From contig CP126123.1 in assembly GCA_030123605.1 (NCBI GenBank), forward strand, positions 682,001 to 746,000: DNA of 64,000 nucleotides. The letters are read 5' to 3'. A program made the translations under genes and the position numbers. Positions within the stretch are counted from its first letter, which is position 1, and the number at the start of each line of letters is the position of its first letter. The notes beneath the pieces are model-generated. The model saw only the letters and a list, made by a program, of their open reading frames with translations, was not told where the DNA came from and did not search any database. The DNA is from Nitrospira sp. (GTDB lineage: Bacteria > Nitrospirota > Nitrospiria > Nitrospirales > Nitrospiraceae). Below, in pieces: positions 1 through 64,000 of this stretch.

Positions 1-1
1 G

Positions 2-754
2 GACGGTCTCAAGACAGGCCATGCCGCGCAAGTGTTCCTGGTCAGCAGCTCACGCGAACTCATGCCCTCGGAGATCAAGCAGTTCACGATCCGCCACGGA
101 TACGAGCCGGTCGCCATTCCGGTGGCGGTCGATGCGGTGGGGATCTACGTGCATCGAGACAATCCGATCGTGGGCCTGACGCTCGACCAGGTCGATGCCA
201 TGTTCTCGACCACGAGGTACCGGGAGTATCCGCAAGAGATACGAACCTGGGGACAGGTGGGATTGACCGGCGGATGGCAGACCGCCGCGCTTCAACCATA
301 CGGTCGCGATCGGAAATCAGGGACGCGAACATTCTTTCAAGAGCATGTGTTGGCAGGCGGCGAATTCCGGACGACGATGCAGGAAGAGCCCGGAGCCGCC
401 TCGGTCATCCTGGCATTGAGTCAGGCGCCGTTGGGGATCGCATTCAACGGGTTGGGGCTCCACTCGACGATGGTGCGTATCGTGCCGTTGGCGGAAAAGA
501 AGGATATGCCGTTCGTGGCTCCTTCGGATGCGACGATCGCCGATCAGACCTATCCGCTCCGGCGGGTCCTTTACCTCTACATGGACAAATCCGCATCGAC
601 CTCGATGGCACCAGCGACAAAGGAATTCCTGACCTTCATCAACAGCCGCGAAGGCCAGGAAACGGTGATCCGAGCGGGATTTTTCCCGCTCCCTCTGACC
701 CAGATCGAACAGACCATCGCGGCCCTCGCTCAATCCCCTTCCCCCGCAAACTAA
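2..754 (+). CDS. PstS-like phosphate-binding protein, 5' partial
   Basis: C-terminal part of a periplasmic phosphate-binding protein. The frame is open to the left edge of the window, so the true start lies outside it; the internal GTG at 32 is not the start. It aligns by eye with the complete PstS at 10860: SRELMPSEI matches SRTMKPSEI, and YGRDRKSGTRTFFQEH matches YGRNSASGTYGFFKEH, the SGT-type phosphate-binding loop. Both end in an SREGQ...GFFPL/GYFPV motif. Known role: delivery of phosphate to PstCA. It lies about 10 kb from the pst operon, so it may be a second binding protein of different affinity or a porin-linked one (inference). Confidence 0.88.
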   Translation, partial: DGLKTGHAAQVFLVSSSRELMPSEIKQFTIRHGYEPVAIPVAVDAVGIYVHRDNPIVGLTLDQVDAMFSTTRYREYPQEIRTWGQVGLTGGWQTAALQPYGRDRKSGTRTFFQEHVLAGGEFRTTMQEEPGAASVILALSQAPLGIAFNGLGLHSTMVRIVPLAEKKDMPFVAPSDATIADQTYPLRRVLYLYMDKSASTSMAPATKEFLTFINSREGQETVIRAGFFPLPLTQIEQTIAALAQSPSPAN

Positions 755-1356
755 TGGGGCGGAATTGAAGGATGGGGTTCAGACCGTCCGGCGCCTGAGC
801 CCGGTTTCGCCGGTTCTTGCTGCTTCGGCGCGCAAAAGGTATTTTCCTCCAGCGGCTCATAGCCGGCTCCGGCGTTATACGGAAACTCGGCGATTTCTTT
901 GCCGCCGGTATTCCAGATGTGCAGGCATTGAGCGGTGAGGGTGGGAAGACTGCGTTGCACCTCATCCACCGTGACGATTTTCGGCTGTTCCGTCACGCCG
1001 ATGACCATGAGACGATTCCCGTACCGCAGCGATTTGGGATTGATCGTGCCGGGATAAAACACCGCAAACTCGCCGGCTCGTTTCCCCGTATCCCTCGGTC
1101 CGAAGGCCGGTCGCTCGACGATCGGTAGTTGCGCGGCGATGATCACCAGCGCGTCCTGTTCTTCATTTACTTGAACGATTCGCCCGCCGAGTTGCACCTT
1201 CCGCCCCACTGTGGCTTTCGGCAGGACCCGCCAGGCATTGAAGTCGAAATTCTTGTCGACTCCGTTGGAGACCTCCGGCGGGAATGTGCTCAGAGGAGCA
1301 CAGCTGTTCAAGACCATCACGGCGAGGAGCCCAAGCGATCCGTACCATGGCTTCAT
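751..1356 (-). CDS. Slp-family outer-membrane lipoprotein (paralogue 1)
   Basis: 201 residues. A signal peptide ends in a lipobox LNSC, with Cys19 as the likely lipidated residue. The body carries the Slp-type core: QLGGRIVQV, then AQLPI..RPAFGP, a YPGTI strand, a GNRLMVIGV strand, and a C-terminal CLHIW motif. Two paralogues lie at 3949 and 4712. The start is preceded by AGGAAGGA. It follows the porin at 1428-2963 by 71 bases in the same direction and is probably co-transcribed. Its 3' end overlaps the stop of the convergent PstS-like gene by 4 bases. Slp function is not firmly known; members are starvation or stress lipoproteins. Confidence 0.85.
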   Translation of the reverse strand: MKPWYGSLGLLAVMVLNSCAPLSTFPPEVSNGVDKNFDFNAWRVLPKATVGRKVQLGGRIVQVNEEQDALVIIAAQLPIVERPAFGPRDTGKRAGEFAVFYPGTINPKSLRYGNRLMVIGVTEQPKIVTVDEVQRSLPTLTAQCLHIWNTGGKEIAEFPYNAGAGYEPLEENTFCAPKQQEPAKPGSGAGRSEPHPSIPPH

Positions 1357-1427
1357 CGGTCTGTTCCTTCCTGTACCTGGTTCGTTGCGCTGCCGTTCAA
1401 GAGAATCCGCTCCGACAGGCTCCGTCG

Positions 1428-2963
1428 TTACATGAACCGGACCTGAAATTGTATCAGGAATGCATTCTGCGCAAAGGCGTCGAAGGTCGCATCGTACGGA
1501 ACACCTGGCCCGTTCCCCTGGTGATGCCGAAATTCATAGTTGAATTGAATCTTCGATTGGACTTTCGGCGGAAAATTCTCGAAGTAGTAGGTCAGGCCCA
1601 GAATGGTTCTGGTGTACAGATCGTTCGATGTCGCCGTACTCGGATCGAATTGTTCGTACATTACGGTCGGCTCCCAGTTTTGGAATATCCCCTCCGAGAT
1701 CAGATATTTTCCCAGCACGTACCAGGTTCGCCTCTGCACGCCGGGAGCCCCTGATCCTCCGCAGAGGCTCTGGTCGAGGCAGGCGCCGTTGGCCGGGCGC
1801 CCCACCGTCGTGGCATTGGACCCGTCGTGCCCTTGCCACCATTCGCCTTGAAGCATCAATCCCGGAATAAGCTTGGACGTATAGCGGAAGTCCAGGCCAT
1901 ATCGATCGAAGGCACCTTTGCCGCGGCCGTTGATGTTGGTGTTGGCATTGTTGGATTCTCCCTGGATCGTCGTGAAGCTGATCCAAGAGATGTCCGTCCC
2001 GAACAGCCGAACCCTTGCATAGAAACTTTTGGGAGCGTTCGCGCCGGTCGCATTGGCGTGGAAATTGTTGTTGTTCATGATACCGGCCACATACTCCAAC
2101 CGATTGAAGAGCCGGCCTCGCACATCGGCAAAAAAGTCGCGCTCCTGCAGGAAGTCGATGGTCCCCGCCGTGCCGGTGCTGTTGCCGAGGCCGCTGCCGA
2201 CGGAGGTCAGGTAGGGGGAGCTGATCACATCCCGCAGACCGCCGGAGGTTTCCGTAAAGATTCCGAAGGGCATGCGGAAGATCCCGAAACGGAAAAACCC
2301 GACATACGGAGCCCATGATTGAAAGGGGCGAAAGTCAATGTAGGACTCTCGGAAAAAGGTGGCGGCGATGGGTTGACCGGTCGCAGCCCCGCTGCCTCCC
2401 GTGGGAGTTTCCCGGCCGAAGTTGATGCTTTGAAACTCGAAGAGGGCATGCCAACGCGGCAGGGTATCGCTGAGTCTTCCCCAAAACAGGATCTCCGAAC
2501 GCCGGATCGAAAAGTTGTCCTGACTCTTGCCTTCCGGCACATGGGCATCTTGGTGCGTATACAGCCACTGCATCGCATTGAGTCCGAAGTTCACCTTGTC
2601 CCTCAAGATGGGCAGCAATTCGGTTCTGTTTTTCCAGTCTTCGATGGCGTCGATGCGCCGCTCCCTTTCGTCCAGCCGGTATTCCTGTTCCGCACGGATT
2701 TGAATCCATTCGTCCATGGTGATCGTGCCCTTTTGCAGGAGGAGATCTTCAATGGAAATCCCCCCCGGCCGGAATTCCGTTCCCTGCGTGACGGGCGGCT
2801 GCCCTGTTTGAGGTGCGGTACCTCCCTGATCGGTGACGTTCGGACCAGGCGGTGATCCCTGCAGCTTGGGCAAACCTTGTGCCGGTGAGAGGGTTGGAAG
2901 AAGGAACGCAAGGATGATTCCTGCCGCACAAGCCCATCTATGCCTCCGAGGCATGTTGATCAT
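1428..2963 (-). CDS. Outer-membrane porin, phosphate-selective porin-like (paralogue 1)
   Basis: 511 residues with a Sec signal peptide ending near SPAQG, a proline-rich linker, a short predicted coiled segment (RLDERERRIDAIEDW) and then a long beta-barrel. The barrel is rich in alternating aromatic strands and ends FQVRFM. The segment GIFRMPFGIFTETSGG is shared with the porin at 7771. The layout resembles the phosphate-selective porin O/P type, but substrate choice is inferred from the Pst/Pho context. AAAGGAG lies 7-8 bases before the ATG. The promoter region holds a different operator-like palindrome from the other phosphate genes (3019-3041). Confidence 0.85.
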   Translation of the reverse strand: MINMPRRHRWACAAGIILAFLLPTLSPAQGLPKLQGSPPGPNVTDQGGTAPQTGQPPVTQGTEFRPGGISIEDLLLQKGTITMDEWIQIRAEQEYRLDERERRIDAIEDWKNRTELLPILRDKVNFGLNAMQWLYTHQDAHVPEGKSQDNFSIRRSEILFWGRLSDTLPRWHALFEFQSINFGRETPTGGSGAATGQPIAATFFRESYIDFRPFQSWAPYVGFFRFGIFRMPFGIFTETSGGLRDVISSPYLTSVGSGLGNSTGTAGTIDFLQERDFFADVRGRLFNRLEYVAGIMNNNNFHANATGANAPKSFYARVRLFGTDISWISFTTIQGESNNANTNINGRGKGAFDRYGLDFRYTSKLIPGLMLQGEWWQGHDGSNATTVGRPANGACLDQSLCGGSGAPGVQRRTWYVLGKYLISEGIFQNWEPTVMYEQFDPSTATSNDLYTRTILGLTYYFENFPPKVQSKIQFNYEFRHHQGNGPGVPYDATFDAFAQNAFLIQFQVRFM

Positions 2964-3018
2964 CCCGATTCTCCTTTTGCTGAGACAGAGGCAACGTCGT
3001 CCGAGCCGCCGAGAAGAG

Positions 3019-3041
3019 TGCGAATATATTATAGATTCGCA
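3019..3041 (-). promoter_or_regulatory. Promoter with operator-like palindrome upstream of porin 1
   Basis: A perfect 7-base inverted repeat, TGCGAAT-N9-ATTCGCA, encloses an exact TATAAT on the minus strand (3033 down to 3028). It lies about 60 bases upstream of the porin start. A repressor bound here would cover the -10 element. No good -35 is visible, only weak GGACTT-like matches. The tandem TAAC repeats found at other phosphate-locus promoters are absent. Confidence 0.5.
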
Positions 3042-3173
3042 AAGAATATAAGTCCGGCCGTCCGAACCGATGTTGTCCGGACAGGCTTCATCTGGCAGGA
3101 GGGGATCAAATCTATCGAAGGAATTTGCGGAGGAGTTCGTCGGCAGACAACACGAGGTCGGCGGAATCGGCCG

Positions 3174-3935
3174 TTACTCGGCTTGCAGTTTATAGCCTAC
3201 TCCGCGAACGGTCAGGATGAGACGAGGTTTCGACGGATCCGGCTCTATTTTCCGCCTCAACGAGTGGATATGGACGTCGAGCGCATGTTCTTCCAACGCA
3301 TAATCTTCTCCCCAGACGCGATCGAGGAGTTCTTGCCGCGACAGGACGTGGCCTGCCGACAGCAGCAACTGGCGCAGGATTTCAAATTCCTTGTTCGTGA
3401 CGGATTTCACGGCCTCACCGACGGTTATTTCGTACCGGGCCAAATCCATCACAATGGGACCGGCCCTGAGTACGGAGGCGGATCGGTGTTCCGATCGATG
3501 GCGTCGAAACATGGCGCGGATGTGGGCGATCAATTCTCTGTAACGGTTCGAGCAGAAGACGAAGTCATAGCCCTGCTCTAGATCACGGATGGAGTCCTCT
3601 TCAGAGCAGTGGTGTTCAGCCGGAACGATCGCGATGGACGGCACCCTCCGGAGCTGTGCTTGGCTGCGGAATTGATCGATGAGGTCGAGACGACGATCGA
3701 GAAGGGCCAGCTCCGGCATAGGGCCGTCGAACGGATTCAAGTCTGAGACCGACCGTGCAATGGAGACTCCGTACCCGTTCCGAACCAACAGCCGTTCGAT
3801 GGTTTCGGCGAAGCTCCGGTCCGTCGTAAACAACACAATGGGGGCAGGACCGCGAGCCCCGTCTCCTTGGGCGGGAGATGAAGCTTCCCTTGCGTCCGGT
3901 GAGGGATACTGCCCCCATGCGGTTCGTCTGAGCAT
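3174..3935 (-). CDS. OmpR/PhoB-family regulator with degenerate receiver
   Basis: 253 residues from the ATG at 3935, chosen because AGGAG sits 9 bases upstream; a longer start at 3968 would overlap the previous gene. Residues ~33-140 form a receiver-like domain (IVLFTTDRS, ELALLDRRL). Asp80 is in the phosphoacceptor position. The usual acidic pair is reduced to TTD, and the conserved Lys near 128 is replaced in FVFCSN. Residues ~155-253 are a winged helix (TNKEFEILRQLL, RVWGEDY, VRGVGYKL), very like PhoB. It probably binds DNA with altered or absent phosphorylation control. It follows an Slp gene by 13 bases, probably in one operon. Confidence 0.85.
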   Translation of the reverse strand: MLRRTAWGQYPSPDAREASSPAQGDGARGPAPIVLFTTDRSFAETIERLLVRNGYGVSIARSVSDLNPFDGPMPELALLDRRLDLIDQFRSQAQLRRVPSIAIVPAEHHCSEEDSIRDLEQGYDFVFCSNRYRELIAHIRAMFRRHRSEHRSASVLRAGPIVMDLARYEITVGEAVKSVTNKEFEILRQLLLSAGHVLSRQELLDRVWGEDYALEEHALDVHIHSLRRKIEPDPSKPRLILTVRGVGYKLQAE

Positions 3936-3948
3936 GGTCCGGCTCTCC

Positions 3949-4521
3949 TCAGTGCTTTTTCTGTACACAGGACGTGACCTCGGGAAGTGGCGAATTCCCC
4001 GCTCCTACGGTCTCCTTGAATTCAGCGATTTCCGTCCTTCCGGTCTGCCAGACATGAATGCAATCCGCCACCAGATAGGGCTCGCTTTTCGGCGCTCCGT
4101 TGACGACGACGGGCCTCCGTCCGTTCGTCGTGCCGACCATGACGAATCGATTTCCATTTCTCAGCATTTCCTGGGAGAGATCGGCCGGATACAAGAATGC
4201 AAACTCATACTCGCCTTTGCGATTGCCGCTGTCAGTCGGCCCGTACACGGGATGGTTCATGATTGGCAATTGTTCCGCCACGATCAGAACCCCCTTGCTG
4301 TCCTTGCTGATCTGAACGATCCGACCCCCGAGTTCCACCTTCGTGCCGGAATCGGACTTGCCGCCCGGATTACTGGGCGAGGCTTCACGCCATGCCTGAA
4401 AATCGAACGTCGGGGCAACCTTCTCGCGAATGTCCGAAGGGAATGGAGAGTGTGTCGAGCAGGCCGGCAAGAGGGCGGGAAACGTGAACAATAGACCGAT
4501 CATGTAGCGCGTCGTTCTCAT
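3949..4521 (-). CDS. Slp-family outer-membrane lipoprotein (paralogue 2)
   Basis: 190 residues from the ATG at 4521, which has AAGGAG five bases upstream; the GTG at 4527 lies inside that ribosome-binding site. The lipobox is LPAC (Cys21). Shared Slp-type features are VELGGRIVQI, AEQLPIMNHPVYGP, a LYPADL strand, GNRFVMVGT and CIHVW. It is most similar by eye to the other two Slp proteins in the window. It lies upstream of the degenerate PhoB-like regulator in the same direction and is divergent from Slp paralogue 3, sharing its 190-base upstream region. Confidence 0.85.
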   Translation of the reverse strand: MRTTRYMIGLLFTFPALLPACSTHSPFPSDIREKVAPTFDFQAWREASPSNPGGKSDSGTKVELGGRIVQISKDSKGVLIVAEQLPIMNHPVYGPTDSGNRKGEYEFAFLYPADLSQEMLRNGNRFVMVGTTNGRRPVVVNGAPKSEPYLVADCIHVWQTGRTEIAEFKETVGAGNSPLPEVTSCVQKKH

Positions 4522-4643
4522 GAGCACTCCTTGCTGAAGGTTTGGAACGTTCCGGCGGAAATCGTCATGGAAACGACCTCCGGTTCAGCCGATGGGCCTC
4601 ATACAATCTTCACATCTGTGAATCTTGTTGCACCGTAGGCCCT

Positions 4644-4698
4644 GTGTTACATTCGTGTTAACGAATTCTTGAGACGGTGTAACATCGCCCCGTAAGGT
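4644..4698 (+). promoter_or_regulatory. Candidate PhoB-type box between divergent Slp genes
   Basis: GTGTTAC at 4644, GTGTTAAC at 4655 and GTGTAAC at 4677 lie in 11-base phase (offsets 0, 11, 33). A weak -10-like TAAGGT is at 4693-4698. The spacing departs by one base from the other sites. A start of transcription near 4705 would cut into the ribosome-binding site of the gene at 4712, so the true -10 may differ. The two upstream half-sites could also serve the divergent Slp gene at 4521. Confidence 0.55.
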
Positions 4699-4711
4699 CA
4701 GGAGGTTCAGG

Positions 4712-5248
4712 ATGAAATCACGCTCTCTCGGCATGGTGGTGGCCGCCGGGCTCGTGGCCGCCGGTTGCTCGACCCCGGCGTTGTTTCCTCCGGAGGCGAC
4801 GACCAATGTCGCTCCCGCTGAATTCGGGGTCGTTCGGGCTCAACCGGACGTGTTCAAGGGGCGCGTGGTTCAGCTCGCGGGACGAATCGTCGGGGTTGAA
4901 GAATCGGCCGACGGGTTCCTCATCCGAGCGCAAGAACTGCCGCTGGAGAAACATCCGGTGTACGGACCGAAGGAAACCGGGAAGCCTACTCCTGAATTTG
5001 CGATCTCCTATCGCGGCAAGTTGGACCCCGCCGCGAGGTGGTACGGAAACAAATTGCTCGTGGTCGCCGTTGCGCAGGGGACTCAAGACATTTCCATAGA
5101 CGGAGCCGTGCGGACCGAGCCGTTGGTCGTCGCGAAGTGTATGCATGTGTGGAAAACCGGCGAGTATGGATCCTACGGCATCGCGGATTTTCCCCACACC
5201 ACCGACGGCTACTATCCGCTCGAACATCAGACCTATTGTGTCAATTAG
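4712..5248 (+). CDS. Slp-family outer-membrane lipoprotein (paralogue 3)
   Basis: 178 residues with lipobox AAGC (Cys19). It carries the family core: VQLAGRIVGV, AQELPLEKHPVYGP, ISYRGKL, GNKLLVVAV and CMHVW. CAGGAGG lies seven bases before the ATG. It is monocistronic, divergent from Slp paralogue 2 and convergent with the TPR gene at 5290. Upstream it has tandem 11-base repeats typical of PhoB sites, so phosphate-starvation control is likely (inference). The biochemical role of the family is unknown. Confidence 0.87.
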   Translation: MKSRSLGMVVAAGLVAAGCSTPALFPPEATTNVAPAEFGVVRAQPDVFKGRVVQLAGRIVGVEESADGFLIRAQELPLEKHPVYGPKETGKPTPEFAISYRGKLDPAARWYGNKLLVVAVAQGTQDISIDGAVRTEPLVVAKCMHVWKTGEYGSYGIADFPHTTDGYYPLEHQTYCVN

Positions 5249-5254
5249 ATTCAT

Positions 5255-5284
5255 CGGGGTCAGGGGGGCGGCATCCGACCCCCG
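5255..5284. terminator. Possible bidirectional hairpin between convergent genes
   Basis: GGGGTC (5256-5261) pairs with GACCCC (5277-5282) around a 15-base G-rich loop, between the Slp gene and the convergent TPR gene. There is no T tract on either side, so it is at best a weak or Rho-assisted terminator. Confidence 0.3.
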
Positions 5285-5289
5285 TTCCG

Positions 5290-6162
5290 CTACAAGTTCG
5301 GTTTCTCGATGTGAGACGGCAGCCGGCTGAATTTGCATGCGGGAACATAGCCCGCATGGCATGAGCTGTCGTAATCCTGCAACGCACCTGCCTCATCTCC
5401 CAGCATCGATCGCGCCACCCCTCGATTGTAGTAGAGCACGTGATCGCCGACGCCCATGCCGATGGCTTGTGTGAAATCCCGTTCCGCTCGATCGTACTGC
5501 CCGATCAACATGGCCACGAGTCCGCGGCTTTGATAGACGGCGGGGAGACTCCTGTCGAGCCGGGCCGCGTGGTCGAGATCTCGTCGGGCGTGATCGAAGT
5601 CCTGCCGCAAGGCATGGACCACCGCACGGTTCGCATAGATGGTGGCATCCTGACCGTTCATCTCGGTCGCCCTATTGAAGTCTTGCAAGGCTTCGTCGAA
5701 TCGACCGAGGTGACGATAGGTTTTCCCCCGGTGATTCAGGACAAGGGCCGACGGAGGTCCGAGACGAATGGCCTCATTGAATGAGTCCAGCGCCTTTCCA
5801 TACCGGTCCGACTCCAAATAGACGACTCCCAGGTTGCTGTGGTACAGCGGCTGATGCGGATTGAGCCGGATCGCCTCGGCGAAGTCCCGACTCGCCTGTT
5901 CCTTCCGACCTTGGAAGTTGTAGACAAACCCTCGCGAGTTCCAAGCCTCGGCATCAGCCGGTGACAATGAGATCGCCTGAGAGGCCTTGTCGATCGCCTG
6001 CTCGAAACGGCCTTGATGGAACTGTGTCCGGCATTGGGCCAAAAGGTCGGCGGCAGGATTCTGATCGACCGTGGCCACCGGGGTGATTGAACAGCCCCAC
6101 AGCATGGCGAGGTGCAACGAGATTCCAAGACCGATCCAAGAACGTGTTGGCGTGACGCGCAT
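5290..6162 (-). CDS. TPR-repeat lipoprotein
   Basis: 290 residues. The N-terminal signal ends in LWGC (Cys24), indicating a lipoprotein. From residue ~36 to ~270 there are about seven tetratricopeptide units, for example AWNSRGFVYNFQGRKEQA and LVLNHRGKTYRHLGRFDEA. The last unit ends with two cysteines (CHAGYVPAC). TPR arrays mediate protein-protein contacts; no enzyme motif is visible. GGGAGGAG lies just upstream of the ATG. A PhoB-type promoter precedes the gene (6211-6265) and would give a leader of about 40 bases, so it probably belongs to the phosphate-starvation set. Confidence 0.85.
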   Translation of the reverse strand: MRVTPTRSWIGLGISLHLAMLWGCSITPVATVDQNPAADLLAQCRTQFHQGRFEQAIDKASQAISLSPADAEAWNSRGFVYNFQGRKEQASRDFAEAIRLNPHQPLYHSNLGVVYLESDRYGKALDSFNEAIRLGPPSALVLNHRGKTYRHLGRFDEALQDFNRATEMNGQDATIYANRAVVHALRQDFDHARRDLDHAARLDRSLPAVYQSRGLVAMLIGQYDRAERDFTQAIGMGVGDHVLYYNRGVARSMLGDEAGALQDYDSSCHAGYVPACKFSRLPSHIEKPNL

Positions 6163-6210
6163 AGGCTCCTCCCGTCGGATGTAAACAGACCGGTGAACAT
6201 ACCTGACGGG

Positions 6211-6265
6211 AGAATAACGCCTGCCTGTTACCAGGCGCCCAAGACGGTGTTACATGCGCGTTAAC
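6211..6265 (-). promoter_or_regulatory. PhoB-type promoter of the TPR lipoprotein gene
   Basis: On the minus strand, GTTAAC (6265-6260), GTAAC (6253-6249) and GTAAC (6231-6227) have end-points spaced 11 and 22 bases apart. A TATTCT -10-like hexamer at 6216-6211 begins 11 bases after the last half-site. This is the geometry of the E. coli pstS double Pho box. The first half-site abuts the stop codon of the upstream gene. Confidence 0.65.
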
Positions 6266-7317
6266 TATTCGGTGGTTTGCTTGCGGGGAGGCTTTTTATC
6301 GGGCGGGGGCTTCGAGCTTTTCCCGGCGGATTTCACATCATCGCGGAGGCGCTTCAAGTCTTCTTTCAGTTTGTCGAGCTCCGTGGTCTGTTGTTCGACT
6401 TGCATGCGCAATCGCCGGTTGGCTTCGTCTAGGTCCTGCACCTGTTGCTGCAGATCGGTGGGTGGGCTCGGTATCGGCGCCGTCACCTCCTTGACCGGTA
6501 ACGGCGGCTTGACCGTTGCCGGCTCCGCTGCGGCAGGTTGTGGCTTGGCCGGGCCTCTGTTGCCTCCGAATGCTGTCAGCACATCACGGACGTTCAACGA
6601 AAGGTGAACCTTGTCGAACGGGCTCCAGCGCGGCTCCTTGTCCTCCGGTACGGATGCCGGTTGCGCAGGACGCATGGCCCAGAGTTTCATCCCTTTCATA
6701 TCCCGAGGATCTCGCTGTTCCCCTCCTCCTGGGTCGGCTTTCTGAAAACCATAGTGGTCATGAAGGATCACATGGAGATAGCCGTCCCGAATGAACAGGC
6801 TGCCGGCGGTGCGGTCCGTCTCGTAACCGGCATTTGGATTCTGCAATGAAAAAAACACCCGCTCGCGCGGGCCGGCTTCACGAAACGCCTTCGAAAACGG
6901 TTCCGCCAGGTTCATCAGTTCCGTGCCGGTAAAGACCGGTTTGGGATGCGGCGTTTCAAAAATACCGACGATGATCCCGCTCCAGCCGGACACTTCCAAC
7001 GAACCGAGCAGGGTCCGCATGTGATCGGCAGTGATTTGGGCCGGATGGCTGTTCAACGTCGGCGGGATTGCATGTTCATCGATGGTGTGATCGGATTCGA
7101 CGCCGATCTGCGTGCCCTTGGCTTCATAAACGGCTCGTTGGTTCAAGGGACCGACACAGCCCGACAACCCTACGAAGCAGTACCAGGCAAGGCAGACGAT
7201 GACCGTCGAATTCTTGAACGAGTCGCTGCAGCGACCTCCGGCCCAACAGAGCAGCCGGTGGCTCACAGCCGCGGGAGCGTCGTCGAACAGACGGGCCGAG
7301 AGACGAACGATGTTCAC
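6265..7317 (-). CDS. Unrecognised membrane-anchored or lipoprotein with C-terminal coiled coil
   Basis: About 350 residues from a GTG at 7317 (GAGGA just upstream). A longer open frame to 7584 exists but would overlap the lipoprotein gene at 7355. The hydrophobic stretch VIVCLAWYCFVGLSGC at ~39-54 looks like a late signal or lipobox. The middle (residues ~70-200) is a compact domain with SGWSGIIVGIFETP, RERVFFSLQNP and DGYLHVILHDHYG. A proline/alanine linker follows, then a coiled coil (DLQQQVQDLDEANRRLRM) and a Lys/Pro-rich tail. I do not recognise the family. The start is uncertain. Confidence 0.7.
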   Translation of the reverse strand: MNIVRLSARLFDDAPAAVSHRLLCWAGGRCSDSFKNSTVIVCLAWYCFVGLSGCVGPLNQRAVYEAKGTQIGVESDHTIDEHAIPPTLNSHPAQITADHMRTLLGSLEVSGWSGIIVGIFETPHPKPVFTGTELMNLAEPFSKAFREAGPRERVFFSLQNPNAGYETDRTAGSLFIRDGYLHVILHDHYGFQKADPGGGEQRDPRDMKGMKLWAMRPAQPASVPEDKEPRWSPFDKVHLSLNVRDVLTAFGGNRGPAKPQPAAAEPATVKPPLPVKEVTAPIPSPPTDLQQQVQDLDEANRRLRMQVEQQTTELDKLKEDLKRLRDDVKSAGKSSKPPPDKKPPRKQTTE

Positions 7318-7354
7318 GAGGTCCTCGATATCAGAAGGGTTGTGGAGAGCGGGC

Positions 7355-7738
7355 TCAGTTCGCGCCTTTGGATGACTTGCAGGTAAATTGTATGGCCCAT
7401 TGTCTTTCGCGGGAGACTTGTCCATCGCCGGAAACCTGCCCCTTCCATGTCTGATCGACGACTTGGCTGATTCGTGGGACTTGTCCTTCCCTGGCAATCC
7501 TGTAGCCGCCGGGGCACTTTGCGTCGAGAAGACGAAGGGCATCCCGGCGGTTCGTCGATGAGAGCACATCCTGATCGTTGACATAGGGATACACGACCGT
7601 CCCGCCCTGGTCTGACTCGATCAAGAGTTTGGCCGAGGAAGCGCATCCGCACATCAGGATCATGGCACAGGGAAGGATGGCCGAGATCCCCGAGCCTCGC
7701 CTCAACGTCGTCGTTCCCTGTCTCTGATCAGACAACAT
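7355..7738 (-). CDS. Small unrecognised lipoprotein, hidden inside a longer false frame
   Basis: 127 residues from the ATG at 7738 to TGA at 7355. The N-terminus is basic, then hydrophobic, then a lipobox-like LMCGC with Cys32 followed by ASSAK. The rest contains VYPYVNDQDVL, CPGGYRIAREG and a final strand QWAIQFTCKS, with a C...C pair that could form a disulphide. The longer open frame starting at 8104 runs antisense-like through the porin gene and should be ignored. It lies between porin 2 and the gene at 6265, same strand, and may be co-transcribed. Function unknown. Confidence 0.75.
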   Translation of the reverse strand: MLSDQRQGTTTLRRGSGISAILPCAMILMCGCASSAKLLIESDQGGTVVYPYVNDQDVLSSTNRRDALRLLDAKCPGGYRIAREGQVPRISQVVDQTWKGQVSGDGQVSRERQWAIQFTCKSSKGAN

Positions 7739-7770
7739 GGCGGTCCGGTTTTGCTCCCATCGGGTCCGAT

Positions 7771-9201
7771 CTATTGATATCGAATTTGAAATTGCACCAA
7801 GAATGCGTTTTGAGCAAACGCGTCGGTACTGGCGACGGTCGTGCCGGGACCCGTTCCCTGATGGTGTCGGAATTCGTAATCGATCGACACTTTGCTCTGG
7901 ATCTTGGGCGGCAAATTTTCGAAGTAGTAATTCAACCCGACGATGGTTCTTGTAAACATGTCGTTGGAGACGCTCGTATTGGGGTCGAACTGCTCGTACA
8001 TGACGACCGGTTCCCAATTCCGCAAGGGCCCGTCGGAGATCAAATACTTGGCCAGCACGTACCAGGTTCGGCGCTGCACACCGGGCGCTCCGGAGCCGCC
8101 GCATTGCGCCGTATTGAGACAGGCTCCCTGAGCCGGAGTCCCCACGATGGTCGCATTGGAGCCGTCATGCCCCTGCCAGGCTTCACCCTGAATCATGAAT
8201 CCGGGCAACAGCCGGGACGTATACCTGAAGTCCACTCCGAAGCGGTCGAACTCACCCTTGCCGCGTCCGTTGATGAACGTGCCGGTATTGTTGCTCTCTC
8301 CGGCGAGGATTGTAAAGCTCACGAACGAGATATCGGTCAGGAAATAACGCAGACGACCGTATCCGACTTTCGGTCCGTTTGCCCCGACGATATTGGCCTG
8401 GTAGTTATTGTTGTTCATGATGCCGCCGACATAGTCCACCTTGTTGAACAGGGTGCCGCGCACATCGACGAAGTAGTCGCGCTCGTGAAGAAATTCGATC
8501 GGACCGCCGGTCCCCAGGTTATTCTGTGCGCCGCTGCCGACGGAGGTGAGGTAGGGGGAACTGATGACGTCGCGAAGACCGCCCGAGGTCTCCGTGAAGA
8601 TGCCGAACGGCATGCGGAAGATGCCCATGCGGATGAAATTCAAGGTGGGCGCAAGATTCGGGAAGGGACGGAAGTCGATGTAGGATTCTCGAAAGAACGT
8701 CGCAGACGTCGGCCCTCCGCCCGCCTTGGCCGCGCAATTGCCCCCCGGCGAGTTACTGCAGTCCGGCGTGTTGTTGGTAAGGTTGATGCTCTGAAACTCG
8801 AAAAGGACGTGCCATTTGGGCAGATATTCGTTGATCTTGCCGTAGGCGAGCAATTCGGACCGTCTGATGGAAAAATTATCCTGGCTCCTTCCCTCGGGAG
8901 ACTTCGCATCGAGATGGGTATACAAGAATTGCAGCGCGTTTAATCCGACGTTCACCTTATTGCTGAGGATCGGCAATCGTTCCACCTTGGTCTTCCACTC
9001 TTCGACGACGCTCAACCGTTTTTCGACGTTGGCCAGCGGGTCTTCGATGGCCGGGGTCGAGGACGGGGCCTGTGGTCCCTGTGCGATCTGTGCCTGGGGT
9101 TCCGTGCCGGGTTGGGTTTGCGCCGGCGCTTGGGCTGCCATGACGAGGGCAGCGACGACGACCGCGATGCCCGCAACAAACCGACTCTGCTTCTGATGCA
9201 T
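7771..9201 (-). CDS. Outer-membrane porin, phosphate-selective porin-like (paralogue 2)
   Basis: 476 residues from the ATG at 9201, which has AAGGAGGAGG upstream; the longer start at 9258 would fall at the predicted transcription start. A signal peptide ends near APAQT, followed by a proline/glutamine linker, a coiled segment (LSVVEEWKTKVERLP) and a beta-barrel ending FQIRYQ. It is strongly similar throughout to the porin at 1428, with identical blocks such as QDNFSIRRSE and ASFFRESYID-like strands. The promoter resembles the PhoB-type arrangement, unlike porin 1. Phosphate or polyphosphate passage is the contextual guess. Confidence 0.86.
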   Translation of the reverse strand: MHQKQSRFVAGIAVVVAALVMAAQAPAQTQPGTEPQAQIAQGPQAPSSTPAIEDPLANVEKRLSVVEEWKTKVERLPILSNKVNVGLNALQFLYTHLDAKSPEGRSQDNFSIRRSELLAYGKINEYLPKWHVLFEFQSINLTNNTPDCSNSPGGNCAAKAGGGPTSATFFRESYIDFRPFPNLAPTLNFIRMGIFRMPFGIFTETSGGLRDVISSPYLTSVGSGAQNNLGTGGPIEFLHERDYFVDVRGTLFNKVDYVGGIMNNNNYQANIVGANGPKVGYGRLRYFLTDISFVSFTILAGESNNTGTFINGRGKGEFDRFGVDFRYTSRLLPGFMIQGEAWQGHDGSNATIVGTPAQGACLNTAQCGGSGAPGVQRRTWYVLAKYLISDGPLRNWEPVVMYEQFDPNTSVSNDMFTRTIVGLNYYFENLPPKIQSKVSIDYEFRHHQGTGPGTTVASTDAFAQNAFLVQFQIRYQ

Positions 9202-9268
9202 GAAGGTCCTCCTCCTTGAATGTGGCCCGACAAGCCGTACGTATAGGGCGCTATCCATCTGTGCGATG

Positions 9269-9324
9269 TTGATACGGCAGGCCGGTAACGGCCCATTCAG
9301 TGCTGTGTTAGGATTCGGTAAATT
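9269..9324 (-). promoter_or_regulatory. Candidate PhoB-type promoter of porin 2
   Basis: Minus-strand half-sites TTTACC (ending 9318), CTAACAC (core ending 9307) and GTTACC (core ending 9285) have the same 11 and 22 spacing as the other sites. TATCAA at 9274-9269 begins 11 bases after the last. The sequence match is weaker than at pstS or psiE, but the spacing is exact. The predicted leader is about 60 bases. Confidence 0.5.
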
Positions 9325-9390
9325 CGAGGCTCGGACTTGCGGCGATCGGATGGGCTGAATCGTGCGAGAGGGGAAGACAGAGGGGCTCGC

Positions 9391-9807
9391 TCAGTCGGAT
9401 CGCGCCGACCGTGACGATCCGACCCGCAAACGGTAGCCGACGCCCCAGATGGTTTCCGCGATGTCCGGCCGGCCGGCCTTGCCGCGAAGCTTGTGCCGCA
9501 GCTTCGCCATGTGCACATCCACTGTCCTGATCGCGACGAAGATCTCCTCGCCCCATACCGATTTGAGTAGTTCCTCCCGGCGATACACCTTTCCCGGTCG
9601 TTGGGCCAAGGTCCATAGCAACTGAAACTCCCGCGGCGTGAGATGAATCGGCCGATTGTGCAACGTCACCGACAGCCGAAGGCGATCGATGCACAGCTGT
9701 CCGACAGTCAGGCGGGAAGGACTGTGCCGCGTGAGAGGGTGTGACCGTCCTCGATGCATTCCGTCTCCAGGCGAATCGTCGCTACTCCTAGCGTGATGGA
9801 GCGCCAT
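9391..9807 (-). CDS. Stand-alone OmpR/PhoB-type winged-helix protein (no receiver)
   Basis: 138 residues. A basic, low-complexity N-terminus of ~35 residues replaces the receiver. Residues ~40-130 are a full winged helix: IHLTPREFQLLWTLAQRPGKV, ELLKSVWGEE, TVDVHMAKLRHKLR and WGVGYRLRV. Full family members are ~230 residues. Two starts are plausible: 9807 (GAGGAA upstream) and 9759 (GGAG upstream). It is divergent from psiE, sharing the region with the PhoB-type box at 9862. It may be a constitutive activator or a competitor for Pho sites (inference). Confidence 0.82.
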   Translation of the reverse strand: MALHHARSSDDSPGDGMHRGRSHPLTRHSPSRLTVGQLCIDRLRLSVTLHNRPIHLTPREFQLLWTLAQRPGKVYRREELLKSVWGEEIFVAIRTVDVHMAKLRHKLRGKAGRPDIAETIWGVGYRLRVGSSRSARSD

Positions 9808-9861
9808 GTTTCCTCAGGGGAAGATCAAGTGTCTGTTAATTGCGGCGAGCGGACCGGGCGA

Positions 9862-9918
9862 GAGTTAACCGACCCGTAACGAAACGGTGAGCCGGACGGA
9901 ACAGGTTGCAAGTACAGT
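9862..9918 (+). promoter_or_regulatory. PhoB-type promoter of psiE
   Basis: GTTAAC (core ending 9869), GTAAC (ending 9880) and GGAAC (ending 9902) are spaced 11 and 22 bases apart. A TACAGT hexamer at 9913-9918 begins 11 bases after the last. The predicted transcription start near 9925 supports the psiE start at 10010 rather than 9923. Confidence 0.65.
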
Positions 9919-10009
9919 GTGAATGGAGGATGGAGAAAGCAGGAATCGGGAGCACCGCTGCATCACTCCCATGAAACGGATCACACACAACAACAAGGAG
10001 TTCTTACGC

Positions 10010-10516
10010 ATGACCTTTACGAGTCTTCAGCCTCGCGTACACCGCCTGTCCGACCTTGTGGGGCGTGTCATCGACATGGACCTCACCGAACTCTGGATGA
10101 AGGGCATCAAGAGTGTGCTCAGCCTGCTGATTCTGACGATTCTGATCGCGCTCACCGGCGGCGTGATCAAGACATTTCTGGACATCAGGATGCTCTTCGG
10201 TGCGGCGGTCGAAGTCGGTCTCCGGCAGATCATCGTCGATACCTTGATTCTGCTCGCGGTGGTCGAAGTCTTCAAAACGACGGTGACCTATTTCTCCGAA
10301 GGCCGCGTGAAGGTCACCTTCATCGTCGATACGATTCTGGTCGTGATGCTGACGGAGATCATTTCGCTGTGGTTCAAGGAAGCCGATCAGGAACGGTTGC
10401 TGTTGCTCGGAGCGATCCTGCTGGCATTGGGAGCCATTCGAGTGGTGGCGGTGCGTTGTTCGCCGGCTTCCGGGGAGGAAACGGGAAAAGAGATCGGCTG
10501 TGGCGAAGGGTTCTAA
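10010..10516 (+). CDS. psiE: PsiE-family phosphate-starvation-inducible membrane protein
   Basis: 168 residues from the ATG at 10010, which has AAGGAG nine bases upstream. Four hydrophobic helices fit the PsiE fold: SLLILTILIALTGGVI, IIVDTLILLAVVEVF, VTFIVDTILVVMLTEII and LLLLGAILLALGAIRVV. The region YFSEGRVKVTFIVDTILV, with conserved charged loops, is characteristic of the family. PsiE is induced by phosphate starvation in E. coli; its molecular role is unknown. Here a PhoB-type box lies upstream. The C-terminal extension (CSPASGEETGKEIGCGEGF) goes beyond the usual ~136 residues. Confidence 0.85.
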   Translation: MTFTSLQPRVHRLSDLVGRVIDMDLTELWMKGIKSVLSLLILTILIALTGGVIKTFLDIRMLFGAAVEVGLRQIIVDTLILLAVVEVFKTTVTYFSEGRVKVTFIVDTILVVMLTEIISLWFKEADQERLLLLGAILLALGAIRVVAVRCSPASGEETGKEIGCGEGF

Positions 10517-10752
10517 CCCGCATTATTCAGTGCGCCGTGACAAGGCGCGGTGAGATCATGCTCCATCGGAGAGGGTTCGAGTACGACGTCGAGTTAGTCC
10601 CGTCCAGGCAGCCGGCGTGGTCCTGCGTCGAGTGAGCCTACCGCCCAGGACAGTGGGCTGTTCATCCGCGCGACATGGATTGCCTTCACCGTAGAGAGAC
10701 CAGGAACAACGGGCCCTACACCGTCGGCAGCCAGGATGGGAAAGAATGAGGC

Positions 10753-10809
10753 AAATTAACACGCCGTTAACACGGCGGTGAGGTCGGTGCAACGGGGTAT
10801 CCCTATGCT
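10753..10809 (+). promoter_or_regulatory. PhoB-type promoter of pstSCAB
   Basis: TTAAC repeats end at 10760 and 10771. A third half-site GTGCAAC ends at 10793, and TATGCT at 10804-10809 starts 11 bases later. The leader to pstS would be about 45 bases. This is the clearest copy of the shared arrangement. The rest of the 343-base gap after psiE (10517-10752) shows only a small inverted repeat GCGCC-N7-GGCGC near 10535 and no gene. Confidence 0.7.
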
Positions 10810-10859
10810 GCCTCCGTATGTCGCATAGGGTGCCTTCATCATCTCCCCGGAGGATTTTT

Positions 10860-11864
10860 ATGATGTTCGTCCCGCACCGTCGGATCTGTCTCGCTCTCAC
10901 CCTCGCGATCCTGAGCCCCTTCATGCCGGCCGGCTTCGCAGGCGTCGATGCTGCGGATCTTCCCGCTGCCATGGAAGCCGTGAAGCTTGATCAGGAGATC
11001 AAGCCCTATCACAAGGTCAGCGGCGTTTCCGGCACGATCAACAGTATCGGCTCGGATACCCTCAACAATTTGATCACGCTCTGGGCAGAGGGCTTCCGCA
11101 AACAATATCTCAACGTGAAGATTCAAGTGGAGGGTAAGGGATCCAGCACCGCTCCCCCCGCGTTGATTGAAGGCACGGCTCAACTTGGCCCCATGTCGCG
11201 GACCATGAAGCCCAGCGAGATCGACGCGTTCGAGACGAAATTCGGCTACCCACCGACTCCCTACCCTGTGGCGGTCGATGCCTTGGCCCTCTTCGTCAAC
11301 AAGGACAATCCCATCAAGGGGCTCACGATCCCTGAGGTCGACGCACTGTTTTCCAAGTCTCGACGGCAGGGCCATGCAATCGATCCGACCAGGTGGGGGC
11401 AGATCGGATTGGATGGGGATTGGGCTGCCGCGCCCATCAGCCTCTACGGTCGGAATTCGGCCTCCGGCACCTACGGGTTCTTCAAAGAACATGCACTCAA
11501 AAACGGTGACTTCAAGGATCAGGTCAAGGAGCAGCCGGGTTCAGCCTCGGTCGTGCAAGGGATCAGCGAAGACCGGTACGGCATCGGCTACAGCACGTCG
11601 GGTGTCAAAATGGTGTCGCTGGCGACGAAAGCCGGACAACCGTTCGTCGAGCCGACCCACGCGAACACCAAAAACGGGACCTACCCGCTTTGGCGCTACC
11701 TGTACATCTACGTGAATCAAGCTCCCGACAAACCCTTGTCGCCGATCGTCAAGGAGTTCCTCGCCTACGTCTACAGTCGCGAGGGACAGTCCGATGTGCT
11801 GAGAGACGGGTATTTCCCGGTCGACGGAGGTGTTGCCTCCACGCACCTGAGCAAGCTCCATTGA
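10860..11864 (+). CDS. pstS: Phosphate ABC transporter, periplasmic binding protein PstS
   Basis: 334 residues from the ATG at 10860 (GGAGG six bases upstream; an adjacent ATG at 10863 is also possible). A Sec signal peptide ends near GFAGVDAAD. The mature protein has the PstS folds: GTINSIGSDTLNNL (phosphate-binding loop 1), EGKGSSTAPPAL (loop with Ser-Ser-Thr), ALFVNKDNPIKGL and SLYGRNSASGTYGFF. It binds phosphate and hands it to PstC/PstA. It is the first gene of a pstSCAB operon behind a PhoB-type promoter. The stop overlaps a possible TTG start of pstC. Confidence 0.95.
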   Translation: MMFVPHRRICLALTLAILSPFMPAGFAGVDAADLPAAMEAVKLDQEIKPYHKVSGVSGTINSIGSDTLNNLITLWAEGFRKQYLNVKIQVEGKGSSTAPPALIEGTAQLGPMSRTMKPSEIDAFETKFGYPPTPYPVAVDALALFVNKDNPIKGLTIPEVDALFSKSRRQGHAIDPTRWGQIGLDGDWAAAPISLYGRNSASGTYGFFKEHALKNGDFKDQVKEQPGSASVVQGISEDRYGIGYSTSGVKMVSLATKAGQPFVEPTHANTKNGTYPLWRYLYIYVNQAPDKPLSPIVKEFLAYVYSREGQSDVLRDGYFPVDGGVASTHLSKLH

Positions 11865-11887
11865 CGAGAGCAGAACGATTCCGACGC

Positions 11888-14092
11888 ATGCTCACACCGC
11901 TCCACATGCGACCGTTGATCGACCGCCTGGCCGGGGCCGTGATCACGGTCGGGGGCCTGGCGACGATCGTCAGCATTCTCGGCATCTTCTTGTTCCTCTT
12001 CCGGGAAGTCACGCCCCTGTTCACCGCCCCGACCGCTACACTGACCCAGCGTATGACGCTGTCTTCCTTTCTCACGGCGGAAGGTCCAGTGGAGATCGCG
12101 GTGGATGAGCATCGCGAAATCGCACAGGTGCTCGTCTCGGGTGGCATTCAGTTTATCGAGTTGGCGTCCGGCCAACCGATTCCCGTAGAGCTGCCGGCGG
12201 AACTCACGACAATGCGGATCACGGCGATCGCCCATGGCGGAGGCAACAGTCCTCGTTATGCCGTGGGAACCGCCGACGGCGAGGTCCTGTTGCTCAAGGT
12301 CGGTACCACGACGGAGTTTTCCGAACGGGGTGAACGGCGGAAACAGCCGATGGTCCGGGCTGGTCGTCCGATTCCGTTTGTGCACGGTTCCATCACCCAT
12401 CTAGCCTATCGCTTCAACGATCGTGAACAGGTCCTGGCCCTTCGGTCTGAGGCCGGACGACTGCTGGTCGTTCGGTTGCAGGCGGATGATGGCGCCGAGG
12501 CCGATCCCGTCGTCACGGAATTGCCGCAACCGATCAGTCCAGTCACTGCGTTGGCGATAGACGCCTCGCTGGAAAATATCTACGTCGGCACGACGGAAGG
12601 ACAGGTATTGCACGTCGGCCTGTCTGAAACGGGAGTGCCGGAAGTCAAAGGGTCCTATGGGGTCACCGCACCTTTGAATAGGGTGACTGCGCTCGGGTTC
12701 CTGAGCGGCGATCGCAGCCTTGTCGTCACGACCTCGGACGGGTCGGTCTCCACCTGGGGGCTCATACGACGTGAGTATGAGCCCACCAGCTGGCAACTCA
12801 CCAAGACCCATACCCTGCGATCACACAGCGCATCGGTCACCGCATTCGCCCCTTCCCAGCGGGTGAAGGGGTTTGTGACGGCGGATGAGCAGGGCCATAT
12901 TTTTCTCCACCACACCACCTCTGAACAGACTCGAATCAAACTCTCCGGCGGCGACTCCCCGATCCGTGCCCTGGCCTTTGCACCGAAGGGTGACGGGTTG
13001 ATCGCCTTCGATGGGCTCGGCCGGTTGGCCCTCTATGATGTGAGGAATACCTATCCTGAAGTGACCTTCGACACATTGTTCGGCAAGGTTTGGTACGAAG
13101 GATACGATCGCCCGGCCCATGTTTGGCAATCGTCATCGGGATCCGACGATTTCGAGCCCAAGCTCGGCCTGGTGCCGCTGGCCTTCGGGACCCTCAAGGG
13201 CACGATGTACGCGTTGTTTCTAGCCGTCCCGATCGCCATCCTGACGGCGATCTGCACCTCGCAGTTCATGCATCCGGACCTTCGCGCCAAGATCAAACCG
13301 GTCATCGAAGTCATGGCTGCCTTGCCGACGGTGGTGTTGGGCTTTCTCGCAGGGCTGTGGCTGGCCCCGCTCCTGGAACGGTTGCTCCCGGCGGTCGCAA
13401 GCATGGCGCTCGTCCTGCCGGTCCTCGTGATCGTGAGTTCGCTCGCCTGGTATCTCTGCCCCCCTGCGATCACACGTCATCTCCGCCCCGGCAATGAAGC
13501 GCTCCTGTTGATCCCCATCCTGGCGATCGGGATCGGCGGCTGTCTCTGGGCCAATTCCCTCATCGAAGTCTGGTGGTTCGACGGTGACGTCAAGGCCTGG
13601 CTCCTGAGCCGGCTCGGGATTCAGTACGATCAACGCAACGCCTTGGTGGTGGGCCTCGTCATGGGATTCGCCATCGTCCCGGTCATCTACAGCATCGCCG
13701 AGGAGGCGCTCTCCAACGTGCCGAAGAGCCAGATCGCGGGGTCGCTGGCGCTGGGCGCAACCCGCTGGCAAACGGTGTCGCACCTGGTGCTGCTCTCCGC
13801 CAGCCCCGGCATTTTTTCCGCCGTGATGATCGGGTTCGGGCGGGCGATCGGCGAAACCATGATCGTGCTGATGGCGACCGGCAACACACCGATCCTGGAT
13901 TGGAACTGGGCGAACGGCTTCCGGACCCTGTCCGCGAATATCGCGGTCGAGATTCCGGAGGCCCCGCACGGTGGAAGCCTCTATCGAGTCTTGTTTCTGG
14001 CTGCCTTGCTGCTGTTTATCGTCACGTTCGTGATCAACTCGCTGGCCGAACTCGTCCGGCAACGGCTGCGTGATAAATACAGCCACGGATAA
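11888..14092 (+). CDS. pstC: Phosphate ABC transporter permease PstC, long form with beta-propeller-like domain
   Basis: About 734 residues from the ATG at 11888 (weak ribosome site; TTG at 11861 is an alternative). One membrane helix at ~14-38 is followed by a large extracytoplasmic region, ~55-410, with repeated WD40-like strands (VLALRSEAGRLLVV, LVVTTSDGSVSTWGL, GFVTADEQGHIFLH). The permease domain covers ~425-734 with a typical EAA loop (EEALSNVPKSQIAGSLALGA) and IGETMIVLMATGN. Ordinary PstC is ~320 residues; long forms of this kind are known in Pseudomonas-type bacteria. It pairs with PstA. Confidence 0.93.
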   Translation: MLTPLHMRPLIDRLAGAVITVGGLATIVSILGIFLFLFREVTPLFTAPTATLTQRMTLSSFLTAEGPVEIAVDEHREIAQVLVSGGIQFIELASGQPIPVELPAELTTMRITAIAHGGGNSPRYAVGTADGEVLLLKVGTTTEFSERGERRKQPMVRAGRPIPFVHGSITHLAYRFNDREQVLALRSEAGRLLVVRLQADDGAEADPVVTELPQPISPVTALAIDASLENIYVGTTEGQVLHVGLSETGVPEVKGSYGVTAPLNRVTALGFLSGDRSLVVTTSDGSVSTWGLIRREYEPTSWQLTKTHTLRSHSASVTAFAPSQRVKGFVTADEQGHIFLHHTTSEQTRIKLSGGDSPIRALAFAPKGDGLIAFDGLGRLALYDVRNTYPEVTFDTLFGKVWYEGYDRPAHVWQSSSGSDDFEPKLGLVPLAFGTLKGTMYALFLAVPIAILTAICTSQFMHPDLRAKIKPVIEVMAALPTVVLGFLAGLWLAPLLERLLPAVASMALVLPVLVIVSSLAWYLCPPAITRHLRPGNEALLLIPILAIGIGGCLWANSLIEVWWFDGDVKAWLLSRLGIQYDQRNALVVGLVMGFAIVPVIYSIAEEALSNVPKSQIAGSLALGATRWQTVSHLVLLSASPGIFSAVMIGFGRAIGETMIVLMATGNTPILDWNWANGFRTLSANIAVEIPEAPHGGSLYRVLFLAALLLFIVTFVINSLAELVRQRLRDKYSHG

Positions 14093-14113
14093 CAGGGGGA
14101 ACGGATCGACGCG

Positions 14114-15742
14114 ATGAAGATGTTCTGGCGAGGTGGCGAACTGTTCGTCTGGATGACCGCGTCCGGCGTGGCCATCAGTCTGCTGATGGTGAGCGGGATG
14201 CTGGCCTTGATCATGGTCAACGGGCTGGGTCAATTCTGGCCTGCCACCCTGCAGCAGGTCACGTTGAAGCAGCAGGAAACCGTCATCGGTCAGGTGGTGG
14301 GGCAGGAAGTCATTCCCCATTCCGCGACGCCGGACAGGCCCGATGGACAACTCCGGTATCGCTATCGAGTGGGCAATCGCGATGTGTTCGGAGCCGAATA
14401 TCGTTGGGTTAAAGCGGCGGACATCGTCGCGACCAGTATTCCAGAAGACCTGGTGTTCGTCGAGCGGCGCGAGTGGGGGCCGGCCTATGGCCGCATCACT
14501 GCCCTGACCGCAGATGGAACGATGCCGAACAAGGACGGCAGTAACTGGTCGGAGGTTGTGACTCTCGTGGAGCAGGCGAACCAGCTGCGCAGGCGGATCG
14601 AACATCTGGAGCGGGACGAGATCGGTGAGATCAACCACCGCATCGAAAAGGCCAGACTCCGACGCCAGGTCTTCATGCTGGACGGGCAACTCAACCGGCG
14701 TGAAGCGGACGAAGACCGCCTGCTGCTCGATCGGATCGCCGTGCTCGAACAGGAGTATCACGCCAAGACCCTGGCGCTTGAGCGGCTGCACAACGAAGCA
14801 GGGCAGAGGGCGATCCTGTTGACCCTTTCCAACGGACAGTCGATACGCCTCCCGCTCGATCAGGTCATGGCCGTCAGCCGACCGAACGGGATGAGTCAGA
14901 TCGAGAAGTCGCTCGCCTATCTGCGCAACCTGTGGCTGTTCCTGTCCGATGAACCGCGCGAAGCCAATACCGAAGGCGGCATCTTCCCGGCGATGTTCGG
15001 CACGGTCTTGATGGTGTTCCTGATGACGATCGTGGTAATGCCCTTCGGTGTGATGGCTGCGGTCTACCTGCGTGAATATGCGACACAGGGCCTGTTGGTC
15101 CGGTTGGTGCGGATCGCGGTGAATAATCTCGCCGGCGTGCCTTCCATCGTGTTCGGCGTGTTCGGTCTGGCGTTTTTCGTCTATGCGCTGGGTGGAACCA
15201 TCGACCAATGGCTGTTTCCCGAGGCCTTGCCGAATCCGACCCTCGGCACCGGCGGCATCCTGTGGGCGTCGCTGACCCTGGCCCTCCTGACCGTTCCGGT
15301 GGTGATCGTCGCGACTGAGGAGGGACTGTCCGCCGTCCCGCGAGATTTCCGGGAAGGGTCGGTCGGGTTAGGCGCCACTAAATTCGAAACGATCAGACAT
15401 GTGATTCTCCCCTGCGCGCTTCCCGGCATTCTGACCGGCCTGATCCTGGCCATGGCCAGGGCCGCCGGCGAAGTGGCGCCCTTGATGCTCACCGGAGTGG
15501 TGAAATTGGCGCCGGCCCTGCCGCTGGACGGGTATTTCCCGTTCCTGCATCTCGATCGGAAGTTCATGCATTTGGGGTTTCACATCTATGACGTGGGATT
15601 CCAGTCACCGAACGTCGAGGCAGCGAAGCCGATGGTGTATATGACCACGCTGATCTTGATCCTGGTGGTCGTCTTGTTGAATTGGGCGGCGGTGAAACTG
15701 CGCAACCGGTTGCGCAAACGGTTCGCCGCCTCTGCCATGTGA
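14114..15742 (+). CDS. pstA: Phosphate ABC transporter permease PstA, long form with coiled coil
   Basis: 542 residues. The first membrane helix is at ~15-38. An inserted region of ~240 residues follows, including a charged coiled coil at ~150-235 (ANQLRRRIEHLERDEIGE). The permease domain spans ~285-535 with EAA loop EEGLSAVPRDFREGSVGLGA and the RAAGEVAPLMLTG motif. Usual PstA is ~290 residues. The insertion probably faces the periplasm and may contact the PstC propeller (inference). It lies 21 bases after pstC in the operon. Confidence 0.93.
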   Translation: MKMFWRGGELFVWMTASGVAISLLMVSGMLALIMVNGLGQFWPATLQQVTLKQQETVIGQVVGQEVIPHSATPDRPDGQLRYRYRVGNRDVFGAEYRWVKAADIVATSIPEDLVFVERREWGPAYGRITALTADGTMPNKDGSNWSEVVTLVEQANQLRRRIEHLERDEIGEINHRIEKARLRRQVFMLDGQLNRREADEDRLLLDRIAVLEQEYHAKTLALERLHNEAGQRAILLTLSNGQSIRLPLDQVMAVSRPNGMSQIEKSLAYLRNLWLFLSDEPREANTEGGIFPAMFGTVLMVFLMTIVVMPFGVMAAVYLREYATQGLLVRLVRIAVNNLAGVPSIVFGVFGLAFFVYALGGTIDQWLFPEALPNPTLGTGGILWASLTLALLTVPVVIVATEEGLSAVPRDFREGSVGLGATKFETIRHVILPCALPGILTGLILAMARAAGEVAPLMLTGVVKLAPALPLDGYFPFLHLDRKFMHLGFHIYDVGFQSPNVEAAKPMVYMTTLILILVVVLLNWAAVKLRNRLRKRFAASAM

Positions 15743-15760
15743 TCACAGAGAGGAGCGTTT

Positions 15761-16624
15761 ATGGAAGTGCAGTCTACCAACCTGACGGCGACGGCACCGC
15801 TCCTCACGGTCCGTCCGGCCGCTCTTCAGCCGCGTATCGCCCGTGGTCAGCAAACGATGGCCTCCCCCGTGGATGCCAAGATCCTGGTCCGGAACCTGGA
15901 TGTTTATTATGGTCAACGGCAAGCCCTGTTCCATGTGGCGCTCACGGTGCGGAGCCATTCGGTCACCTCGTTCATCGGCCCTTCCGGTTGTGGAAAGTCC
16001 ACGTTGCTGCGTTGCCTGAATCGCATGAACGACCTGGTGGAAGGCGCGCGTGCCGTGGGGCGGGTGGAACTCGACGGTGCCGATATTTACGACTCCGACA
16101 TCGATGTGACCGACCTCAGGAAGCGCGTGGGCATGGTCTTCCAGAAATCGAATCCCTTTCCCAAATCAATTTACGACAACGTGGCCTACGGTCCGCGTAT
16201 ACACGGCACCAAGGACAAGCGGACGCTGGACGAACTGGTTCACCATAGCTTGCAAGGGGCAGGACTCTGGGACGAGGTCAAGGATCGACTCGCACAGAGC
16301 GCCCTGAGCCTGTCCGGAGGTCAACAACAACGACTGTGTATCGCGCGCGCATTGGCCGTGCGACCGGAAGTCATTCTCATGGACGAACCCTGCTCCGCGC
16401 TCGACCCGATCGCGACCGGCAAGATCGAGGAATTGATTTTTACATTGAAGGACACCTACACCGTGATCATCGTCACGCACAATATGCAGCAGGCCGCGAG
16501 GGTGTCCGACCAATGCGGATTTTTTCTGATGGGAGAGTTGGTGGAGTTCGGGGATACGAAAACGATCTTCACCACCCCTCGGGACAAGCGGACGGAAGAT
16601 TACATCACCGGTCGGTTCGGATGA
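15761..16624 (+). CDS. pstB: Phosphate ABC transporter ATPase PstB
   Basis: 287 residues. An N-terminal extension of ~35 precedes the ATPase. Walker A is GPSGCGKST, the Q-loop is [15 protein letters not shown] (PstB-specific), the signature is LSGGQQQR, Walker B is VILMDEP, and the switch His is in VTHNMQQA. It couples ATP hydrolysis to phosphate import through PstCA. It lies 18 bases after pstA. The internal ATG at about 15858 (MASPVD) would give a more usual length. Confidence 0.95.
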
Positions 16625-16708
16625 ACTGACAGGATAGTGAAAAATCATTACCACAGCCTCGAAATATTGATCCGCTGTGCGTCACGAGCAGGGGCAGCAG
16701 CGCTGACA

Positions 16709-16827
16709 GGATGTTCAAAAAGGCCGTCCAGCGCGGCCGCAGCGAGTGAAGAGGCGAATCGTACTCTTCGCGTACGGTGAGCCTCTGATCGACGCGAGAA
16801 CAAAGCTGGCGGATTTTTTCAACATCC
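16709..16827. repeat. Long palindromic REP/MITE-like element between pstB and phoU
   Basis: 119 bases with terminal inverted repeats: GGATGTT plus an A-run at the left and a T-run plus AACATCC at the right. Nested inner arms include GTCCAGC/GCTGGC and GAGGC-N4-CGTAC / GTACG-N4-GCCTC. The whole can fold into one long imperfect hairpin. No other copy was noticed in this window. It splits pstB from phoU and could attenuate or process the transcript. The remaining flanks (16625-16708) show no gene. Confidence 0.75.
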
Positions 16828-16844
16828 TATGAAGGAGCCGGACG

Positions 16845-17513
16845 ATGCAACGACATTTCGACCAAGACCTCACCCACCTCAAGCGACAATTGCTCCGGAT
16901 GGGCGGACTCGTGGAATCGCAGATCCACCAGGCCCTGCAGGCCCTGGTGGATCGGAACTCCGACCTGGCCTCCACCATCATCGAGCAGGACCACGATGTC
17001 AATGCGCTCGACGTGGAGATCGACGACCTCTGCATCCGATTGCTGGCCCTCCAGCAACCCACGGCCCGCGACCTCCGTTTCGTCACGACGGGCATGAAGA
17101 TCTCGTCCGAGCTCGAGCGTATGGGTGATCTGGCGGACAACATCGCCCGGCGGGTGCTGGAGCTGAACGGCGAACCGCAACTGAAGCCCTATATCGACAT
17201 CCCGCGCATGGCCGATTGGACGATGCGGATGGTCAAGGCCTGTCTGGATGCCTTCGTGAATTCCGACCCGACGCTGGCGCGGAAGGTCTGCAGGGACGAC
17301 GATTTCGTGGATGATCTGAACGAACAGTTGTTTCGAGAACTCCTCTCCTTTATGCTGGAGGACACGCGGACGATTACCCGCGCGATCCGGCTGACCTTCG
17401 TCGCGAAATCGCTCGAACGGATCGCCGATCACGCGACCAACATCGCGGAACTCGTCGTCTATATGGTCGAAGGCAAGAACATCCGACACGTCGCTCCCTC
17501 CGTCAATTGCTAG
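16845..17513 (+). CDS. phoU: Phosphate transport regulator PhoU
   Basis: 222 residues. It has two three-helix PhoU repeats: DLTHLKRQLLRMGG...ALQALVD and MKISSELERMGDLADNIARR, then the second repeat with TFVAKSLERIADHATNIAE. The E/DxxxD metal motifs ERMGDLADN and ERIADHATN are intact. PhoU signals Pst status to the PhoR/PhoB pair and limits uptake. No PhoR kinase is encoded in this window. It lies downstream of pstB across the palindromic repeat and 7 bases before the Ppx/GppA gene. Confidence 0.95.
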   Translation: MQRHFDQDLTHLKRQLLRMGGLVESQIHQALQALVDRNSDLASTIIEQDHDVNALDVEIDDLCIRLLALQQPTARDLRFVTTGMKISSELERMGDLADNIARRVLELNGEPQLKPYIDIPRMADWTMRMVKACLDAFVNSDPTLARKVCRDDDFVDDLNEQLFRELLSFMLEDTRTITRAIRLTFVAKSLERIADHATNIAELVVYMVEGKNIRHVAPSVNC

Positions 17514-17520
17514 AAGACCC

Positions 17521-19074
17521 ATGCCCAAGCTTGCCGTTCTGGACATCGGCACCAATTCCATCCATATGGTGTTGGCCGAAGTCCAACCGGACTATTCCTA
17601 CAAGATCCTCGACCGCTTCAAAGACATGACCCGTCTGGGCGACGGGGTCTTCACCTCACGTCGCCTGTCCGACCAAGCCATGATGCGCGGGTTGGAGGTG
17701 ATCCGGAACCTCGTCACGCTCGCCCGGAACAAGGGCTACGAGCGGATCGAGGGCGTGGCGACCAGCGCGGTGCGCGAGGCGCGCAACGGCGGCGAGTTTC
17801 TGGATCATGTCGCGCAGCAAACCGGCCTGACCGTGCGGGTCATCACCGGCGCGGAAGAAGCGCGTCTGATCTTTCTCGGCGTGCAGAACAGCGTCGCCTT
17901 GCCGGAACTGCCGACGCTCGTGATCGACATCGGGGGCGGTTCGGTCGAGCTGATCGTCGGCAATCGGGAGACGGTCTTCCATGCCCGCAGCCTCAAGCTG
18001 GGGGCGATTCGGTTGAAGGACCTCTATCTGACGAAAACGCCGCCGCCCAAGGCGATGCAGCAGGCATTGGAAGAGGCCGTCACCGGCCAACTCAAGAGCG
18101 CGCTCGGTCCCTATAAGACCAGGAAGGTGGAGCAGATCATCGCCACGTCCGGAATGGCCGCCAACCTGGCGGAGGTGATCCATTTGCAACGCACGGGCCG
18201 TCCGTTGCCGCAGCTGAACTTGGCGAAAGTTTCCGCCAAGGAAGTCGCCGCGGTCGAAAAACGTCTGGCCGACGCCCCGCTCAAAACACGCCTGGCCATT
18301 CCGGGCCTCGATCCCAAACGGGTGGACACCTTGCTTCCCGCCGCCGTGGTGCTCAGGGTTCTGCTGGAGCTGCTGCAGAAGGATGAGATCACGATTTGCG
18401 ACAAAGCCATCAGGGAAGGCATCATCTACGACTTTATCCAGCGGCACCACGAAGGGATTCAGGCGGAACGAGACATTCCCGATGTCCGCAAACGCAACAT
18501 CCTCGCCTTGGCCCGTCGCTGCCACGTCTCTGAGACCCACGCGCTCCATGTCGCCGGTCTGGCGTTGCGCCTCTTCGACCACACCAAATCTCTGCATGGA
18601 TTCGGACAACGGGAGCGGCAATGGTTGGAGTTCGCCGCGATCCTGCACGACATCGGCTATCTGATCAATTCGCGGCAGCATCACAAACATGCCTACTATC
18701 TGATCAAGCACAGTGATCTTTCCGGATTCACCGCCGATGAAATCGATCTGGTGGCGAATGTCGCGCGTTATCACCGCCGGGCCGTGCCCCATCGAAAACA
18801 CGACGAGTTTTCACGGTTGCCGGAAGGGACGAAACGCGTCGTCAAGGTGCTGTCCGCCCTGCTCCGCATCGCCGACGGCCTGGACCGCAGCCAATTCTCG
18901 GTGGTGCAGAACGTCGATGTCGCGATCGGCAAGACCGTGGTCATGACTCTGCACCTGTCCGGTGATGCCGAGCTGGAAATTTGGGCCGCGAGGGGACGCA
19001 GCGATTTGTTCGAGAAGGTCTTCAAGCGGCCGGTTCAGTTCACAGCGGCGTCCCAGGAGGACGAGGCTCCATGA
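17521..19074 (+). CDS. Exopolyphosphatase / pppGpp phosphohydrolase (Ppx/GppA) with HD domain
   Basis: 517 residues. The N-terminal actin-like fold has LDIGTNSIHMVLAE (phosphate 1) and VIDIGGGSVELIVG (phosphate 2), with EGVATSAVREA and TGAEEARLIF between them. The C-terminal half is an HD-type domain with H...ILHDIGYL at ~375 and YHRRAVPHR. The family hydrolyses polyphosphate or pppGpp; the sequence alone does not separate Ppx from GppA. The phoU and CHAD neighbours favour polyphosphate. Its stop overlaps the next ATG (ATGA). Confidence 0.92.
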   Translation: MPKLAVLDIGTNSIHMVLAEVQPDYSYKILDRFKDMTRLGDGVFTSRRLSDQAMMRGLEVIRNLVTLARNKGYERIEGVATSAVREARNGGEFLDHVAQQTGLTVRVITGAEEARLIFLGVQNSVALPELPTLVIDIGGGSVELIVGNRETVFHARSLKLGAIRLKDLYLTKTPPPKAMQQALEEAVTGQLKSALGPYKTRKVEQIIATSGMAANLAEVIHLQRTGRPLPQLNLAKVSAKEVAAVEKRLADAPLKTRLAIPGLDPKRVDTLLPAAVVLRVLLELLQKDEITICDKAIREGIIYDFIQRHHEGIQAERDIPDVRKRNILALARRCHVSETHALHVAGLALRLFDHTKSLHGFGQRERQWLEFAAILHDIGYLINSRQHHKHAYYLIKHSDLSGFTADEIDLVANVARYHRRAVPHRKHDEFSRLPEGTKRVVKVLSALLRIADGLDRSQFSVVQNVDVAIGKTVVMTLHLSGDAELEIWAARGRSDLFEKVFKRPVQFTAASQEDEAP

Positions 19075-19820
19075 TCGACCAACCTCCTGCTCCGGCCGGC
19101 GCCCATCCCTATCCAGGAAAACTCATCATCGTCGAAGGCATCGACGGGTCGGGAAAGAGCACCCAACTGCAGCTCCTGCAAAAGTGGCTCGAATCCCAGG
19201 GACACAAGGTCTTTTTCACCGAATGGAACTCCTCGAACCTCGTCCGTGATACGACGAAACGTGGCAAGAAGAGCAAGAGCCTGACGCCGACCACCTTCAG
19301 CCTCCTCCATGCGACGGACTTTGCCAGCCGCCTGTACCATGAGATTCTCCCGCCGCTGAAGGCCGGTATGCTCGTCCTGGCCGACCGCTACATGTACACG
19401 GCCTTCGCGCGCGACGTGGTGCGGGGGGTGTCGCCCTCCTGGGTGCGCAAGCTCTACAGTTTTGCGATCAGGCCCGATTTGGCCTTTTATTTCAACGTGC
19501 CCATCGATGTCGCGATGGATCGCCTACTCGGCGGCACCAGGGCGCAACTGAAGTATTACGAAGCCGGCATGGATTTGGGGCTGAGTCAGGACATCCACGA
19601 AAGTTTCCTGCTGTTCCAGTCGCGCATCTTGACCGAGTACGACAAGATCGTGCATGAATTCGGATTGACCGTCATGGATGCGACGAAGGATATCACGGCG
19701 CAACAGACCGACATGCGAGCGATGGTGAGCGCCGCCCTGGCGCAGTACAAACCACGAAGAGGAACCCATGGCCGGCGGACGTTATTTTGGCGACGGTTTG
19801 ACGTATCTAAATCCGAGTGA
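19071..19820 (+). CDS. Thymidylate-kinase-like P-loop protein, intact P-loop
   Basis: 249 residues from the ATG at 19071 (CAGGAGG upstream, ATGA overlap with ppx). The P-loop GIDGSGKST is at 23-31. A TMPK-type DRYMYTAFARD motif follows near residue 106, then YEAGMDLGL. True dTMP kinases are ~210 residues and usually lie among DNA-metabolism genes. Here it is translationally coupled to an exopolyphosphatase and overlaps a paralogue. A nucleotide or polyphosphate-related kinase role is an inference; the substrate is unknown. Confidence 0.82.
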   Translation: MIDQPPAPAGAHPYPGKLIIVEGIDGSGKSTQLQLLQKWLESQGHKVFFTEWNSSNLVRDTTKRGKKSKSLTPTTFSLLHATDFASRLYHEILPPLKAGMLVLADRYMYTAFARDVVRGVSPSWVRKLYSFAIRPDLAFYFNVPIDVAMDRLLGGTRAQLKYYEAGMDLGLSQDIHESFLLFQSRILTEYDKIVHEFGLTVMDATKDITAQQTDMRAMVSAALAQYKPRRGTHGRRTLFWRRFDVSKSE

Positions 19821-20505
19821 CCTGAAGGGCAAACTGATCGCGATCGAGGGGGCCGACGGGGTCGGGCGCTCGACCCATATCGAATCCCTTCAGGAGTGGC
19901 TGGAGGTGCAGGGGTACGGAGTCGTCACCACCGGATGGACGAGATCGAACCTCATGTCGAAGGCCATTGAAATGGCCAAGCAAGGCAACATTCTCGACCG
20001 CTGGTCGTTCAGTTTGCTGTATGCCACGGACTTCGCCGATCGATTGGAACACCAGATCGTTCCGGCGCTGCGCTCGGGCTTCATCGTGCTCGCCGATCGA
20101 TACATTTATACTGCGTTCGCCCGAGATCTCGTGCGCAGCGGAGACCGGCAATGGATCAGGGATGTGTTCGGCTTTGCGCTGATTCCCGACCTGGTCTGTT
20201 ACCTGCGCATCGATGTCGAGACGTTGGCGTTGCGGGTGATCGAGAGTAAGGGCATGAACTACTGGGAATCGGGGATGGACCTGCGGCTCGGCGGGGACCT
20301 GTACGACAGTTTCAAAAAATATCAAGGCCTGTTGATCGAAGAGTTCGACAAGATGGCCGAAGAGTTCAGGTTTCGGGTGATCGATGCGCGGAAGTCTCCC
20401 GAAGAGATCCAGGACGAATTGCGCGCCACCATTCAGCCTCTGCTGTCAGACACCCCCGTCCATACCTCGCCGAGGATCGGGACAGCCGAAGGCCCCGTCG
20501 TGTGA
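19768..20505 (+). CDS. Thymidylate-kinase-like protein with Lys-to-Arg P-loop
   Basis: 245 residues. It is paralogous to the upstream protein, whose gene it overlaps by 53 bases. The P-loop reads GADGVGRST (28-36), with Arg34 where the catalytic Lys is expected. The matching DRYIYTAFARD and YWESGMDLRL motifs are kept. The missing Lys suggests weak or absent catalysis and perhaps a structural partner of the first protein (inference). The last ~20 residues are low-complexity. Confidence 0.82.
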   Translation: MAGGRYFGDGLTYLNPSDLKGKLIAIEGADGVGRSTHIESLQEWLEVQGYGVVTTGWTRSNLMSKAIEMAKQGNILDRWSFSLLYATDFADRLEHQIVPALRSGFIVLADRYIYTAFARDLVRSGDRQWIRDVFGFALIPDLVCYLRIDVETLALRVIESKGMNYWESGMDLRLGGDLYDSFKKYQGLLIEEFDKMAEEFRFRVIDARKSPEEIQDELRATIQPLLSDTPVHTSPRIGTAEGPVV

Positions 20506-20511
20506 TTCTGC

Positions 20512-21009
20512 TCACGCGAGGGCGCGCAATTGCGTCGCCGTGAGCCACCATTCGAGGAGGCCCTTCACCGGTCCTGCGGCCTCTTCGAGACGGATCAAGC
20601 AGGCGCCGGCCTTCTTCAACGCGAGCCCGGCGCAAGGCTTTCCCGTGAGAAAAATGGCCGCGGCCATGCTCAGGTAAGGTTCGTGGCCGATGCAGATCAC
20701 GACGGAGTCCGGCGGCAGGGTGTTGAGCAGCGAAAAGAGCTTTTCTGGTGCGGTCCCGGGGGACAGTTCGTCGCAGATGTGAACGGCAGGCCTTGGACGG
20801 AGGAGGCCATGAAGGATATCGGCCGTTTGACGCGCACGCAACAGGGGGCTGGTCAAGAGATGGGTCGGAACGATGGAAAGGGTGCGCAATCCCCTGCCGG
20901 ATTGGCCGGTACGTTTGACGCCCTTGTCCGTAAGCGGGCGATCCTGCTCCTGGCCGTCCCATTCCCCTCGTTCGACCGCAATGCCATGTCGAAACAAGAT
21001 GCAATCCAC
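20512..21009 (-). CDS. sixA: SixA-type histidine phosphatase
   Basis: 165 residues from a GTG at 21009 with GAGAGAGG upstream. The histidine phosphatase motif is LFRHGIA at 5-11, followed by DRPLTDKG, LLTSPLLRARQTA (Arg for phosphate binding) and a second His in CIGHEPYLS. SixA removes phosphate from His of HPt-type proteins in E. coli; many relatives sit beside CHAD proteins. It is convergent with the kinase-like pair and divergent from the CHAD gene. Confidence 0.88.
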   Translation of the reverse strand: MDCILFRHGIAVERGEWDGQEQDRPLTDKGVKRTGQSGRGLRTLSIVPTHLLTSPLLRARQTADILHGLLRPRPAVHICDELSPGTAPEKLFSLLNTLPPDSVVICIGHEPYLSMAAAIFLTGKPCAGLALKKAGACLIRLEEAAGPVKGLLEWWLTATQLRALA

Positions 21010-21085
21010 CGATCAACCTCTCTCGGTAAGATGTGAGGAACCGTGCCGAACCGCCCGCTGATGTTCAGCGAGACGATCGGGATGT

Positions 21086-21913
21086 ATGACCAGCCCACGC
21101 CGGACTATACATACAGAACCACGTCGGGATTCACAAGGGTTGGCGCGGACTGCTGCCGGGTACCGGGCAACGGTACTCCGGTTGCTGCGACGCCTGACGG
21201 CCGGCGGCTGCCGGGCCGCCGACGTCCATGCGATCCGCACCCATTGCCGACGCCTTCAAGCCCTGTCGGAATTCTGCGGTGACGATGAGCAAGCCGCCGT
21301 CATGGCGGAGAACGTGAGCCGGTTGAGCACATTACGCACGCTCCAGGTCTTTCAACAATACCTGGCGAAGATTGACGCGCCTCAAGCGGACCGGGCCGTG
21401 CTCCGGGCTCGGACCATGAAAAAAATACGTGCGCTGCAGCGGAAACATGTCTTCGGTCGGATCGAACAGGCAGTCAAAAACCATGTGTTACCTGCGTTGA
21501 CCGGTCCGGGTCGGTCACCGAAGGATCGGCTTGAGCTTCTGTGCCATGAGCATGTGCGGAACCTTGAAGGGCTGATCGAGGCGGTCAAGGAAAAGCCCCG
21601 CCGCAAGCGACTCCATGCGTTGCGCCTGAGGCTGAAAACCGTTCGCTATCAGACGGAGTGGTTGCCGGGTCGTTCGGCATCGAAACAACAGGTCGTGAAG
21701 CGGATCAAGAAGGTCCAGACGTTGTTGGGCCGCTATGAAGAGTTGGCCGATTTCAAGCGATGGGGTAAGGAACTGGACAGGACGGTTCAGGCACGTATTC
21801 AGAAGGATTGGAAACGGGTCAGGAAACGGGCCAGGGCGGTGCCGGCGGATCTAGCATGGCTGGTAGAAACGTTGGCATCAGGTCGGCTCTGGAGTGAGGT
21901 GGGACGGACGTGA
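21086..21913 (+). CDS. CHAD-domain protein
   Basis: 275 residues, very rich in Arg/Lys and mostly alpha-helical. The two CHAD His/basic motifs are VHAIRTHCRRLQALSEF (~48) and LHALRLRLKTVRYQTEW (~180). CHAD domains bind polyphosphate through these basic helices. The next-door SixA and nearby Ppx/PhoU fit a polyphosphate module. The ribosome site before the ATG is weak, so the start may vary. Confidence 0.88.
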   Translation: MTSPRRTIHTEPRRDSQGLARTAAGYRATVLRLLRRLTAGGCRAADVHAIRTHCRRLQALSEFCGDDEQAAVMAENVSRLSTLRTLQVFQQYLAKIDAPQADRAVLRARTMKKIRALQRKHVFGRIEQAVKNHVLPALTGPGRSPKDRLELLCHEHVRNLEGLIEAVKEKPRRKRLHALRLRLKTVRYQTEWLPGRSASKQQVVKRIKKVQTLLGRYEELADFKRWGKELDRTVQARIQKDWKRVRKRARAVPADLAWLVETLASGRLWSEVGRT

Positions 21914-21925
21914 GTCCCATACCTA

Positions 21926-22633
21926 TCAGGCTTCGACTATGCCGGACGGACCAGGGGTCAATCGATAGCCTCCGCCCGAGACCGAGGAAACCTGTCCGAC
22001 CATCGCCCCCTCCCTTCCCAGCTTTCGGTTGAGCTGTTGTAAACAATGGTCGAGTTCGACGTCATGCAGGAGTTCGTCGTCGCCCCATAACAGCGTCTTG
22101 AGTTCTTCCCGAGGGACGACCTGTCCGACCGTGCTCGCCAATCGACGCAAGGCCTTCCACTCGTGGGTGGTGAGCGTCATCTGTTTTCCACGATAGACCG
22201 CGACATAGAGATTGTCGGCCAAGACGAGGTCTTCGGCCAGGTCTTCATCCTGCCCCTGTCTGGAACGACGCAATAACGCTCGGACCCGCGCGATGAGTTC
22301 GGCGGCCCCGTACGGCTTGACGATGAAATCATCGGCGCCGCCGTCCAGGGCTTCCGCTCGGCGTTCTTCAGACGAATATCCCGACAAGACGAGGATGGGA
22401 ATGTGTTTGGTGGAGGGGTCTTGCCGTAAGCGCCGGCAGATCTCCCGCCCCGTGATGCCGGGAAGGTTGTCGTCGGTCACGATCAAGGCAGGCTTGATGC
22501 GCCAGACATCCTGCATCCCGGACGGTCCATCGAAGGCGACATTGGTGCGAAAGGACGCCTGTCGCAGGATTTGATCCAGCAACCGGGCCTGGCTTTGGTC
22601 GTCTTCGACAATCTGGATGATTTCGAGCCCCAT
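21926..22633 (-). CDS. OmpR-type response regulator
   Basis: 235 residues from the ATG at 22633. ATG 22654 and TTG 22720 (AGAGG upstream) are in-frame alternatives. The receiver at 5-120 has EDD (10-12), Asp54 in VTDDNLPG, Ser in VLSGYS and Lys in FIVKPYG, so it is complete. The DNA-binding wing (~140-230) has TTHEWKALRRL and LLWGDDE, ending SVSGGGYRLTPGP. It lies at the end of the exosortase/EPS gene run, 155 bases after the ATPase gene. Its kinase is not in the window. Confidence 0.85.
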   Translation of the reverse strand: MGLEIIQIVEDDQSQARLLDQILRQASFRTNVAFDGPSGMQDVWRIKPALIVTDDNLPGITGREICRRLRQDPSTKHIPILVLSGYSSEERRAEALDGGADDFIVKPYGAAELIARVRALLRRSRQGQDEDLAEDLVLADNLYVAVYRGKQMTLTTHEWKALRRLASTVGQVVPREELKTLLWGDDELLHDVELDHCLQQLNRKLGREGAMVGQVSSVSGGGYRLTPGPSGIVEA

Positions 22634-22788
22634 AGGCACACGCCGATGAACCATGATCGGTCGCAAGCGGCCGGAACTTGAGCATCTCTCGATGGGAGCT
22701 GCTCTCCCACATTCGGCCAACGGTACGCCTCTCTTGAGCGATGTAGTTCATGAAGCGTGTTGAGGACCGTTCTGCTCTTGTCGATCAC

Positions 22789-24186
22789 CTATCCATTTCC
22801 CTTCAACAACTGCCGCATCTGTTTCCACGCCTTCCCGATCCACCGCAACTGATTTCGCCTGGATTCTGAATCGGCAGGTTGATAATCCTCGAGGTGCGAG
22901 AGTCTGGCGGCCGTATCCTTGAAGCTCCGGTCCGTCCGAAAAATCAGCCGGTATTGTTCCAGTGCCTCGGGCTTCTCACCCAACTGCTCCAAGGTTCGAC
23001 CGAGAAGGTACCGAACGTTCAAGCTGTACTGATGAGGCGCACTGAAATCGATGCAAGCCTTCCGAAAGGCCGCCACGGCCTGGTTGATTTGGCCGAGCGC
23101 ACGGTAACAGAGACCGATCTGGCCGAACGACTGCAGGTGGTAGGAGGGATCGCGGGCAGCCTGTTCGAACTGAGCGATCGCTTCTCTGAAGTCCTGTGAC
23201 TTCTTGAGTGCAAGCCCCCGCTGGTAACAGCTCTCCGCCGGTCCGACAAAGGTCGGTCTCTCCTTCGACTTGGCAGGCACAGCCACGATGGTTTCTTCAG
23301 CGGCCTCCGGCACTCCCGGCTTTTCCGTACCGTCCGCAGCCGCGAGCAGGGTCAGGTCCTCCAGTTCGGAAAGCGGGAGAATGCGGTTCTTTTTCCGATC
23401 CAGGGCGGCCTGTGCGAGCAGCTTTGCCGTAATGTGCGGCGCCTGTTGGGCAAACCCATAGGTCAGCGCCATTTCACAGACTTGATTGATCAGCCGGGGA
23501 TTGCCCTGGCTCAAGCGATAGGTCAGGGTGCAAGCCTGGGTGCTGAATAGGGGGCGCGTGCCTCCCGCCAGCTGAATCCGATGGCGCATATAATGCACAA
23601 CCTCTTCTTCCGTGAACGGTTGGAGGTGGTAGTCCACAACCACTCGCTGCGCGAATTGCATCATATCCGTCCGCCGCAGCAGCACCTGCAGATCCGGCTG
23701 ACCGGACAGGATGATTTGAAGGTGCAGTGTCTTCTCTTGATTCAAGTTGGAGAGAAGCCGCAGTTCCTCCAGTAGTTTCACACCAAGATTCTGCGCCTCG
23801 TCCATGATCAGAACCACCCGCCGGTTCCGCGCCGCCTCCTGCGCGAGGAACTGAACGAAGAGGTGTTGGGCTTCCACCGGATCGAGTTGTTTGTTGTTGA
23901 GACCCAGGGTGAGCAGAATCCAGGGCAGCAGATGATCCACATCGTAACGGGTATTCGTCAGAAACCCGATCGCGTAGGCATCGTGGTTGTCCGCAATGAG
24001 CTTCTGAAGTAAGGATGTCTTGCCCATGCCAGGATCGCCGGTCAGGACCATGAAGGGCGCCTCGGTCAGCAAGCCGTACTCCAACAAACTGTACGCAGTC
24101 CGATGGGTTGAGCCGAGGTAAAGGAAGTCGTTGTCCGGCAGGAGCGAAAACGGCTTGCTGTGGAGGCGGTAGAAGTCTTTGTACAT
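22789..24186 (-). CDS. ExeA-like AAA ATPase with C-terminal TPRs (exosortase-locus type)
   Basis: 465 residues. The N-terminus YKDFYRLHSKPFSLLPD is typical of ExeA/exosortase-associated ATPases. Walker A is GDPGMGKTS (50-58), Walker B is VVLIMDEAQ near 125, and sensor LSGQPDL follows. A lid with QGNPRLINQVCE precedes a linker and TPR units (~315-430). Such ATPases accompany exosortase and EPS export genes; the exact job is unknown. It follows the BY-kinase-like gene by 7 bases, on the same strand. Confidence 0.88.
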   Translation of the reverse strand: MYKDFYRLHSKPFSLLPDNDFLYLGSTHRTAYSLLEYGLLTEAPFMVLTGDPGMGKTSLLQKLIADNHDAYAIGFLTNTRYDVDHLLPWILLTLGLNNKQLDPVEAQHLFVQFLAQEAARNRRVVLIMDEAQNLGVKLLEELRLLSNLNQEKTLHLQIILSGQPDLQVLLRRTDMMQFAQRVVVDYHLQPFTEEEVVHYMRHRIQLAGGTRPLFSTQACTLTYRLSQGNPRLINQVCEMALTYGFAQQAPHITAKLLAQAALDRKKNRILPLSELEDLTLLAAADGTEKPGVPEAAEETIVAVPAKSKERPTFVGPAESCYQRGLALKKSQDFREAIAQFEQAARDPSYHLQSFGQIGLCYRALGQINQAVAAFRKACIDFSAPHQYSLNVRYLLGRTLEQLGEKPEALEQYRLIFRTDRSFKDTAARLSHLEDYQPADSESRRNQLRWIGKAWKQMRQLLKGNG

Positions 24187-24193
24187 CGATGGC

Positions 24194-25021
24194 CTACAGT
24201 ATTTTCTTCATGCCGTCCGGTGTGGCTGTCGAGTAGCCGATCTTGTTGACCACCGTGCCCAATACAGGAACGGCCTGTTTCACCAGTGCGAGGGACCGTT
24301 CGACATCCTCGACTTTCGTTCGTCCCTCTTGCACCACCAACAATAACGCATCGAGGTATGGCGCGAAGGCCAACACGTCGGACGCTTCCAACAACGGCGG
24401 CAAGTCGAAAAGAATCATCCTGGATTGATAACGGTGTTTGAACTCCTCGACTAACGCGATCATTTTCGGTGAGGTCAAGGCCTCTGCCGAATGGGATACG
24501 GCATGTCCTCCGGGGAGGAAGACGAAACGACCGATACCGGGATTGATCAGCAATTGTTCGATCGGGACATCGTCGAGGAGATAGTCTGCCAGTCCCCTGC
24601 AGGACTTGAGGTCGAACATCTCATGAACGGTCGGATGCCGGAGATTGGCATCGACGAGCAGAACGGATTGCGTGACATCCATGACCAGGCTCGCGGCGAG
24701 ATTGACGGCCGTGAAGGTTTTCCCTTCCCCCGCGCCGGGACTGGTCACGCCGATGACGTTCCATCCCTTCTCTCTTACCCGGTGCAGAATTTGTGTCCGG
24801 AGAATCTTAAAGGCATCCACAAAGGGGCCTGCATCGAACCCGGCCAGAATGCGCTGTTCACGAAGCACCGACTCGGGAACCTGCACCGAGCGCGTGCGAG
24901 TATAAACAATCGTGGCAGGCACCGCCCTCATGGGTTGGCTCCGTGCGGACCTGGAACTCGGACGATTCTGACTCTGATGTTGTTGTTTATACCGATCGAG
25001 CGCAGCCTGAAACCATTCCAT
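24194..25021 (-). CDS. CpsD/CapB-type ATPase of EPS biosynthesis (BY-kinase-like)
   Basis: 275 residues. Walker A is SPGAGEGKTFTAVN (~94), Walker A' is VLLVDANLRHPTVH, Walker B is RMILFDLPP. This is the ATPase half of bacterial tyrosine kinases that pair with Wzz-type activators, here the next gene upstream. The usual C-terminal Tyr cluster is missing; the end is STATPDGMKKIL, with a single Tyr nearby. It may act without autophosphorylation. AAAGGGATCG precedes the ATG. Confidence 0.88.
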   Translation of the reverse strand: MEWFQAALDRYKQQHQSQNRPSSRSARSQPMRAVPATIVYTRTRSVQVPESVLREQRILAGFDAGPFVDAFKILRTQILHRVREKGWNVIGVTSPGAGEGKTFTAVNLAASLVMDVTQSVLLVDANLRHPTVHEMFDLKSCRGLADYLLDDVPIEQLLINPGIGRFVFLPGGHAVSHSAEALTSPKMIALVEEFKHRYQSRMILFDLPPLLEASDVLAFAPYLDALLLVVQEGRTKVEDVERSLALVKQAVPVLGTVVNKIGYSTATPDGMKKIL

Positions 25022-25082
25022 GGCGATCCCTTTCCCTGCGACCAGGCAACCTGAAGGAGTCAGCGTGTGACCGTGCCCCCAC

Positions 25083-26852
25083 CTATTCGATGCCGAATCT
25101 TCTCAACGTCGCGTACCACACCACATCCAGCGGCGTCCAAAAGAGATGACAGAGCAGGAGGAGCAGCGCAATCGCCCCCAGGCCTCCCAACCTCATCCTG
25201 CTTCGACGCCTCAGTGCGCAGGCCAAATCCGCCCGGTTCGGCATGTACGGAATGACCGCCAGGGGGAACGCCTGTGTGACACGCAGCAACTGCTCCGGCG
25301 TACGAATCGAATGGTCGAGATGCTCGGCTAGGGCGGCCGCTCCCACCCCGCCCGCGAGCGCCAGGATACAGCCCAACAGGACGATGGCCTTCCGGTTCGG
25401 TTTCTCGGGGCTTTCAGGTAACCCCGGCGGATCGATGAGGGAAAACCGTTCGCCCTTCCGCTGAACTTCGAGGCCTTCCGACACCTTCGCCTCCAGCAAT
25501 CGCGATCGGATGTCCTGGTACTTCTGGGCGGAGGTGTCCCGGTCGCGCGTCAGGACGAGATAGTCCGGTTCGATCTCTGGAGTCCGCTCGATTCGTTTCG
25601 CATAGTCCTGGAGCCGTTTTTTGACGCTCATCCGGCTGGTTTTCAGGGCTTCCAAGGATGAAACCGCCGAATTGAGTTGTGCCTGGATATTGATATAGGC
25701 GGGGTTTTCCGGCCTCTGCAGAAGCTTGGACGTCGCCGTAGAACCGATCCGCCTGAGTTCCCGCTCCAACCCGGCGATCGTGCGCTTGGCCTGCAGTACA
25801 TCCGGATGGTCCTGCCCGAGACGGTCCGTGAGCGTCGCCAATCCGGCCCTGGCATCGATCACTTGTTTGGCGATCTCTTCGCTCTCGGGCTTCATTCCGG
25901 TTTCCCGTTCCAGCGCCGCGATTTCCTGTTTCATTTTGATGATGTCCGGGTGGTCAGGCGAGAAGGTGGCGGCGTTTCCGGCATATTCGGCCCGCAGGGC
26001 CCGCAACCGTTCGAGGGAATCGAGGATCCGTTCCCCGGTCACCGACATGATCGGTGTGTTCGGCTTGATGGTGGCGAGTTCACCTTCCAGATAGGTCTTT
26101 CGCTCTTCGAGACTTCGAATCTGTTGATCCAGGTCCATCAGCTCGCGGTCGGCCTGGTTCATGAGCTGAAGGTTGAGCGGCATCAGCTCCGGCAGGGCGC
26201 CGTTCGCCCGCTGCTTGAACTTGGCCAGTTTGGCTTCGATTTCTTCGATATGTTGTCCGAGATTTTCCGCCTCTTGCTTGAGGAAGGTGGTGGTTTCCTG
26301 CGCCTGCCGCTCGCGGCTCTTGAGGTTCTCGCCGAGGAAGAGAGTGGTCAGCTCATTGGCGACCCGCTGGGCGGTTTCCGGCATTCCGCTGTTGTAGGAC
26401 ACGGTGAACGCTATGGTGGCCTTGGTCGCATGTTGCGTGCGTTTGTCGATGACATCGGCGCTGATCACCTCGACCTCGATGTCCTTGATGAAACGCTTGA
26501 TCACGTCTTCGGTCGTGCTGTTGCGTCTCATGCCGGAATAGAGATCGTATTGTTCCACCACCTTCCACAGGCTGGACCGGCTCATCACCTGCTGCTTGAT
26601 CATTTCGATGCGCTGGTCGGCAAAGCTGGTGATCGTGCTATGGACCAGTTCCGCCGGAACCTCCTGCTCTTCGATCAGAATGGTCGCGGTGGATTTGTAG
26701 GTGGCCGGCCAGAGCACCGCCGCTGTCACGCTCAGGCACAGCAGCACACTCGCAGCGAAAAAAATGACGGTCTTTCGCCGCTGAAAGACCGTGAGGTAAT
26801 CTCGAAGGTTGACGGTCGATTCTGATTCCTGCGGTCGTCGGTGGTCTGCCAT
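25083..26852 (-). CDS. Wzz/GNVR-type polysaccharide chain-length determinant
   Basis: About 589 residues from the ATG at 26852 (AAGGG upstream; TTG at 26879 is an alternative). An N-terminal inner-membrane helix (KTVIFFAASVLLCLSVTAAVLWP) is followed by the Wzz domain (YKSTATILIEEQEVP). A long periplasmic coiled coil spans ~170-440. A GNVR region precedes DPPGLPESPEKPNRK, and a second helix leads to the cytoplasm. There is an additional C-terminal hydrophobic segment (GAIALLLLLCHLFWTPLDVVWY). It activates or docks the CpsD-type ATPase and sets chain length. Confidence 0.9.
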   Translation of the reverse strand: MADHRRPQESESTVNLRDYLTVFQRRKTVIFFAASVLLCLSVTAAVLWPATYKSTATILIEEQEVPAELVHSTITSFADQRIEMIKQQVMSRSSLWKVVEQYDLYSGMRRNSTTEDVIKRFIKDIEVEVISADVIDKRTQHATKATIAFTVSYNSGMPETAQRVANELTTLFLGENLKSRERQAQETTTFLKQEAENLGQHIEEIEAKLAKFKQRANGALPELMPLNLQLMNQADRELMDLDQQIRSLEERKTYLEGELATIKPNTPIMSVTGERILDSLERLRALRAEYAGNAATFSPDHPDIIKMKQEIAALERETGMKPESEEIAKQVIDARAGLATLTDRLGQDHPDVLQAKRTIAGLERELRRIGSTATSKLLQRPENPAYINIQAQLNSAVSSLEALKTSRMSVKKRLQDYAKRIERTPEIEPDYLVLTRDRDTSAQKYQDIRSRLLEAKVSEGLEVQRKGERFSLIDPPGLPESPEKPNRKAIVLLGCILALAGGVGAAALAEHLDHSIRTPEQLLRVTQAFPLAVIPYMPNRADLACALRRRSRMRLGGLGAIALLLLLCHLFWTPLDVVWYATLRRFGIE

Positions 26853-26882
26853 AGAAATACCCTTCTCTTCGGGGTCCAAACC

Positions 26883-28118
26883 TTAATGTGAGATCGCCAG
26901 TTTCGGCGGATAGTAGGTCAACATGAGCATGAGCATGTTCGACTTAGCGGGCTCGGCAAACGTTTCCACGTCTCGCCGGCGGTAACTGTAGGACGCTTCC
27001 AATCTCCACCACTCTGCAAAGTGCCAGGCCAGTTTTGGCGTCAGGTAGAACAATCGTTGTTCCTGCAGTGTCCCTCCTTGGGACAGGTTGGTCGCGCCGG
27101 AGACGAGATATCCCGCCACATCCATCGAGGCTGTCAACGTATCCGTGAGATCGTAAGAAGCCAAGGCTCCGATGCGGTCCGTCTGGATGAGAAGTCCGAA
27201 CCCGCTGGGGAAAATATCCCTCGTCACGCTCACCTGCAGACTGGCCCTCTCGAATTGTTGTGTCAGGGTCGCCCCATACACCCAAATCGTGTCGCGCGCG
27301 TTCAGGCTCAATCCATTCGTCACGGTGGTGGAACCGACGAACCGTGGCCCACCGTAGGCAGTCCCTTTCAATCGTTCTGTAAAGTTATGGGTGAAGGACA
27401 ACATGGCTCCAGGGTAAGAAGCCCTCAAACCAAAGGGAGCATTCATCGTATGAAAATTGGAATAGGTGCCCGTTACCTGGATATCGTCCCGTTCCGTCAG
27501 ATGGTACAAAAAGCCGGCCGAACCGCCGAACACCTGGTAGTCAACCAACCTGAGGCGAAGACCATCCTGGTAGGTGGCGTCGCTGAATTGAAAACTGCTC
27601 TGAAAGGCCAGTTTCTCCGTGATCGTCCTGGTCCAGGTCGGGTTCAGATTCCAGAGGTTCCGTTGGGTAAATTGTAAAACGACACCGGTCGTCAACAATT
27701 CACCCCTCAAGGTATTGTCTCTGGTAAATCCCCCGGTGAAGCCCCATTCGTCTTTCTCGGTCCGATAACGCATCGTGAGCGGCAATAAGATATTCGTGAA
27801 TCGATCCTTCACGCCTCCGTAATAGTCCACGAAGTCGACAGTGGCCTTGCCGCTGACCTCCAGTCGTTCCGTCTTGCCCGCGAACTCAGCCCCCGGAGAA
27901 ATCCAGTACCCATAGGTCGGATCATGGGCCAACGGAGTCAGCAACAGGTTGTCGTTATAATAACCCTTGGTGCTCATCGACGGCAGAAGCGACCATTCCG
28001 CCGCAAAACCGGTCGCCACCGTCGCCATGAGAGACAACCCTCCCCACAATGCGAACAGGACCTTTCGCGTCGTTCCCCTCTCCGCTCCCGCCGCGCCGTT
28101 GTTCAGCAAAACCTTCAC
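26883..28118 (-). CDS. Outer-membrane beta-barrel of the exosortase/EPS locus
   Basis: 411 residues from a GTG at 28118, four bases after the stop of the previous gene. A signal peptide ends at GFAAEW. Residues ~45-405 are amphipathic strands rich in Tyr/Trp/Phe, with turn motifs such as SYSYRRRDVETF; the end is PPKLAISH. It resembles the outer-membrane protein family found with exosortase clusters (TIGR03016-type), a likely channel or scaffold for EPS. No ligand is known. Confidence 0.82.
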   Translation of the reverse strand: MKVLLNNGAAGAERGTTRKVLFALWGGLSLMATVATGFAAEWSLLPSMSTKGYYNDNLLLTPLAHDPTYGYWISPGAEFAGKTERLEVSGKATVDFVDYYGGVKDRFTNILLPLTMRYRTEKDEWGFTGGFTRDNTLRGELLTTGVVLQFTQRNLWNLNPTWTRTITEKLAFQSSFQFSDATYQDGLRLRLVDYQVFGGSAGFLYHLTERDDIQVTGTYSNFHTMNAPFGLRASYPGAMLSFTHNFTERLKGTAYGGPRFVGSTTVTNGLSLNARDTIWVYGATLTQQFERASLQVSVTRDIFPSGFGLLIQTDRIGALASYDLTDTLTASMDVAGYLVSGATNLSQGGTLQEQRLFYLTPKLAWHFAEWWRLEASYSYRRRDVETFAEPAKSNMLMLMLTYYPPKLAISH

Positions 28119-28122
28119 GAAC

Positions 28123-28737
28123 CTACGGCACCATTACGACATCGCCGCGTTGCAGGAGGATGTTCTGTTCCAGGTCTCTTCCCTTCCGGACGTCGCCGTA
28201 CCGGAAACCAAACACCTGTTGTTCCCCCATCACTCGGCGAATGACCTTGATGTCGTTCTCCGCCGCGAAGGGGGTCAGTCCTCCCGCCAGGCTCAACGCT
28301 TGAAGCACGTCGGTATAGTGACCGACCAGATACTCGCCGGGCTTGCTCACCCGCCCCACGACATAAATCTTGTAGCTCAAGACCTTCGTCACGGCGACGG
28401 TGACGTTCACGTTCGGAATGTATTTGACCAGGCGCTTTACAAGGTCGGAACGAAGCTCATCGACCGTCCTGCCTTCCGCCGCCACATCCCCGACGAGCGG
28501 AAACGAAACCATGCCGTCCGGCCTGACGACTACTTCCCTTGTGAGGTGCTCGTCTTTCCAGACTGAAATGAACAACACATCTTCCGGCCCGAGCAGATAC
28601 CCAGGATCGGCAACCGGCGTGCCGGACGACGCGCTTGCCTCGTCGTAGGCGCAGGGAAGGAACGATCCGACCATGCAGGCACAGGCCACGAGCCCGAAGA
28701 TGATGCCGGAGAAACAACGCCGTCTACGACGACCCAT
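28123..28737 (-). CDS. Wza-like polysaccharide export protein
   Basis: 204 residues with AGGAG nine bases before the ATG. An N-terminal signal (GIIFGLVACACMVGSFLPCAYD) could be a lipoprotein signal. The Poly_export domain has YLLGPEDVLFISVWKDEHL, VVVRPDGMVSFPLVGDV and VTVAVTKVLS. An SLBB domain follows (KIYVVGRVSKPGEY, LSLAGGLTPFA). It is the short exosortase-type relative of Wza, forming the outer-membrane EPS exit. It lies 12 bases after prsT. Confidence 0.9.
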   Translation of the reverse strand: MGRRRRRCFSGIIFGLVACACMVGSFLPCAYDEASASSGTPVADPGYLLGPEDVLFISVWKDEHLTREVVVRPDGMVSFPLVGDVAAEGRTVDELRSDLVKRLVKYIPNVNVTVAVTKVLSYKIYVVGRVSKPGEYLVGHYTDVLQALSLAGGLTPFAAENDIKVIRRVMGEQQVFGFRYGDVRKGRDLEQNILLQRGDVVMVP

Positions 28738-28749
28738 GTGTGACCACTC

Positions 28750-31179
28750 CTATCCGCTCGCTTGAGCGAGCAACTGTTCCGCTTCTCGGCGGCCTTGAAA
28801 CATTTCTGCGCTCTTGAGTGCTTTCGCGAGGTAGACCTTTGCGTCTTCCTTCTTGCCGGACCGATAGAGCGCTGAGCCGAAATGGTAGTTAAGGACCGGA
28901 AGGTCCGGCGCCTTGGCCATGGCTTGTTTGATGAGACGAAGGGCGTCTTCCTGATGCCCCATCTTGAAACGCACCCATCCCAGCGTGTCGAGAAAGAGGG
29001 GATGCGGAACGTCCTTTTCAAAATCGCGGCTCAAGAGGAAGGCCCGTTCGAGGCTCGGCGCATCACTTTTGTAATCGGCGAGCAACGAGGCAAGATTGTT
29101 GGCGGAGAGCCTATTTCGAGGATTCATCTTCAAGACCGTTCCGTACGCTTCGATGGCGGCATCGACCTGCCCCTGCGTCGAGAGGACCGAGGCGAGCAAC
29201 ATGTGCAGTTCCTCGCTCGCCGCGTTGGCGACCAGTCCATCCTTGAGAATGTGCATCGCCGACTCCGGTTGTCCGTCGGACAGGGACAGGGTGGCCCAGT
29301 TCAGCCAAGGGGTAATCCAGGCGGGGTTCACGCTGGTGGCTCGGCGAAACTGCGCGGCTGCCTCTTCCCTGTGGCCGGACAGCGCCAAGACCTCTCCAAG
29401 CAAGCCGTGTCCATAGGGATGGCCAGGACGTGCCGAGACGAGGAGTTCAAGGCGGCGACGGGCGCCGGCGGTCTGTTTCTGCGCAAGCTCAAGACGGATC
29501 AAGGCCAAGAGCGGTTCAGGAGCATCCGGAGCGACGGATGCCGCTCGTTCGAACGAGGTAAGGGCCTTGTCGAACTTTCGTTGCGCTTCGTGCAGCCTGC
29601 CTTCCGCCATCCACGTCACGGCGCCTCCTCCGACCGCGGCGCGCAGGCGTTCCAAGGTGGATGTCGCTTGCTTCCAGTCTCCGGCCGAGAGATCCAATGC
29701 AAAGGACAACTCGATTGCCTGCAGATGATCAGGGTGCTTGCCCAACAGGGTCTTCAATCGGTCGCGAGCCCGTTGCGGTTGCCCGGTCTGGCTCTCCAAC
29801 AGCGCGAGCGCAAATGCGGGATCCGTCGATCCCGGAGAAATCGCAACGGCCCGTTCGAAACTCTCCCGCGCCAACGGTGCCTCTCCGATCATCGCATGGG
29901 CTTGACCGAGGAGGAATTGCGCATGTGCAAGCTCCGGCTGATCGCGTAGGACGGTGCGGAAGGCCAGTACGGCGTCCTTTCCGTTCCCCCGGGCCAGCGC
30001 GATCTTTCCTTGCAAGATCAGGCCTTCTGCCGAGCGCGGATTCTCCTTCAAGACCTCGGCGAGGCGTCGCTCTGCGTCCGGCTGCCGGCCCGCCGCAAAG
30101 TCGAGTTGAGTGATCCGAACCTGTGCGTCCAATCCGGCCGGTTTCTTGCCGTACTCCTTGACCAGAGATTCATAGACCGAGCGAGCCTTCGTCTCCTCCC
30201 CGTGTCGTTCATACAGAGACGCCAGCGCGAAGGAGATCTTCGCCGAGTAGGGAAGCCGATCGGCGGCGCTACGCAAGGCAGTCTCGGCCGCCTCCTGTCC
30301 TTTCCTCATGTCGAGAAAATCGGCCAAGGCCAACCATGGTGGCTCGCTCTCCGCGAAGTGCGTCGTGGCCTCCCGCAACACCGCCTCCGCCCGGTCGACG
30401 GCCTTTCGTTGATCATAGAACCGGGCGAGCGTCAACCGGTGGTCGAAAATGGTCGGTTCTTCCCGGATCATTTGATGCAACACCTGTTCGGTTCCCTGCA
30501 CATCACGGCTTTCCGCGAGTATCGTCTTGAGGTTGTTCAACAGATCCAGATGGTGAGGATGGGCTTGAACAGCTCGACGCAGGATTGTTTTTGCATCCTC
30601 CGGACGTTGCTGCTGCCGATAGAGCGTGGCCAAAAGAATGGCCACGTCCGGTTCGGTGGGATGATGTCGATACAGAACCTCTGCTTCTCCCACCGCCTGG
30701 GCAACCTTGTCCTGTTGGGCCAAGACCGCAATCTTCAAGGCGTGGGCTTGAGGATCTTGAGGGTGTTTCCTCAATACCTTGTCCGCAGCCTGCATGACCT
30801 CATCGGTGAGGTGCGCTTCCAGATAATACTTCGCCAGCGTGATGAGCGCCTCCTTGTGATCCGGCACGAGGTCCACGACCTGCTGATAATTGGCGACCGC
30901 ATTACGCCAGTTCTTTTCCTTTTCTTCGACCTGGGCCACGAGGAAGTAGGCCTCGGCATCTTTCGGGTCGATCTTCAAGACGTTCCGCAGAGCGACACGG
31001 GCCTTCGGAAAATTACCCGCTTGGATATACTCTTGAGCTTTCACACGGTATTGAGCCTTCCGCTCCTGCGGCCCCCCGCAGGCTGAGAGTATGAGCACGA
31101 TCGCAAGGCCCACAACTGATGTGATATTCACCGAAAACATATCAGGATCCACCATTCGCCGTTTCGACGTCACAGCCAT
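28750..31179 (-). CDS. prsT: PrsT-type TPR lipoprotein of exosortase systems
   Basis: About 809 residues from the ATG at 31179, which overlaps the upstream gene by 10 bases; ATGs at 31155 and 31140 are alternatives. The lipobox is LSAC (Cys34). About twenty TPR units fill residues 45-800, for example AEAYFLVAQVEEKEKNWRN and LLNNLKTILAESRDV. The size and repeat style match the PEP-CTERM/Xrt-system protein PrsT. Such proteins are thought to scaffold export in the periplasm. The open frame to 31587 is false, being antisense-like within the previous gene. Confidence 0.88.
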   Translation of the reverse strand: MAVTSKRRMVDPDMFSVNITSVVGLAIVLILSACGGPQERKAQYRVKAQEYIQAGNFPKARVALRNVLKIDPKDAEAYFLVAQVEEKEKNWRNAVANYQQVVDLVPDHKEALITLAKYYLEAHLTDEVMQAADKVLRKHPQDPQAHALKIAVLAQQDKVAQAVGEAEVLYRHHPTEPDVAILLATLYRQQQRPEDAKTILRRAVQAHPHHLDLLNNLKTILAESRDVQGTEQVLHQMIREEPTIFDHRLTLARFYDQRKAVDRAEAVLREATTHFAESEPPWLALADFLDMRKGQEAAETALRSAADRLPYSAKISFALASLYERHGEETKARSVYESLVKEYGKKPAGLDAQVRITQLDFAAGRQPDAERRLAEVLKENPRSAEGLILQGKIALARGNGKDAVLAFRTVLRDQPELAHAQFLLGQAHAMIGEAPLARESFERAVAISPGSTDPAFALALLESQTGQPQRARDRLKTLLGKHPDHLQAIELSFALDLSAGDWKQATSTLERLRAAVGGGAVTWMAEGRLHEAQRKFDKALTSFERAASVAPDAPEPLLALIRLELAQKQTAGARRRLELLVSARPGHPYGHGLLGEVLALSGHREEAAAQFRRATSVNPAWITPWLNWATLSLSDGQPESAMHILKDGLVANAASEELHMLLASVLSTQGQVDAAIEAYGTVLKMNPRNRLSANNLASLLADYKSDAPSLERAFLLSRDFEKDVPHPLFLDTLGWVRFKMGHQEDALRLIKQAMAKAPDLPVLNYHFGSALYRSGKKEDAKVYLAKALKSAEMFQGRREAEQLLAQASG

Positions 31180-32798
31180 GCCCTCACCCCCAAGCCGAAC
31201 AGAATCCATAGCGATACGAAGCCCATCTGTTTCACCCGATCGGCGAATGTATGGAGTAACAGTTCGAAGGCGAAATAGAGAATGATCAATTTCCCGGCCA
31301 AGATGCTCAAAGTCGGCATATCCGTGCGCATTTCCGGAAGCAACGGAACGATCAAGGCGAAAAACACCATGAGGTAATCCAGTGGCGTCGTCTGAAACCG
31401 GTTTCCCCTGCTGAACCGCATGCTGAGCAGAACCAGGATGGCAATGATCGCGAGCACGCTGTTCTGGGTGACGTAAATCGGCCGGATGTCCGGGAAGCCG
31501 GACTGTTCGCCCATATACATCAGAAAGGCGCTGCCGACGTAGAGGCCGCCGCGCACGAAAAGCGAACGATGGCGAGGAAGCAGCCACAAACCCAACAGCA
31601 CGACGGCGAACAGACTGATTGCGGCATAACCGACATCGATCGGCACCTGCCCCGGAAGAAATACGTTCACGACCAGAAACAGCGGCACGACGACAGCCAG
31701 AAAACGCGGCGCCATGTCGCTCAGCCAGAGTCCGGCCCTGGCCAATTTCGTATCCTCAAGCACTCGGCCTCTCGACGAAAGGGACAGCAGGGCGCCGCCT
31801 CGTTCCGTCGCGAAAAACAGCGCGAACATGCCGGCTGCGAACGAGGCATACGTGGAGAGGATCATCACATCCGATTGCCAGCGCAACAGGTAAGCGAGGC
31901 CGACCATGACGGCCTGGATCGCGTAAATGACGATGACGGCCTCATAGTGCGAGAACCCCAGCGCCAGGAGCTTGTGGTGCACATGGTTTCGGTCCCCGAT
32001 AAAGGGGGACCTGCCTTTCGCCAGCCGATGCCCCATGACGGCGATCGTATCCAGGAACGGCAATCCTAGGACCAAGAGCCCCACCGTCGGAGTAAAGGGA
32101 TCGCGCGAGGGATCGCTTAACAGGATGACGAGCACTCCCATGAAGAAACCGAGCAACTGGCTGCCGGCATCTCCCATGAAAATACGGGCCGGATAGGTGT
32201 TGTAGCGCAGGAACCCCAACAGTCCGCCGAGGAATCCCGAGGCCAGCACGAGCACCGTCACGTCCCCGGATAGATACGAGAGATAGGCAATCCCCGCGAA
32301 GCTCAGGAAGGCGAGCCCCCCCGCGAGGCCGTCCAGGCCGTCCGAAAGATTCACCGCATTCGCGGCCCCGACGAGGAACAACACGGTGACGGGGAGACTC
32401 AGCCACAGCGGTGCGTCCTGCTCGTAGAGAAACGGCAACTGATCCAATCGAATCCCGCCGATGACGGCGACGACGAACACCGCGATCAGTTGCCCGACCA
32501 ATTTGATTTTGTAGTTCAGCCCGGCACGGTCGTCCCAGATCCCGAATCCCAGGATCACCAACGCGCTGAGCAGCACCGGCGCAACCACCGAGTCCTGCGG
32601 GACCCAGAAGAAGACGGACAGCAGCGCGGCCGATCCGAACGCGATGCCTCCGATCCGCGGAATGGGATTGGCGTGGACCTTCCGCTCCCCCGGCTGATCC
32701 ATGAACCGCCACCGCTCCGCGTTCAATTGCAAGGGCGGGATCAACGCCATGCACAGGAACAGGGACGTAATGAAGGCAAAAAAGACGGCGCTGGTCAT
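31170..32798 (-). CDS. WecA/TagO-like polyprenyl-phosphate sugar-1-phosphate transferase, long form
   Basis: 542 residues. The first ~310 contain the MraY/WecA motifs: GERKVHANPIPRIGG, GIWDDR (Mg-binding DD), NAVNLSDGLDGLAGG, FMGDAGSQLLGF and DRNHVHHKLLALG. They start lipid-linked glycan synthesis on undecaprenyl phosphate. About 230 extra residues with six or so helices (LFVRGGLYVGSAFLMYMGE and others) extend the protein; their role is unknown. It follows xrtD with 3 bases between the genes. Confidence 0.92.
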   Translation of the reverse strand: MTSAVFFAFITSLFLCMALIPPLQLNAERWRFMDQPGERKVHANPIPRIGGIAFGSAALLSVFFWVPQDSVVAPVLLSALVILGFGIWDDRAGLNYKIKLVGQLIAVFVVAVIGGIRLDQLPFLYEQDAPLWLSLPVTVLFLVGAANAVNLSDGLDGLAGGLAFLSFAGIAYLSYLSGDVTVLVLASGFLGGLLGFLRYNTYPARIFMGDAGSQLLGFFMGVLVILLSDPSRDPFTPTVGLLVLGLPFLDTIAVMGHRLAKGRSPFIGDRNHVHHKLLALGFSHYEAVIVIYAIQAVMVGLAYLLRWQSDVMILSTYASFAAGMFALFFATERGGALLSLSSRGRVLEDTKLARAGLWLSDMAPRFLAVVVPLFLVVNVFLPGQVPIDVGYAAISLFAVVLLGLWLLPRHRSLFVRGGLYVGSAFLMYMGEQSGFPDIRPIYVTQNSVLAIIAILVLLSMRFSRGNRFQTTPLDYLMVFFALIVPLLPEMRTDMPTLSILAGKLIILYFAFELLLHTFADRVKQMGFVSLWILFGLGVRAWL

Positions 32799-32801
32799 GG
32801 G

Positions 32802-34361
32802 TCAGTCCGGAACATACCTGGTGAGTTGCGGCTGAATCGTCCGGGCAAAATTCATTAAACGGTTTTCCACCTCCTGTTCGCTGCTCCCCGGTTCGACAGG
32901 GGCCGACAGGCGAATCAAAGCCCCGTCGCTCCGCCCCTTGGTCATGGCGTCCCAGAACAGGTACAGTTTGACCAAGTATTCGCTGGAGAGCAGCCGATCC
33001 CGCTGTTTGAACCAATAGATCACAAGTTGTTTCTGCCGATCCTTTTGAATGAGCACCCGATTGACCGGGGAGGCGAGCCCCCGCTCATCGCCCAGGGGGA
33101 GGCGGACCGTTCGATGGGACGTGATCTCCCACCCGCCTCCGGGAATACAGCTTTGCGGCGAATGCGCGGATTGACCCTTCTTTTGGGATCGGTAATAGGT
33201 CATGTACAGGGTGATCGGACCTCCGCCGACAGCGGCATAGTCGGCCAGCAGATAGTCGTCGAAGCGCAGAGTGGAAATGAATTGCGGCTCCACCGGCAAC
33301 GGACTCCCCTGCCACTCTCCGATCTGCATGGAAAAATCGACGAAGGGCGCGCGATCCGGAGGGATGTCTTGCCGCTCGCCGATCGACCAGGACACCAGGG
33401 CAAAGGGAAGCACGAGGGCCAGGCTCCCGAGATAGGCCGGCACCATCGGCCTATCTGTCGAGGTCGAAGCCGAATCCGCAGGCGAAGACCGCAGCGGTGT
33501 CGATTCCCGTTCTTCCTGCCAGGTAAATTGCGACGACCATCCCGTCGAGCCTGGCCGTGGCTGCACCAGGGACAGGACCCACATTTCCAACACGAGCAGT
33601 CCCAAGGTCGTCATGAACAGGACCCAGCCTTCGAACAGGTGCAGGAATCCCTCGGCTGCTTGGGGACCGTAGAATTCGACGAGGATGCCGACGATGCCGA
33701 TGCGAAGCCCGTTGACCAAGACAGAAATCGGCAAGGCAGACAGGACGAGCAACAGCCGTTTCCACATCCGATCCCGAAAGAGATAGGCACACAACAGTGC
33801 GAGGGACGTGAGGGGAAACAGATACCGGATGCCGCTGCACGCTTCGGCGACCTGCAATTGAACCGGGCCGAGATCGATGACGTTGCCTTCTCGAAAAGCC
33901 GTGACTCCGACGAACTGTAGAAAGCCGACCCCCAGCGCAGACGACCACAACTGCAACTGGCTCGACAGGGCGTTATAGAGAAAGACCGGGAGCGGGACGG
34001 CGGCCAGCAAATAAGACAGGGGAAAGGCAAGCTCCCGAACGGCCATCGGTCCGATGAACGAGAGGGTGAGGCCGAGGATCACGACCCACAGAGAGAGATG
34101 CAGCAGAACATACAACGTGGCATAGTCGCCGAGTACGTAGAGCAACAGTCCCGCGAGGACGACGACCGGCCCCCACCATGACGGGGCCATGCCGACCGCC
34201 GCCAGGCGATGCCGTCTCTGCCAGATGAGGAAGGCGCTGATGATCGGGACGAAAAACCCATGGCTATAGTCGTCGCTTCCCCACTGGCCGACCACAAAAC
34301 GCAAGCTGTCCGCGTACATGTAGCCCAGAAGGGCGACAATCAATAATCCGATGACAGCCAC
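32802..34361 (-). CDS. xrtD: Exosortase, XrtD type (VPLPA-CTERM-specific), fused to EpsI domain
   Basis: 519 residues from a GTG at 34361. The N-terminal ~270 residues form eight helices with the exosortase catalytic triad: Cys175 in EACSGIRYLFPL, Arg220 in NGLRIGIVG and His241 in FLHLFEGW. Residues ~310-519 are an EpsI domain (GEWQGSPLPVEP, YMTYYRSQKKGQ, HSPQSCIPGGGWE). Exosortases cleave and transfer proteins with C-terminal sorting signals in the inner membrane. The adjacent gene encodes a VPLPA-CTERM protein, which matches XrtD. Confidence 0.92.
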   Translation of the reverse strand: MAVIGLLIVALLGYMYADSLRFVVGQWGSDDYSHGFFVPIISAFLIWQRRHRLAAVGMAPSWWGPVVVLAGLLLYVLGDYATLYVLLHLSLWVVILGLTLSFIGPMAVRELAFPLSYLLAAVPLPVFLYNALSSQLQLWSSALGVGFLQFVGVTAFREGNVIDLGPVQLQVAEACSGIRYLFPLTSLALLCAYLFRDRMWKRLLLVLSALPISVLVNGLRIGIVGILVEFYGPQAAEGFLHLFEGWVLFMTTLGLLVLEMWVLSLVQPRPGSTGWSSQFTWQEERESTPLRSSPADSASTSTDRPMVPAYLGSLALVLPFALVSWSIGERQDIPPDRAPFVDFSMQIGEWQGSPLPVEPQFISTLRFDDYLLADYAAVGGGPITLYMTYYRSQKKGQSAHSPQSCIPGGGWEITSHRTVRLPLGDERGLASPVNRVLIQKDRQKQLVIYWFKQRDRLLSSEYLVKLYLFWDAMTKGRSDGALIRLSAPVEPGSSEQEVENRLMNFARTIQPQLTRYVPD

Positions 34362-34385
34362 TGAACACCTGGATATGAGGGTAAT

Positions 34386-34410
34386 CCCCGTCTCCGGATC
34401 GGAGACGGGG
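34386..34410. other. Perfect 11-base stem-loop between the sorted protein and exosortase genes
   Basis: CCCCGTCTCCG pairs with CGGAGACGGGG around the 3-base loop GAT. It lies 25 bases upstream of xrtD and 69 bases downstream of the VPLPA gene. On the minus strand no T run follows, so it is not a standard terminator. It may stabilise the upstream mRNA end or limit read-through. Confidence 0.6.
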
Positions 34411-34478
34411 AAAAGAAGGGGTGAGCGACGTAAATCGTACGAACGACGCCGAGACTCAGCGCAGGGTCGGTATCTCGC

Positions 34479-35171
34479 TTAGGCCTGCGAATCTTTCCGA
34501 TAGGCCAGGCCGCGCGAACCCAATCCCACCAAGGCGATCAAGCCTGCTCCGAACAGCCAGACGGCGGCCGGCAAGGGGACAAGCGAGGTCAAGGCCCCCT
34601 GCACCCTGTTACTCGCCGAGCCGAATATCAGGCGGAATTGAGATGTCGCAAACGACGAAAGGCTCGGAGGGCCCGGAAGTGCATCGCTGGAGAAGGCGGT
34701 GCCGCTCGGATCGGTCAATTCGAGCTGGAAGCTGGTCGGCGTAAATCCATTTACAGTGCTGCCGAACAAACCGTTCACCCGCAATGTATAGATATCGCTG
34801 CCCGCACCAGGGGCATTGTTGGTCACGCTGATGAAACTCGTTCCAGGTGCAAAGCTGGCAACATAGGTACCGACGCTCACGGAAAAATCCGACACGGCGT
34901 TATTGTATCGTCCGATGGTCGAACTCACGTTTTTGTCGATCGCAAGCGTATTGTAGGTGACGCCGCCGGACATAGGGAGCGATGTCGTGAAGCCGTCGGC
35001 ACCGAAGCCTTGCGGTGTGAATACCCCGCCAAGTACGTTTCCGACCGAGCCGGAAAAGCTGAACGGAACCTGGGCTGCGTGACCACGGTCAGGTGCCATG
35101 AGCAATGCACAGAGAAGGCCGGTGCTCAACCCGACCGCCTTCGACACCTTCCTTCGATTACTTGTCGTCAT
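34479..35171 (-). CDS. VPLPA-CTERM sorting-domain secreted protein
   Basis: 230 residues. The signal peptide ends near GHAAQ. The body (~35-195) is rich in Ser/Thr/Gly beta-strands with no known catalytic motif. The C-terminus has the sorting signal VPLPAAVWLFGAGLIAL (198-214), then a short Gly/Arg tail ending RKDSQA. It is the probable substrate of the adjacent XrtD, released or glycan-linked after cleavage near VPLPA. AAGGAGGGGAG precedes the ATG. Function in the matrix is unknown. Confidence 0.92.
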   Translation of the reverse strand: MTTSNRRKVSKAVGLSTGLLCALLMAPDRGHAAQVPFSFSGSVGNVLGGVFTPQGFGADGFTTSLPMSGGVTYNTLAIDKNVSSTIGRYNNAVSDFSVSVGTYVASFAPGTSFISVTNNAPGAGSDIYTLRVNGLFGSTVNGFTPTSFQLELTDPSGTAFSSDALPGPPSLSSFATSQFRLIFGSASNRVQGALTSLVPLPAAVWLFGAGLIALVGLGSRGLAYRKDSQA

Positions 35172-35493
35172 CCTCTCCCCTCCTTACCGAAAGCTTGAAT
35201 CGACTACTTAGTTACGGCGAGCAGTACGATTCTCCAGTAAAAATAACTTTCACCGAGACTACTGAAAAGCGGAATACAGCGCAAGAGTTTTTTCTGAAAT
35301 ATAATAAAAACAATACGTATGTTTATATTCCGTATGAAAAATCATTCATAATGATTCAAAAAGAAACGATTCATCGAAGCGATTGCGTCAGAACGGAACC
35401 ATCGTCATCATTTCAGTAGGGGATAATCCGATTGCTGGTAGGGCCGAATGGACCTATGTGACGAATCCGCAGTCGGATGTTGCCGTGAAACGG
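35172..35493 (-). promoter_or_regulatory. AT-rich upstream region of the VPLPA gene
   Basis: 322 bases with a strong AT bias at about 35255-35370 compared with the flanks. A perfect palindrome AATCATT-CAT-AATGATT lies at 35340-35356, and an 8-base palindrome ATACGTAT lies just upstream of it. Minus-strand TATTAT/TATATT tracts near 35300 could be a -10. No sigma-54 (GG-N10-GC) element was found. No gene is supported here. Confidence 0.45.
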
Positions 35494-36396
35494 TCACGGT
35501 GAGGTCTTTGGCGGCGCCACCTTTTTCATGAATTCCTTCGTCACTCTCCACCACGCGGCATTGTTGTCCCATTTGACCGGTCCATTGTTGGAACCCCACC
35601 CACCCCAAATGACGATTCCGTCGGCATATTGCTTGGCCATCTGCAATTGGAGCCTCCAGAAATCGACCGGTAGGTACGCCCCCTTGAGCGAGGGATTGGA
35701 TTCATGAAATTGAGGCCACAAAAAGACGTAGACCGGCTTTCCGTTTCCATAGCGCCGAGCTTCTGCTATTTGGGCGTATGCATAGCGCACCCATCCTCCT
35801 CGGTCGGTATAGAAGGTGTAGAGAGAAGGAAAGAGAATGTCCACTGACCCTGCCAGAGGCCGCATCTGATCATTTTCCTTCGCAAACGACGCCCATTCTT
35901 TACTTGCCGGGGAACTGAGCGATTTCCAATAGTCGCGTAGTGGCGGCGCTCCATAATATCCCACCACCAGTCCGGGGGCCGCCTCCTTGAACCACTGAAG
36001 GACGGTCATGTATTTCCCCAAACTTTGTTGAACCTGGTTGGAGCCTCTATCTAACGGCCAATGTTCAATATCGATGACTACAGGACTTTTCTTGGCCTGA
36101 GCCTCGCGGGCTACCCGTTGTACGATTTCTTTATTAGGCAGGCGCTCGGAGTTCTTGTGCCAATCCGCTCCGAATTGGCTCGTATAGGCTATCGTGACAG
36201 GCTGGATACCATAGACAGATAGGTCCGGCTTGTCGGTATAGAGCGTGCCGTCAAATACCATGAACGGTTTCTTCCCCGGCAAGGCTTGAGCCTGTGCGAT
36301 GGGCGTCGATATTGCGCTGTGCAATATGGCCACTGCCAGTATCCCGATCGCGAGCACTCCCCCACACGCCACAACGATGCGAGTGTTCTTCTTCAT
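35494..36396 (-). CDS. Secreted TIM-barrel, glycosidase-like protein (tandem copy 1)
   Basis: 300 residues from the ATG at 36396 (AAGGAG seven bases upstream). The extra N-terminal frame to 36462 is the decayed tail of a glycosyltransferase. The signal sequence ends near AQAQA. The barrel region has VFDGTLYTDKPDLS, VVIDIEHWPLD (possible acid residues on strand 3-4), GYYGAPPLRDYW, DILFPSLYTFYTD, PVYVFLWPQFH and DGIVIWGGWGSNN. The fold recalls hyaluronidase-type glycosidases, but the family is not certain. It is closely paralogous to the gene at 36992. It may trim or modify the EPS. Confidence 0.8.
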   Translation of the reverse strand: MKKNTRIVVACGGVLAIGILAVAILHSAISTPIAQAQALPGKKPFMVFDGTLYTDKPDLSVYGIQPVTIAYTSQFGADWHKNSERLPNKEIVQRVAREAQAKKSPVVIDIEHWPLDRGSNQVQQSLGKYMTVLQWFKEAAPGLVVGYYGAPPLRDYWKSLSSPASKEWASFAKENDQMRPLAGSVDILFPSLYTFYTDRGGWVRYAYAQIAEARRYGNGKPVYVFLWPQFHESNPSLKGAYLPVDFWRLQLQMAKQYADGIVIWGGWGSNNGPVKWDNNAAWWRVTKEFMKKVAPPKTSP

Positions 36397-36431
36397 CTGT
36401 GTACTCCTTATAAACGTAATCGATGGATTTG

Positions 36432-36710
36432 TTTCAGACTGATACAGCGAGTCCACGATCACCTTCCGCCAAGCCCGCGCTGCAGAAGATTTCTCGGACC
36501 GTTGTTCGAACAGAACTCATGCCTGATCTCCTGTCGGACAGAGACAATCACATCTTGAGCGAGGCTGGTGAGCGCATCGCCTGCTTCCTGAAATTGAAGC
36601 ATGACACCGTTCCGAAGGACACAGCGCAGCTTCACGGTTGTGGGAATTCGCCTACCTGATCGACCCCGACGAGGGGCGACTTACCCGCATCGGCGATGAC
36701 TGAAATGAAA
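36432..36710 (-). pseudogene. Decayed 3' end of a glycosyltransferase gene
   Basis: The minus strand aligns by eye with the 3' end of the intact glycosyltransferase at 37947. VLFEQRSEKSSAARAWRKVI matches ILFDQRFEKSYAERAWQSVI. Upstream, EAGDALTSLAQD matches EAAAAIDRLARD, and GEFPQP matches GEIPQL. There is an in-frame TGA and at least one frameshift, and the original stop is lost, so the frame runs into the next gene. The left part is clear; beyond ~36660 the match fades. It marks a tandem duplication of the glycosyltransferase-end plus glycosidase unit. Confidence 0.75.
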
Positions 36711-36991
36711 TCAAGGGGGGAAGCATCTTGGCGGCGACAAGGTCGTCGAGTCTTACGAATCAACCGTATCGACATCGATCGGCACGGCTTGCTCAATCGC
36801 TCGCACGACTTAAACCCCGTGCACGAATCTTGACCGACTGGCGTGATGTCCGGGCTAAGGTCGCAGTCTTGGAGATTGTTACACCAATATTCCTGAATCG
36901 AAGACCTTATGAGAAGAAGAGGGAATCATTGTCTCTGCATTCAGTCGATCCCCAATTCCGTCGGCGTGAATGTCGTTGCGGCAGCGAACGG
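36711..36991. other. Intergenic stretch with no supported gene
   Basis: 281 bases between the glycosyltransferase remnant and the second glycosidase-like gene. Frames here are short and without recognisable motifs. It may be further decayed sequence from the duplicated unit. Confidence 0.4.
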
Positions 36992-37909
36992 TCACTCCGC
37001 TTTTTTATCGCCAGGATGCCTTGATGTCATGACCGTCTTCATAAAATCTTTCGTCGCCTTCCACCAACCGGCATTGTCATCCCATTGAGCCGGTCGATTG
37101 TTGGTCCCCCACCCACCCCAAATGATAATCCCATCGGCGTATTGCTTCGCCGTCTCCAACTCGAGACGCCAGTAATCGGCCGGCAGGTACGTTCCCGCGA
37201 GCTTGCGATTGGAGTCGTGGTATTGAGGCCATAAAAACACATAGACAGGCTTTCCGTTTCCATAACGTCGCGCCTCTGCGATCTGGCCATAGGCATAACG
37301 TACCCATCCGCCTTGGTCGGTATAGAAGGTATAGAGTGAAGGAAAGAAGACGTCCACCGCTCCGGCCAGCGGTTGGAGTCGATCATTTTCCCCTGAATAC
37401 GATTGCCATTCCTTGCTTGTCGGCGGATTGATGGCCCTCCAATAGTCGCGCAAGGGCGGTGCGCCATAATAGCCCACCGTCAGCCCAGGAGCTGCCTCCT
37501 TGAACCACCGAAGAACGGTCATGTATTTCGTTAAGCTTTCCTGAACTTGACTGGAATCTCCCTTGAGCGGCCAATGTTCGATATCGATCACCGCATGACC
37601 GCCTTTTGCTTCAGCTTCGCGCGCCACCCGTTGCACCGACTCCTTCTCAGGCAACCGTGCCGCATCCTTGAACCATTCCTTACCGAACTGACCGGCATAG
37701 GTGATGGTAATGGGCTGGATGCCGTACTGAGATAGGTCGGGTTTGTCGGTATAGAGCGTGCCGTCAAATACCTTGAACGGTTTCTTCTCCGGCAAGGCCT
37801 GAGCCTGTGCGATGGACAACGTGGTTGCATTGTGTGACGTCGCCATGATCAGCATCGCGAGTGCAGTCAGCGCCCCACACGTCGCAATGATGTGCATGCT
37901 CTTCCTCAT
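36992..37909 (-). CDS. Secreted TIM-barrel, glycosidase-like protein (tandem copy 2)
   Basis: 305 residues from the ATG at 37909 (CGGAG upstream). The signal sequence ends near AQAQA. It shares almost every motif with copy 1: VFDGTLYTDKPDLS, VIDIEHWPLK, GYYGAPPLRDYW, PSLYTFYTDQGGW, VFLWPQYHDSN and IIWGGWGTNN. It differs mainly at the N-terminus and in a longer C-terminal tail (TSRHPGDKKAE). It lies directly after the intact glycosyltransferase gene, as copy 1 lies after the decayed one. Substrate unknown. Confidence 0.8.
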   Translation of the reverse strand: MRKSMHIIATCGALTALAMLIMATSHNATTLSIAQAQALPEKKPFKVFDGTLYTDKPDLSQYGIQPITITYAGQFGKEWFKDAARLPEKESVQRVAREAEAKGGHAVIDIEHWPLKGDSSQVQESLTKYMTVLRWFKEAAPGLTVGYYGAPPLRDYWRAINPPTSKEWQSYSGENDRLQPLAGAVDVFFPSLYTFYTDQGGWVRYAYGQIAEARRYGNGKPVYVFLWPQYHDSNRKLAGTYLPADYWRLELETAKQYADGIIIWGGWGTNNRPAQWDDNAGWWKATKDFMKTVMTSRHPGDKKAE

Positions 37910-37946
37910 CGCTGTACTCCGAATGAACGCATAGGATGGCTTCGTT

Positions 37947-39167
37947 TCATGTCTGCTGCATCGCTTCCGCAATCACACTTTGCCAAGCCCGCTCTGCATA
38001 AGATTTCTCGAACCGCTGGTCGAACAGAATCCGCGCCTGAAGTCCCAATCGGCTGCAAACGGTCGGATCTCGAGCCAGCCTGTCGATGGCGGCGGCAGCT
38101 TCTTGCGCGTCATGTACCTCCACCGAGATTCCACAATGAGCCCTTCTTATCAGCTGTGGAATTTCTCCCTCCTTGTCGCCGATATAGAGGATCGCCCTTC
38201 CTGCTGCCGCAATTCCATAAAACTTGCTCGGAACGATCAAGCCCTCAAGGGAAGGCAGTAGGGAAATCACGTGAACGTCCGGGACGCTCAGACTCATGGC
38301 AAGCCGCTCCCGTGGCTGATAGGGTCTGAACATGACATTTCTCAAACGTTTGTTTTCAACGTTATGGTGCATCCATTCCAATTGAGCGCCGGCTCCGATG
38401 AAAAGAAAGACGATGTGAGACAGATCTTTCAAGATCTCCGCTGCCGACAAGATCGTGCCGAACTCATGGGCCCTTCCGAAATTGCCCGAATAGCCCACTA
38501 CGAATTTATCGCCAAGATTCCACTCGCACCTGAGATCATTTTTCTCGCGATCAACCGGTTGAATGGCCTGGCCGTCGGCCCAATTGTGGATCACCCTGAT
38601 CCTCTCGGATGGAACGCCGTCTTCGAGAAGCCTGCTTGCCATACCTTCCCCGATGGCGACATTCTTCGGGGCGATCTTGAGCGACCAATTTCTCAGCCGG
38701 CGGAGGATTGCGACGGTCGTTCCCCTTCCTCCCACACCAAGTACATCCGCCACCTCCGGAAACAAGTCTTGGATCCAATTGACGAGCGTTGCACCTCGGA
38801 GTTTCGCCGCAATTGCCGCCACGACTGAAATCAGGGGAGGATCAGTCTTGGCGATCACGACATCACCGGTATTGAGCTTGATCAAGAGATGCCATCCGGC
38901 ACTGAGGTAAAACGTCAGGTAATCCAATGAACGGCCCAGCAAGTTGTGGCGTCCAAATCGTGTCGTCCACACCCGGTTCACGTGCACGTTGCCGACATTC
39001 TCCGAAGACGCGAGAACCGTTCCCGGCTTGTCGTACGCTTGGCGGCTGGTGATGACGTGACATATCGACGCTCCGGATTTGCTCAAGTGAAACGCCAGAT
39101 CCGTCAACATCTGACTCGTCGCAGAATGGTCCGGGTAGAAAAAACGATTCACAAATACGATCTTCAT
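37947..39167 (-). CDS. GT4-family glycosyltransferase (WcaI/WbuB-like)
   Basis: 406 residues. The N-terminal Rossmann half starts MKIVFVNRFFYPDHSATSQM, typical of WbuB/WcaI-like enzymes. The C-terminal GT-B half has VGYSGNFGRAHEF, FIGAGAQ and the EX7E-type donor region PSLEGLIVPSKFYGIAAAGRA. It transfers a sugar from a nucleotide donor to the lipid-linked glycan. A partial, decayed copy of its last ~280 bases lies at 36432. Confidence 0.9.
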   Translation of the reverse strand: MKIVFVNRFFYPDHSATSQMLTDLAFHLSKSGASICHVITSRQAYDKPGTVLASSENVGNVHVNRVWTTRFGRHNLLGRSLDYLTFYLSAGWHLLIKLNTGDVVIAKTDPPLISVVAAIAAKLRGATLVNWIQDLFPEVADVLGVGGRGTTVAILRRLRNWSLKIAPKNVAIGEGMASRLLEDGVPSERIRVIHNWADGQAIQPVDREKNDLRCEWNLGDKFVVGYSGNFGRAHEFGTILSAAEILKDLSHIVFLFIGAGAQLEWMHHNVENKRLRNVMFRPYQPRERLAMSLSVPDVHVISLLPSLEGLIVPSKFYGIAAAGRAILYIGDKEGEIPQLIRRAHCGISVEVHDAQEAAAAIDRLARDPTVCSRLGLQARILFDQRFEKSYAERAWQSVIAEAMQQT

Positions 39168-39244
39168 TCAAGGGTGTGTCTCGACGGGGTTACGATCTAT
39201 GTATGTAATCTTGCTTGGTCGAACGAGCATCAAATTGCTATCAG

Positions 39245-40192
39245 TTATTTTCGGCGTACATAATCAGAGATGACATCTGCAATCAATCGTTGGCCGAGTT
39301 TGTTCAGATGGATATTGTCTCGATAGGGGTCAACTCCGTTCTCTATTGATCGACGAAAAAACGATTCCAATGAAATAGAACGGATTCCGAGCTGAGAACA
39401 TATGGCTTGAATAAGTATGTGCCCAGGATGAACCGTCCGTTCAGCTATTTCAACTCTTTCGAGATGTTGCAGGACAACCAGATCAGGCACATTTTTCTGA
39501 GCCAGCGAAAGAAACTCACTCAATTCAGTAAGCCCCTTATTTACCGCTAGTTCTCCAGTGTTAATGGCAAATCGATCGGACCCAATCAGGTTCTCGTTGC
39601 GTCCGATCGAGAAGTATTTCGGTATGTATTTATTAATGCCTTCAAGGAGAGCGGAGATGGGTGGCGACATGGGGTGCGTGTTTGGATTGAGTGGCTCAAA
39701 CGTGGGATTGTCTGTGTAGTCATGGCTTGAGAGAAGTAAAACGACTACGTCAGCATCAAAAAACCCATATTCTCTGGCATACGCAAGCCAATTTCCTGGC
39801 CCCCAACTGCCTGCCGCTACATTTCCAATAACCACCTTCTTCTCGGAATCCTGGTTGAACAGGTCTCTTTTTAAGAGACTTGTTGCCAGATCATCTTGAT
39901 CAGTTAGAACCCCTCCATTCACAACGGAATCTCCAAAAACTAGTACCCTGAATTCTCCTACTCTCTTCTGCAACTGAAATTGTTCAGACCGCATGCCGTA
40001 TTGATTGACCATAAAATGATTCCCGAATCGATACACATCCTGATTCGGCTTCAACATGTATTCAATCGTTACGTGTGATACCGTAAGCGGTGGCGTGCCT
40101 AGCCCAAGTAAATACCTGGCGCAGAATTCTCCCAAAAGCGTAAGAGCGATGAACGCAAGGACAATGCGCGCACCCCACGCATTTTTGCGCAC
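39245..40192 (-). CDS. SGNH/GDSL-family hydrolase, membrane-anchored
   Basis: 315 residues from a GTG at 40192. The N-terminal signal anchor is VLAFIALTLLGEFCARYLLG. SGNH blocks are VFGDSVVNGG (Ser nucleophile, ~86-95), GNVAAGSWGPGNW, SSHDYTDN and the final DPYRDNIHLN (Asp/His). These proteins often O-acetylate or deacetylate polysaccharides. The gene is AT-richer than its neighbours and may be acquired. It is immediately downstream of the insertion sequence in the same transcription direction, so the insertion may affect its expression. Confidence 0.82.
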   Translation of the reverse strand: MRKNAWGARIVLAFIALTLLGEFCARYLLGLGTPPLTVSHVTIEYMLKPNQDVYRFGNHFMVNQYGMRSEQFQLQKRVGEFRVLVFGDSVVNGGVLTDQDDLATSLLKRDLFNQDSEKKVVIGNVAAGSWGPGNWLAYAREYGFFDADVVVLLLSSHDYTDNPTFEPLNPNTHPMSPPISALLEGINKYIPKYFSIGRNENLIGSDRFAINTGELAVNKGLTELSEFLSLAQKNVPDLVVLQHLERVEIAERTVHPGHILIQAICSQLGIRSISLESFFRRSIENGVDPYRDNIHLNKLGQRLIADVISDYVRRK

Positions 40193-40294
40193 TGCGTTGA
40201 TGATATTCAGATCGCTACCTCCATGAAGACGAAGGCGCGGCGTATTTGGACTGAAGTGTGGAAATCATGTCGCTCGACCAGCCAATGTATAATG

Positions 40295-41694
40295 GGCTCA
40301 ACGCAGATTCGTGTGGGTAAGTTCTGCTCATTTCTTAGGCAAGAAGGCTGTGAGAATCTTGAGCCGCATGTACTCCTCATCCCGATAACCGTAAGCGCGC
40401 CGGTGAATCACGCGAATCTTGTTATTCAGGCCCTCGACAAAGCCCAGCTTGACCTTGTTGCGGGGCGTGCAGTACGCCACGATCCCGTCCCAGTGCCGTT
40501 CGATCAAGGCGGCAAACTGTTCGAAGGGTCGGAGCCGTTGCCACTTGAGTTGCTCCCGCCAGCGGGTAAAGAACTGGCGCGCCCAGCCTTCCCGGCGATA
40601 CGCCCAGAGTTGCCCGAATTCTTCTTTGAGCAGATAGGCGGTGGCCAGGCGCTTGTTGGCTCGCAGCAGCTTCCGGAGCGAGCGGCGGCCGGCCAGCGTG
40701 AGATTGGCGCGGTGGGAGAGCAACGTATAGCGCTGGCCCTTGATGAACGCCCGGTCCTTCTCGGCCACGCGCGTGTACTCGGCGCGGCGGACCTGATCCA
40801 TTGCATCGGCCAGATGGCGCAGCACGTGGAACTTGTCGAACAGAATCTGGGCCTGGGGAGCGTGAGTGTGCACCGAGTTGCGAAAGGCCTTCCACATGTC
40901 CATCACCGCCAGCCGAATCCGGGCCGTCTTCTTGGGGCCCAGTTCGAGAAAGAACCGGTCCAGATCGGCTTCGGTCCGCCCCTGCCCCCCGATCCAGATG
41001 GGGCGCCCCCGTTCCAGATCACTGACCACGATGCGATACGTGTGGCCTTTCTTGATCGACAGTTCATCCACGCCGATGACCTGGGGGGCTGGCTGTGGCG
41101 TCTTGGCCAGCCAGGCCTGCATGTACTGGGTATCCAGATCTTTGACCGTGTGCTCATGCAGGTGCAGCAGTTCGGCCACGGCCTTGTTCGACATCTCCCG
41201 GCACAACGTGCCGACCTGTTGGGCGAACCGGTGGGTATACCGGGGATTCTGCGCCAGCCAATCCAGCCGCTCCACCTTTACTCCCTGACAGCGCGAGCAG
41301 GCCACCCGCCGTTGTTCAAACGCCAAGTAGATGCGCCAGCCGACGGCATCGGTATCCCGCACCCGGCGGGTCGTGCGGGCGTAGAAGGTGCGGTGCCGCA
41401 GCCCACAGCCCGAGCACACGGCGGTTTTTTTCGCCGGACCAAGATCACCAGCCGGGCGTGGGGATCGCCGAAGATCCCTTGCAGTCGACAGCGGGCGCGG
41501 AATCCTGGGAAGGAGAACAGGGCGGAGAGAGTCTGGATACGCGTCATGGGTCCTCCTGGCCACATGCCGGCAGGAGTTTGCCACACTCGTCGGACAAGAT
41601 TCGAGCGCCAGCCAATCAGGCCAAACCACAAGCTGGCTGCGGGATTGGAGAGGAAGATGCTCTCTCATTTACCCACTCCAATCTGCATAGAGCC
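40295..41694 (-). mobile_element. ISL3-type insertion sequence, complete, with 8-base target duplication
   Basis: 1400 bases with imperfect terminal inverted repeats: GGCTCAACGCAGATT at the left and, on the other strand, GGCTCTATGCAGATT at the right. Both continue to GTGGGTAA. Direct repeats GTATAATG flank it at 40287-40294 and 41695-41702; 8 bases is the expected duplication for ISL3. It carries one transposase gene on the minus strand. It lies between a GT2 glycosyltransferase and the SGNH hydrolase in the EPS run. Ends and duplication are intact, so the insertion looks recent. Confidence 0.9.
40328..41547 (-). CDS. ISL3-family transposase, needing a -1 frameshift
   Basis: Starts at the ATG at 41547 (AGGAGG upstream, MTRIQTLSALF). 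It reads 41 codons to an A7 run (41431-41425 on the minus strand) and continues in the -1 frame to 40328. After the shift come the Zn-finger CSGCG and CSRCQG, then the DDE core: VIGVDELSIKKG, LAVMDMWKAFRN and FVEGLNNKIRV. The heptamer A-AAA-AAA in frame is a classic slippery sequence. It is either programmed frameshifting or a mutation. The open frame to 41668 that ignores the shift has an implausible N-terminus. Confidence 0.82.
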
Positions 41695-41930
41695 GTATAA
41701 TGTATATGGTAAACCATGCGTCTGTCCCACAGGATCATGCGCAATGGCTCAACCGCTTTGAGGAGCCGGCTTGATCGATCTTTAACTGAATAGAACGGCA
41801 TGTCAGTCAGGGCTATTACAAGAGGTTGATGGCTAAAGGGTTTGGATGGAAGAAACGAGTGATGAATGGCACGTTCATTTCTAACGATGCCGTCATCCGA
41901 CGACAATGAACGAACCTCGTTGGCAGGCCA

Positions 41931-42818
41931 TTACGTTGCAAGATCTCGCTCACGCGTGGACATCTCGCGTTGTTGTGATTCGTAATAGCAGGCATCCACA
42001 TAGAATCGAAACCAGAAGCCCTGTAAGACATGATAAATCAGGCCCGGGATGCCGTCTAAAAATCCCCCCCTGATGACGTACCGTACGAGAAAGTACAAGC
42101 CGGGTCGGAGAAACAGCGGAAAGTTCGCATATGCACGAGATCGTAACCATCGCCGTCGCTCAATCGGCGAGCCGATCAACTTCGGTCGGACCGAAACCGG
42201 TCGGTTTTCCCGACTTCCACTCAAGAGCTGCCGCGCTTCGAGTTGAGCCCATTGATTGTGTCGTTCTGTCCACAAGAATAATGATGTGGCCGTCATTTCG
42301 ATCAGATCGACTTCGATCGTGAGTGTCTCGCCGTCCACCAGAAAATGCTGATCGTATTCTCGATCTTCACAGCGCCCACATTGTTTCTTGAATATTCGGC
42401 AAATGTACGTCGGGTATATCCCTCCGTATTTGATGTGTCTGCCTCCAAATACGATCTGACGACGGATCACTAAACCGTTGACGTGTCGATTGGCCGCAGA
42501 GGCGGCAAAAAATTTTTTCAGTTCGGTGGCCATAGCCGGTGAGATCCGCTCATCGGCATCGACGTGGAAGACCCACTCATTCGAAAGCGGGAGATTGGAT
42601 TGAGCCCAGTTTCGCTGCCGTGAATAGGTCTCAAATGCGTGACGGTAAATGTGGTTCGTGTACCTGGCGACGATTTCCAGCGTGCGATCGGTACTACCGG
42701 AGTCGACAACGAACACTTCGTCCGCCCACGGCACGATTGTGTCCAAGCACGGACCGATATTGTTTTCTTCGTTGTTGGTCATGACAATGACAGAAATGGG
42801 AAGCCGTTCATCGGCCAT
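41931..42818 (-). CDS. GT2-family glycosyltransferase (WaaE/KdtX-like), copy 1
   Basis: 295 residues with GGAGGG upstream of the ATG. The GT-A fold has ISVIVMTNNEENNIGPCLDT, VVDSGSTDRTLEI, NEWVFHVDADERIS (DxD) and a C-terminal amphipathic membrane-associated region (LFLRPGLYFLVRYVIRGGFLDG). It resembles the lipopolysaccharide-core WaaE/KdtX family. It is paralogous to the gene at 43014. The 228 bases downstream to the insertion sequence contain no supported gene. Confidence 0.9.
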   Translation of the reverse strand: MADERLPISVIVMTNNEENNIGPCLDTIVPWADEVFVVDSGSTDRTLEIVARYTNHIYRHAFETYSRQRNWAQSNLPLSNEWVFHVDADERISPAMATELKKFFAASAANRHVNGLVIRRQIVFGGRHIKYGGIYPTYICRIFKKQCGRCEDREYDQHFLVDGETLTIEVDLIEMTATSLFLWTERHNQWAQLEARQLLSGSRENRPVSVRPKLIGSPIERRRWLRSRAYANFPLFLRPGLYFLVRYVIRGGFLDGIPGLIYHVLQGFWFRFYVDACYYESQQREMSTRERDLAT

Positions 42819-43013
42819 GAAGATACCCTCCTCAGATGCGGTCGATTATCGGCGTGAGGGCACTTCACAACGAAGGGTGAAGGCGTGCTGCCGAATTCGA
42901 GTATGAAGTATGTTGGTATGCAAGATGCCCTGTCGCTATTCAGGAAGCCCCGCGCGATCCTTGCCCGTCAGTATCGGGCGTCCGGCTGAAACATCAAGTC
43001 TGATGAAATACGT

Positions 43014-43844
43014 TCAAATTGGGAGTCCTTGTTCCTTGCGATGAAGTTCTCTCATTTTAAGAGCAATCATGTATTCGTACATCGATTGCAGGACGCAGTA
43101 TGTGAATCCGGGACGTCCATCAAGAAAGCCACCTTTGATGACATAGAGGTAGGTGAACTTCAACAACGAACGGCACGGGAGGCGGAACGACAAATTTTTC
43201 AGCGCTTTGCGGCGACTCGCCGTATCTCTGTCGAGTAGGGATGCATCTGATTGAGCGGCACCCTTCAAAACCTTGGCCCCTTCCATGGCTTCAAGTGTGG
43301 AGTATTTGTTGTGTTTCTCAAACCACTCACCCAATCCTTTGCTGAAATTGTAGTGAAGAAAATGGTGCACCAGATATCCGTGAGGTCCCTTGATTACAGG
43401 AGTCGGATTGACCAAGCGCTCAAATCGAATCTTAGACGGCCTAAAGAATCGCATGATCATTCCGGGCGGCATGGCATGTTTTATCCACCGTCCCATAAAG
43501 AAGTTTCTTCTGCCGCAATAATAGGCGACCGTAGATTCGCGTTCATTGGAGGCGATGTTGATGATCTCTTCCTTGAGTCCTTCCGTCATTCTTTCATCTG
43601 CGTCCAGATAAAACACCCACTGGTGCTTAAATACGATGTTCTCAAGGGCCCAGTTTTGATGGGCTGCCCAATTGTCAAACGTCCGCTGTACAACGCGAGC
43701 GCCTTTTTCTCGGGCAATGGATACCGTTCGATCGACGCTATTGGAGTCAAGCACGACGATATCATCGCACCATTGCACTGAATCCAAACAAGCTCCCAGA
43801 TTGATCTCTTCATTCAAGGTAAGAATCAGAATGGACACGCTCAT
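43014..43844 (-). CDS. GT2-family glycosyltransferase (WaaE/KdtX-like), copy 2
   Basis: 276 residues. Shared motifs are SILILTLNEEINLGACLDS, VVLDSNSVDRTVSI, HQWVFYLDADERMT and KFTYLYVIKGGFLDGRPGF. It starts on ATGA, overlapping the stop of the methyltransferase gene, so the two are translationally coupled. The 170 bases to the next GT2 copy show no gene. The acceptor is not predictable. Confidence 0.9.
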   Translation of the reverse strand: MSVSILILTLNEEINLGACLDSVQWCDDIVVLDSNSVDRTVSIAREKGARVVQRTFDNWAAHQNWALENIVFKHQWVFYLDADERMTEGLKEEIINIASNERESTVAYYCGRRNFFMGRWIKHAMPPGMIMRFFRPSKIRFERLVNPTPVIKGPHGYLVHHFLHYNFSKGLGEWFEKHNKYSTLEAMEGAKVLKGAAQSDASLLDRDTASRRKALKNLSFRLPCRSLLKFTYLYVIKGGFLDGRPGFTYCVLQSMYEYMIALKMRELHRKEQGLPI

Positions 43845-44485
43845 TGCTGAGGCTTTCTGGCGATTGCGATCATGGACTTCGCGAGCATCGGAATGCGGCC
43901 GATGCGAACAAACGAAATGTCCTCGAATCCCATTTCCTTGAGCAAGGTCCGCAAGGTGCTCATCGACCAGAATTTAATGTGGCCGTAATCCCACAGTGCG
44001 GTAAAATGATCGTCCATCTTCCCGGTGAGAGAGAGCGCCAAATTTTTCCAAGAGCCATGGTATGGCGTGGAGATGATCGCCGTCCCTCCGGGGAGCAACA
44101 AGTCGCTCACGACTGCGGCGAACTTTCTCGGGAAATAGAGGTGTTCGACGACTTCAAGGCTCAGAACGATGGGGAACTTTCCATAGCGATGGGCTAAATC
44201 ATCATAAGCCGAGCCGGAAAAAATCTTCAGATGAGGATAATGCTCCTTCGCATTACGAACACCGTCAGGAGAAGGATCTACGCCGGTTATCTCAAACCCG
44301 CCCTTCGTCAGTTCATTCGAAACCGAACCGTTCCCACAACCCAATTCAAAGATCCGTTTCTCCTCTTTGGTGGAATTCAAGGTGCTCAGAATTTTAACAA
44401 CTGCGGGTATCAGGTAGACGTGCGACGCATTGAGTCCGGCATCGGAATAGTCATATCCCCCGCAGTCCGAAGATGTAGCGGTCAC
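43841..44485 (-). CDS. Class I SAM-dependent methyltransferase
   Basis: 214 residues from a GTG at 44485, chosen because GGAGG lies seven bases upstream and the GTGA overlaps the previous stop. The SAM motif I is IFELGCGNGSVSNEL, followed by ITGVDPSPDGV and a LSLEVVEHLYFP acidic loop. The later STPYHGSWKNLALSLTGK and FWSMSTLRTLLKEMGFE match the small sugar or lipid methyltransferases of glycan loci. It probably methylates a sugar. Confidence 0.87.
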   Translation of the reverse strand: MTATSSDCGGYDYSDAGLNASHVYLIPAVVKILSTLNSTKEEKRIFELGCGNGSVSNELTKGGFEITGVDPSPDGVRNAKEHYPHLKIFSGSAYDDLAHRYGKFPIVLSLEVVEHLYFPRKFAAVVSDLLLPGGTAIISTPYHGSWKNLALSLTGKMDDHFTALWDYGHIKFWSMSTLRTLLKEMGFEDISFVRIGRIPMLAKSMIAIARKPQQ

Positions 44486-45063
44486 GATGGATCCTCCGCA
44501 GGGGTTGCCAATCCACACGATAGTTCTCTTTTTCGAATCACTCTTACCGGGTTGCCGGCAACGACCAGCCAAGGTTCAACGTTGCGAATGACCGTTGAGC
44601 GCGCACCCACGACCGCTCCTTCACCGATCGTGACGCCGGGGCCGACAAACACATCGGCCGCAACCCAAGCACCAGCCTCAACAATGATGGGAGCTGTGAT
44701 GAGCGGCATGGTCGGGACGGTATAGTCGTGGCTGGCCGTGCACAGAAAACTGTACTGACTCACGACGGCGTGAGGCCCTAATCGAATCCTGTTGACGGAA
44801 TAACAATCCACTTTTTCGGACAGACAGCTATGCTCTCCCATCTCCAAATTCCAAGGCGCCCAAATCTTTGCGGAAGGATACGGGTGAGCGTTGATTCCGA
44901 TCTTTGCTCCGAAAAGCCGAAGAATGAATCGTCTCCAGCCATGAGCTATCCGTGGACTAGGACGATAGAAAATAACCCAAATGATCCCCCACAACACTCG
45001 TCCTAGTTGGTTCAAACGAGAATGTGGACTAGGGCAGAAAGATACATCGACGTGCATACGCAC
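44482..45063 (-). CDS. WcaF-like hexapeptide-repeat acetyltransferase
   Basis: 193 residues from GTG 45063; ATG 45057 is an alternative. The N-terminal segment RLNQLGRVLWGIIWVIFYRPSPR is typical of WcaF/NodL-like enzymes. Left-handed beta-helix repeats follow (IGINAHPYPSAKIWAPWN, IVEAGAWVAADVFVGPGVTIGEGAVVGA). The catalytic His is in TASHDYTVP. It would O-acetylate an EPS sugar using acetyl-CoA. It ends inside the methyltransferase start. Confidence 0.9.
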   Translation of the reverse strand: MRMHVDVSFCPSPHSRLNQLGRVLWGIIWVIFYRPSPRIAHGWRRFILRLFGAKIGINAHPYPSAKIWAPWNLEMGEHSCLSEKVDCYSVNRIRLGPHAVVSQYSFLCTASHDYTVPTMPLITAPIIVEAGAWVAADVFVGPGVTIGEGAVVGARSTVIRNVEPWLVVAGNPVRVIRKRELSCGLATPAEDPS

Positions 45064-45145
45064 CCCTATTTGCCGTGGGCGTCTGTAGCAATTGTTGGGT
45101 TTGTTGGAAGGACGAAACCTGAATGTGCCGTCCGACGTCTCCTAA

Positions 45146-46276
45146 CTATGAAATTTTTCGCAAAGGTTTTGATGCTATCGTGTTCATTGCCTTCAGGAAG
45201 GTTTCGCACATGCTTTCAATATTAATTTCTGACGATACAATCCGATAGGAGGCTGTACCCATTTCACGTAGCCGAGCAGGATTGGCGAGAGCATCTTCGA
45301 TAGTGGCTCCCAACAAGACCCAATCATTGGGCTTAATAATCCAGCCGTTCTCAGGTCGCACCAAGTCTGTTTCAGTACCATCTGCTTTGCTCACGATAAC
45401 CGGCAAGGCATGAGCCATTGCTTCCTGTATGGCGAGTCCACCTGTTCCAGGCAGCACAAAAATATCGGCCTCAAGGAGTGCATTACTTAGCTTTTCGCCG
45501 CGCAAATCACCTAAAAATTGTACATCTCCACGCAGTGAAGCCGCCAATGCTTCCAATTCTTTTTTTAGCGGACCATCTCCAATGATCTTAAGTATGGGTT
45601 TGGGGCTTGTTCGTAATTCGGATACGGCTTTAAGTAACAAGTCCACATTTTTCCTAGCTATCAGCGTGCCAATAAATAATATGATTGGGCGTTGATTAGA
45701 AATCACTGGTCGCTGTATGGCTTGCCTGATAGGTCTAGGAGAAACAGAATTGTGTGCAACAAAAATTCTGTCAGCTGGCATGCCCAAGGATTGATATTGC
45801 TCCGCTGCAAGCGAACTATACGCGAGCACACCGTCCAGCAAGCCAATTAAACCACGTCGTCCAAGGTCTCGAATTTTTTCAAACCCACTCGTGAGCGGCA
45901 TAACGCCTAGGCCATGGCCAATTACCGGGCAAGAACGGCGATGCAACCAGCGGATCATGAGAGGGGTGGTAAGGTTGCGAGGGTTTGCCTCGACAATGAC
46001 TACATCCGGTCGCCAAGTCTTCAGCCAATGCCTGAGACCTCTCTGCCAGCACAAATCAAACTTTCCACCGAAGAAGTACTGATTGTCTGCTGAAGCAAAC
46101 TTTGCGTGTTCGAGATCACGCCCAACTAACGGCACGTTGTTTTGGTCTGTCTTGCTTGCAAACACAGAAAGCCCACCGTGACATCTGGGGGCAATCAGGT
46201 CGTAGGCCATAATTCGGTACGGCTGTAATAAGCGCTGAACTATGCCGGCTCGGCCAGTGAACTCTTCATTAAGCAC
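45146..46276 (-). CDS. GT4-family glycosyltransferase
   Basis: 376 residues from a GTG at 46276, with GGGAGG six bases upstream; the ATG at 46312 has no proper site. The C-terminal half is a clear GT4 domain: IILFIGTLIARKNVDLLLKA, KIIGDGPLKKELEALA, VQFLGDLRGEKLSNAL and the donor loop PGTGGLAIQEAMAHALPVIV. The gene is AT-richer than the core locus. The 270 bases upstream to the FkbM gene contain no supported gene. Confidence 0.87.
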   Translation of the reverse strand: MLNEEFTGRAGIVQRLLQPYRIMAYDLIAPRCHGGLSVFASKTDQNNVPLVGRDLEHAKFASADNQYFFGGKFDLCWQRGLRHWLKTWRPDVVIVEANPRNLTTPLMIRWLHRRSCPVIGHGLGVMPLTSGFEKIRDLGRRGLIGLLDGVLAYSSLAAEQYQSLGMPADRIFVAHNSVSPRPIRQAIQRPVISNQRPIILFIGTLIARKNVDLLLKAVSELRTSPKPILKIIGDGPLKKELEALAASLRGDVQFLGDLRGEKLSNALLEADIFVLPGTGGLAIQEAMAHALPVIVSKADGTETDLVRPENGWIIKPNDWVLLGATIEDALANPARLREMGTASYRIVSSEINIESMCETFLKAMNTIASKPLRKIS

Positions 46277-46546
46277 GTGTCGCCTCCCATTCTTGTCACG
46301 ACAAATGACCATACCTCTTCATGACCAATGCCGAATTGGACACTGTGGTGTCATCCGCTATTCCCTACGGGTATTCTTGATGGTGTTTGCGCTCTCCGGA
46401 ATCGATCGTAATGAAATGTGAGGCCTTCTTCATCACACCATGCTTTGTGGCTGTGCATGCTGTTTCCGACTCATGAACTTCTTCTAGTCCATCACCGCGC
46501 GTTTTAACGCCTTCATCAATAGCGCACCGCTTGGGAGAAGGGGCAT

Positions 46547-47437
46547 CTAGAACTTCCTCCCGTGTATCGTCACAGGCGGCGATGTCCTCAATCTCTCAAT
46601 AACCGACATTTTATCTCGAATAAAAATTGTATTGCCTGATGTTAGATTCTTACCTTCGAGGCTTATCAATGTTCTTCCAATGGGATCGTATGAGAACGTT
46701 CTGAATCCATAATCGAACATCATTTCTATGATGAATAATTCGTCAAAACCATATCTCAAACCATTCCCGTTGAGTTCCATAATGACTGAATGCAAGGTTT
46801 GTTTTTTCAATGTCGCTTCGGCTCCCTGCAGAACGGGAGTTTCGTATCCTTCGACATCTATTTTCATTAAATCAGGTGACTCATCTTTGAGCACTGTATC
46901 TAAGGTTGAAACATTGACGACCGTGGTGCCGACACATCGTTCCCCTGGCGCGAGAGCATGATTACATGCTCCCATGCTATCGGAAAATGCTAGAGATCCC
47001 TCCTCGCGGCCTATGCCGATATTGAGACATTTCGTTCTATTCTCTAAATGGTTCAGATGAATATTATTTATGAGTCGACTATAGGTGCTTGGTATTGGTT
47101 CAAACGCATATCCGCGAGCTCCGATAGCAGAACAGGCAAGGATTGAATACGAACCGACATTGGCACCGACATCGATAAACAAATCTTCAGCTCGCAGTAC
47201 GTGTAGGAGGAATGCCATGTCTGGAAACTCAAAAAGCCCAGTGTAAATATTCCCTGTCAGTGCTGTTTCTCCGGCTCGGACCAGAAATCTTGATCCATTG
47301 ACCCAATCATACGTAATCTCGCCTTGTCCCAAACGGCTGATAACTTGCCACCTGGCAAACCGAAATATGGCTTTGAGCTTGTGATCCTTATTCAACGGGT
47401 GAGAGGTGATAAATTTCAGTACATTCAGAAATGACAT
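46547..47437 (-). CDS. FkbM-family methyltransferase
   Basis: 296 residues from the ATG at 47437 (TTG at 47476 is an alternative). The FkbM SAM domain has DLFIDVGANVGSYSILAC (~83), GYAFEPIPSTYSRLINNI, LDTVLKDESPDLMKIDVEGYE and the later VIMELNGNG. FkbM enzymes O-methylate sugars and other metabolites. The gene is markedly AT-rich compared with the flanking flippase and ligase genes, suggesting transfer. Confidence 0.88.
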   Translation of the reverse strand: MSFLNVLKFITSHPLNKDHKLKAIFRFARWQVISRLGQGEITYDWVNGSRFLVRAGETALTGNIYTGLFEFPDMAFLLHVLRAEDLFIDVGANVGSYSILACSAIGARGYAFEPIPSTYSRLINNIHLNHLENRTKCLNIGIGREEGSLAFSDSMGACNHALAPGERCVGTTVVNVSTLDTVLKDESPDLMKIDVEGYETPVLQGAEATLKKQTLHSVIMELNGNGLRYGFDELFIIEMMFDYGFRTFSYDPIGRTLISLEGKNLTSGNTIFIRDKMSVIERLRTSPPVTIHGRKF

Positions 47438-47487
47438 GTGCGTGCCTTGGCCCTCTGTGTTTCTCAATCCGATCAAATCGAGACTGC

Positions 47488-48855
47488 CTAGTATTCTCCT
47501 CGTGACGTTAACGTTGGATATCTGCTGAATACCTCAATGGCAGGTGCCCGACTCAATTCGGATTCATCCTTTTGATGGTGTATCGCGGTGTACCGCTGCG
47601 CGTACTTCCCTAGCAGAATTCCGAACATGAACACCTCCAGATTACCCAACAGACTGCCTTGCTTGAGAGCCAACAACAAGCTGTACAAGAACATAGCTAT
47701 AAGGGCAGCAACAATGGGTCGCTCAGAGGGGACTTGATACACATATCGATAACAACGCAACGCATTCCTTGTTACGACAAACAGAATAGCAAGAAACGCT
47801 GCGATTCCGACGAGCCCTTCTTCGGCTAGGATTTCGAGAGGAACAAAATGCGGGTAGATTCCAAGGATGCGAGGGTCAAAGGATGCCGAATTACCAAGCC
47901 CAAAGAACATCGTTTCTGGAGTTTTATACCACAGTCGAACGAGCAGGATAGCTTGGTCCAAACGACCAGACATCGCGCCTTGCATCGCTCGCTCACTCCA
48001 ACGGCTTCCGTCGACATAGTAGGTTTCTCGATTCGTCCAGAACTCCTGCATGGCCCAGGCTGTGATTCCGGCGAAGAATACCAGCAACAGAATCCAAGCT
48101 ACAAATTGGCGGGAATTCTTCATCCCTCGACTAAGAGGCCAACAACCGGCGGAAAGGGCAATTACTCCTAGCAATTGCCCACGGGAGCCTGACCTTACAA
48201 TGAGAGCAAGTGACAATCCCACTATGACCCATTTAACCGGAAGCCACAGTTTTGAGTGGGGCCATGGATCAGCCAGAATTGCAACAAGCACAACCATACC
48301 CGCCATGGCACTCACTGCGAGAGGGCTTCCGAATCCTTGTTCTCCCAAACCTTCAACTAGCACAATTCTTCGTACCCCCCATTTCACAAAAAACAAGAGG
48401 AGTGTCGATAGTCCCCCTCCAATCAGAATGAGTGCTGTAAAGGCATAGCGGAGATCTTTTGCCTCGGTCACCACCAGTGAGCTTAAAATCAGAAATGTAA
48501 CGAGATAAGGCCACCGACTTGCCCAGATGTCTAGGCTGATATCCGGACGAGGCGCCCACTGGGTAGAAGCGAATGCATAGAGGAACAAGGCAAGTGTGAG
48601 CCATCCGACCACCGGGTATCCGGTAAAAATCGAAAATCCCTTTCTGACGCCTTGAATGATTAAGGCGAGTACGAGCATTCCCCCTATCAGAAGATTCGTC
48701 GCGGTGTGGTGTTGTGCGAAAAAACTAGTCGTGGCTTGGCCCCATTGCTCCAACCCAAACATACAGAGCACGCCTGCGAGCGCCACCGCCGGATATCTCC
48801 AGAGTGCGATGAACAACCCACCTGCTATGGCGGCATAAGCTGCGATTCCGATCAT
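47488..48855 (-). CDS. O-antigen ligase/polymerase-like membrane protein (Wzy_C type)
   Basis: 455 residues with about twelve hydrophobic helices. A large loop near 290-345 holds WSERAMQGAMSGRLDQA and FGLGNSASFDPRILGIYPHFVPLEILAEEGLVG, the His/Glu motif typical of Wzy/WaaL. RSGSRGQLLGV is the conserved short loop. It polymerises or ligates the glycan repeat in the inner membrane. It overlaps the flippase stop by ATGA, so the two are coupled. Confidence 0.88.
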   Translation of the reverse strand: MIGIAAYAAIAGGLFIALWRYPAVALAGVLCMFGLEQWGQATTSFFAQHHTATNLLIGGMLVLALIIQGVRKGFSIFTGYPVVGWLTLALFLYAFASTQWAPRPDISLDIWASRWPYLVTFLILSSLVVTEAKDLRYAFTALILIGGGLSTLLLFFVKWGVRRIVLVEGLGEQGFGSPLAVSAMAGMVVLVAILADPWPHSKLWLPVKWVIVGLSLALIVRSGSRGQLLGVIALSAGCWPLSRGMKNSRQFVAWILLLVFFAGITAWAMQEFWTNRETYYVDGSRWSERAMQGAMSGRLDQAILLVRLWYKTPETMFFGLGNSASFDPRILGIYPHFVPLEILAEEGLVGIAAFLAILFVVTRNALRCYRYVYQVPSERPIVAALIAMFLYSLLLALKQGSLLGNLEVFMFGILLGKYAQRYTAIHHQKDESELSRAPAIEVFSRYPTLTSRGEY

Positions 48856-50369
48856 CCCGTCGTCCTATTCGTTCGGCCAAGACCGGGTATTCCTCTGAGG
48901 ACCAACCCGGTCGCTTCGGCCAGACTGTCCTTTAAAAAGACCCTCGTCAGGCCGAGATAAATTCCGACATACATGAGGAGCACCATTCCGGTCTGCCAGA
49001 GATTCGAACTATCGATCGATCCCAGGTATGCCACCAGTGTTGTGACCAAGAGTGCCAGGATTCCGAATGCAAACGCAGAGAGCATGGGGACGAGTGCGGC
49101 GCCTACATGGCCGTTGATCTGTCGCGTGATGAACCCACAGAAAAACACGCCGAAGATCAGGTTGTAGGCACTGACCACCACCGCAATGGCCATAAGTCCG
49201 CCTAACCACGCCCCGACCGCGCCGGCGATGACCGTGCCGATACCGTCAGCCAAGAGCAGCGCTGAAACGAGTCTCCATTCTCCGCGTCCTTCCATGAGAG
49301 ACCGGCAGAGCGGCATCACCATTTTGATCGGCAAACTCAGGGCCAGCAGTTGCACGACCGGGACGGCGCTGTCCCACTTTCCGCCCCACAGGCCATGGAC
49401 GAGAGAACTCGCACCGATGAACAGCATGAAGCAGATCAAGGTCGCCCCAAGCGTGAGTACTCGCACCGCTTTGAAAAAGGCGTTTTTTTGCCGGTCCTGA
49501 TCATGATCGAGGCGAGAGAATGTGGGCATCATGACGGCTTCCACGCCATTGGTGAACAGAACCGCCATGGAGAAGGTCAATTGAAACCCGAAGTAATAGA
49601 CGCCTAATGTTTCCTTCGACTGCAAGAGACTGATGGCCAAATAATCGCCGTTGATCGCCAGGATGCCCGCTAAAGTCGTCAGCATGATCCACCGGCTGTC
49701 TCGCAGCACTATCCGCATCCCTTGCCAGGTTAACGGAAAGTTGGCCGGCCATGATCCGACCAAATACCATCCTCCGATGGTTTCGAACAGCGCAATGACG
49801 ATGAGCGGAAGCACGAAACTGATCGGCCCCAACCCTACGAGGGCAAACCCGGCCATGGATCCATGGCGCAAGATTGCCGACCATATGTTCAACTGAGTTA
49901 ACTTCTGGAAGCTGAGGTCGGAGGAGAGTTTCGCCTGAAACACCATGCCCGCCGTATTGAGAGGAAGCGAGAGGGCGATGGTCCACAGCATCATGGTGAG
50001 TTCGGGACTGTCATACAGAGCGGAGAGTCCCGGAGCGGCCAGGGCGAGAAGGAAAAAGCCAAGTCCGTTAAAAAGGAGTGCGATCTTGAAGAATACCGTC
50101 GCACATTCCTCATACCTGCTGCCCTGCTGTATCAATAGCCTCTGCGTGCCACCGTTTCTCAGGGCCAGGATGATCGTGGACCACGAAATCGCGATGGCAT
50201 AGAGGGCAAAATCTTCTTTGCTCAGGACCCACCCGAGAACCAGTTGTGCGGCCAGGCTGGCGAACTTGCTCGCTAAAGTGCCGAACGTCGTCCACAGCAT
50301 CCCGCTTGTGACAAGACTCCGCATCGGTTGAGGAGAGAGTGGGAGAGGCGTAGATTTGACCTGAATCAT
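48852..50369 (-). CDS. Wzx-like oligosaccharide flippase (MOP superfamily)
   Basis: 505 residues with about 14 helices starting near residue 25 (MLWTTFGTLASKFASLAAQLVLGWVLSKEDFALYA). This N-terminal pattern is typical of the PST/Wzx family. It moves the undecaprenyl-linked repeat across the inner membrane. It comes after gmd in transcription order, with a gap of about 170 bases. The weak Shine-Dalgarno leaves some doubt on the start; ATG at about 50324 (MRSLVTS) is possible. Confidence 0.9.
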   Translation of the reverse strand: MIQVKSTPLPLSPQPMRSLVTSGMLWTTFGTLASKFASLAAQLVLGWVLSKEDFALYAIAISWSTIILALRNGGTQRLLIQQGSRYEECATVFFKIALLFNGLGFFLLALAAPGLSALYDSPELTMMLWTIALSLPLNTAGMVFQAKLSSDLSFQKLTQLNIWSAILRHGSMAGFALVGLGPISFVLPLIVIALFETIGGWYLVGSWPANFPLTWQGMRIVLRDSRWIMLTTLAGILAINGDYLAISLLQSKETLGVYYFGFQLTFSMAVLFTNGVEAVMMPTFSRLDHDQDRQKNAFFKAVRVLTLGATLICFMLFIGASSLVHGLWGGKWDSAVPVVQLLALSLPIKMVMPLCRSLMEGRGEWRLVSALLLADGIGTVIAGAVGAWLGGLMAIAVVVSAYNLIFGVFFCGFITRQINGHVGAALVPMLSAFAFGILALLVTTLVAYLGSIDSSNLWQTGMVLLMYVGIYLGLTRVFLKDSLAEATGLVLRGIPGLGRTNRTTG

Positions 50370-50540
50370 GTCCGTTGGTTTGATAAGGAGGACGCATGTC
50401 CTGGGGAAAGAATGCTACTGGCGTACCAGGCTACCCAACAACTCCTAGCACACTACCGGATCCGACTTCGTCGGCGATGAGATGTGTGAGGTCTTGGTGG
50501 CCGGCGGAATCGCGTGCGCCGCTGCATACCGACGTGATTC

Positions 50541-51554
50541 TCATGCGCGTTGTGTTCCCCTGGTGCCTTCCAGCATCTCCCGTTCGGCGCGCAGGTCCGC
50601 CTTCACCATCATGACGACCAGGTCGTCGAACGACACTTTCGGCTCCCAGCCCAGGATACGGTTGGCCTTCGTCGCGTCGCCGATCAGCAGGTCCACTTCG
50701 GTGGGGCGGTAGTAACGCGGGTCGATCTTGACGTACCGCCGCCAGTCCAGGTCCAGGTAGCCGAAGGCACGGTCGAGGAATTCCCGCACCGTGTGTGTTT
50801 CGCCGGTCGCGATGACGTAGTCGTCCGGCTGATCCGCCTGCAGCATCATCCACATGGCCTGCACGTAGTCGCCGGCAAATCCCCAATCGCGCTTGGCGTC
50901 GAGGTTGCCGAGAAACAATTCCTGCTGCAGGCCCAGCTTGATCCGGGCCGCTGCGCGCGTGATTTTTCTGGTGACGAAGGTTTCTCCCCGTCGGGGCGAT
51001 TCGTGATTGAAGAGGATGCCGTTGCAGGCAAACAGATTGTACGCTTCGCGGTAATTGACGGTGATCCAGTGGGCATAGACTTTGGCGGCTCCGTAGGGGC
51101 TACGCGGGTAGAACGGCGTGGTCTCCCGCTGAGGAATCTCCTGCACCTTGCCGAACATTTCGCTTGAAGATGCCTGGTAGAACTTCGGCGTGATTCCGGA
51201 TTCGCGAATGGCTTCCAAGAGACGCACCGTGCCGAGCGCCGTCACTTCGGCGGTGTACTCCGGCACATCGAAACTGACACGAACATGACTTTGCGCGCCG
51301 AGGTTGTAAATTTCTTCCGGTCGGATCGTGCGCAGAATCTTATTGAGGGAACTCGCGTCGTTGAGGTCGCCGTAGACCAACCGTAGCCGAGCGTCCGGGA
51401 CGTGGGGATCTTGATAGATCGAATCGATTCTCCCGGTATTGAACGAACTCGACCGCCTGATGATCCCGTGGACTTCGTAGTCTTTGGCCAACAAGAACTC
51501 CGCCAAATAAGATCCGTCTTGCCCGCTGATGCCGGTGATCAATGCTTTCTTCAC
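50541..51554 (-). CDS. gmd: GDP-mannose 4,6-dehydratase
   Basis: 337 residues from a GTG at 51554 (GGAGGA upstream), which gives the family-typical N-terminus [19 protein letters not shown]. An ATG at 51572 would add six residues and removes that ribosome site. NADP-binding GxxGxxG is at 8-14, with [11 protein letters not shown] and the YxxxK site [11 protein letters not shown] following. It makes GDP-4-keto-6-deoxymannose, the precursor of fucose, rhamnose or perosamine. It is the first gene of the minus-strand EPS run. Confidence 0.95.
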
Positions 51555-51925
51555 GTGTGGGTATTCCTCCATGGTCGCGGTACCGAATCAATCTCCGTTC
51601 CGGTGATTCACTGATCCGGCCCGGCGCAGTTGATTCATCGTGCAAGAACGAGTTTCCTTACCACATTTCATCGAGTCAGTGTGAGGGTAAAATAGATCTG
51701 GTAGGAGAATTCATTCGCTCGATGTTTCAACTTTACACACCTCCGGTGGTCCTTCCCTAGAGACAGTACGTAGTCGGCCGCTTCACCGTAGGTGATATTT
51801 CGGCATTGACCTCTGGCGCCGACGAATGTACTGTGCCCTTCGTCGCGCCTGCCGTACGCAAGGCCGAACGGACAGGGCCTCGTTCAAGAAGTATCGATCG
51901 ACATCTTCTTGCTTAGGGCGTTCCA
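51555..51925. other. Divergent intergenic region between gmd and the heparinase-like gene
   Basis: 371 bases that should hold the promoters of the minus-strand EPS run and the plus-strand heparinase-like gene. No convincing -35/-10 pair, palindrome or ORF stands out by eye. Confidence 0.4.
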
Positions 51926-53797
51926 TTGCGTCTGACACTGTCGTTCAATCCCAACATATTGCCGCGGCGGCTTGCCGGCTCGGTCAAGACCTTTGCGGCC
52001 ACCGACCCGCTGGACTGGTGGCGCCATGTGAGAGAACGGAGTCTGTTTTCGCTGCTCCGTTTTCAGCAGCGGATGGGACGCCGATCCCTCACCCGGTCTT
52101 TCACTATAGAAGACGTGTCTGCCTATTCGTTCTGCACAAGCCCCTATCCCCTTTTGCCCGCTTTACCGTGGCAGGGTGCACCGGACGACGCCCAGATCGA
52201 TGCCTTGCTCAACGGAACCGTGAGCGTCTTCGGCTATCCTTGGCAATGGAGTCCCGACGGATCCTGCTGGCACCGGGCTCCGGACACGGGGCGCACATGG
52301 CCGCGCCGGTTCTTCGCCGATATTCCGATTCATGCCGGCAACCCCTGCGGGGATGTCCGCATGGCTTGGGAGTCGTCGCGCCTTCAGCACCTGGTCTTCC
52401 TGGCTCTGCTTGCACAAAAGGCCGAACCGGCGATCCGCACCCGCGCCGTGGAAACCTGTGAAGCGCAGCTGTTGTCCTGGGTCGAGGCCAATCCGATGTT
52501 GGTCGGCATCCATTATATTTCTCCGACGGAATGCGCCCTTCGTCTCCTGGCCGTCTGTTATGCCGTGGATTTGATCCGTCCCTGGTTGCGGGCCCCGGAG
52601 GGAGTCTGGGCGGCGGTCCTCACCCTCGTGTCCGGTCATGCTGAATTGATCCGAAGACGCCTGTCGCTGCATTCCCCCACGCCCCATGACACCTTGGCGG
52701 CCGCCTCCGCATTGATTTACGCCGGCAGCCTGTTTCCGGAAATGGATCAAGCTGAACGATGGCTGGCCTTCGGCCGCTACCTGCTGGAAGAGGAGGCTCC
52801 CCGGCACATCAGTCACGACGGCGGCGGACTCGAACAGGGATTCGGATACCTTCGGTTCAGCACCGACCTCTATGGACTGGTGCTCGCCCTGCTCGATCAT
52901 CGGCAGCAGCCGGTTCCGGACAAGGTCCGCCTGATGTTCGACCGCAGCCGCTCGTTCCTGGGCGAGTTTCGCCATCCCGCGGACGGCACGCTCCCGCGGA
53001 TCGGGGAAGGCGAACAGGAGACGGCGTTGTCACCCTATCTGCGTTTTCCGACTCCCGGGAAAAAACGTGCGCCGGGCCTATCGACTTTTCACCTATCGGG
53101 CTATTCGATTCTCCGGGGAAGGGATCTGCAGCGAGCCATTTTCGACCATGGAGCCTTGGGCATGCCGCCTCGTTATCGGCACGGCCATGCGGATGCACTC
53201 TCGCTGTTGCTCCATGTCGGGCCGCGCGATGTGTTTATCGACCCCGGCACCTATACTGATAGGGGTGATGAGCGGTGGCGGGCTTATTTTCGAAGCACGC
53301 GGGCCCATAACACGGTCATGGTCGATGGTCTTGATCAGGCCCTGCAGGAGGGGCCGTTCGGCTGGTCACAGCCGTTCGAAACGCACCTCGTCTATCGGGA
53401 TGAAACCTCGGAAGGCAAAATCACCGTCATCGCCCGGCATTACGGCTACAAGGATCGGTTGGGGGTGACGCATTTGCGCGGAGTATCGTATGAACCGCCC
53501 GGCTCCTGGATGATCTGGGACTGGCTCACGGGAACCGGTGTCCACCATCTGGAATTGAATTGGCACCTGGGTTGCCGGCCCCTCGCCGTCGAGGGCGGCT
53601 ACCGTCTGGAAGGATTCGACCCGCCGCTGTTACTGACCGTCGAAGGCGGAACGGCCAAGCTTTATGAAGGCTGTGTGCAACCGGTCGGCGGCTGGCAATC
53701 GAAGGGGTACGGATCGAAGGAACCGATTACGACGGTGCGAGTGGAACACACCGGGCCGCTCCCGCATGAATTCATGACCCGCGTGCGGATCGTGTGA
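51926..53797 (+). CDS. Heparinase II/III-family polysaccharide lyase-like protein
   Basis: 623 residues from a TTG at 51926; the in-frame TAG 12 bases upstream limits other starts. The N-terminal alpha/alpha toroid (~100-345) has WESSRLQHLVFLALLAQ, NHW-like ANPMLVGIHYISPTECALRLL and SHDGGGLEQGFGYLRFS. The C-terminal beta-sheet domain has HGHADALSLLLHVG (catalytic-type His) and GTYTDRGDERWRAYFRSTRAHNTV. These proteins accompany EPS clusters and may cleave uronic-acid glycans. No signal peptide is obvious. Confidence 0.88.
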   Translation: MRLTLSFNPNILPRRLAGSVKTFAATDPLDWWRHVRERSLFSLLRFQQRMGRRSLTRSFTIEDVSAYSFCTSPYPLLPALPWQGAPDDAQIDALLNGTVSVFGYPWQWSPDGSCWHRAPDTGRTWPRRFFADIPIHAGNPCGDVRMAWESSRLQHLVFLALLAQKAEPAIRTRAVETCEAQLLSWVEANPMLVGIHYISPTECALRLLAVCYAVDLIRPWLRAPEGVWAAVLTLVSGHAELIRRRLSLHSPTPHDTLAAASALIYAGSLFPEMDQAERWLAFGRYLLEEEAPRHISHDGGGLEQGFGYLRFSTDLYGLVLALLDHRQQPVPDKVRLMFDRSRSFLGEFRHPADGTLPRIGEGEQETALSPYLRFPTPGKKRAPGLSTFHLSGYSILRGRDLQRAIFDHGALGMPPRYRHGHADALSLLLHVGPRDVFIDPGTYTDRGDERWRAYFRSTRAHNTVMVDGLDQALQEGPFGWSQPFETHLVYRDETSEGKITVIARHYGYKDRLGVTHLRGVSYEPPGSWMIWDWLTGTGVHHLELNWHLGCRPLAVEGGYRLEGFDPPLLLTVEGGTAKLYEGCVQPVGGWQSKGYGSKEPITTVRVEHTGPLPHEFMTRVRIV

Positions 53798-53812
53798 TAG
53801 TCCGGTCCTGCC

Positions 53813-54052
53813 CTACTCTTTCTCCACCAACCGCCACCCTTGTTTCTGGACGCAGCGTTCGGTCGCTTCGATCAGGAGCAGTTTGATGCCTTGCTGGAGT
53901 TTGGGGTCACGCAAGGCGTCGTTGTTGCACTTATCGTAGTCCTGCTCGAACTGCTCCTTCGGCTTGTTGGGATGAACCCATTCGGCGCTGCTGCAACCGG
54001 CAAGCGAGAATAGAACCAGGAGAGAAAGCGTGACGCGGGAGCGTTGTACCAT
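53813..54052 (-). CDS. Small lipoprotein of unknown function
   Basis: 79 residues from the ATG at 54052 (AAGAGG upstream; the longer frame to 54127 lacks a signal at its start). The lipobox LAGC follows a hydrophobic LSLLVLFS. The mature part has EWVHPNKPKEQFEQDYDKC and a second Cys in ATERCVQKQGW, probably a disulphide pair. Proteins of this type are frequent in Nitrospira-like genomes (inference). It is convergent with the heparinase-like gene. Confidence 0.75.
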   Translation of the reverse strand: MVQRSRVTLSLLVLFSLAGCSSAEWVHPNKPKEQFEQDYDKCNNDALRDPKLQQGIKLLLIEATERCVQKQGWRLVEKE

Positions 54053-54194
54053 GCTGTGCCTCTTGGTTTCAGGAATGAGCCGTTCGATTCGAGGGAGAGG
54101 ATAGACGGCGGATTCGATTGTCGTCAAGCGGCACTTCCGGCGGGGAGCCGGTCGCTTCGGTTCGAATCAGAGCCGACCGCGCGGGTGAAGCGGT

Positions 54195-55094
54195 CTATGG
54201 GAACGGGACGGAGAAGGTCACTTCGTTGCCCCGCTCGTTGTACGTCAGGTCGGGGAAGAAGGCCTTGGCGAGAAACACACCGCGCCCGTTGGCGTCGCGG
54301 CTGTCGCAGGGTTCGTCGGCGCGGGTGAGGAAACTTTTCCATCTGAATCCCTTGCCCTCATCCGTGATCGCGTAACGGACGCAACGGGCGGTCTTATCAT
54401 AACAGGCCCGGACGGTGACGCGCCGTTTGGCAAACCGGGCATCGCGGCGTCGTTGAGCGATGAGGCCGTCGTACTGGTCTTTGGCCAGCGCCTCGTGTTT
54501 TTCCTGGTAGAAAATTTCGAGACTGCCGTGTTCGACGGCATTCACCATCAGCTCGATCAAGGTGGCACGAAGGTGCAGGCGTTGAGTTTCCGGGAGCCCC
54601 ATCGCGGTGCCCTGGATCAGCCAGGCGACCGAGGTTTCGACGTAGGCCGGATCGGCACCGACCACCAGACGATACTCCGCTTGCTCGATGCCGACCACAT
54701 CTGCGACCGTCTGTGGACCGGTATGAAGCGCCCGATCGAAGGCCGTTCCGAGTTCCGCATCGATGACCGGCTTCTGCAGATAATCGACCGCGCCGGCTCG
54801 AAGCGCTTCCAGAACGGTGACCTCATTCCCCTCTTTCGCCATCATGATCATGGCGGTCTGCGGGTAGCGTCTGCGGATATCACGCATCATGGACAAACCG
54901 GCCATTTCCGGCATGAAGAGGTCGCACAACAGGACATCGGGCACGGTCATGTCCAGCATGGCCTGGGCGACCTGCGGATCCGGCGCCGTGATGACCGAGA
55001 GACCTCGCGTCTTGGCCTGTTCAAGCGCCAGTGCTTGTGTTTCTGGGCAAGGATCGACCATCAACAGAGTTTTCGACGGACCCGACTGGTTCAT
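54195..55094 (-). CDS. Receiver plus HATPase (anti-sigma-factor kinase) fusion
   Basis: 299 residues. The receiver (~9-120) has Asp58 in LLCDLFMPEM, Lys in DYLQKP and one acidic residue (Asp14) in place of the pair. The C-terminal HATPase_c_2 domain has LRATLIELMVNAVEHGS (N-box), ITDEGKGFRW and GRGVFLAKAFF. Such kinases phosphorylate STAS antagonists (Ser in DSS/DSA), as in partner switching. Two STAS proteins are encoded nearby at 56738 and 57122. The gene overlaps the HPt gene by 74 bases. Confidence 0.9.
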   Translation of the reverse strand: MNQSGPSKTLLMVDPCPETQALALEQAKTRGLSVITAPDPQVAQAMLDMTVPDVLLCDLFMPEMAGLSMMRDIRRRYPQTAMIMMAKEGNEVTVLEALRAGAVDYLQKPVIDAELGTAFDRALHTGPQTVADVVGIEQAEYRLVVGADPAYVETSVAWLIQGTAMGLPETQRLHLRATLIELMVNAVEHGSLEIFYQEKHEALAKDQYDGLIAQRRRDARFAKRRVTVRACYDKTARCVRYAITDEGKGFRWKSFLTRADEPCDSRDANGRGVFLAKAFFPDLTYNERGNEVTFSVPFP

Positions 55095-55449
55095 GAGGCA
55101 ATCCTTTCTCGATGATCATTTCCAACGCAGCGGTCAATCGCTGCATTTCGACCGTGAGCCGTTCACACAGCGGTATTAGCTCTTGAATGGTGGTCCGGCC
55201 GGCCGATCCTTCGACCTGTGTGGCGGCAGCCACCGCCGGGTGGGCACAAAATTCCAGCGCAGACCCTTTCAATTTATGTGCGATCCCGGCGAGCAGGGAC
55301 ACATCCTGCGCAGCCAGGGCCGCTCGGATCGCGGCGAGGTCCTGCGCCGATCGCTCGACGAACATGCCGGCCAACGAGAGGAACAGATCCTGATCGCCGT
55401 CCATGCGATCCAACGCGGCAGACAAATCCATGATCGGTCGGCTGTCCAT
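55021..55449 (-). CDS. HPt-domain phosphotransfer protein
   Basis: 142 residues. The HPt site is His58 in GIAHKLKGSALEF, with the usual four-helix pattern (SLAGMFVERSAQDLAAIRAAL). The last ~35 residues extend past the domain and overlap the next gene. The start overlaps the phosphatase stop by one base (TAATG). It probably relays phosphate to one of the two receivers encoded next door. The layout recalls HptB modules of Pseudomonas. Confidence 0.88.
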   Translation of the reverse strand: MDSRPIMDLSAALDRMDGDQDLFLSLAGMFVERSAQDLAAIRAALAAQDVSLLAGIAHKLKGSALEFCAHPAVAAATQVEGSAGRTTIQELIPLCERLTVEMQRLTAALEMIIEKGLPHEPVGSVENSVDGRSLPRNTSTGA

Positions 55450-56714
55450 TACGACCGGCCCCTTGGCGATACCGCCTCATCCAGCACTTCGAGCCCGACG
55501 AGCGCCACGTCGTCCGGGAAGGTGCCGCCGGCCACCCATTGCTTGGCTGTGGCAATCGTGTGGTCGATGCTGTCTTCCAACGTTCGGGAGCGATTGGCTT
55601 CCAAGGTTTCTTGCAGGCGAGGACGGCCCCACAGCTCTCCGGTGGCCGACGGGGCTTCATAAATACCGTCGCTCAATAAATACAATCGATCCTGCGCATG
55701 TAACTGCGTACAGGCGCTGTGGAACGTGGTGTCAGGGGCGAACCCCAGAGGGAAACCGGCGGAAGACAACCAGTGAGAGGCGGCCTTGGCCGACTGCACG
55801 ATCGCTCCGCCATGTCCCGCCGCCGCGTAGGACAACGTGCGTGACGGCAGGTGCAGGCATCCCACCCACAGGGTGAAATATGCGCCGTCCTGCGTCAACG
55901 GAAAGCGACGGTTGGCTTCGGTGATGATGGCCCCAGGATCGTAGCTGCCGACGGCCTTGGTCAGATTGTCCTCGTGGAGAAAACTCATCAACGCGATGGC
56001 GCGCAAGGCGGCGGCAACCCCGTGACCCGAGGCGTCGAGTATGTACAGACCGAGCGTATCCGGCCCCCATCGGCGGACTTGAAACAGGTCTCCGCCCAAG
56101 GCCAGCGACGGTTGATAGGCCCACTGCATGGAGAGTCCCGGAGCAGGCCTGTCGGGAGGAGGAAGTTGCGATCGGACGAATTCGGCGGCCGATTGCAGTT
56201 CATTCTCGAGTTCCGCCTGCTTGGCGGAGAGTAGCCGGTGGGATCGGTCGAGATCGTCGCGTGTCTGTTCGATCTCGCGAACGAGGGCGCTGGCTCGCAG
56301 GCTGGCCTGCACGCGCGCCAGCACTTCTTGCTTGCCGGCCGCTTTACTCAGGAAATCGTCGGCTCCGCGCGACAATCCTTCGACGATTTGATCCGGCCGG
56401 TCATGTGCGGTCATCAACACGACGTGGCTGGATTTGAGTTCGGCATCCGCCCGGATGGCTTCGCAGACGCTCGGGCCGTCTAACCCCGGCATCATCCAAT
56501 CCAAGATGATCAGGTCGGGACGATGCCGGCGGGTGGCCGCCAGCCCGGCGTTTCCGTCCCCGGCTTCGATCACACGATATCCCAACCGTTTCAGTCGCCC
56601 TGCCATGCTGACGCGGGAGATCTCGTCGTCGTCCACGAGGAGAATGACAGGGGCCGGCTTGACGGTTTCACCGCCGGCGGCGTGGTGAGCCGTATGCCGC
56701 GCGGGATCCGTCAC
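55449..56714 (-). CDS. Receiver plus PP2C-type phosphatase (RsbU/SpoIIE-like)
   Basis: 421 residues from a GTG at 56714 with AGGAG eight bases upstream; the longer frame to 57104 overlaps the STAS gene and is not used. The receiver (~22-140) has DDD (28-30), Asp72 in LILDWMMPG and Lys in FLSKAAG. A coiled linker (~145-190) precedes the phosphatase with ALGGDLFQ, LYILDASGHGVAAAL, LLSDGIYEA and FPDDVALV (metal-binding Asp). It would dephosphorylate the STAS proteins when its receiver is active. Confidence 0.92.
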   Translation of the reverse strand: MTDPARHTAHHAAGGETVKPAPVILLVDDDEISRVSMAGRLKRLGYRVIEAGDGNAGLAATRRHRPDLIILDWMMPGLDGPSVCEAIRADAELKSSHVVLMTAHDRPDQIVEGLSRGADDFLSKAAGKQEVLARVQASLRASALVREIEQTRDDLDRSHRLLSAKQAELENELQSAAEFVRSQLPPPDRPAPGLSMQWAYQPSLALGGDLFQVRRWGPDTLGLYILDASGHGVAAALRAIALMSFLHEDNLTKAVGSYDPGAIITEANRRFPLTQDGAYFTLWVGCLHLPSRTLSYAAAGHGGAIVQSAKAASHWLSSAGFPLGFAPDTTFHSACTQLHAQDRLYLLSDGIYEAPSATGELWGRPRLQETLEANRSRTLEDSIDHTIATAKQWVAGGTFPDDVALVGLEVLDEAVSPRGRS

Positions 56715-56737
56715 GTCTCCTGCTCCTGTTGCCGGTC

Positions 56738-57088
56738 TCATCCGGCCGCCGACAGACTGCACCCTGCGAGCGCATCCTGTTCCGTGTTGTAGATCGGCAG
56801 CATACGATGGAGATTCGCCAGACTGATGATTTCTCTGACATAACCTTGAGGGCTCAGCAGGCCGACCATCCCCTGATTGGCCTTGAGGCTCTGTGAGAGC
56901 ACTGCCAGCATGCCTAATGCGGAGCTGTCGAGAAACCGCACGCCTTCCATGTTCACGATCAAATATCGGCAACCGGCCTGTTTGACTCGTTCCGTGGCTC
57001 CCTTGAACGCGGCGCGATTGGCATAGGTGAGTTCTCCGACCACATCGAGGATGACGGCATGGCCTACCCGGCGTTCGGCGATCTGCAT
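56738..57088 (-). CDS. STAS-domain anti-sigma-factor antagonist, copy 1
   Basis: 116 residues. The STAS fold has HAVILDVVGELTYANRAAF and VNMEGVRFLDSSALGML, where Ser55 in DSSALG is the expected phosphorylation site. It then has YVREIISLANLHRMLPIYN. It follows the other STAS gene by 33 bases and precedes the phosphatase gene by 23. It is the likely substrate of the HATPase and PP2C proteins. Confidence 0.9.
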   Translation of the reverse strand: MQIAERRVGHAVILDVVGELTYANRAAFKGATERVKQAGCRYLIVNMEGVRFLDSSALGMLAVLSQSLKANQGMVGLLSPQGYVREIISLANLHRMLPIYNTEQDALAGCSLSAAG

Positions 57089-57121
57089 GGACGGCTCCTT
57101 TCATGGCCGAGGTGACGCACC

Positions 57122-57460
57122 TCAGGCCGTTTTTCTGATCCGGGGTGATGCGTCCGACTCGATGAGCGGAATGGTTTTCTGCAGGTTGGCCAATTCAATG
57201 ATTTGCCTGACCGTCGGACCGGGATACGCCAGCGAAAGTGTGCGCTTGTCGCCCAGCAATTGCCGATTCGTCACCATCAAGAGTCCCAGCGCCGCGCTGT
57301 CGAGAAACGCCACCTGCGAGAGGTCGATGATGACATGTCTTCCGTTCTGTGCGTCGATGTTCTTGATGGCCTCCTGGAAGGACTTTCGCTGGGTATAGGT
57401 AAAGTTGCCCTCCAGTTTCAGGGTGACGGTCTGATTGCGACTCTCTTGAGTGATTTTCAT
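57122..57460 (-). CDS. STAS-domain anti-sigma-factor antagonist, copy 2
   Basis: 112 residues from the ATG at 57460, which has AAAGGAG six bases upstream. The STAS fold has VTLKLEGNFTYTQRKSFQEA and IIDLSQVAFLDSAALGLL, with Ser55 as the expected phosphosite. It is similar to copy 1 in its last helix (VRQIIELANLQKTIPLIES). Two antagonists in one operon suggest different partner proteins. Confidence 0.9.
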   Translation of the reverse strand: MKITQESRNQTVTLKLEGNFTYTQRKSFQEAIKNIDAQNGRHVIIDLSQVAFLDSAALGLLMVTNRQLLGDKRTLSLAYPGPTVRQIIELANLQKTIPLIESDASPRIRKTA

Positions 57461-57487
57461 GACGACTCCTTTATACCGTTCCACGGC

Positions 57488-57949
57488 TTATTCTCGGAAC
57501 CCGACAAAGAGCATCCAATAGACCGCATAGGCCGTGACCATGGTGCCGGTGAATGTCCAGATGAGAAGGTGCCCCAACCGGCGATGCGTGGTCATGCCCG
57601 CCGCCATGGCCCCTACGCTTCCGTACCGAAGGCGATGCAGTCCCATGTATAAATTGTAGGCACCCAGGCCGATGGTGGAGATAGCCAACAGCATGTGTGT
57701 GACGAACACCGGCACGTACAACGACCAATATTGGCTCTCGTTGCCTTGAAACGATTCACGACCGAACAGCAGCTGTTTGAGGACATAGGCGACCAGCCAC
57801 AGGCCGACGATGGTGCAACCCGCGATCATTCGATGCGAATGGTGGGGAACATCGTGGGATCTTGCGGCATGAATCCCCGCCAACATGATCACGTAGGCGC
57901 CAGTCAAGCTGGAGAGGACGAGGTACCAAAGGATTGTCTTGAGATCCAT
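57488..57949 (-). CDS. DUF420-like four-helix membrane protein
   Basis: 153 residues from the ATG at 57949. Four hydrophobic helices are seen: TILWYLVLSSLTGAYVIMLAG, MIAGCTIVGLWLVAYVLKQLLFG, VFVTHMLLAISTIGLGAYNLYMG and LIWTFTGTMVTAYAVYWMLF. His pairs lie near the membrane faces (HHSHRM and MTTHRRLGH). The pattern fits the DUF420 family, linked to cytochrome oxidase assembly in Bacillus. Why it lies between motB and the STAS genes is unclear. Confidence 0.75.
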   Translation of the reverse strand: MDLKTILWYLVLSSLTGAYVIMLAGIHAARSHDVPHHSHRMIAGCTIVGLWLVAYVLKQLLFGRESFQGNESQYWSLYVPVFVTHMLLAISTIGLGAYNLYMGLHRLRYGSVGAMAAGMTTHRRLGHLLIWTFTGTMVTAYAVYWMLFVGFRE

Positions 57950-58161
57950 GTTCCGCTCAGCCCGGTGCAAATACGCACCCACCCGACGCTGTATCGGCTT
58001 GTATGGAGTGATTCTTGAGCAGGAGGGAGACAGGGACGAAGTCTCGCAGGAATCCTGATGCTACGACGGGGGCGGGCAATTTCTACCCACCACGTATGGA
58101 AGAATCGAAATTCCCGAGGCATCCGTCGGAATTCGTACGGAACCTCAACCGATGGAGGCGA

Positions 58162-58932
58162 TCACGCCGGAGGGCTTGCCGACGGGAATGAGGCATCCGT
58201 CGGGACATCACTGTCGGCCCTTTCAAGGACGACGATTTCCACGCGACGGTTCTTCGTCCGTCCTTCAGGGGTATCGTTGCTGGCCACCGGTTTGGCATCC
58301 GCAAAGCCGGTCGCGGAAAGGTGCGCGATCGGGACTCCATAGAGCTCGGAAAAGATCCTGGCGACCATGACCGCTCGGCCTGCGGAGAGCTCCCAATTGG
58401 ACGGAAACTGCGCCGTCCTGATCGGGACGTTGTCCGTGTGGCCGAGGATGCGGATATGGCGGTCCATTTCGATCAGGATCTCGGACAGGGCTTTCAGGAA
58501 CGGCAAGGCTTCCTGCCGTACGCGGGCTTCTCCGCTGTTGAAGAGGATGGACTCCGGGAGGGAAATCACGATAGCGCCGTTTCCAGTTTCGACGATTTTG
58601 ATGTCCGGCATCTCCAGCTTCGTGACCGGATGGATCCTTTTGACGATTTCCCTCATGCGGCGGATGACCGGCTCGTTCGCACTGATGATGTCGGGGCTCA
58701 TCAGCTTCGGTTTCGCGTCGCCGATATTGAAAGGAAGACGACTGGAGGGCGTGCTGTTCACGGGATTCAACGCCGCTTTGATGGAATCGCTTACGGTTCG
58801 GTACTTGCCTTCGTTCACGGAAGACACCGAGTACATCACGACGAAGAACGCGAACAACAGGGTGATGAAGTCGGCATAGGACACCAGCCAGCGTTCGTGA
58901 TTTTCGTGTTCTTCATGTTTTTTCTTCGCCAT
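58162..58932 (-). CDS. motB: Flagellar stator protein MotB
   Basis: 256 residues. The N-terminal helix has the proton-binding Asp in SYADFITLLFAFFVVMYS. The plug region follows, then an OmpA-like peptidoglycan-binding domain with LFNSGEARV, ILGHTDNVPIR, ELSAGRAVMVARI and NRRVEIVV. It anchors the stator to the wall. It lies 12 bases after motA. Confidence 0.93.
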   Translation of the reverse strand: MAKKKHEEHENHERWLVSYADFITLLFAFFVVMYSVSSVNEGKYRTVSDSIKAALNPVNSTPSSRLPFNIGDAKPKLMSPDIISANEPVIRRMREIVKRIHPVTKLEMPDIKIVETGNGAIVISLPESILFNSGEARVRQEALPFLKALSEILIEMDRHIRILGHTDNVPIRTAQFPSNWELSAGRAVMVARIFSELYGVPIAHLSATGFADAKPVASNDTPEGRTKNRRVEIVVLERADSDVPTDASFPSASPPA

Positions 58933-58944
58933 CGGAAGGCCGTT

Positions 58945-59715
58945 TCACTTTTTCTCTTCTTTGGTCCGCTCGTTCGGAGGCAGGTAGCTTTCCAGTTTTT
59001 CTTGCAGTAGCCTGGGATTCTCCCCTTGTGCCAAACCGATGAGACCCAGGACCACCATCGTTCGTAAACCGGCCTCTTCCTTCAATTTGAACTTGATCTT
59101 GTTGGCGATCGGCAAGAAAAAGAGGTTGGCGGCCCCAACGCCGTAGACGGTGGCCACAAACGCGACCGCAATACCGCCTCCCAGCTTGGAGGGGTCGGCT
59201 AGGTTTTCCATCACATGGATCAGGCCGAGCACCGCACCGAGAATACCCACGGTCGGCGCGTACCCGCCGGCGGCTTCCCACACCTTGGCGGCTTGGACTC
59301 CTTCCTCTTCGTGATGCTCGACTTCGATCTCCAGGATCTCCTGCAAGAGTTTCGGGTCGGTTCCGTCGACGATCAACTGCACGCCTTTCCGAAAAAAGGG
59401 GTCGTGCAGGTCTTTCAATTTTCCCTCCAGCGCGAGCAGACCCTGTTTGCGCGAGATGTTGGCCAGGTCCAGAATCTGGGTGATGGTCCCTTTGACATCA
59501 TGATGGGGGCTGGAGATCGCCAAAGAGAGAGAGCCGACGGCTTTTATGACGACGGGAAGGGGATTTTGCACGCAGCAGGCCCCGATCGTTCCACCCATGA
59601 CGATGATGAATGCCGTCAATTGGAGAATCGACCCGATGTGCCCGCCTTCGAGGGCTTGACCGCCCAGGATCGATCCGATCGCAATCACGACGCCCAGTAT
59701 GGTGGCTATGTCCAC
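58945..59715 (-). CDS. motA: Flagellar stator protein MotA
   Basis: 256 residues with four helices. Motifs include TILGVVIAIGSILGGQALEGG, the charged cytoplasmic loop (~75-150), and GGYAPTVGILGAVLGLIHVMENL with the conserved Pro. The end is LPPNERTKEEKK. It is of the MotA/PomA type that pairs with the MotB downstream to conduct ions and drive rotation. The ion type cannot be settled from sequence alone. Confidence 0.93.
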   Translation of the reverse strand: MDIATILGVVIAIGSILGGQALEGGHIGSILQLTAFIIVMGGTIGACCVQNPLPVVIKAVGSLSLAISSPHHDVKGTITQILDLANISRKQGLLALEGKLKDLHDPFFRKGVQLIVDGTDPKLLQEILEIEVEHHEEEGVQAAKVWEAAGGYAPTVGILGAVLGLIHVMENLADPSKLGGGIAVAFVATVYGVGAANLFFLPIANKIKFKLKEEAGLRTMVVLGLIGLAQGENPRLLQEKLESYLPPNERTKEEKK

Positions 59716-59853
59716 GATCCATTCACCTCACATCCGCGCACGACCTGTTCCCTCAAAAGTAACGTCGGAGGCCGGAATGGTGGGCTTGCGCCGGCGAGAC
59801 TCCCTTTGATACCGTGCACCTGAGTCACGATTGTCTTGCATGGAGGTGCTGTT

Positions 59854-60096
59854 GTGGGTCCTACCGATAGCTTGATGCTCGATGCCAAACAAGCCATTCT
59901 CGACGAGCAACACCGGAAGTTTCAGGCTCTGCAGCTGGAAGGTCGCTGGCCGGAAGCCATGCAACAGTTTCAGGTGACTCTGAGTTGTGCGTCGGATGTG
60001 TTGACGGAATCACTACAACTGCTTCAACGGGTCCTGGACGCTCAACAACACCGCGGGACCTCCCCGCCCCCCCCTTCCGATTCTTCCGACTCATAA
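59854..60096 (+). CDS. Small hypothetical protein
   Basis: 80 residues from a GTG at 59854, with GGAGGTG five bases upstream. It has a helical, Gln/Leu-rich middle (AKQAILDEQHRKFQALQLEG) and a helix with TESLQLLQRVLDAQQ, ending in a Pro/Ser tail. No family recognised. It lies alone on the plus strand between motA (divergent) and cheW (convergent). It could be a small regulator or chaperone of the motility genes. Confidence 0.5.
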   Translation: MGPTDSLMLDAKQAILDEQHRKFQALQLEGRWPEAMQQFQVTLSCASDVLTESLQLLQRVLDAQQHRGTSPPPPSDSSDS

Positions 60097-60100
60097 CCGG

Positions 60101-60619
60101 TTACGCAGCTTCCCGAGCGAGAAGCAGCCGGTTCAAATCCACGAGGATGAGAAGTCGGTCCTCGATCCGTCCTACCCCTTGCGTGAATTCCGCTCCCGCC
60201 ATGGTGCCGACGGAAGGCGGAGGCTCGATGGCGCTTTTCGGCACACGTAGGACCTCTTCCACCGAATCCACCACCAGCCCGACCAGTCTGGCTTGTACGG
60301 ACACCACGACGATTCTGGTCTGCGTTGTTTGTTTGGCACCCGTGAGGCCGAACAATTTCCGGAGGTCCAGCACCGGAATGATCCGCCCGCGCAGGTTGAT
60401 CACACCCTCGACGTAGTGCGGCGTCTTCGGGACTCGTGTCACTTCCACGATCCGATTGATTTCCTGCACGCTCAAAACATCCACCGCGAACTCTTCATTA
60501 CCGATTCGGCAGATGACGAACTGACAGAGATCGTCCCCCGCCCGCTCGACCAGACGGTCCGCAGACTGTTCTGCGGCCGCCTGGTGATGAGGTTTCACTT
60601 GTTGTTCCGTGACACTCAT
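60101..60619 (-). CDS. cheW: Chemotaxis coupling protein CheW
   Basis: 172 residues from the ATG at 60619 (AAGGAG upstream; the frame to 60664 lacks a site). An N-terminal extension of ~35 residues precedes the CheW fold: CQFVICRIGNEEFAVDV, VQEINRIVEVTRVPKTP, GVINLRGRIIPVLDLRK and GLVVDSVEEVLRV. It links MCPs to CheA, which is not in this window. Confidence 0.93.
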   Translation of the reverse strand: MSVTEQQVKPHHQAAAEQSADRLVERAGDDLCQFVICRIGNEEFAVDVLSVQEINRIVEVTRVPKTPHYVEGVINLRGRIIPVLDLRKLFGLTGAKQTTQTRIVVVSVQARLVGLVVDSVEEVLRVPKSAIEPPPSVGTMAGAEFTQGVGRIEDRLLILVDLNRLLLAREAA

Positions 60620-60647
60620 GCTGGGCTCCTTCTCGTGGTGGACGGTC

Positions 60648-62333
60648 TCAGATCTTGAATCCACCCACGATTCCCTGCAGTTCGACAGCCAGTTGACTCA
60701 GGTCCTGGCTGGCCTTGGCAGACTCATGAGCCCCCGACGAGGACTCTTTCGTGACCTTCGCCACCTGCTCGATGTCGCTCGCAATCTGCTGGGTAGCGAC
60801 CGATTGCTCTTCCGACGCCACGGCAATCTGCCGGATCATGTCCGCGCTTTCCGAAACCATGCGTACGATCTGCGACAGGGCTTCGCCGGTCTTGTTGACC
60901 AGATCGACGCCCGCCGTGACTTTTTGCGTGCCCTGTTGCATCGAATCGACGGCCCCCCGCGTATCATGTTGGATTTGACGGATCATGTCGCCGATTTCCT
61001 TCGTGGCTTTGGTCGTCCGCTCGGCGAGCTTCCGTACCTCATCGGCCACGACTGCGAAACCCCGTCCCTGTTCACCGGCTCTGGCCGCTTCGATCGCCGC
61101 GTTCAAGGCCAGCAGGTTGGTTTGATCGGCAATGTCTTCGATCGTCCGGACGATTTCTCCGATCTGATCGGACGACTTACCGAGTTCGGAGATGATCGTC
61201 GCGGAGTTGGTGACGGCGTCGGACAATTGCTGCATTCCGGAAATGGTGCTGGACACCACAGTGCCGCCGTCTTGCGCCGTTTTAACCGTATCCTGTGCGA
61301 GGCTTGCGGCTTTGCCGGAGTTCTGCGCCACTTGACCGACGGTGGCGTTCATTTCTTCCACTGCGGCCGCGGTTTGTGACGCACGCGATGTCAGAGTGTC
61401 GGTCCCCTTTGAAATCTCTTCTGCGGTCGCAGACAGTTCGACCGACGCCGACGCCACTTTATCCGTAACATGCGCCACCTTCTTGATCATCTGCTGTAGT
61501 TTCTCGATGAACTCATTGAAGTAGCCGCCCATGTGCGCGATTTCATCGTTCCCCTCACAAGGCACCCGCTTGGTCAGGTCGCCCTCACCTTTGGCGATGT
61601 CCTTCGAGATTTCGCTCATCCTGGCCAACGGTTTCAACACGATGTTGCGCAGCAAGAAATAGGTGACCAGCATGATGATGACGACCATCCCCGCCATCAA
61701 TCCGCCGGTCTGCCACATCGACCGGTTCGAAAGGGCGACGGCTTCCGCCATCGGAAGCGAGAGGCTCAACATGCCCAGCGTCTCGCCGACTTGATTGTTG
61801 GTATGGCAGCTCAGGCAGGCAGCGGACGAGGCCTTATCCACGACGGCTCGGCGAAAGGTCTGCACCCCGTTAACGTCGTCGCGTCGTGCATAACTTTCCG
61901 CCCCGGCCATGATGGCGCGGATCGCTTCATTCTCGAAATTGTCCTTGGGGGTATTCGCCGGATTCATCGGATTTTGGCTGACCAGGCGGACACTGTACAT
62001 CCCCGTACGCGTGGCCTCCTCGCCCATTTCTCTGACCGCCGTCGCGGGGAAGGGAATGGCGTCTGGTACACCCGTATGGTCTTTGAGCACCTGGATCTCC
62101 CCGCCGGCTTTCGATTTCTTGACCTTCGCCACATAGTTCTGCGTGATATAGGCTCGTCCGATCATGATCTGTGTGCTGACGATGTTGCTGCGCCCTGCCA
62201 GCATCGTATCCATCTTGGCCTCTTCCTGCTGGTACAACAGAAAAAGACCGAGCATGATCACCAGAATGGACACCGCAGAAATCGACAGGACGAACTTCGG
62301 CCCGATGGTCATATTCTTCATCATAGTCCCCAT
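60648..62333 (-). CDS. Methyl-accepting chemotaxis protein with haem-binding CxxCH sensor
   Basis: 561 residues, AGGAGG upstream. TM1 is ~12-34. The periplasmic domain (~40-200) is of the DUF3365/Tll0287-like type with Cys173-Leu-Ser-Cys176-His177, a c-type haem motif. TM2 is ~210-232, followed by HAMP (~232-285) and a full signalling hairpin whose tip has [32 protein letters not shown]. It probably senses redox, oxygen or NO-type signals. It lies between cheB and cheW. Confidence 0.92.
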
Positions 62334-62381
62334 AGCGCCTCCTACCCTCTCCTTTGTGAGCGATTGAGATGACGATCCCTG

Positions 62382-63479
62382 TCACACCATATTCATGATT
62401 TCGCCGATCACGTTGGGGAGCGAAACCACCTTTTCCGCACAGCCCGCTTCCACGACGGCTTTCGGCATGCCGTAGACGACGCAGGATGCCTCATCCTGCG
62501 CGATCGTCCGCCCGTTCGCCGCCTTGATCGCTTTCATGCCTTCCAACCCGTCATGTCCCATCCCCGTCAAGATCACACCGATACTGCGCTCGCCATACAA
62601 CGTCGCCACCGACTTGAGCATGATGTCGACGGAGGGCGCGTGAGGATGGTGCTCCACGTTCGGTGCCAGCGAGACGACCGTGCTGGTGATGGTTTTCTTA
62701 GCGACACGTAACTGAACGCCTCCCGGCGCCACGAGCACGCGGCCCGGCCGCACCTCGTCGCCTTCGACCGCTTCGCGGACCTCGAGTGCGCAGAGATTGT
62801 TGAGACGATCGGCGAATGTTTTCGTGAACGATTTAGGCATGTGCTGCACGATGACGATTCCTGCCGGGCAATCCGCTGGGATCATCGGCATGATTTCGAA
62901 TAGGGCCTGCGGGCCGCCTGTGGAACATCCGATGGCGATCAGTTTGGTGCCGCGGGTCACACTGACCGCGAAGCTGCTCAGCGCTTTGACCGGCGGGGCG
63001 CCGATCTTTGCAAGCCCGGTCATCGGAACTTTTTTCAACTTGCCGCCGATGTGTCTGGCGGTCAGCACTTTGGAGATCAATTGTGCTTGGATGTCGGCGA
63101 TTTTCGAGGCGACGCCGTCCAGTTGTTTGGGAACGAAATCCACTGCTCCCCATTCCAGGGCTTGCAGGGTTTCTTGAGCGCCTTCGGTCGTGATGGAACT
63201 CACCATGACGACTGGCACGGGATGTTTCGCCATGATGTGCTGCAGAGCCTGCAGGCCCGTCATACCGGGCATCTCCACATCCATGGTGACGACGTCGGGC
63301 TTCAATTGCTGCACCTGCTGGATCGCCTCTTCGCCGTTGCGTGCGACTCCCACGACTTGAATCTGTTTGTCCCCTTCCAACATGCCGGTCAGGCTCTTCC
63401 GCATAAAGGCGGAATCGTCCACGACCAAAACACGAACCGAACGGGTTTGAGGTGTCGTCTGTGAGGATGGAGTAGCCAT
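62382..63479 (-). CDS. cheB: Chemotaxis methylesterase CheB
   Basis: 365 residues. The receiver has DD (21-22), Asp67 in VTMDVEMPGMTG and VDFVPK Lys. The methylesterase domain has the catalytic Ser in GCSTGGPQALFE, His in VIVQHMPKSF and Asp in LTGMGHDGLEGM. It demethylates MCP glutamates. It follows cheV by 78 bases and precedes the MCP by 48. Confidence 0.95.
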   Translation of the reverse strand: MATPSSQTTPQTRSVRVLVVDDSAFMRKSLTGMLEGDKQIQVVGVARNGEEAIQQVQQLKPDVVTMDVEMPGMTGLQALQHIMAKHPVPVVMVSSITTEGAQETLQALEWGAVDFVPKQLDGVASKIADIQAQLISKVLTARHIGGKLKKVPMTGLAKIGAPPVKALSSFAVSVTRGTKLIAIGCSTGGPQALFEIMPMIPADCPAGIVIVQHMPKSFTKTFADRLNNLCALEVREAVEGDEVRPGRVLVAPGGVQLRVAKKTITSTVVSLAPNVEHHPHAPSVDIMLKSVATLYGERSIGVILTGMGHDGLEGMKAIKAANGRTIAQDEASCVVYGMPKAVVEAGCAEKVVSLPNVIGEIMNMV

Positions 63480-63557
63480 GGTTTCCTGTCTGTTACATCG
63501 GCCGTCCGCTGAGAAAGCTTGAATGCCCCTCCATGCGATCGACCGTACACCGCAGAT

Positions 63558-64000
63558 TCAGGCTGCTTTACTTGTCGGCGGTTTCTCCTGACTGAGATGA
63601 AACGACAGTTTCTCCCCTAACATCTTGGCGTCGAACTTCGTGATGTAGTCCGAGGCGCCGACCGATTTGCCCTTTTCCATGTTACAGGCGCCCGTCAAGG
63701 AGGAATGGAGCATCACGGGTAAGTGCGCCAGTCTCGGATCCGCGCGAATGTGTTTCGTCAAGGTGAACCCGTCCATTTCCGGCATCTCGATATCGCTCAA
63801 AATGCAGTGGATCTGATCGACGCATGGTTTACCTTCCGCGGTGGCTTGGTCCGCAAGCGCCTGCAGTTTCGTCCAGGCTTCCCCGCCGGTCGTGGCCATG
63901 ATGTACGACATCTCGAGACGCTCCAGTGCTTTACGAATTTGCGTCCGCGCCACCGAGGAATCGTCGGCAAACAACATACATTTCGATTTCAGTGCCGGGG
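63558..64000 (-). CDS. cheV: CheV, C-terminal receiver part (cut by window edge)
   Basis: The frame stays open to the right edge (LKSKC before MLFADD), so the ATG at 63977 is internal. The receiver shows ADDSSVAR, Asp in LSDIEMPEMDGFTL, SSLTGACNMEKG and ITKF Lys. The long spacer loop in the receiver (ADQATAEGKPCVDQIHC) and VMLHSSLTG are typical of CheV, a CheW-receiver fusion. The CheW half would lie beyond the window. Confidence 0.82.
   Translation of the reverse strand, partial: PALKSKCMLFADDSSVARTQIRKALERLEMSYIMATTGGEAWTKLQALADQATAEGKPCVDQIHCILSDIEMPEMDGFTLTKHIRADPRLAHLPVMLHSSLTGACNMEKGKSVGASDYITKFDAKMLGEKLSFHLSQEKPPTSKAA

Follow-up and report, generated by a model that had tools for sequence, protein, structure and literature searches.

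Predicted double Pho boxes with an 11-bp period at a phosphate locus of Nitrospira and its relatives

Introduction

The phosphate locus of Nitrospira raises the question of whether its promoters share one regulatory site and which regulator would read it. No description of a Nitrospira Pho box or of the phosphate response in Nitrospiraceae was found in the open-access literature searched. Pho boxes are 11-nt direct repeats whose consensus varies by species (PMC4415409). Here, we analyzed a window (a stretch of 64,000 nucleotides) of a 4.32-Mb Nitrospira genome, together with the whole of this genome and those of relatives. A sequence-only reading of the window had proposed that five upstream regions (pstS, psiE, a TPR lipoprotein, porin 2 and an Slp gene) carry three half-sites at offsets 0, 11 and 33. 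The genes concerned are:

3174-3968, minus strand: PhoB-like regulator with a degenerate receiver, conserved in the genus (PF00486; residue table; family search)
3949-4527, minus strand: slp1, lipoprotein of the Slp family, whose gene overlaps the one that follows (PF03843, E 9e-6)
5290-6162, minus strand: TPR-repeat lipoprotein (Pfam TPR families)
7771-9258, minus strand: porin 2, as named in that reading (ORF; homologues in the pst loci of relatives)
9391-9807, minus strand: stand-alone PhoB-type winged-helix domain without a receiver, divergent from psiE (PF00486, E 3.5e-27)
9923-10516, plus strand: PsiE-family protein, likely start ATG 10010 (PF06146, E 5e-12)
10818-11864, plus strand: ORF of the PstS phosphate-binding protein, first gene of the pst-phoU-ppx cluster (TIGR02136 above cut-off)

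The start of pstS is likely ATG 10860, behind GGAGG, rather than the ORF start at 10818. Pfam and NCBIfam searches with porin 2 gave no match.

Architecture of the promoters

The predicted boxes, with their half-sites in the direction of transcription, are as follows:

10756-10809, plus strand: pstS double Pho box; TTAAC 10756, TTAAC 10767, GTGAG 10778, GCAAC 10789; -10 TATGCT 10804-10809
9865-9918, plus strand: psiE double Pho box; TTAAC 9865, GTAAC 9876, GTGAG 9887, GGAAC 9898; -10 TACAGT 9913-9918
6211-6264, minus strand: TPR-lipoprotein double Pho box; TTAAC 6264, GTAAC 6253, TTGGG 6242 (poor), GTAAC 6231; -10 TATTCT 6216-6211
9269-9322, minus strand: porin-2 box; TTTAC 9322, CTAAC 9311, CTGAA 9300, GTTAC 9289; -10 TATCAA 9274-9269
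4608-4661, minus strand: degenerate box facing slp1; TTAAC 4661, GTAAC 4650, CCTAC 4639, ACAAG 4628
genome positions 681555-681617, about 400 bp outside the window: second-pstS box; TTTAC/GTAAC/GTCAT/TCAAC/TACGCT, in full register

Half-sites recur every 11 bp in the pstS, psiE, TPR-lipoprotein and porin-2 promoters, at offsets 0, 11, 22 and 33. The proposed positions 0, 11 and 33 are exact in these four, and a fourth half-site at offset 22 had been overlooked; it reads GTGAG in both pstS and psiE, CTGAA in porin 2 and a poor TTGGG in the TPR promoter, and in 28 aligned promoters of relatives it is mainly GTGA- or CTAAT-like. The -10-like hexamer begins just where it had been placed, 11 bases after the final base of the last half-site (offset 48), in all four promoters. 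It has the form TAnnnT in pstS, psiE and TPR, and ends in A in porin 2.

The fifth region, at the Slp genes, had been read on the wrong strand: 14 of 19 register points agree on the minus strand versus 5 of 19 on the plus strand, where the profile described below found no match in a scan of the window. A plus-strand box for the other Slp gene was rejected on the same two grounds. The minus strand carries an exact 11-bp tandem, TTAACacgaatGTAAC (4661-4646), oriented towards the operon formed by slp1 and the gene of the regulator (3174-3968). Beyond the first two half-sites this box is poor, and a search of this strand for an in-register -10 element found none.

The pattern TAACN7TAAC occurs 13 times in the 4.3-Mb genome, four of them within the 6.2 kb of the phosphate promoters. 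When the other nine were read singly, the 22/33/-10 register was seen in none. Exact TTAACN6TTAAC proved too strict as a search motif, its single genome match being pstS.

Specificity within the genome

To search the host genome, a 66-bp profile (R1) was trained on 28 promoters, all from other Nitrospira genomes, so that the search was out-of-sample. At E<=10, four matches were obtained genome-wide, all at one phosphate locus: pstS (44.5 bits, E 4e-11), psiE (28.7 bits, E 4e-6), TPR (17.5 bits, E 0.013) and the second pstS, which was of borderline significance (E 0.155). Two further boxes scored weakly within the window, namely porin 2 (8.3 bits, E 0.15) and the minus-strand box facing slp1 (9.3 bits, E 0.074). 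It should be noted that 150 of the 506 first-look candidates were fully scored, which means that weak sites in the rest of the genome may have escaped the search. The enrichment at phosphate genes on which the sequence-only reading had staked its prediction was thus borne out, and by this profile the predicted regulon in this genome would be limited to one locus of about 12 kb.

This specificity also bears on two other explanations. In one, a different OmpR-family regulator, for instance the WalR/MtrA-like protein encoded at 3845577, would own the sites and respond to a signal other than phosphate. OmpR-family proteins generally bind short direct repeats; however, the genome-wide matches all lie at phosphate genes, and the other regulators depart from PhoB at two or more base-contact positions, which makes such ownership very unlikely. 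In the other, the repeats would share no regulator and would reflect chance or base composition, as might be suggested by the shortness of the half-sites and the weak scores of porin 2 and slp1. Against it stand the specificity of R1 and, as described below, a sharp single period and a register kept in unselected upstream regions; it is already refuted for pstS and psiE, and for the set as a whole we give it almost no credence.

Occurrence in related organisms

Scans of related genomes with R1 found a site in 28 of 29 genomes of the genus and 124 of 147 of the family. On the basis of these scans and the genome search, the box lies upstream of phosphate-acquisition genes and is rare elsewhere. 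For 19 pstS orthologues, the 250 bp upstream were also taken without selection and compared with shuffled sequences. TAAC-TAAC at 11 bp was present in 13 of the 19 (0.1 expected), a partner half-site at 22 in 18 (0.9 expected) and at 33 in all 19 (0.3 expected), and TAnnnT at 47 from TAAC in 17 (0.1 expected). Among the periods from 7 to 18 tested, 11 alone was enriched upstream of pstS; it was found at 12 of 18 close and 39 of 60 distant pstS loci versus about 0.2 in shuffles, and the 11-bp tandem, with its layout, is also present upstream of pstS in several phyla. The E. coli-type tandem TGTCAN6TGTCA (CTGTCA core) was absent from all 78 regions examined upstream of pstS. The repeated motif is therefore a real, conserved predicted site that occurs above chance.

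Sites at the other genes are found in individual relatives as well. Equivalents of the psiE site are present in L016, L022, L026 and L020. The last of these also has an orthologous TPR site and, upstream of its porin 2, the same layout (TTTAC/CTAAC/GTGAA/GTTAC/TATCAG), and a full box precedes an slp1 homologue in L035. Separately, a gene for a DksA/TraR-like zinc-finger protein carries the box in eight relatives; its homologues in the host genome (40% and 33% identity) have neither a profile match nor a visible box.

Candidate regulators

A PhoB-PhoR-type pair is encoded 1.6 Mb from the phosphate locus, outside the pst cluster, with phoB near 2260 kb of the genome. The best NCBIfam match of its PhoB is TIGR02154, but below cut-off (233.6 versus 296.2); a PhoR/PnpS-type kinase gene follows (NF046044, above cut-off), and a Pit-like transporter adjoins the pair. 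Of the base-contacting positions named for PhoB (T194, V197, R201 and R219; PMC3264566), this protein keeps the first three and has K for R219. The R1 genome search found no Pho box at phoBR.

The boxes are very probably PhoB-dependent double Pho boxes of a phosphate-limitation regulon, and the genome's PhoB is their likely activator. Against this reading count the position of PhoB outside the pst cluster and its score below the TIGR02154 cut-off, the weak matches of porin 2 and slp1, the borderline second pstS, and two further PhoB-like proteins encoded in the locus, which could bind in place of PhoB or beside it. The claim of a phosphate regulon under PhoB-type boxes is well supported by the specificity of R1 and by the pstS layout in genus, family and other phyla; the identity of the binder, activation on binding and phosphate starvation as the signal are what we infer. 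Under phosphate limitation, PhoR would phosphorylate PhoB, which would then occupy the four half-sites head-to-tail, at intervals of one helical turn (11 bp). With the last half-site 10 bp upstream of the -10 TAnnnT, PhoB would take the place of a -35 element in recruiting RNA polymerase, and the pst operon, psiE, the second pstS, porin 2 and the lipoprotein genes would be switched on.

The sequence-only reading had suggested the PhoB-like proteins of the window for binding tests. One of them (3174-3968 or 9391-9807) could be the chief reader of the boxes, as a PhoB-like activator or repressor independent of phosphorylation. Both have PhoB-type DNA-binding domains, and the isolated DNA-binding domain of E. 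coli PhoB binds Pho boxes and activates (PMC3264566). In addition, the protein encoded at 3174-3968 is conserved in the genus, and an in-register box lies directly upstream of its gene in 17 of 18 congeners read. However, base-contact residues are altered in both: the former has A for T194 and S for R201, and the winged-helix protein has K for R201 and W for R219, whereas three of the four are kept in the genome's PhoB. Moreover, pstS boxes occur in many loci, including those of other phyla, with neither protein found nearby. We consider this explanation improbable, and the PhoB encoded elsewhere in the genome is a better candidate than either protein.

The protein encoded at 3174-3968 has a pseudo-receiver: of the catalytic residues of a receiver, the acid pair E9/D10 and K105 are lost and D53 is kept, both in the window protein and in five orthologues. 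From its boxes it looks Pho-controlled. Tentatively, PhoB may switch it on through its own Pho box, and the regulator might then act as starvation-induced feedback on some of the same boxes. Pseudo-receiver OmpR-family regulators such as HP1043 and ChxR resemble it: they too join a winged-helix output domain to a receiver that is degenerate or atypical (PMC12632262, among other sources). The putative Nitrospira regulator differs in that its gene lies in a pst cluster and has, in relatives, a Pho-type box of its own.

Our data provide a Pho-box profile that has been tested and can be used for Nitrospiraceae, a family of nitrite-oxidising and comammox bacteria. They also name a likely regulon of two PstS proteins, PsiE, porins and lipoproteins, with the DksA/TraR-like zinc-finger protein added in some species. 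The conserved and seemingly Pho-controlled pseudo-receiver regulator would offer a further setting in which to test phosphorylation-independent response regulators.

Comparison with known Pho boxes

The proposed geometry of the E. coli pstS double Pho box holds for the half-sites and not exactly for the -10 spacing. In the MG1655 sequence, CTGTCA/CTGTCA/CTTACA/CTGTCA stand at 0/11/22/33 and are followed by TATTTT. Four half-sites, a degenerate third and a TAnnnT -10 about 10 bp on are shared, whereas the core is CTGTCA in E. coli and TTAAC/GTAAC in Nitrospira, and the -10 offset is 50 versus 48. The PhoP box of Bacillus subtilis has a TTAACA-like core. Similar direct-repeat features are described for it (PMC4415409). 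In E. coli, 10 bp separate the Pho boxes from a downstream TAN3T -10 element, and the cyanobacterial SphR boxes consist of CTTAACCT with 3-bp linkers, which again gives an 11-bp period (PMC1906773). Like the Nitrospira boxes, the latter are tandem 8+3 bp repeats with a CTTAACCT-type core, and they are found upstream of pst and phosphatase genes; they are described as two to three repeats (PMC1906773), whereas Nitrospira has four and a fixed -10 register. The motif had been called a diverged PhoB motif, which is right in that its core is not CTGTCA, but overstated because TTAAC/GTAAC resembles the SphR box. Thus, the Nitrospira site is, as predicted from its sequence, a classical double Pho box with a spelling closer to that of cyanobacteria than to that of E. 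coli.

Box layout at the phosphate locus

The window spans positions 682001-746000 of a genome assembled as a single contig of 4.316 Mb, and this region encodes Slp lipoproteins, a TPR lipoprotein, two porin-like proteins, PsiE, PstS and a pst-phoU-ppx cluster. A second pstS begins before the window and runs across its left edge to 754. Two dTMP-kinase-like proteins (TIGR00041) are encoded in tandem (18981-20505) between ppx and a SixA/CHAD pair; they could be polyphosphate-related kinases instead of dTMP kinases.

The sequence-only reading described three half-sites, at offsets 0, 11 and 33, in five promoters. These offsets are indeed present upstream of pstS, psiE, the TPR lipoprotein gene and porin 2, but the count is four, with an extra half-site at offset 22. 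On the basis of the in-register readings, these promoters therefore carry four half-sites, one helical turn apart, followed by a TAnnnT -10 element.

Predicted Pho boxes (half-sites at offsets 0, 11, 22 and 33, -10 element at 48, in the direction of transcription; R1, 66-bp profile trained only on promoters of other Nitrospira genomes)
pstS: TTAAC-TTAAC-GTGAG-GCAAC-TATGCT
psiE: TTAAC-GTAAC-GTGAG-GGAAC-TACAGT
TPR: TTAAC-GTAAC-TTGGG-GTAAC-TATTCT
porin 2: TTTAC-CTAAC-CTGAA-GTTAC-TATCAA
Second pstS: genome 681555-681617, left of the window, upstream of the gene; R1 match (loci L107, L138)

The offset-22 half-site is GTGA-like and easy to miss; a partner at 22 was found in 18 of 19 pstS upstream regions. 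A 19-point register score of at least 17 was reached at only four of ∼128,000 window positions: pstS, psiE, TPR and an isolated site at 57274 (minus strand), which is taken as chance. Support for the putative porin 2 box comes from one orthologous site, conserved in L020 (a relative's locus).

Specificity and conservation

The pattern TAACN7TAAC occurred 13 times genome-wide and its reversed control 72 times. Of the 13 sites, four fall inside the 6.2 kb of this locus, and no further register was seen at the other nine. The cleanest test was out of sample, in which R1, a sequence-only profile from 28 promoters of other Nitrospira, was applied to this genome. All four matches at E<=10 (pstS, psiE, TPR and 681555-681617) were at the phosphate locus.

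Since the presence of the tandem with an in-register -10 had been the criterion for picking the 28 training promoters, unselected sequence was used for a further measure of conservation. Within 250 bp upstream of 19 pstS orthologues, distances of 11, 22, 33 and 47 (TAAC to TAnnnT) were each ∼20-fold or more over shuffles. Among periods 7-18, 11 was the sole enriched one (pstS loci: 12 of 18 close, 39 of 60 distant; Nitrospirota, Rokubacteria, Methylomirabilota and Acidobacteria records are among the distant ones). R1 sites were present in 28 of 29 genus genomes, mostly as one cluster per genome, and in 124 of 147 family genomes.

Other genes with predicted boxes

The fifth proposed promoter, an Slp site on the plus strand, had to be abandoned, as its spacing is off and its register score is 5/19. 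On the minus strand, an exact TTAACacgaatGTAAC points towards slp1, a gene overlapping that of a PhoB-like regulator (3174-3968); this box is poor in its second half. The candidacy of slp1 as a box-bearing gene rests on half a box; a full box lies upstream of its homologue in a distant relative (L035).

This regulator (minus strand) is a pseudo-receiver protein that has lost the receiver's acidic pair and lysine and kept the aspartate. A profile of its receiver had matches at E<=1e-12 in 84 of 147 family genomes; these were by far the strongest in the genus, as a rule with one copy per genome. Directly upstream of the gene, an in-register Pho-type box was found in 17 of 18 congeners read (L154-L170; for example, TTTACacagccGTAACaagcggGATACaggcagGCAACtcggcgccgcTAGCAT), L171 being the sole exception. 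The shuffle p of each box was 0.000-0.025. It should be noted that congeneric genomes are related, and these boxes therefore represent conservation, not independent trials.

Among the genes with outlying R1 matches in other genomes is one for a DksA/TraR-type zinc-finger protein (PF01258). Its box (TTAAC/TTAAC/CTTAT/GTCAC-type, in-register -10) was seen in eight Nitrospira genomes (L140-L145, L150, L151), and no boxed copy was found in the window's genome. A link of phosphate starvation to transcription control is possible.

Candidate binding protein

Eight OmpR-type DNA-binding domains were found in the genome. The best PhoB is encoded near 2260 kb (TIGR02154, 233.6 bits, under the 296.2 cut-off), followed by a PhoR/PnpS kinase (NF046044, above cut-off); adjacent, on the other strand, are a Pit-like transporter and a TIGR00153-family protein. 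The base-contacting positions of E. coli PhoB are T194, V197, R201 and R219 (PMC3264566). The corresponding residues are T, V, R and K in this PhoB, T, V, K and W in a stand-alone, receiver-less, PhoB-type winged-helix protein divergent from psiE (9391-9807, minus strand), and A, V, S and R in the pseudo-receiver protein. Judged by these residues, PhoB appears to be the best candidate binder of the predicted boxes. The R1 search of the genome found no box at phoBR.

The L020 copy of the winged-helix gene (L020:4042-4428) has a weak profile match upstream (L020 4554-4608, minus strand, E 0.0009). Most relatives have an extra response regulator between psiE and pstS (for example, L016:4213-5046), absent from the window's genome, with intact receiver residues and a DNA-binding helix unlike that of PhoB.

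Comparison with known Pho boxes

Pho boxes are 11-nt direct repeats with a species-dependent consensus (PMC4415409); in E. coli they precede a TAN3T -10 by 10 bp (PMC1906773), and cyanobacterial SphR boxes read CTTAACCT with 3-bp linkers (PMC1906773). Given this variable consensus and the SphR boxes, the TTAAC core is a known flavour of Pho box. Thus, of the phosphate regulon with a diverged PhoB motif suggested previously, the E. coli-like layout stands, whereas the core need not be regarded as an unusual divergence. From layout and homology, we infer that the predicted boxes would be bound and would mediate phosphate-dependent activation. The E. coli pstS promoter (MG1655 record), with CTGTCA at 0, 11 and 33, CTTACA at 22 and TATTTT at 50, has the same layout as the Nitrospira boxes, but differs in its CTGTCA core and in the offset of its -10 element, 50 instead of the 48 of the window boxes.
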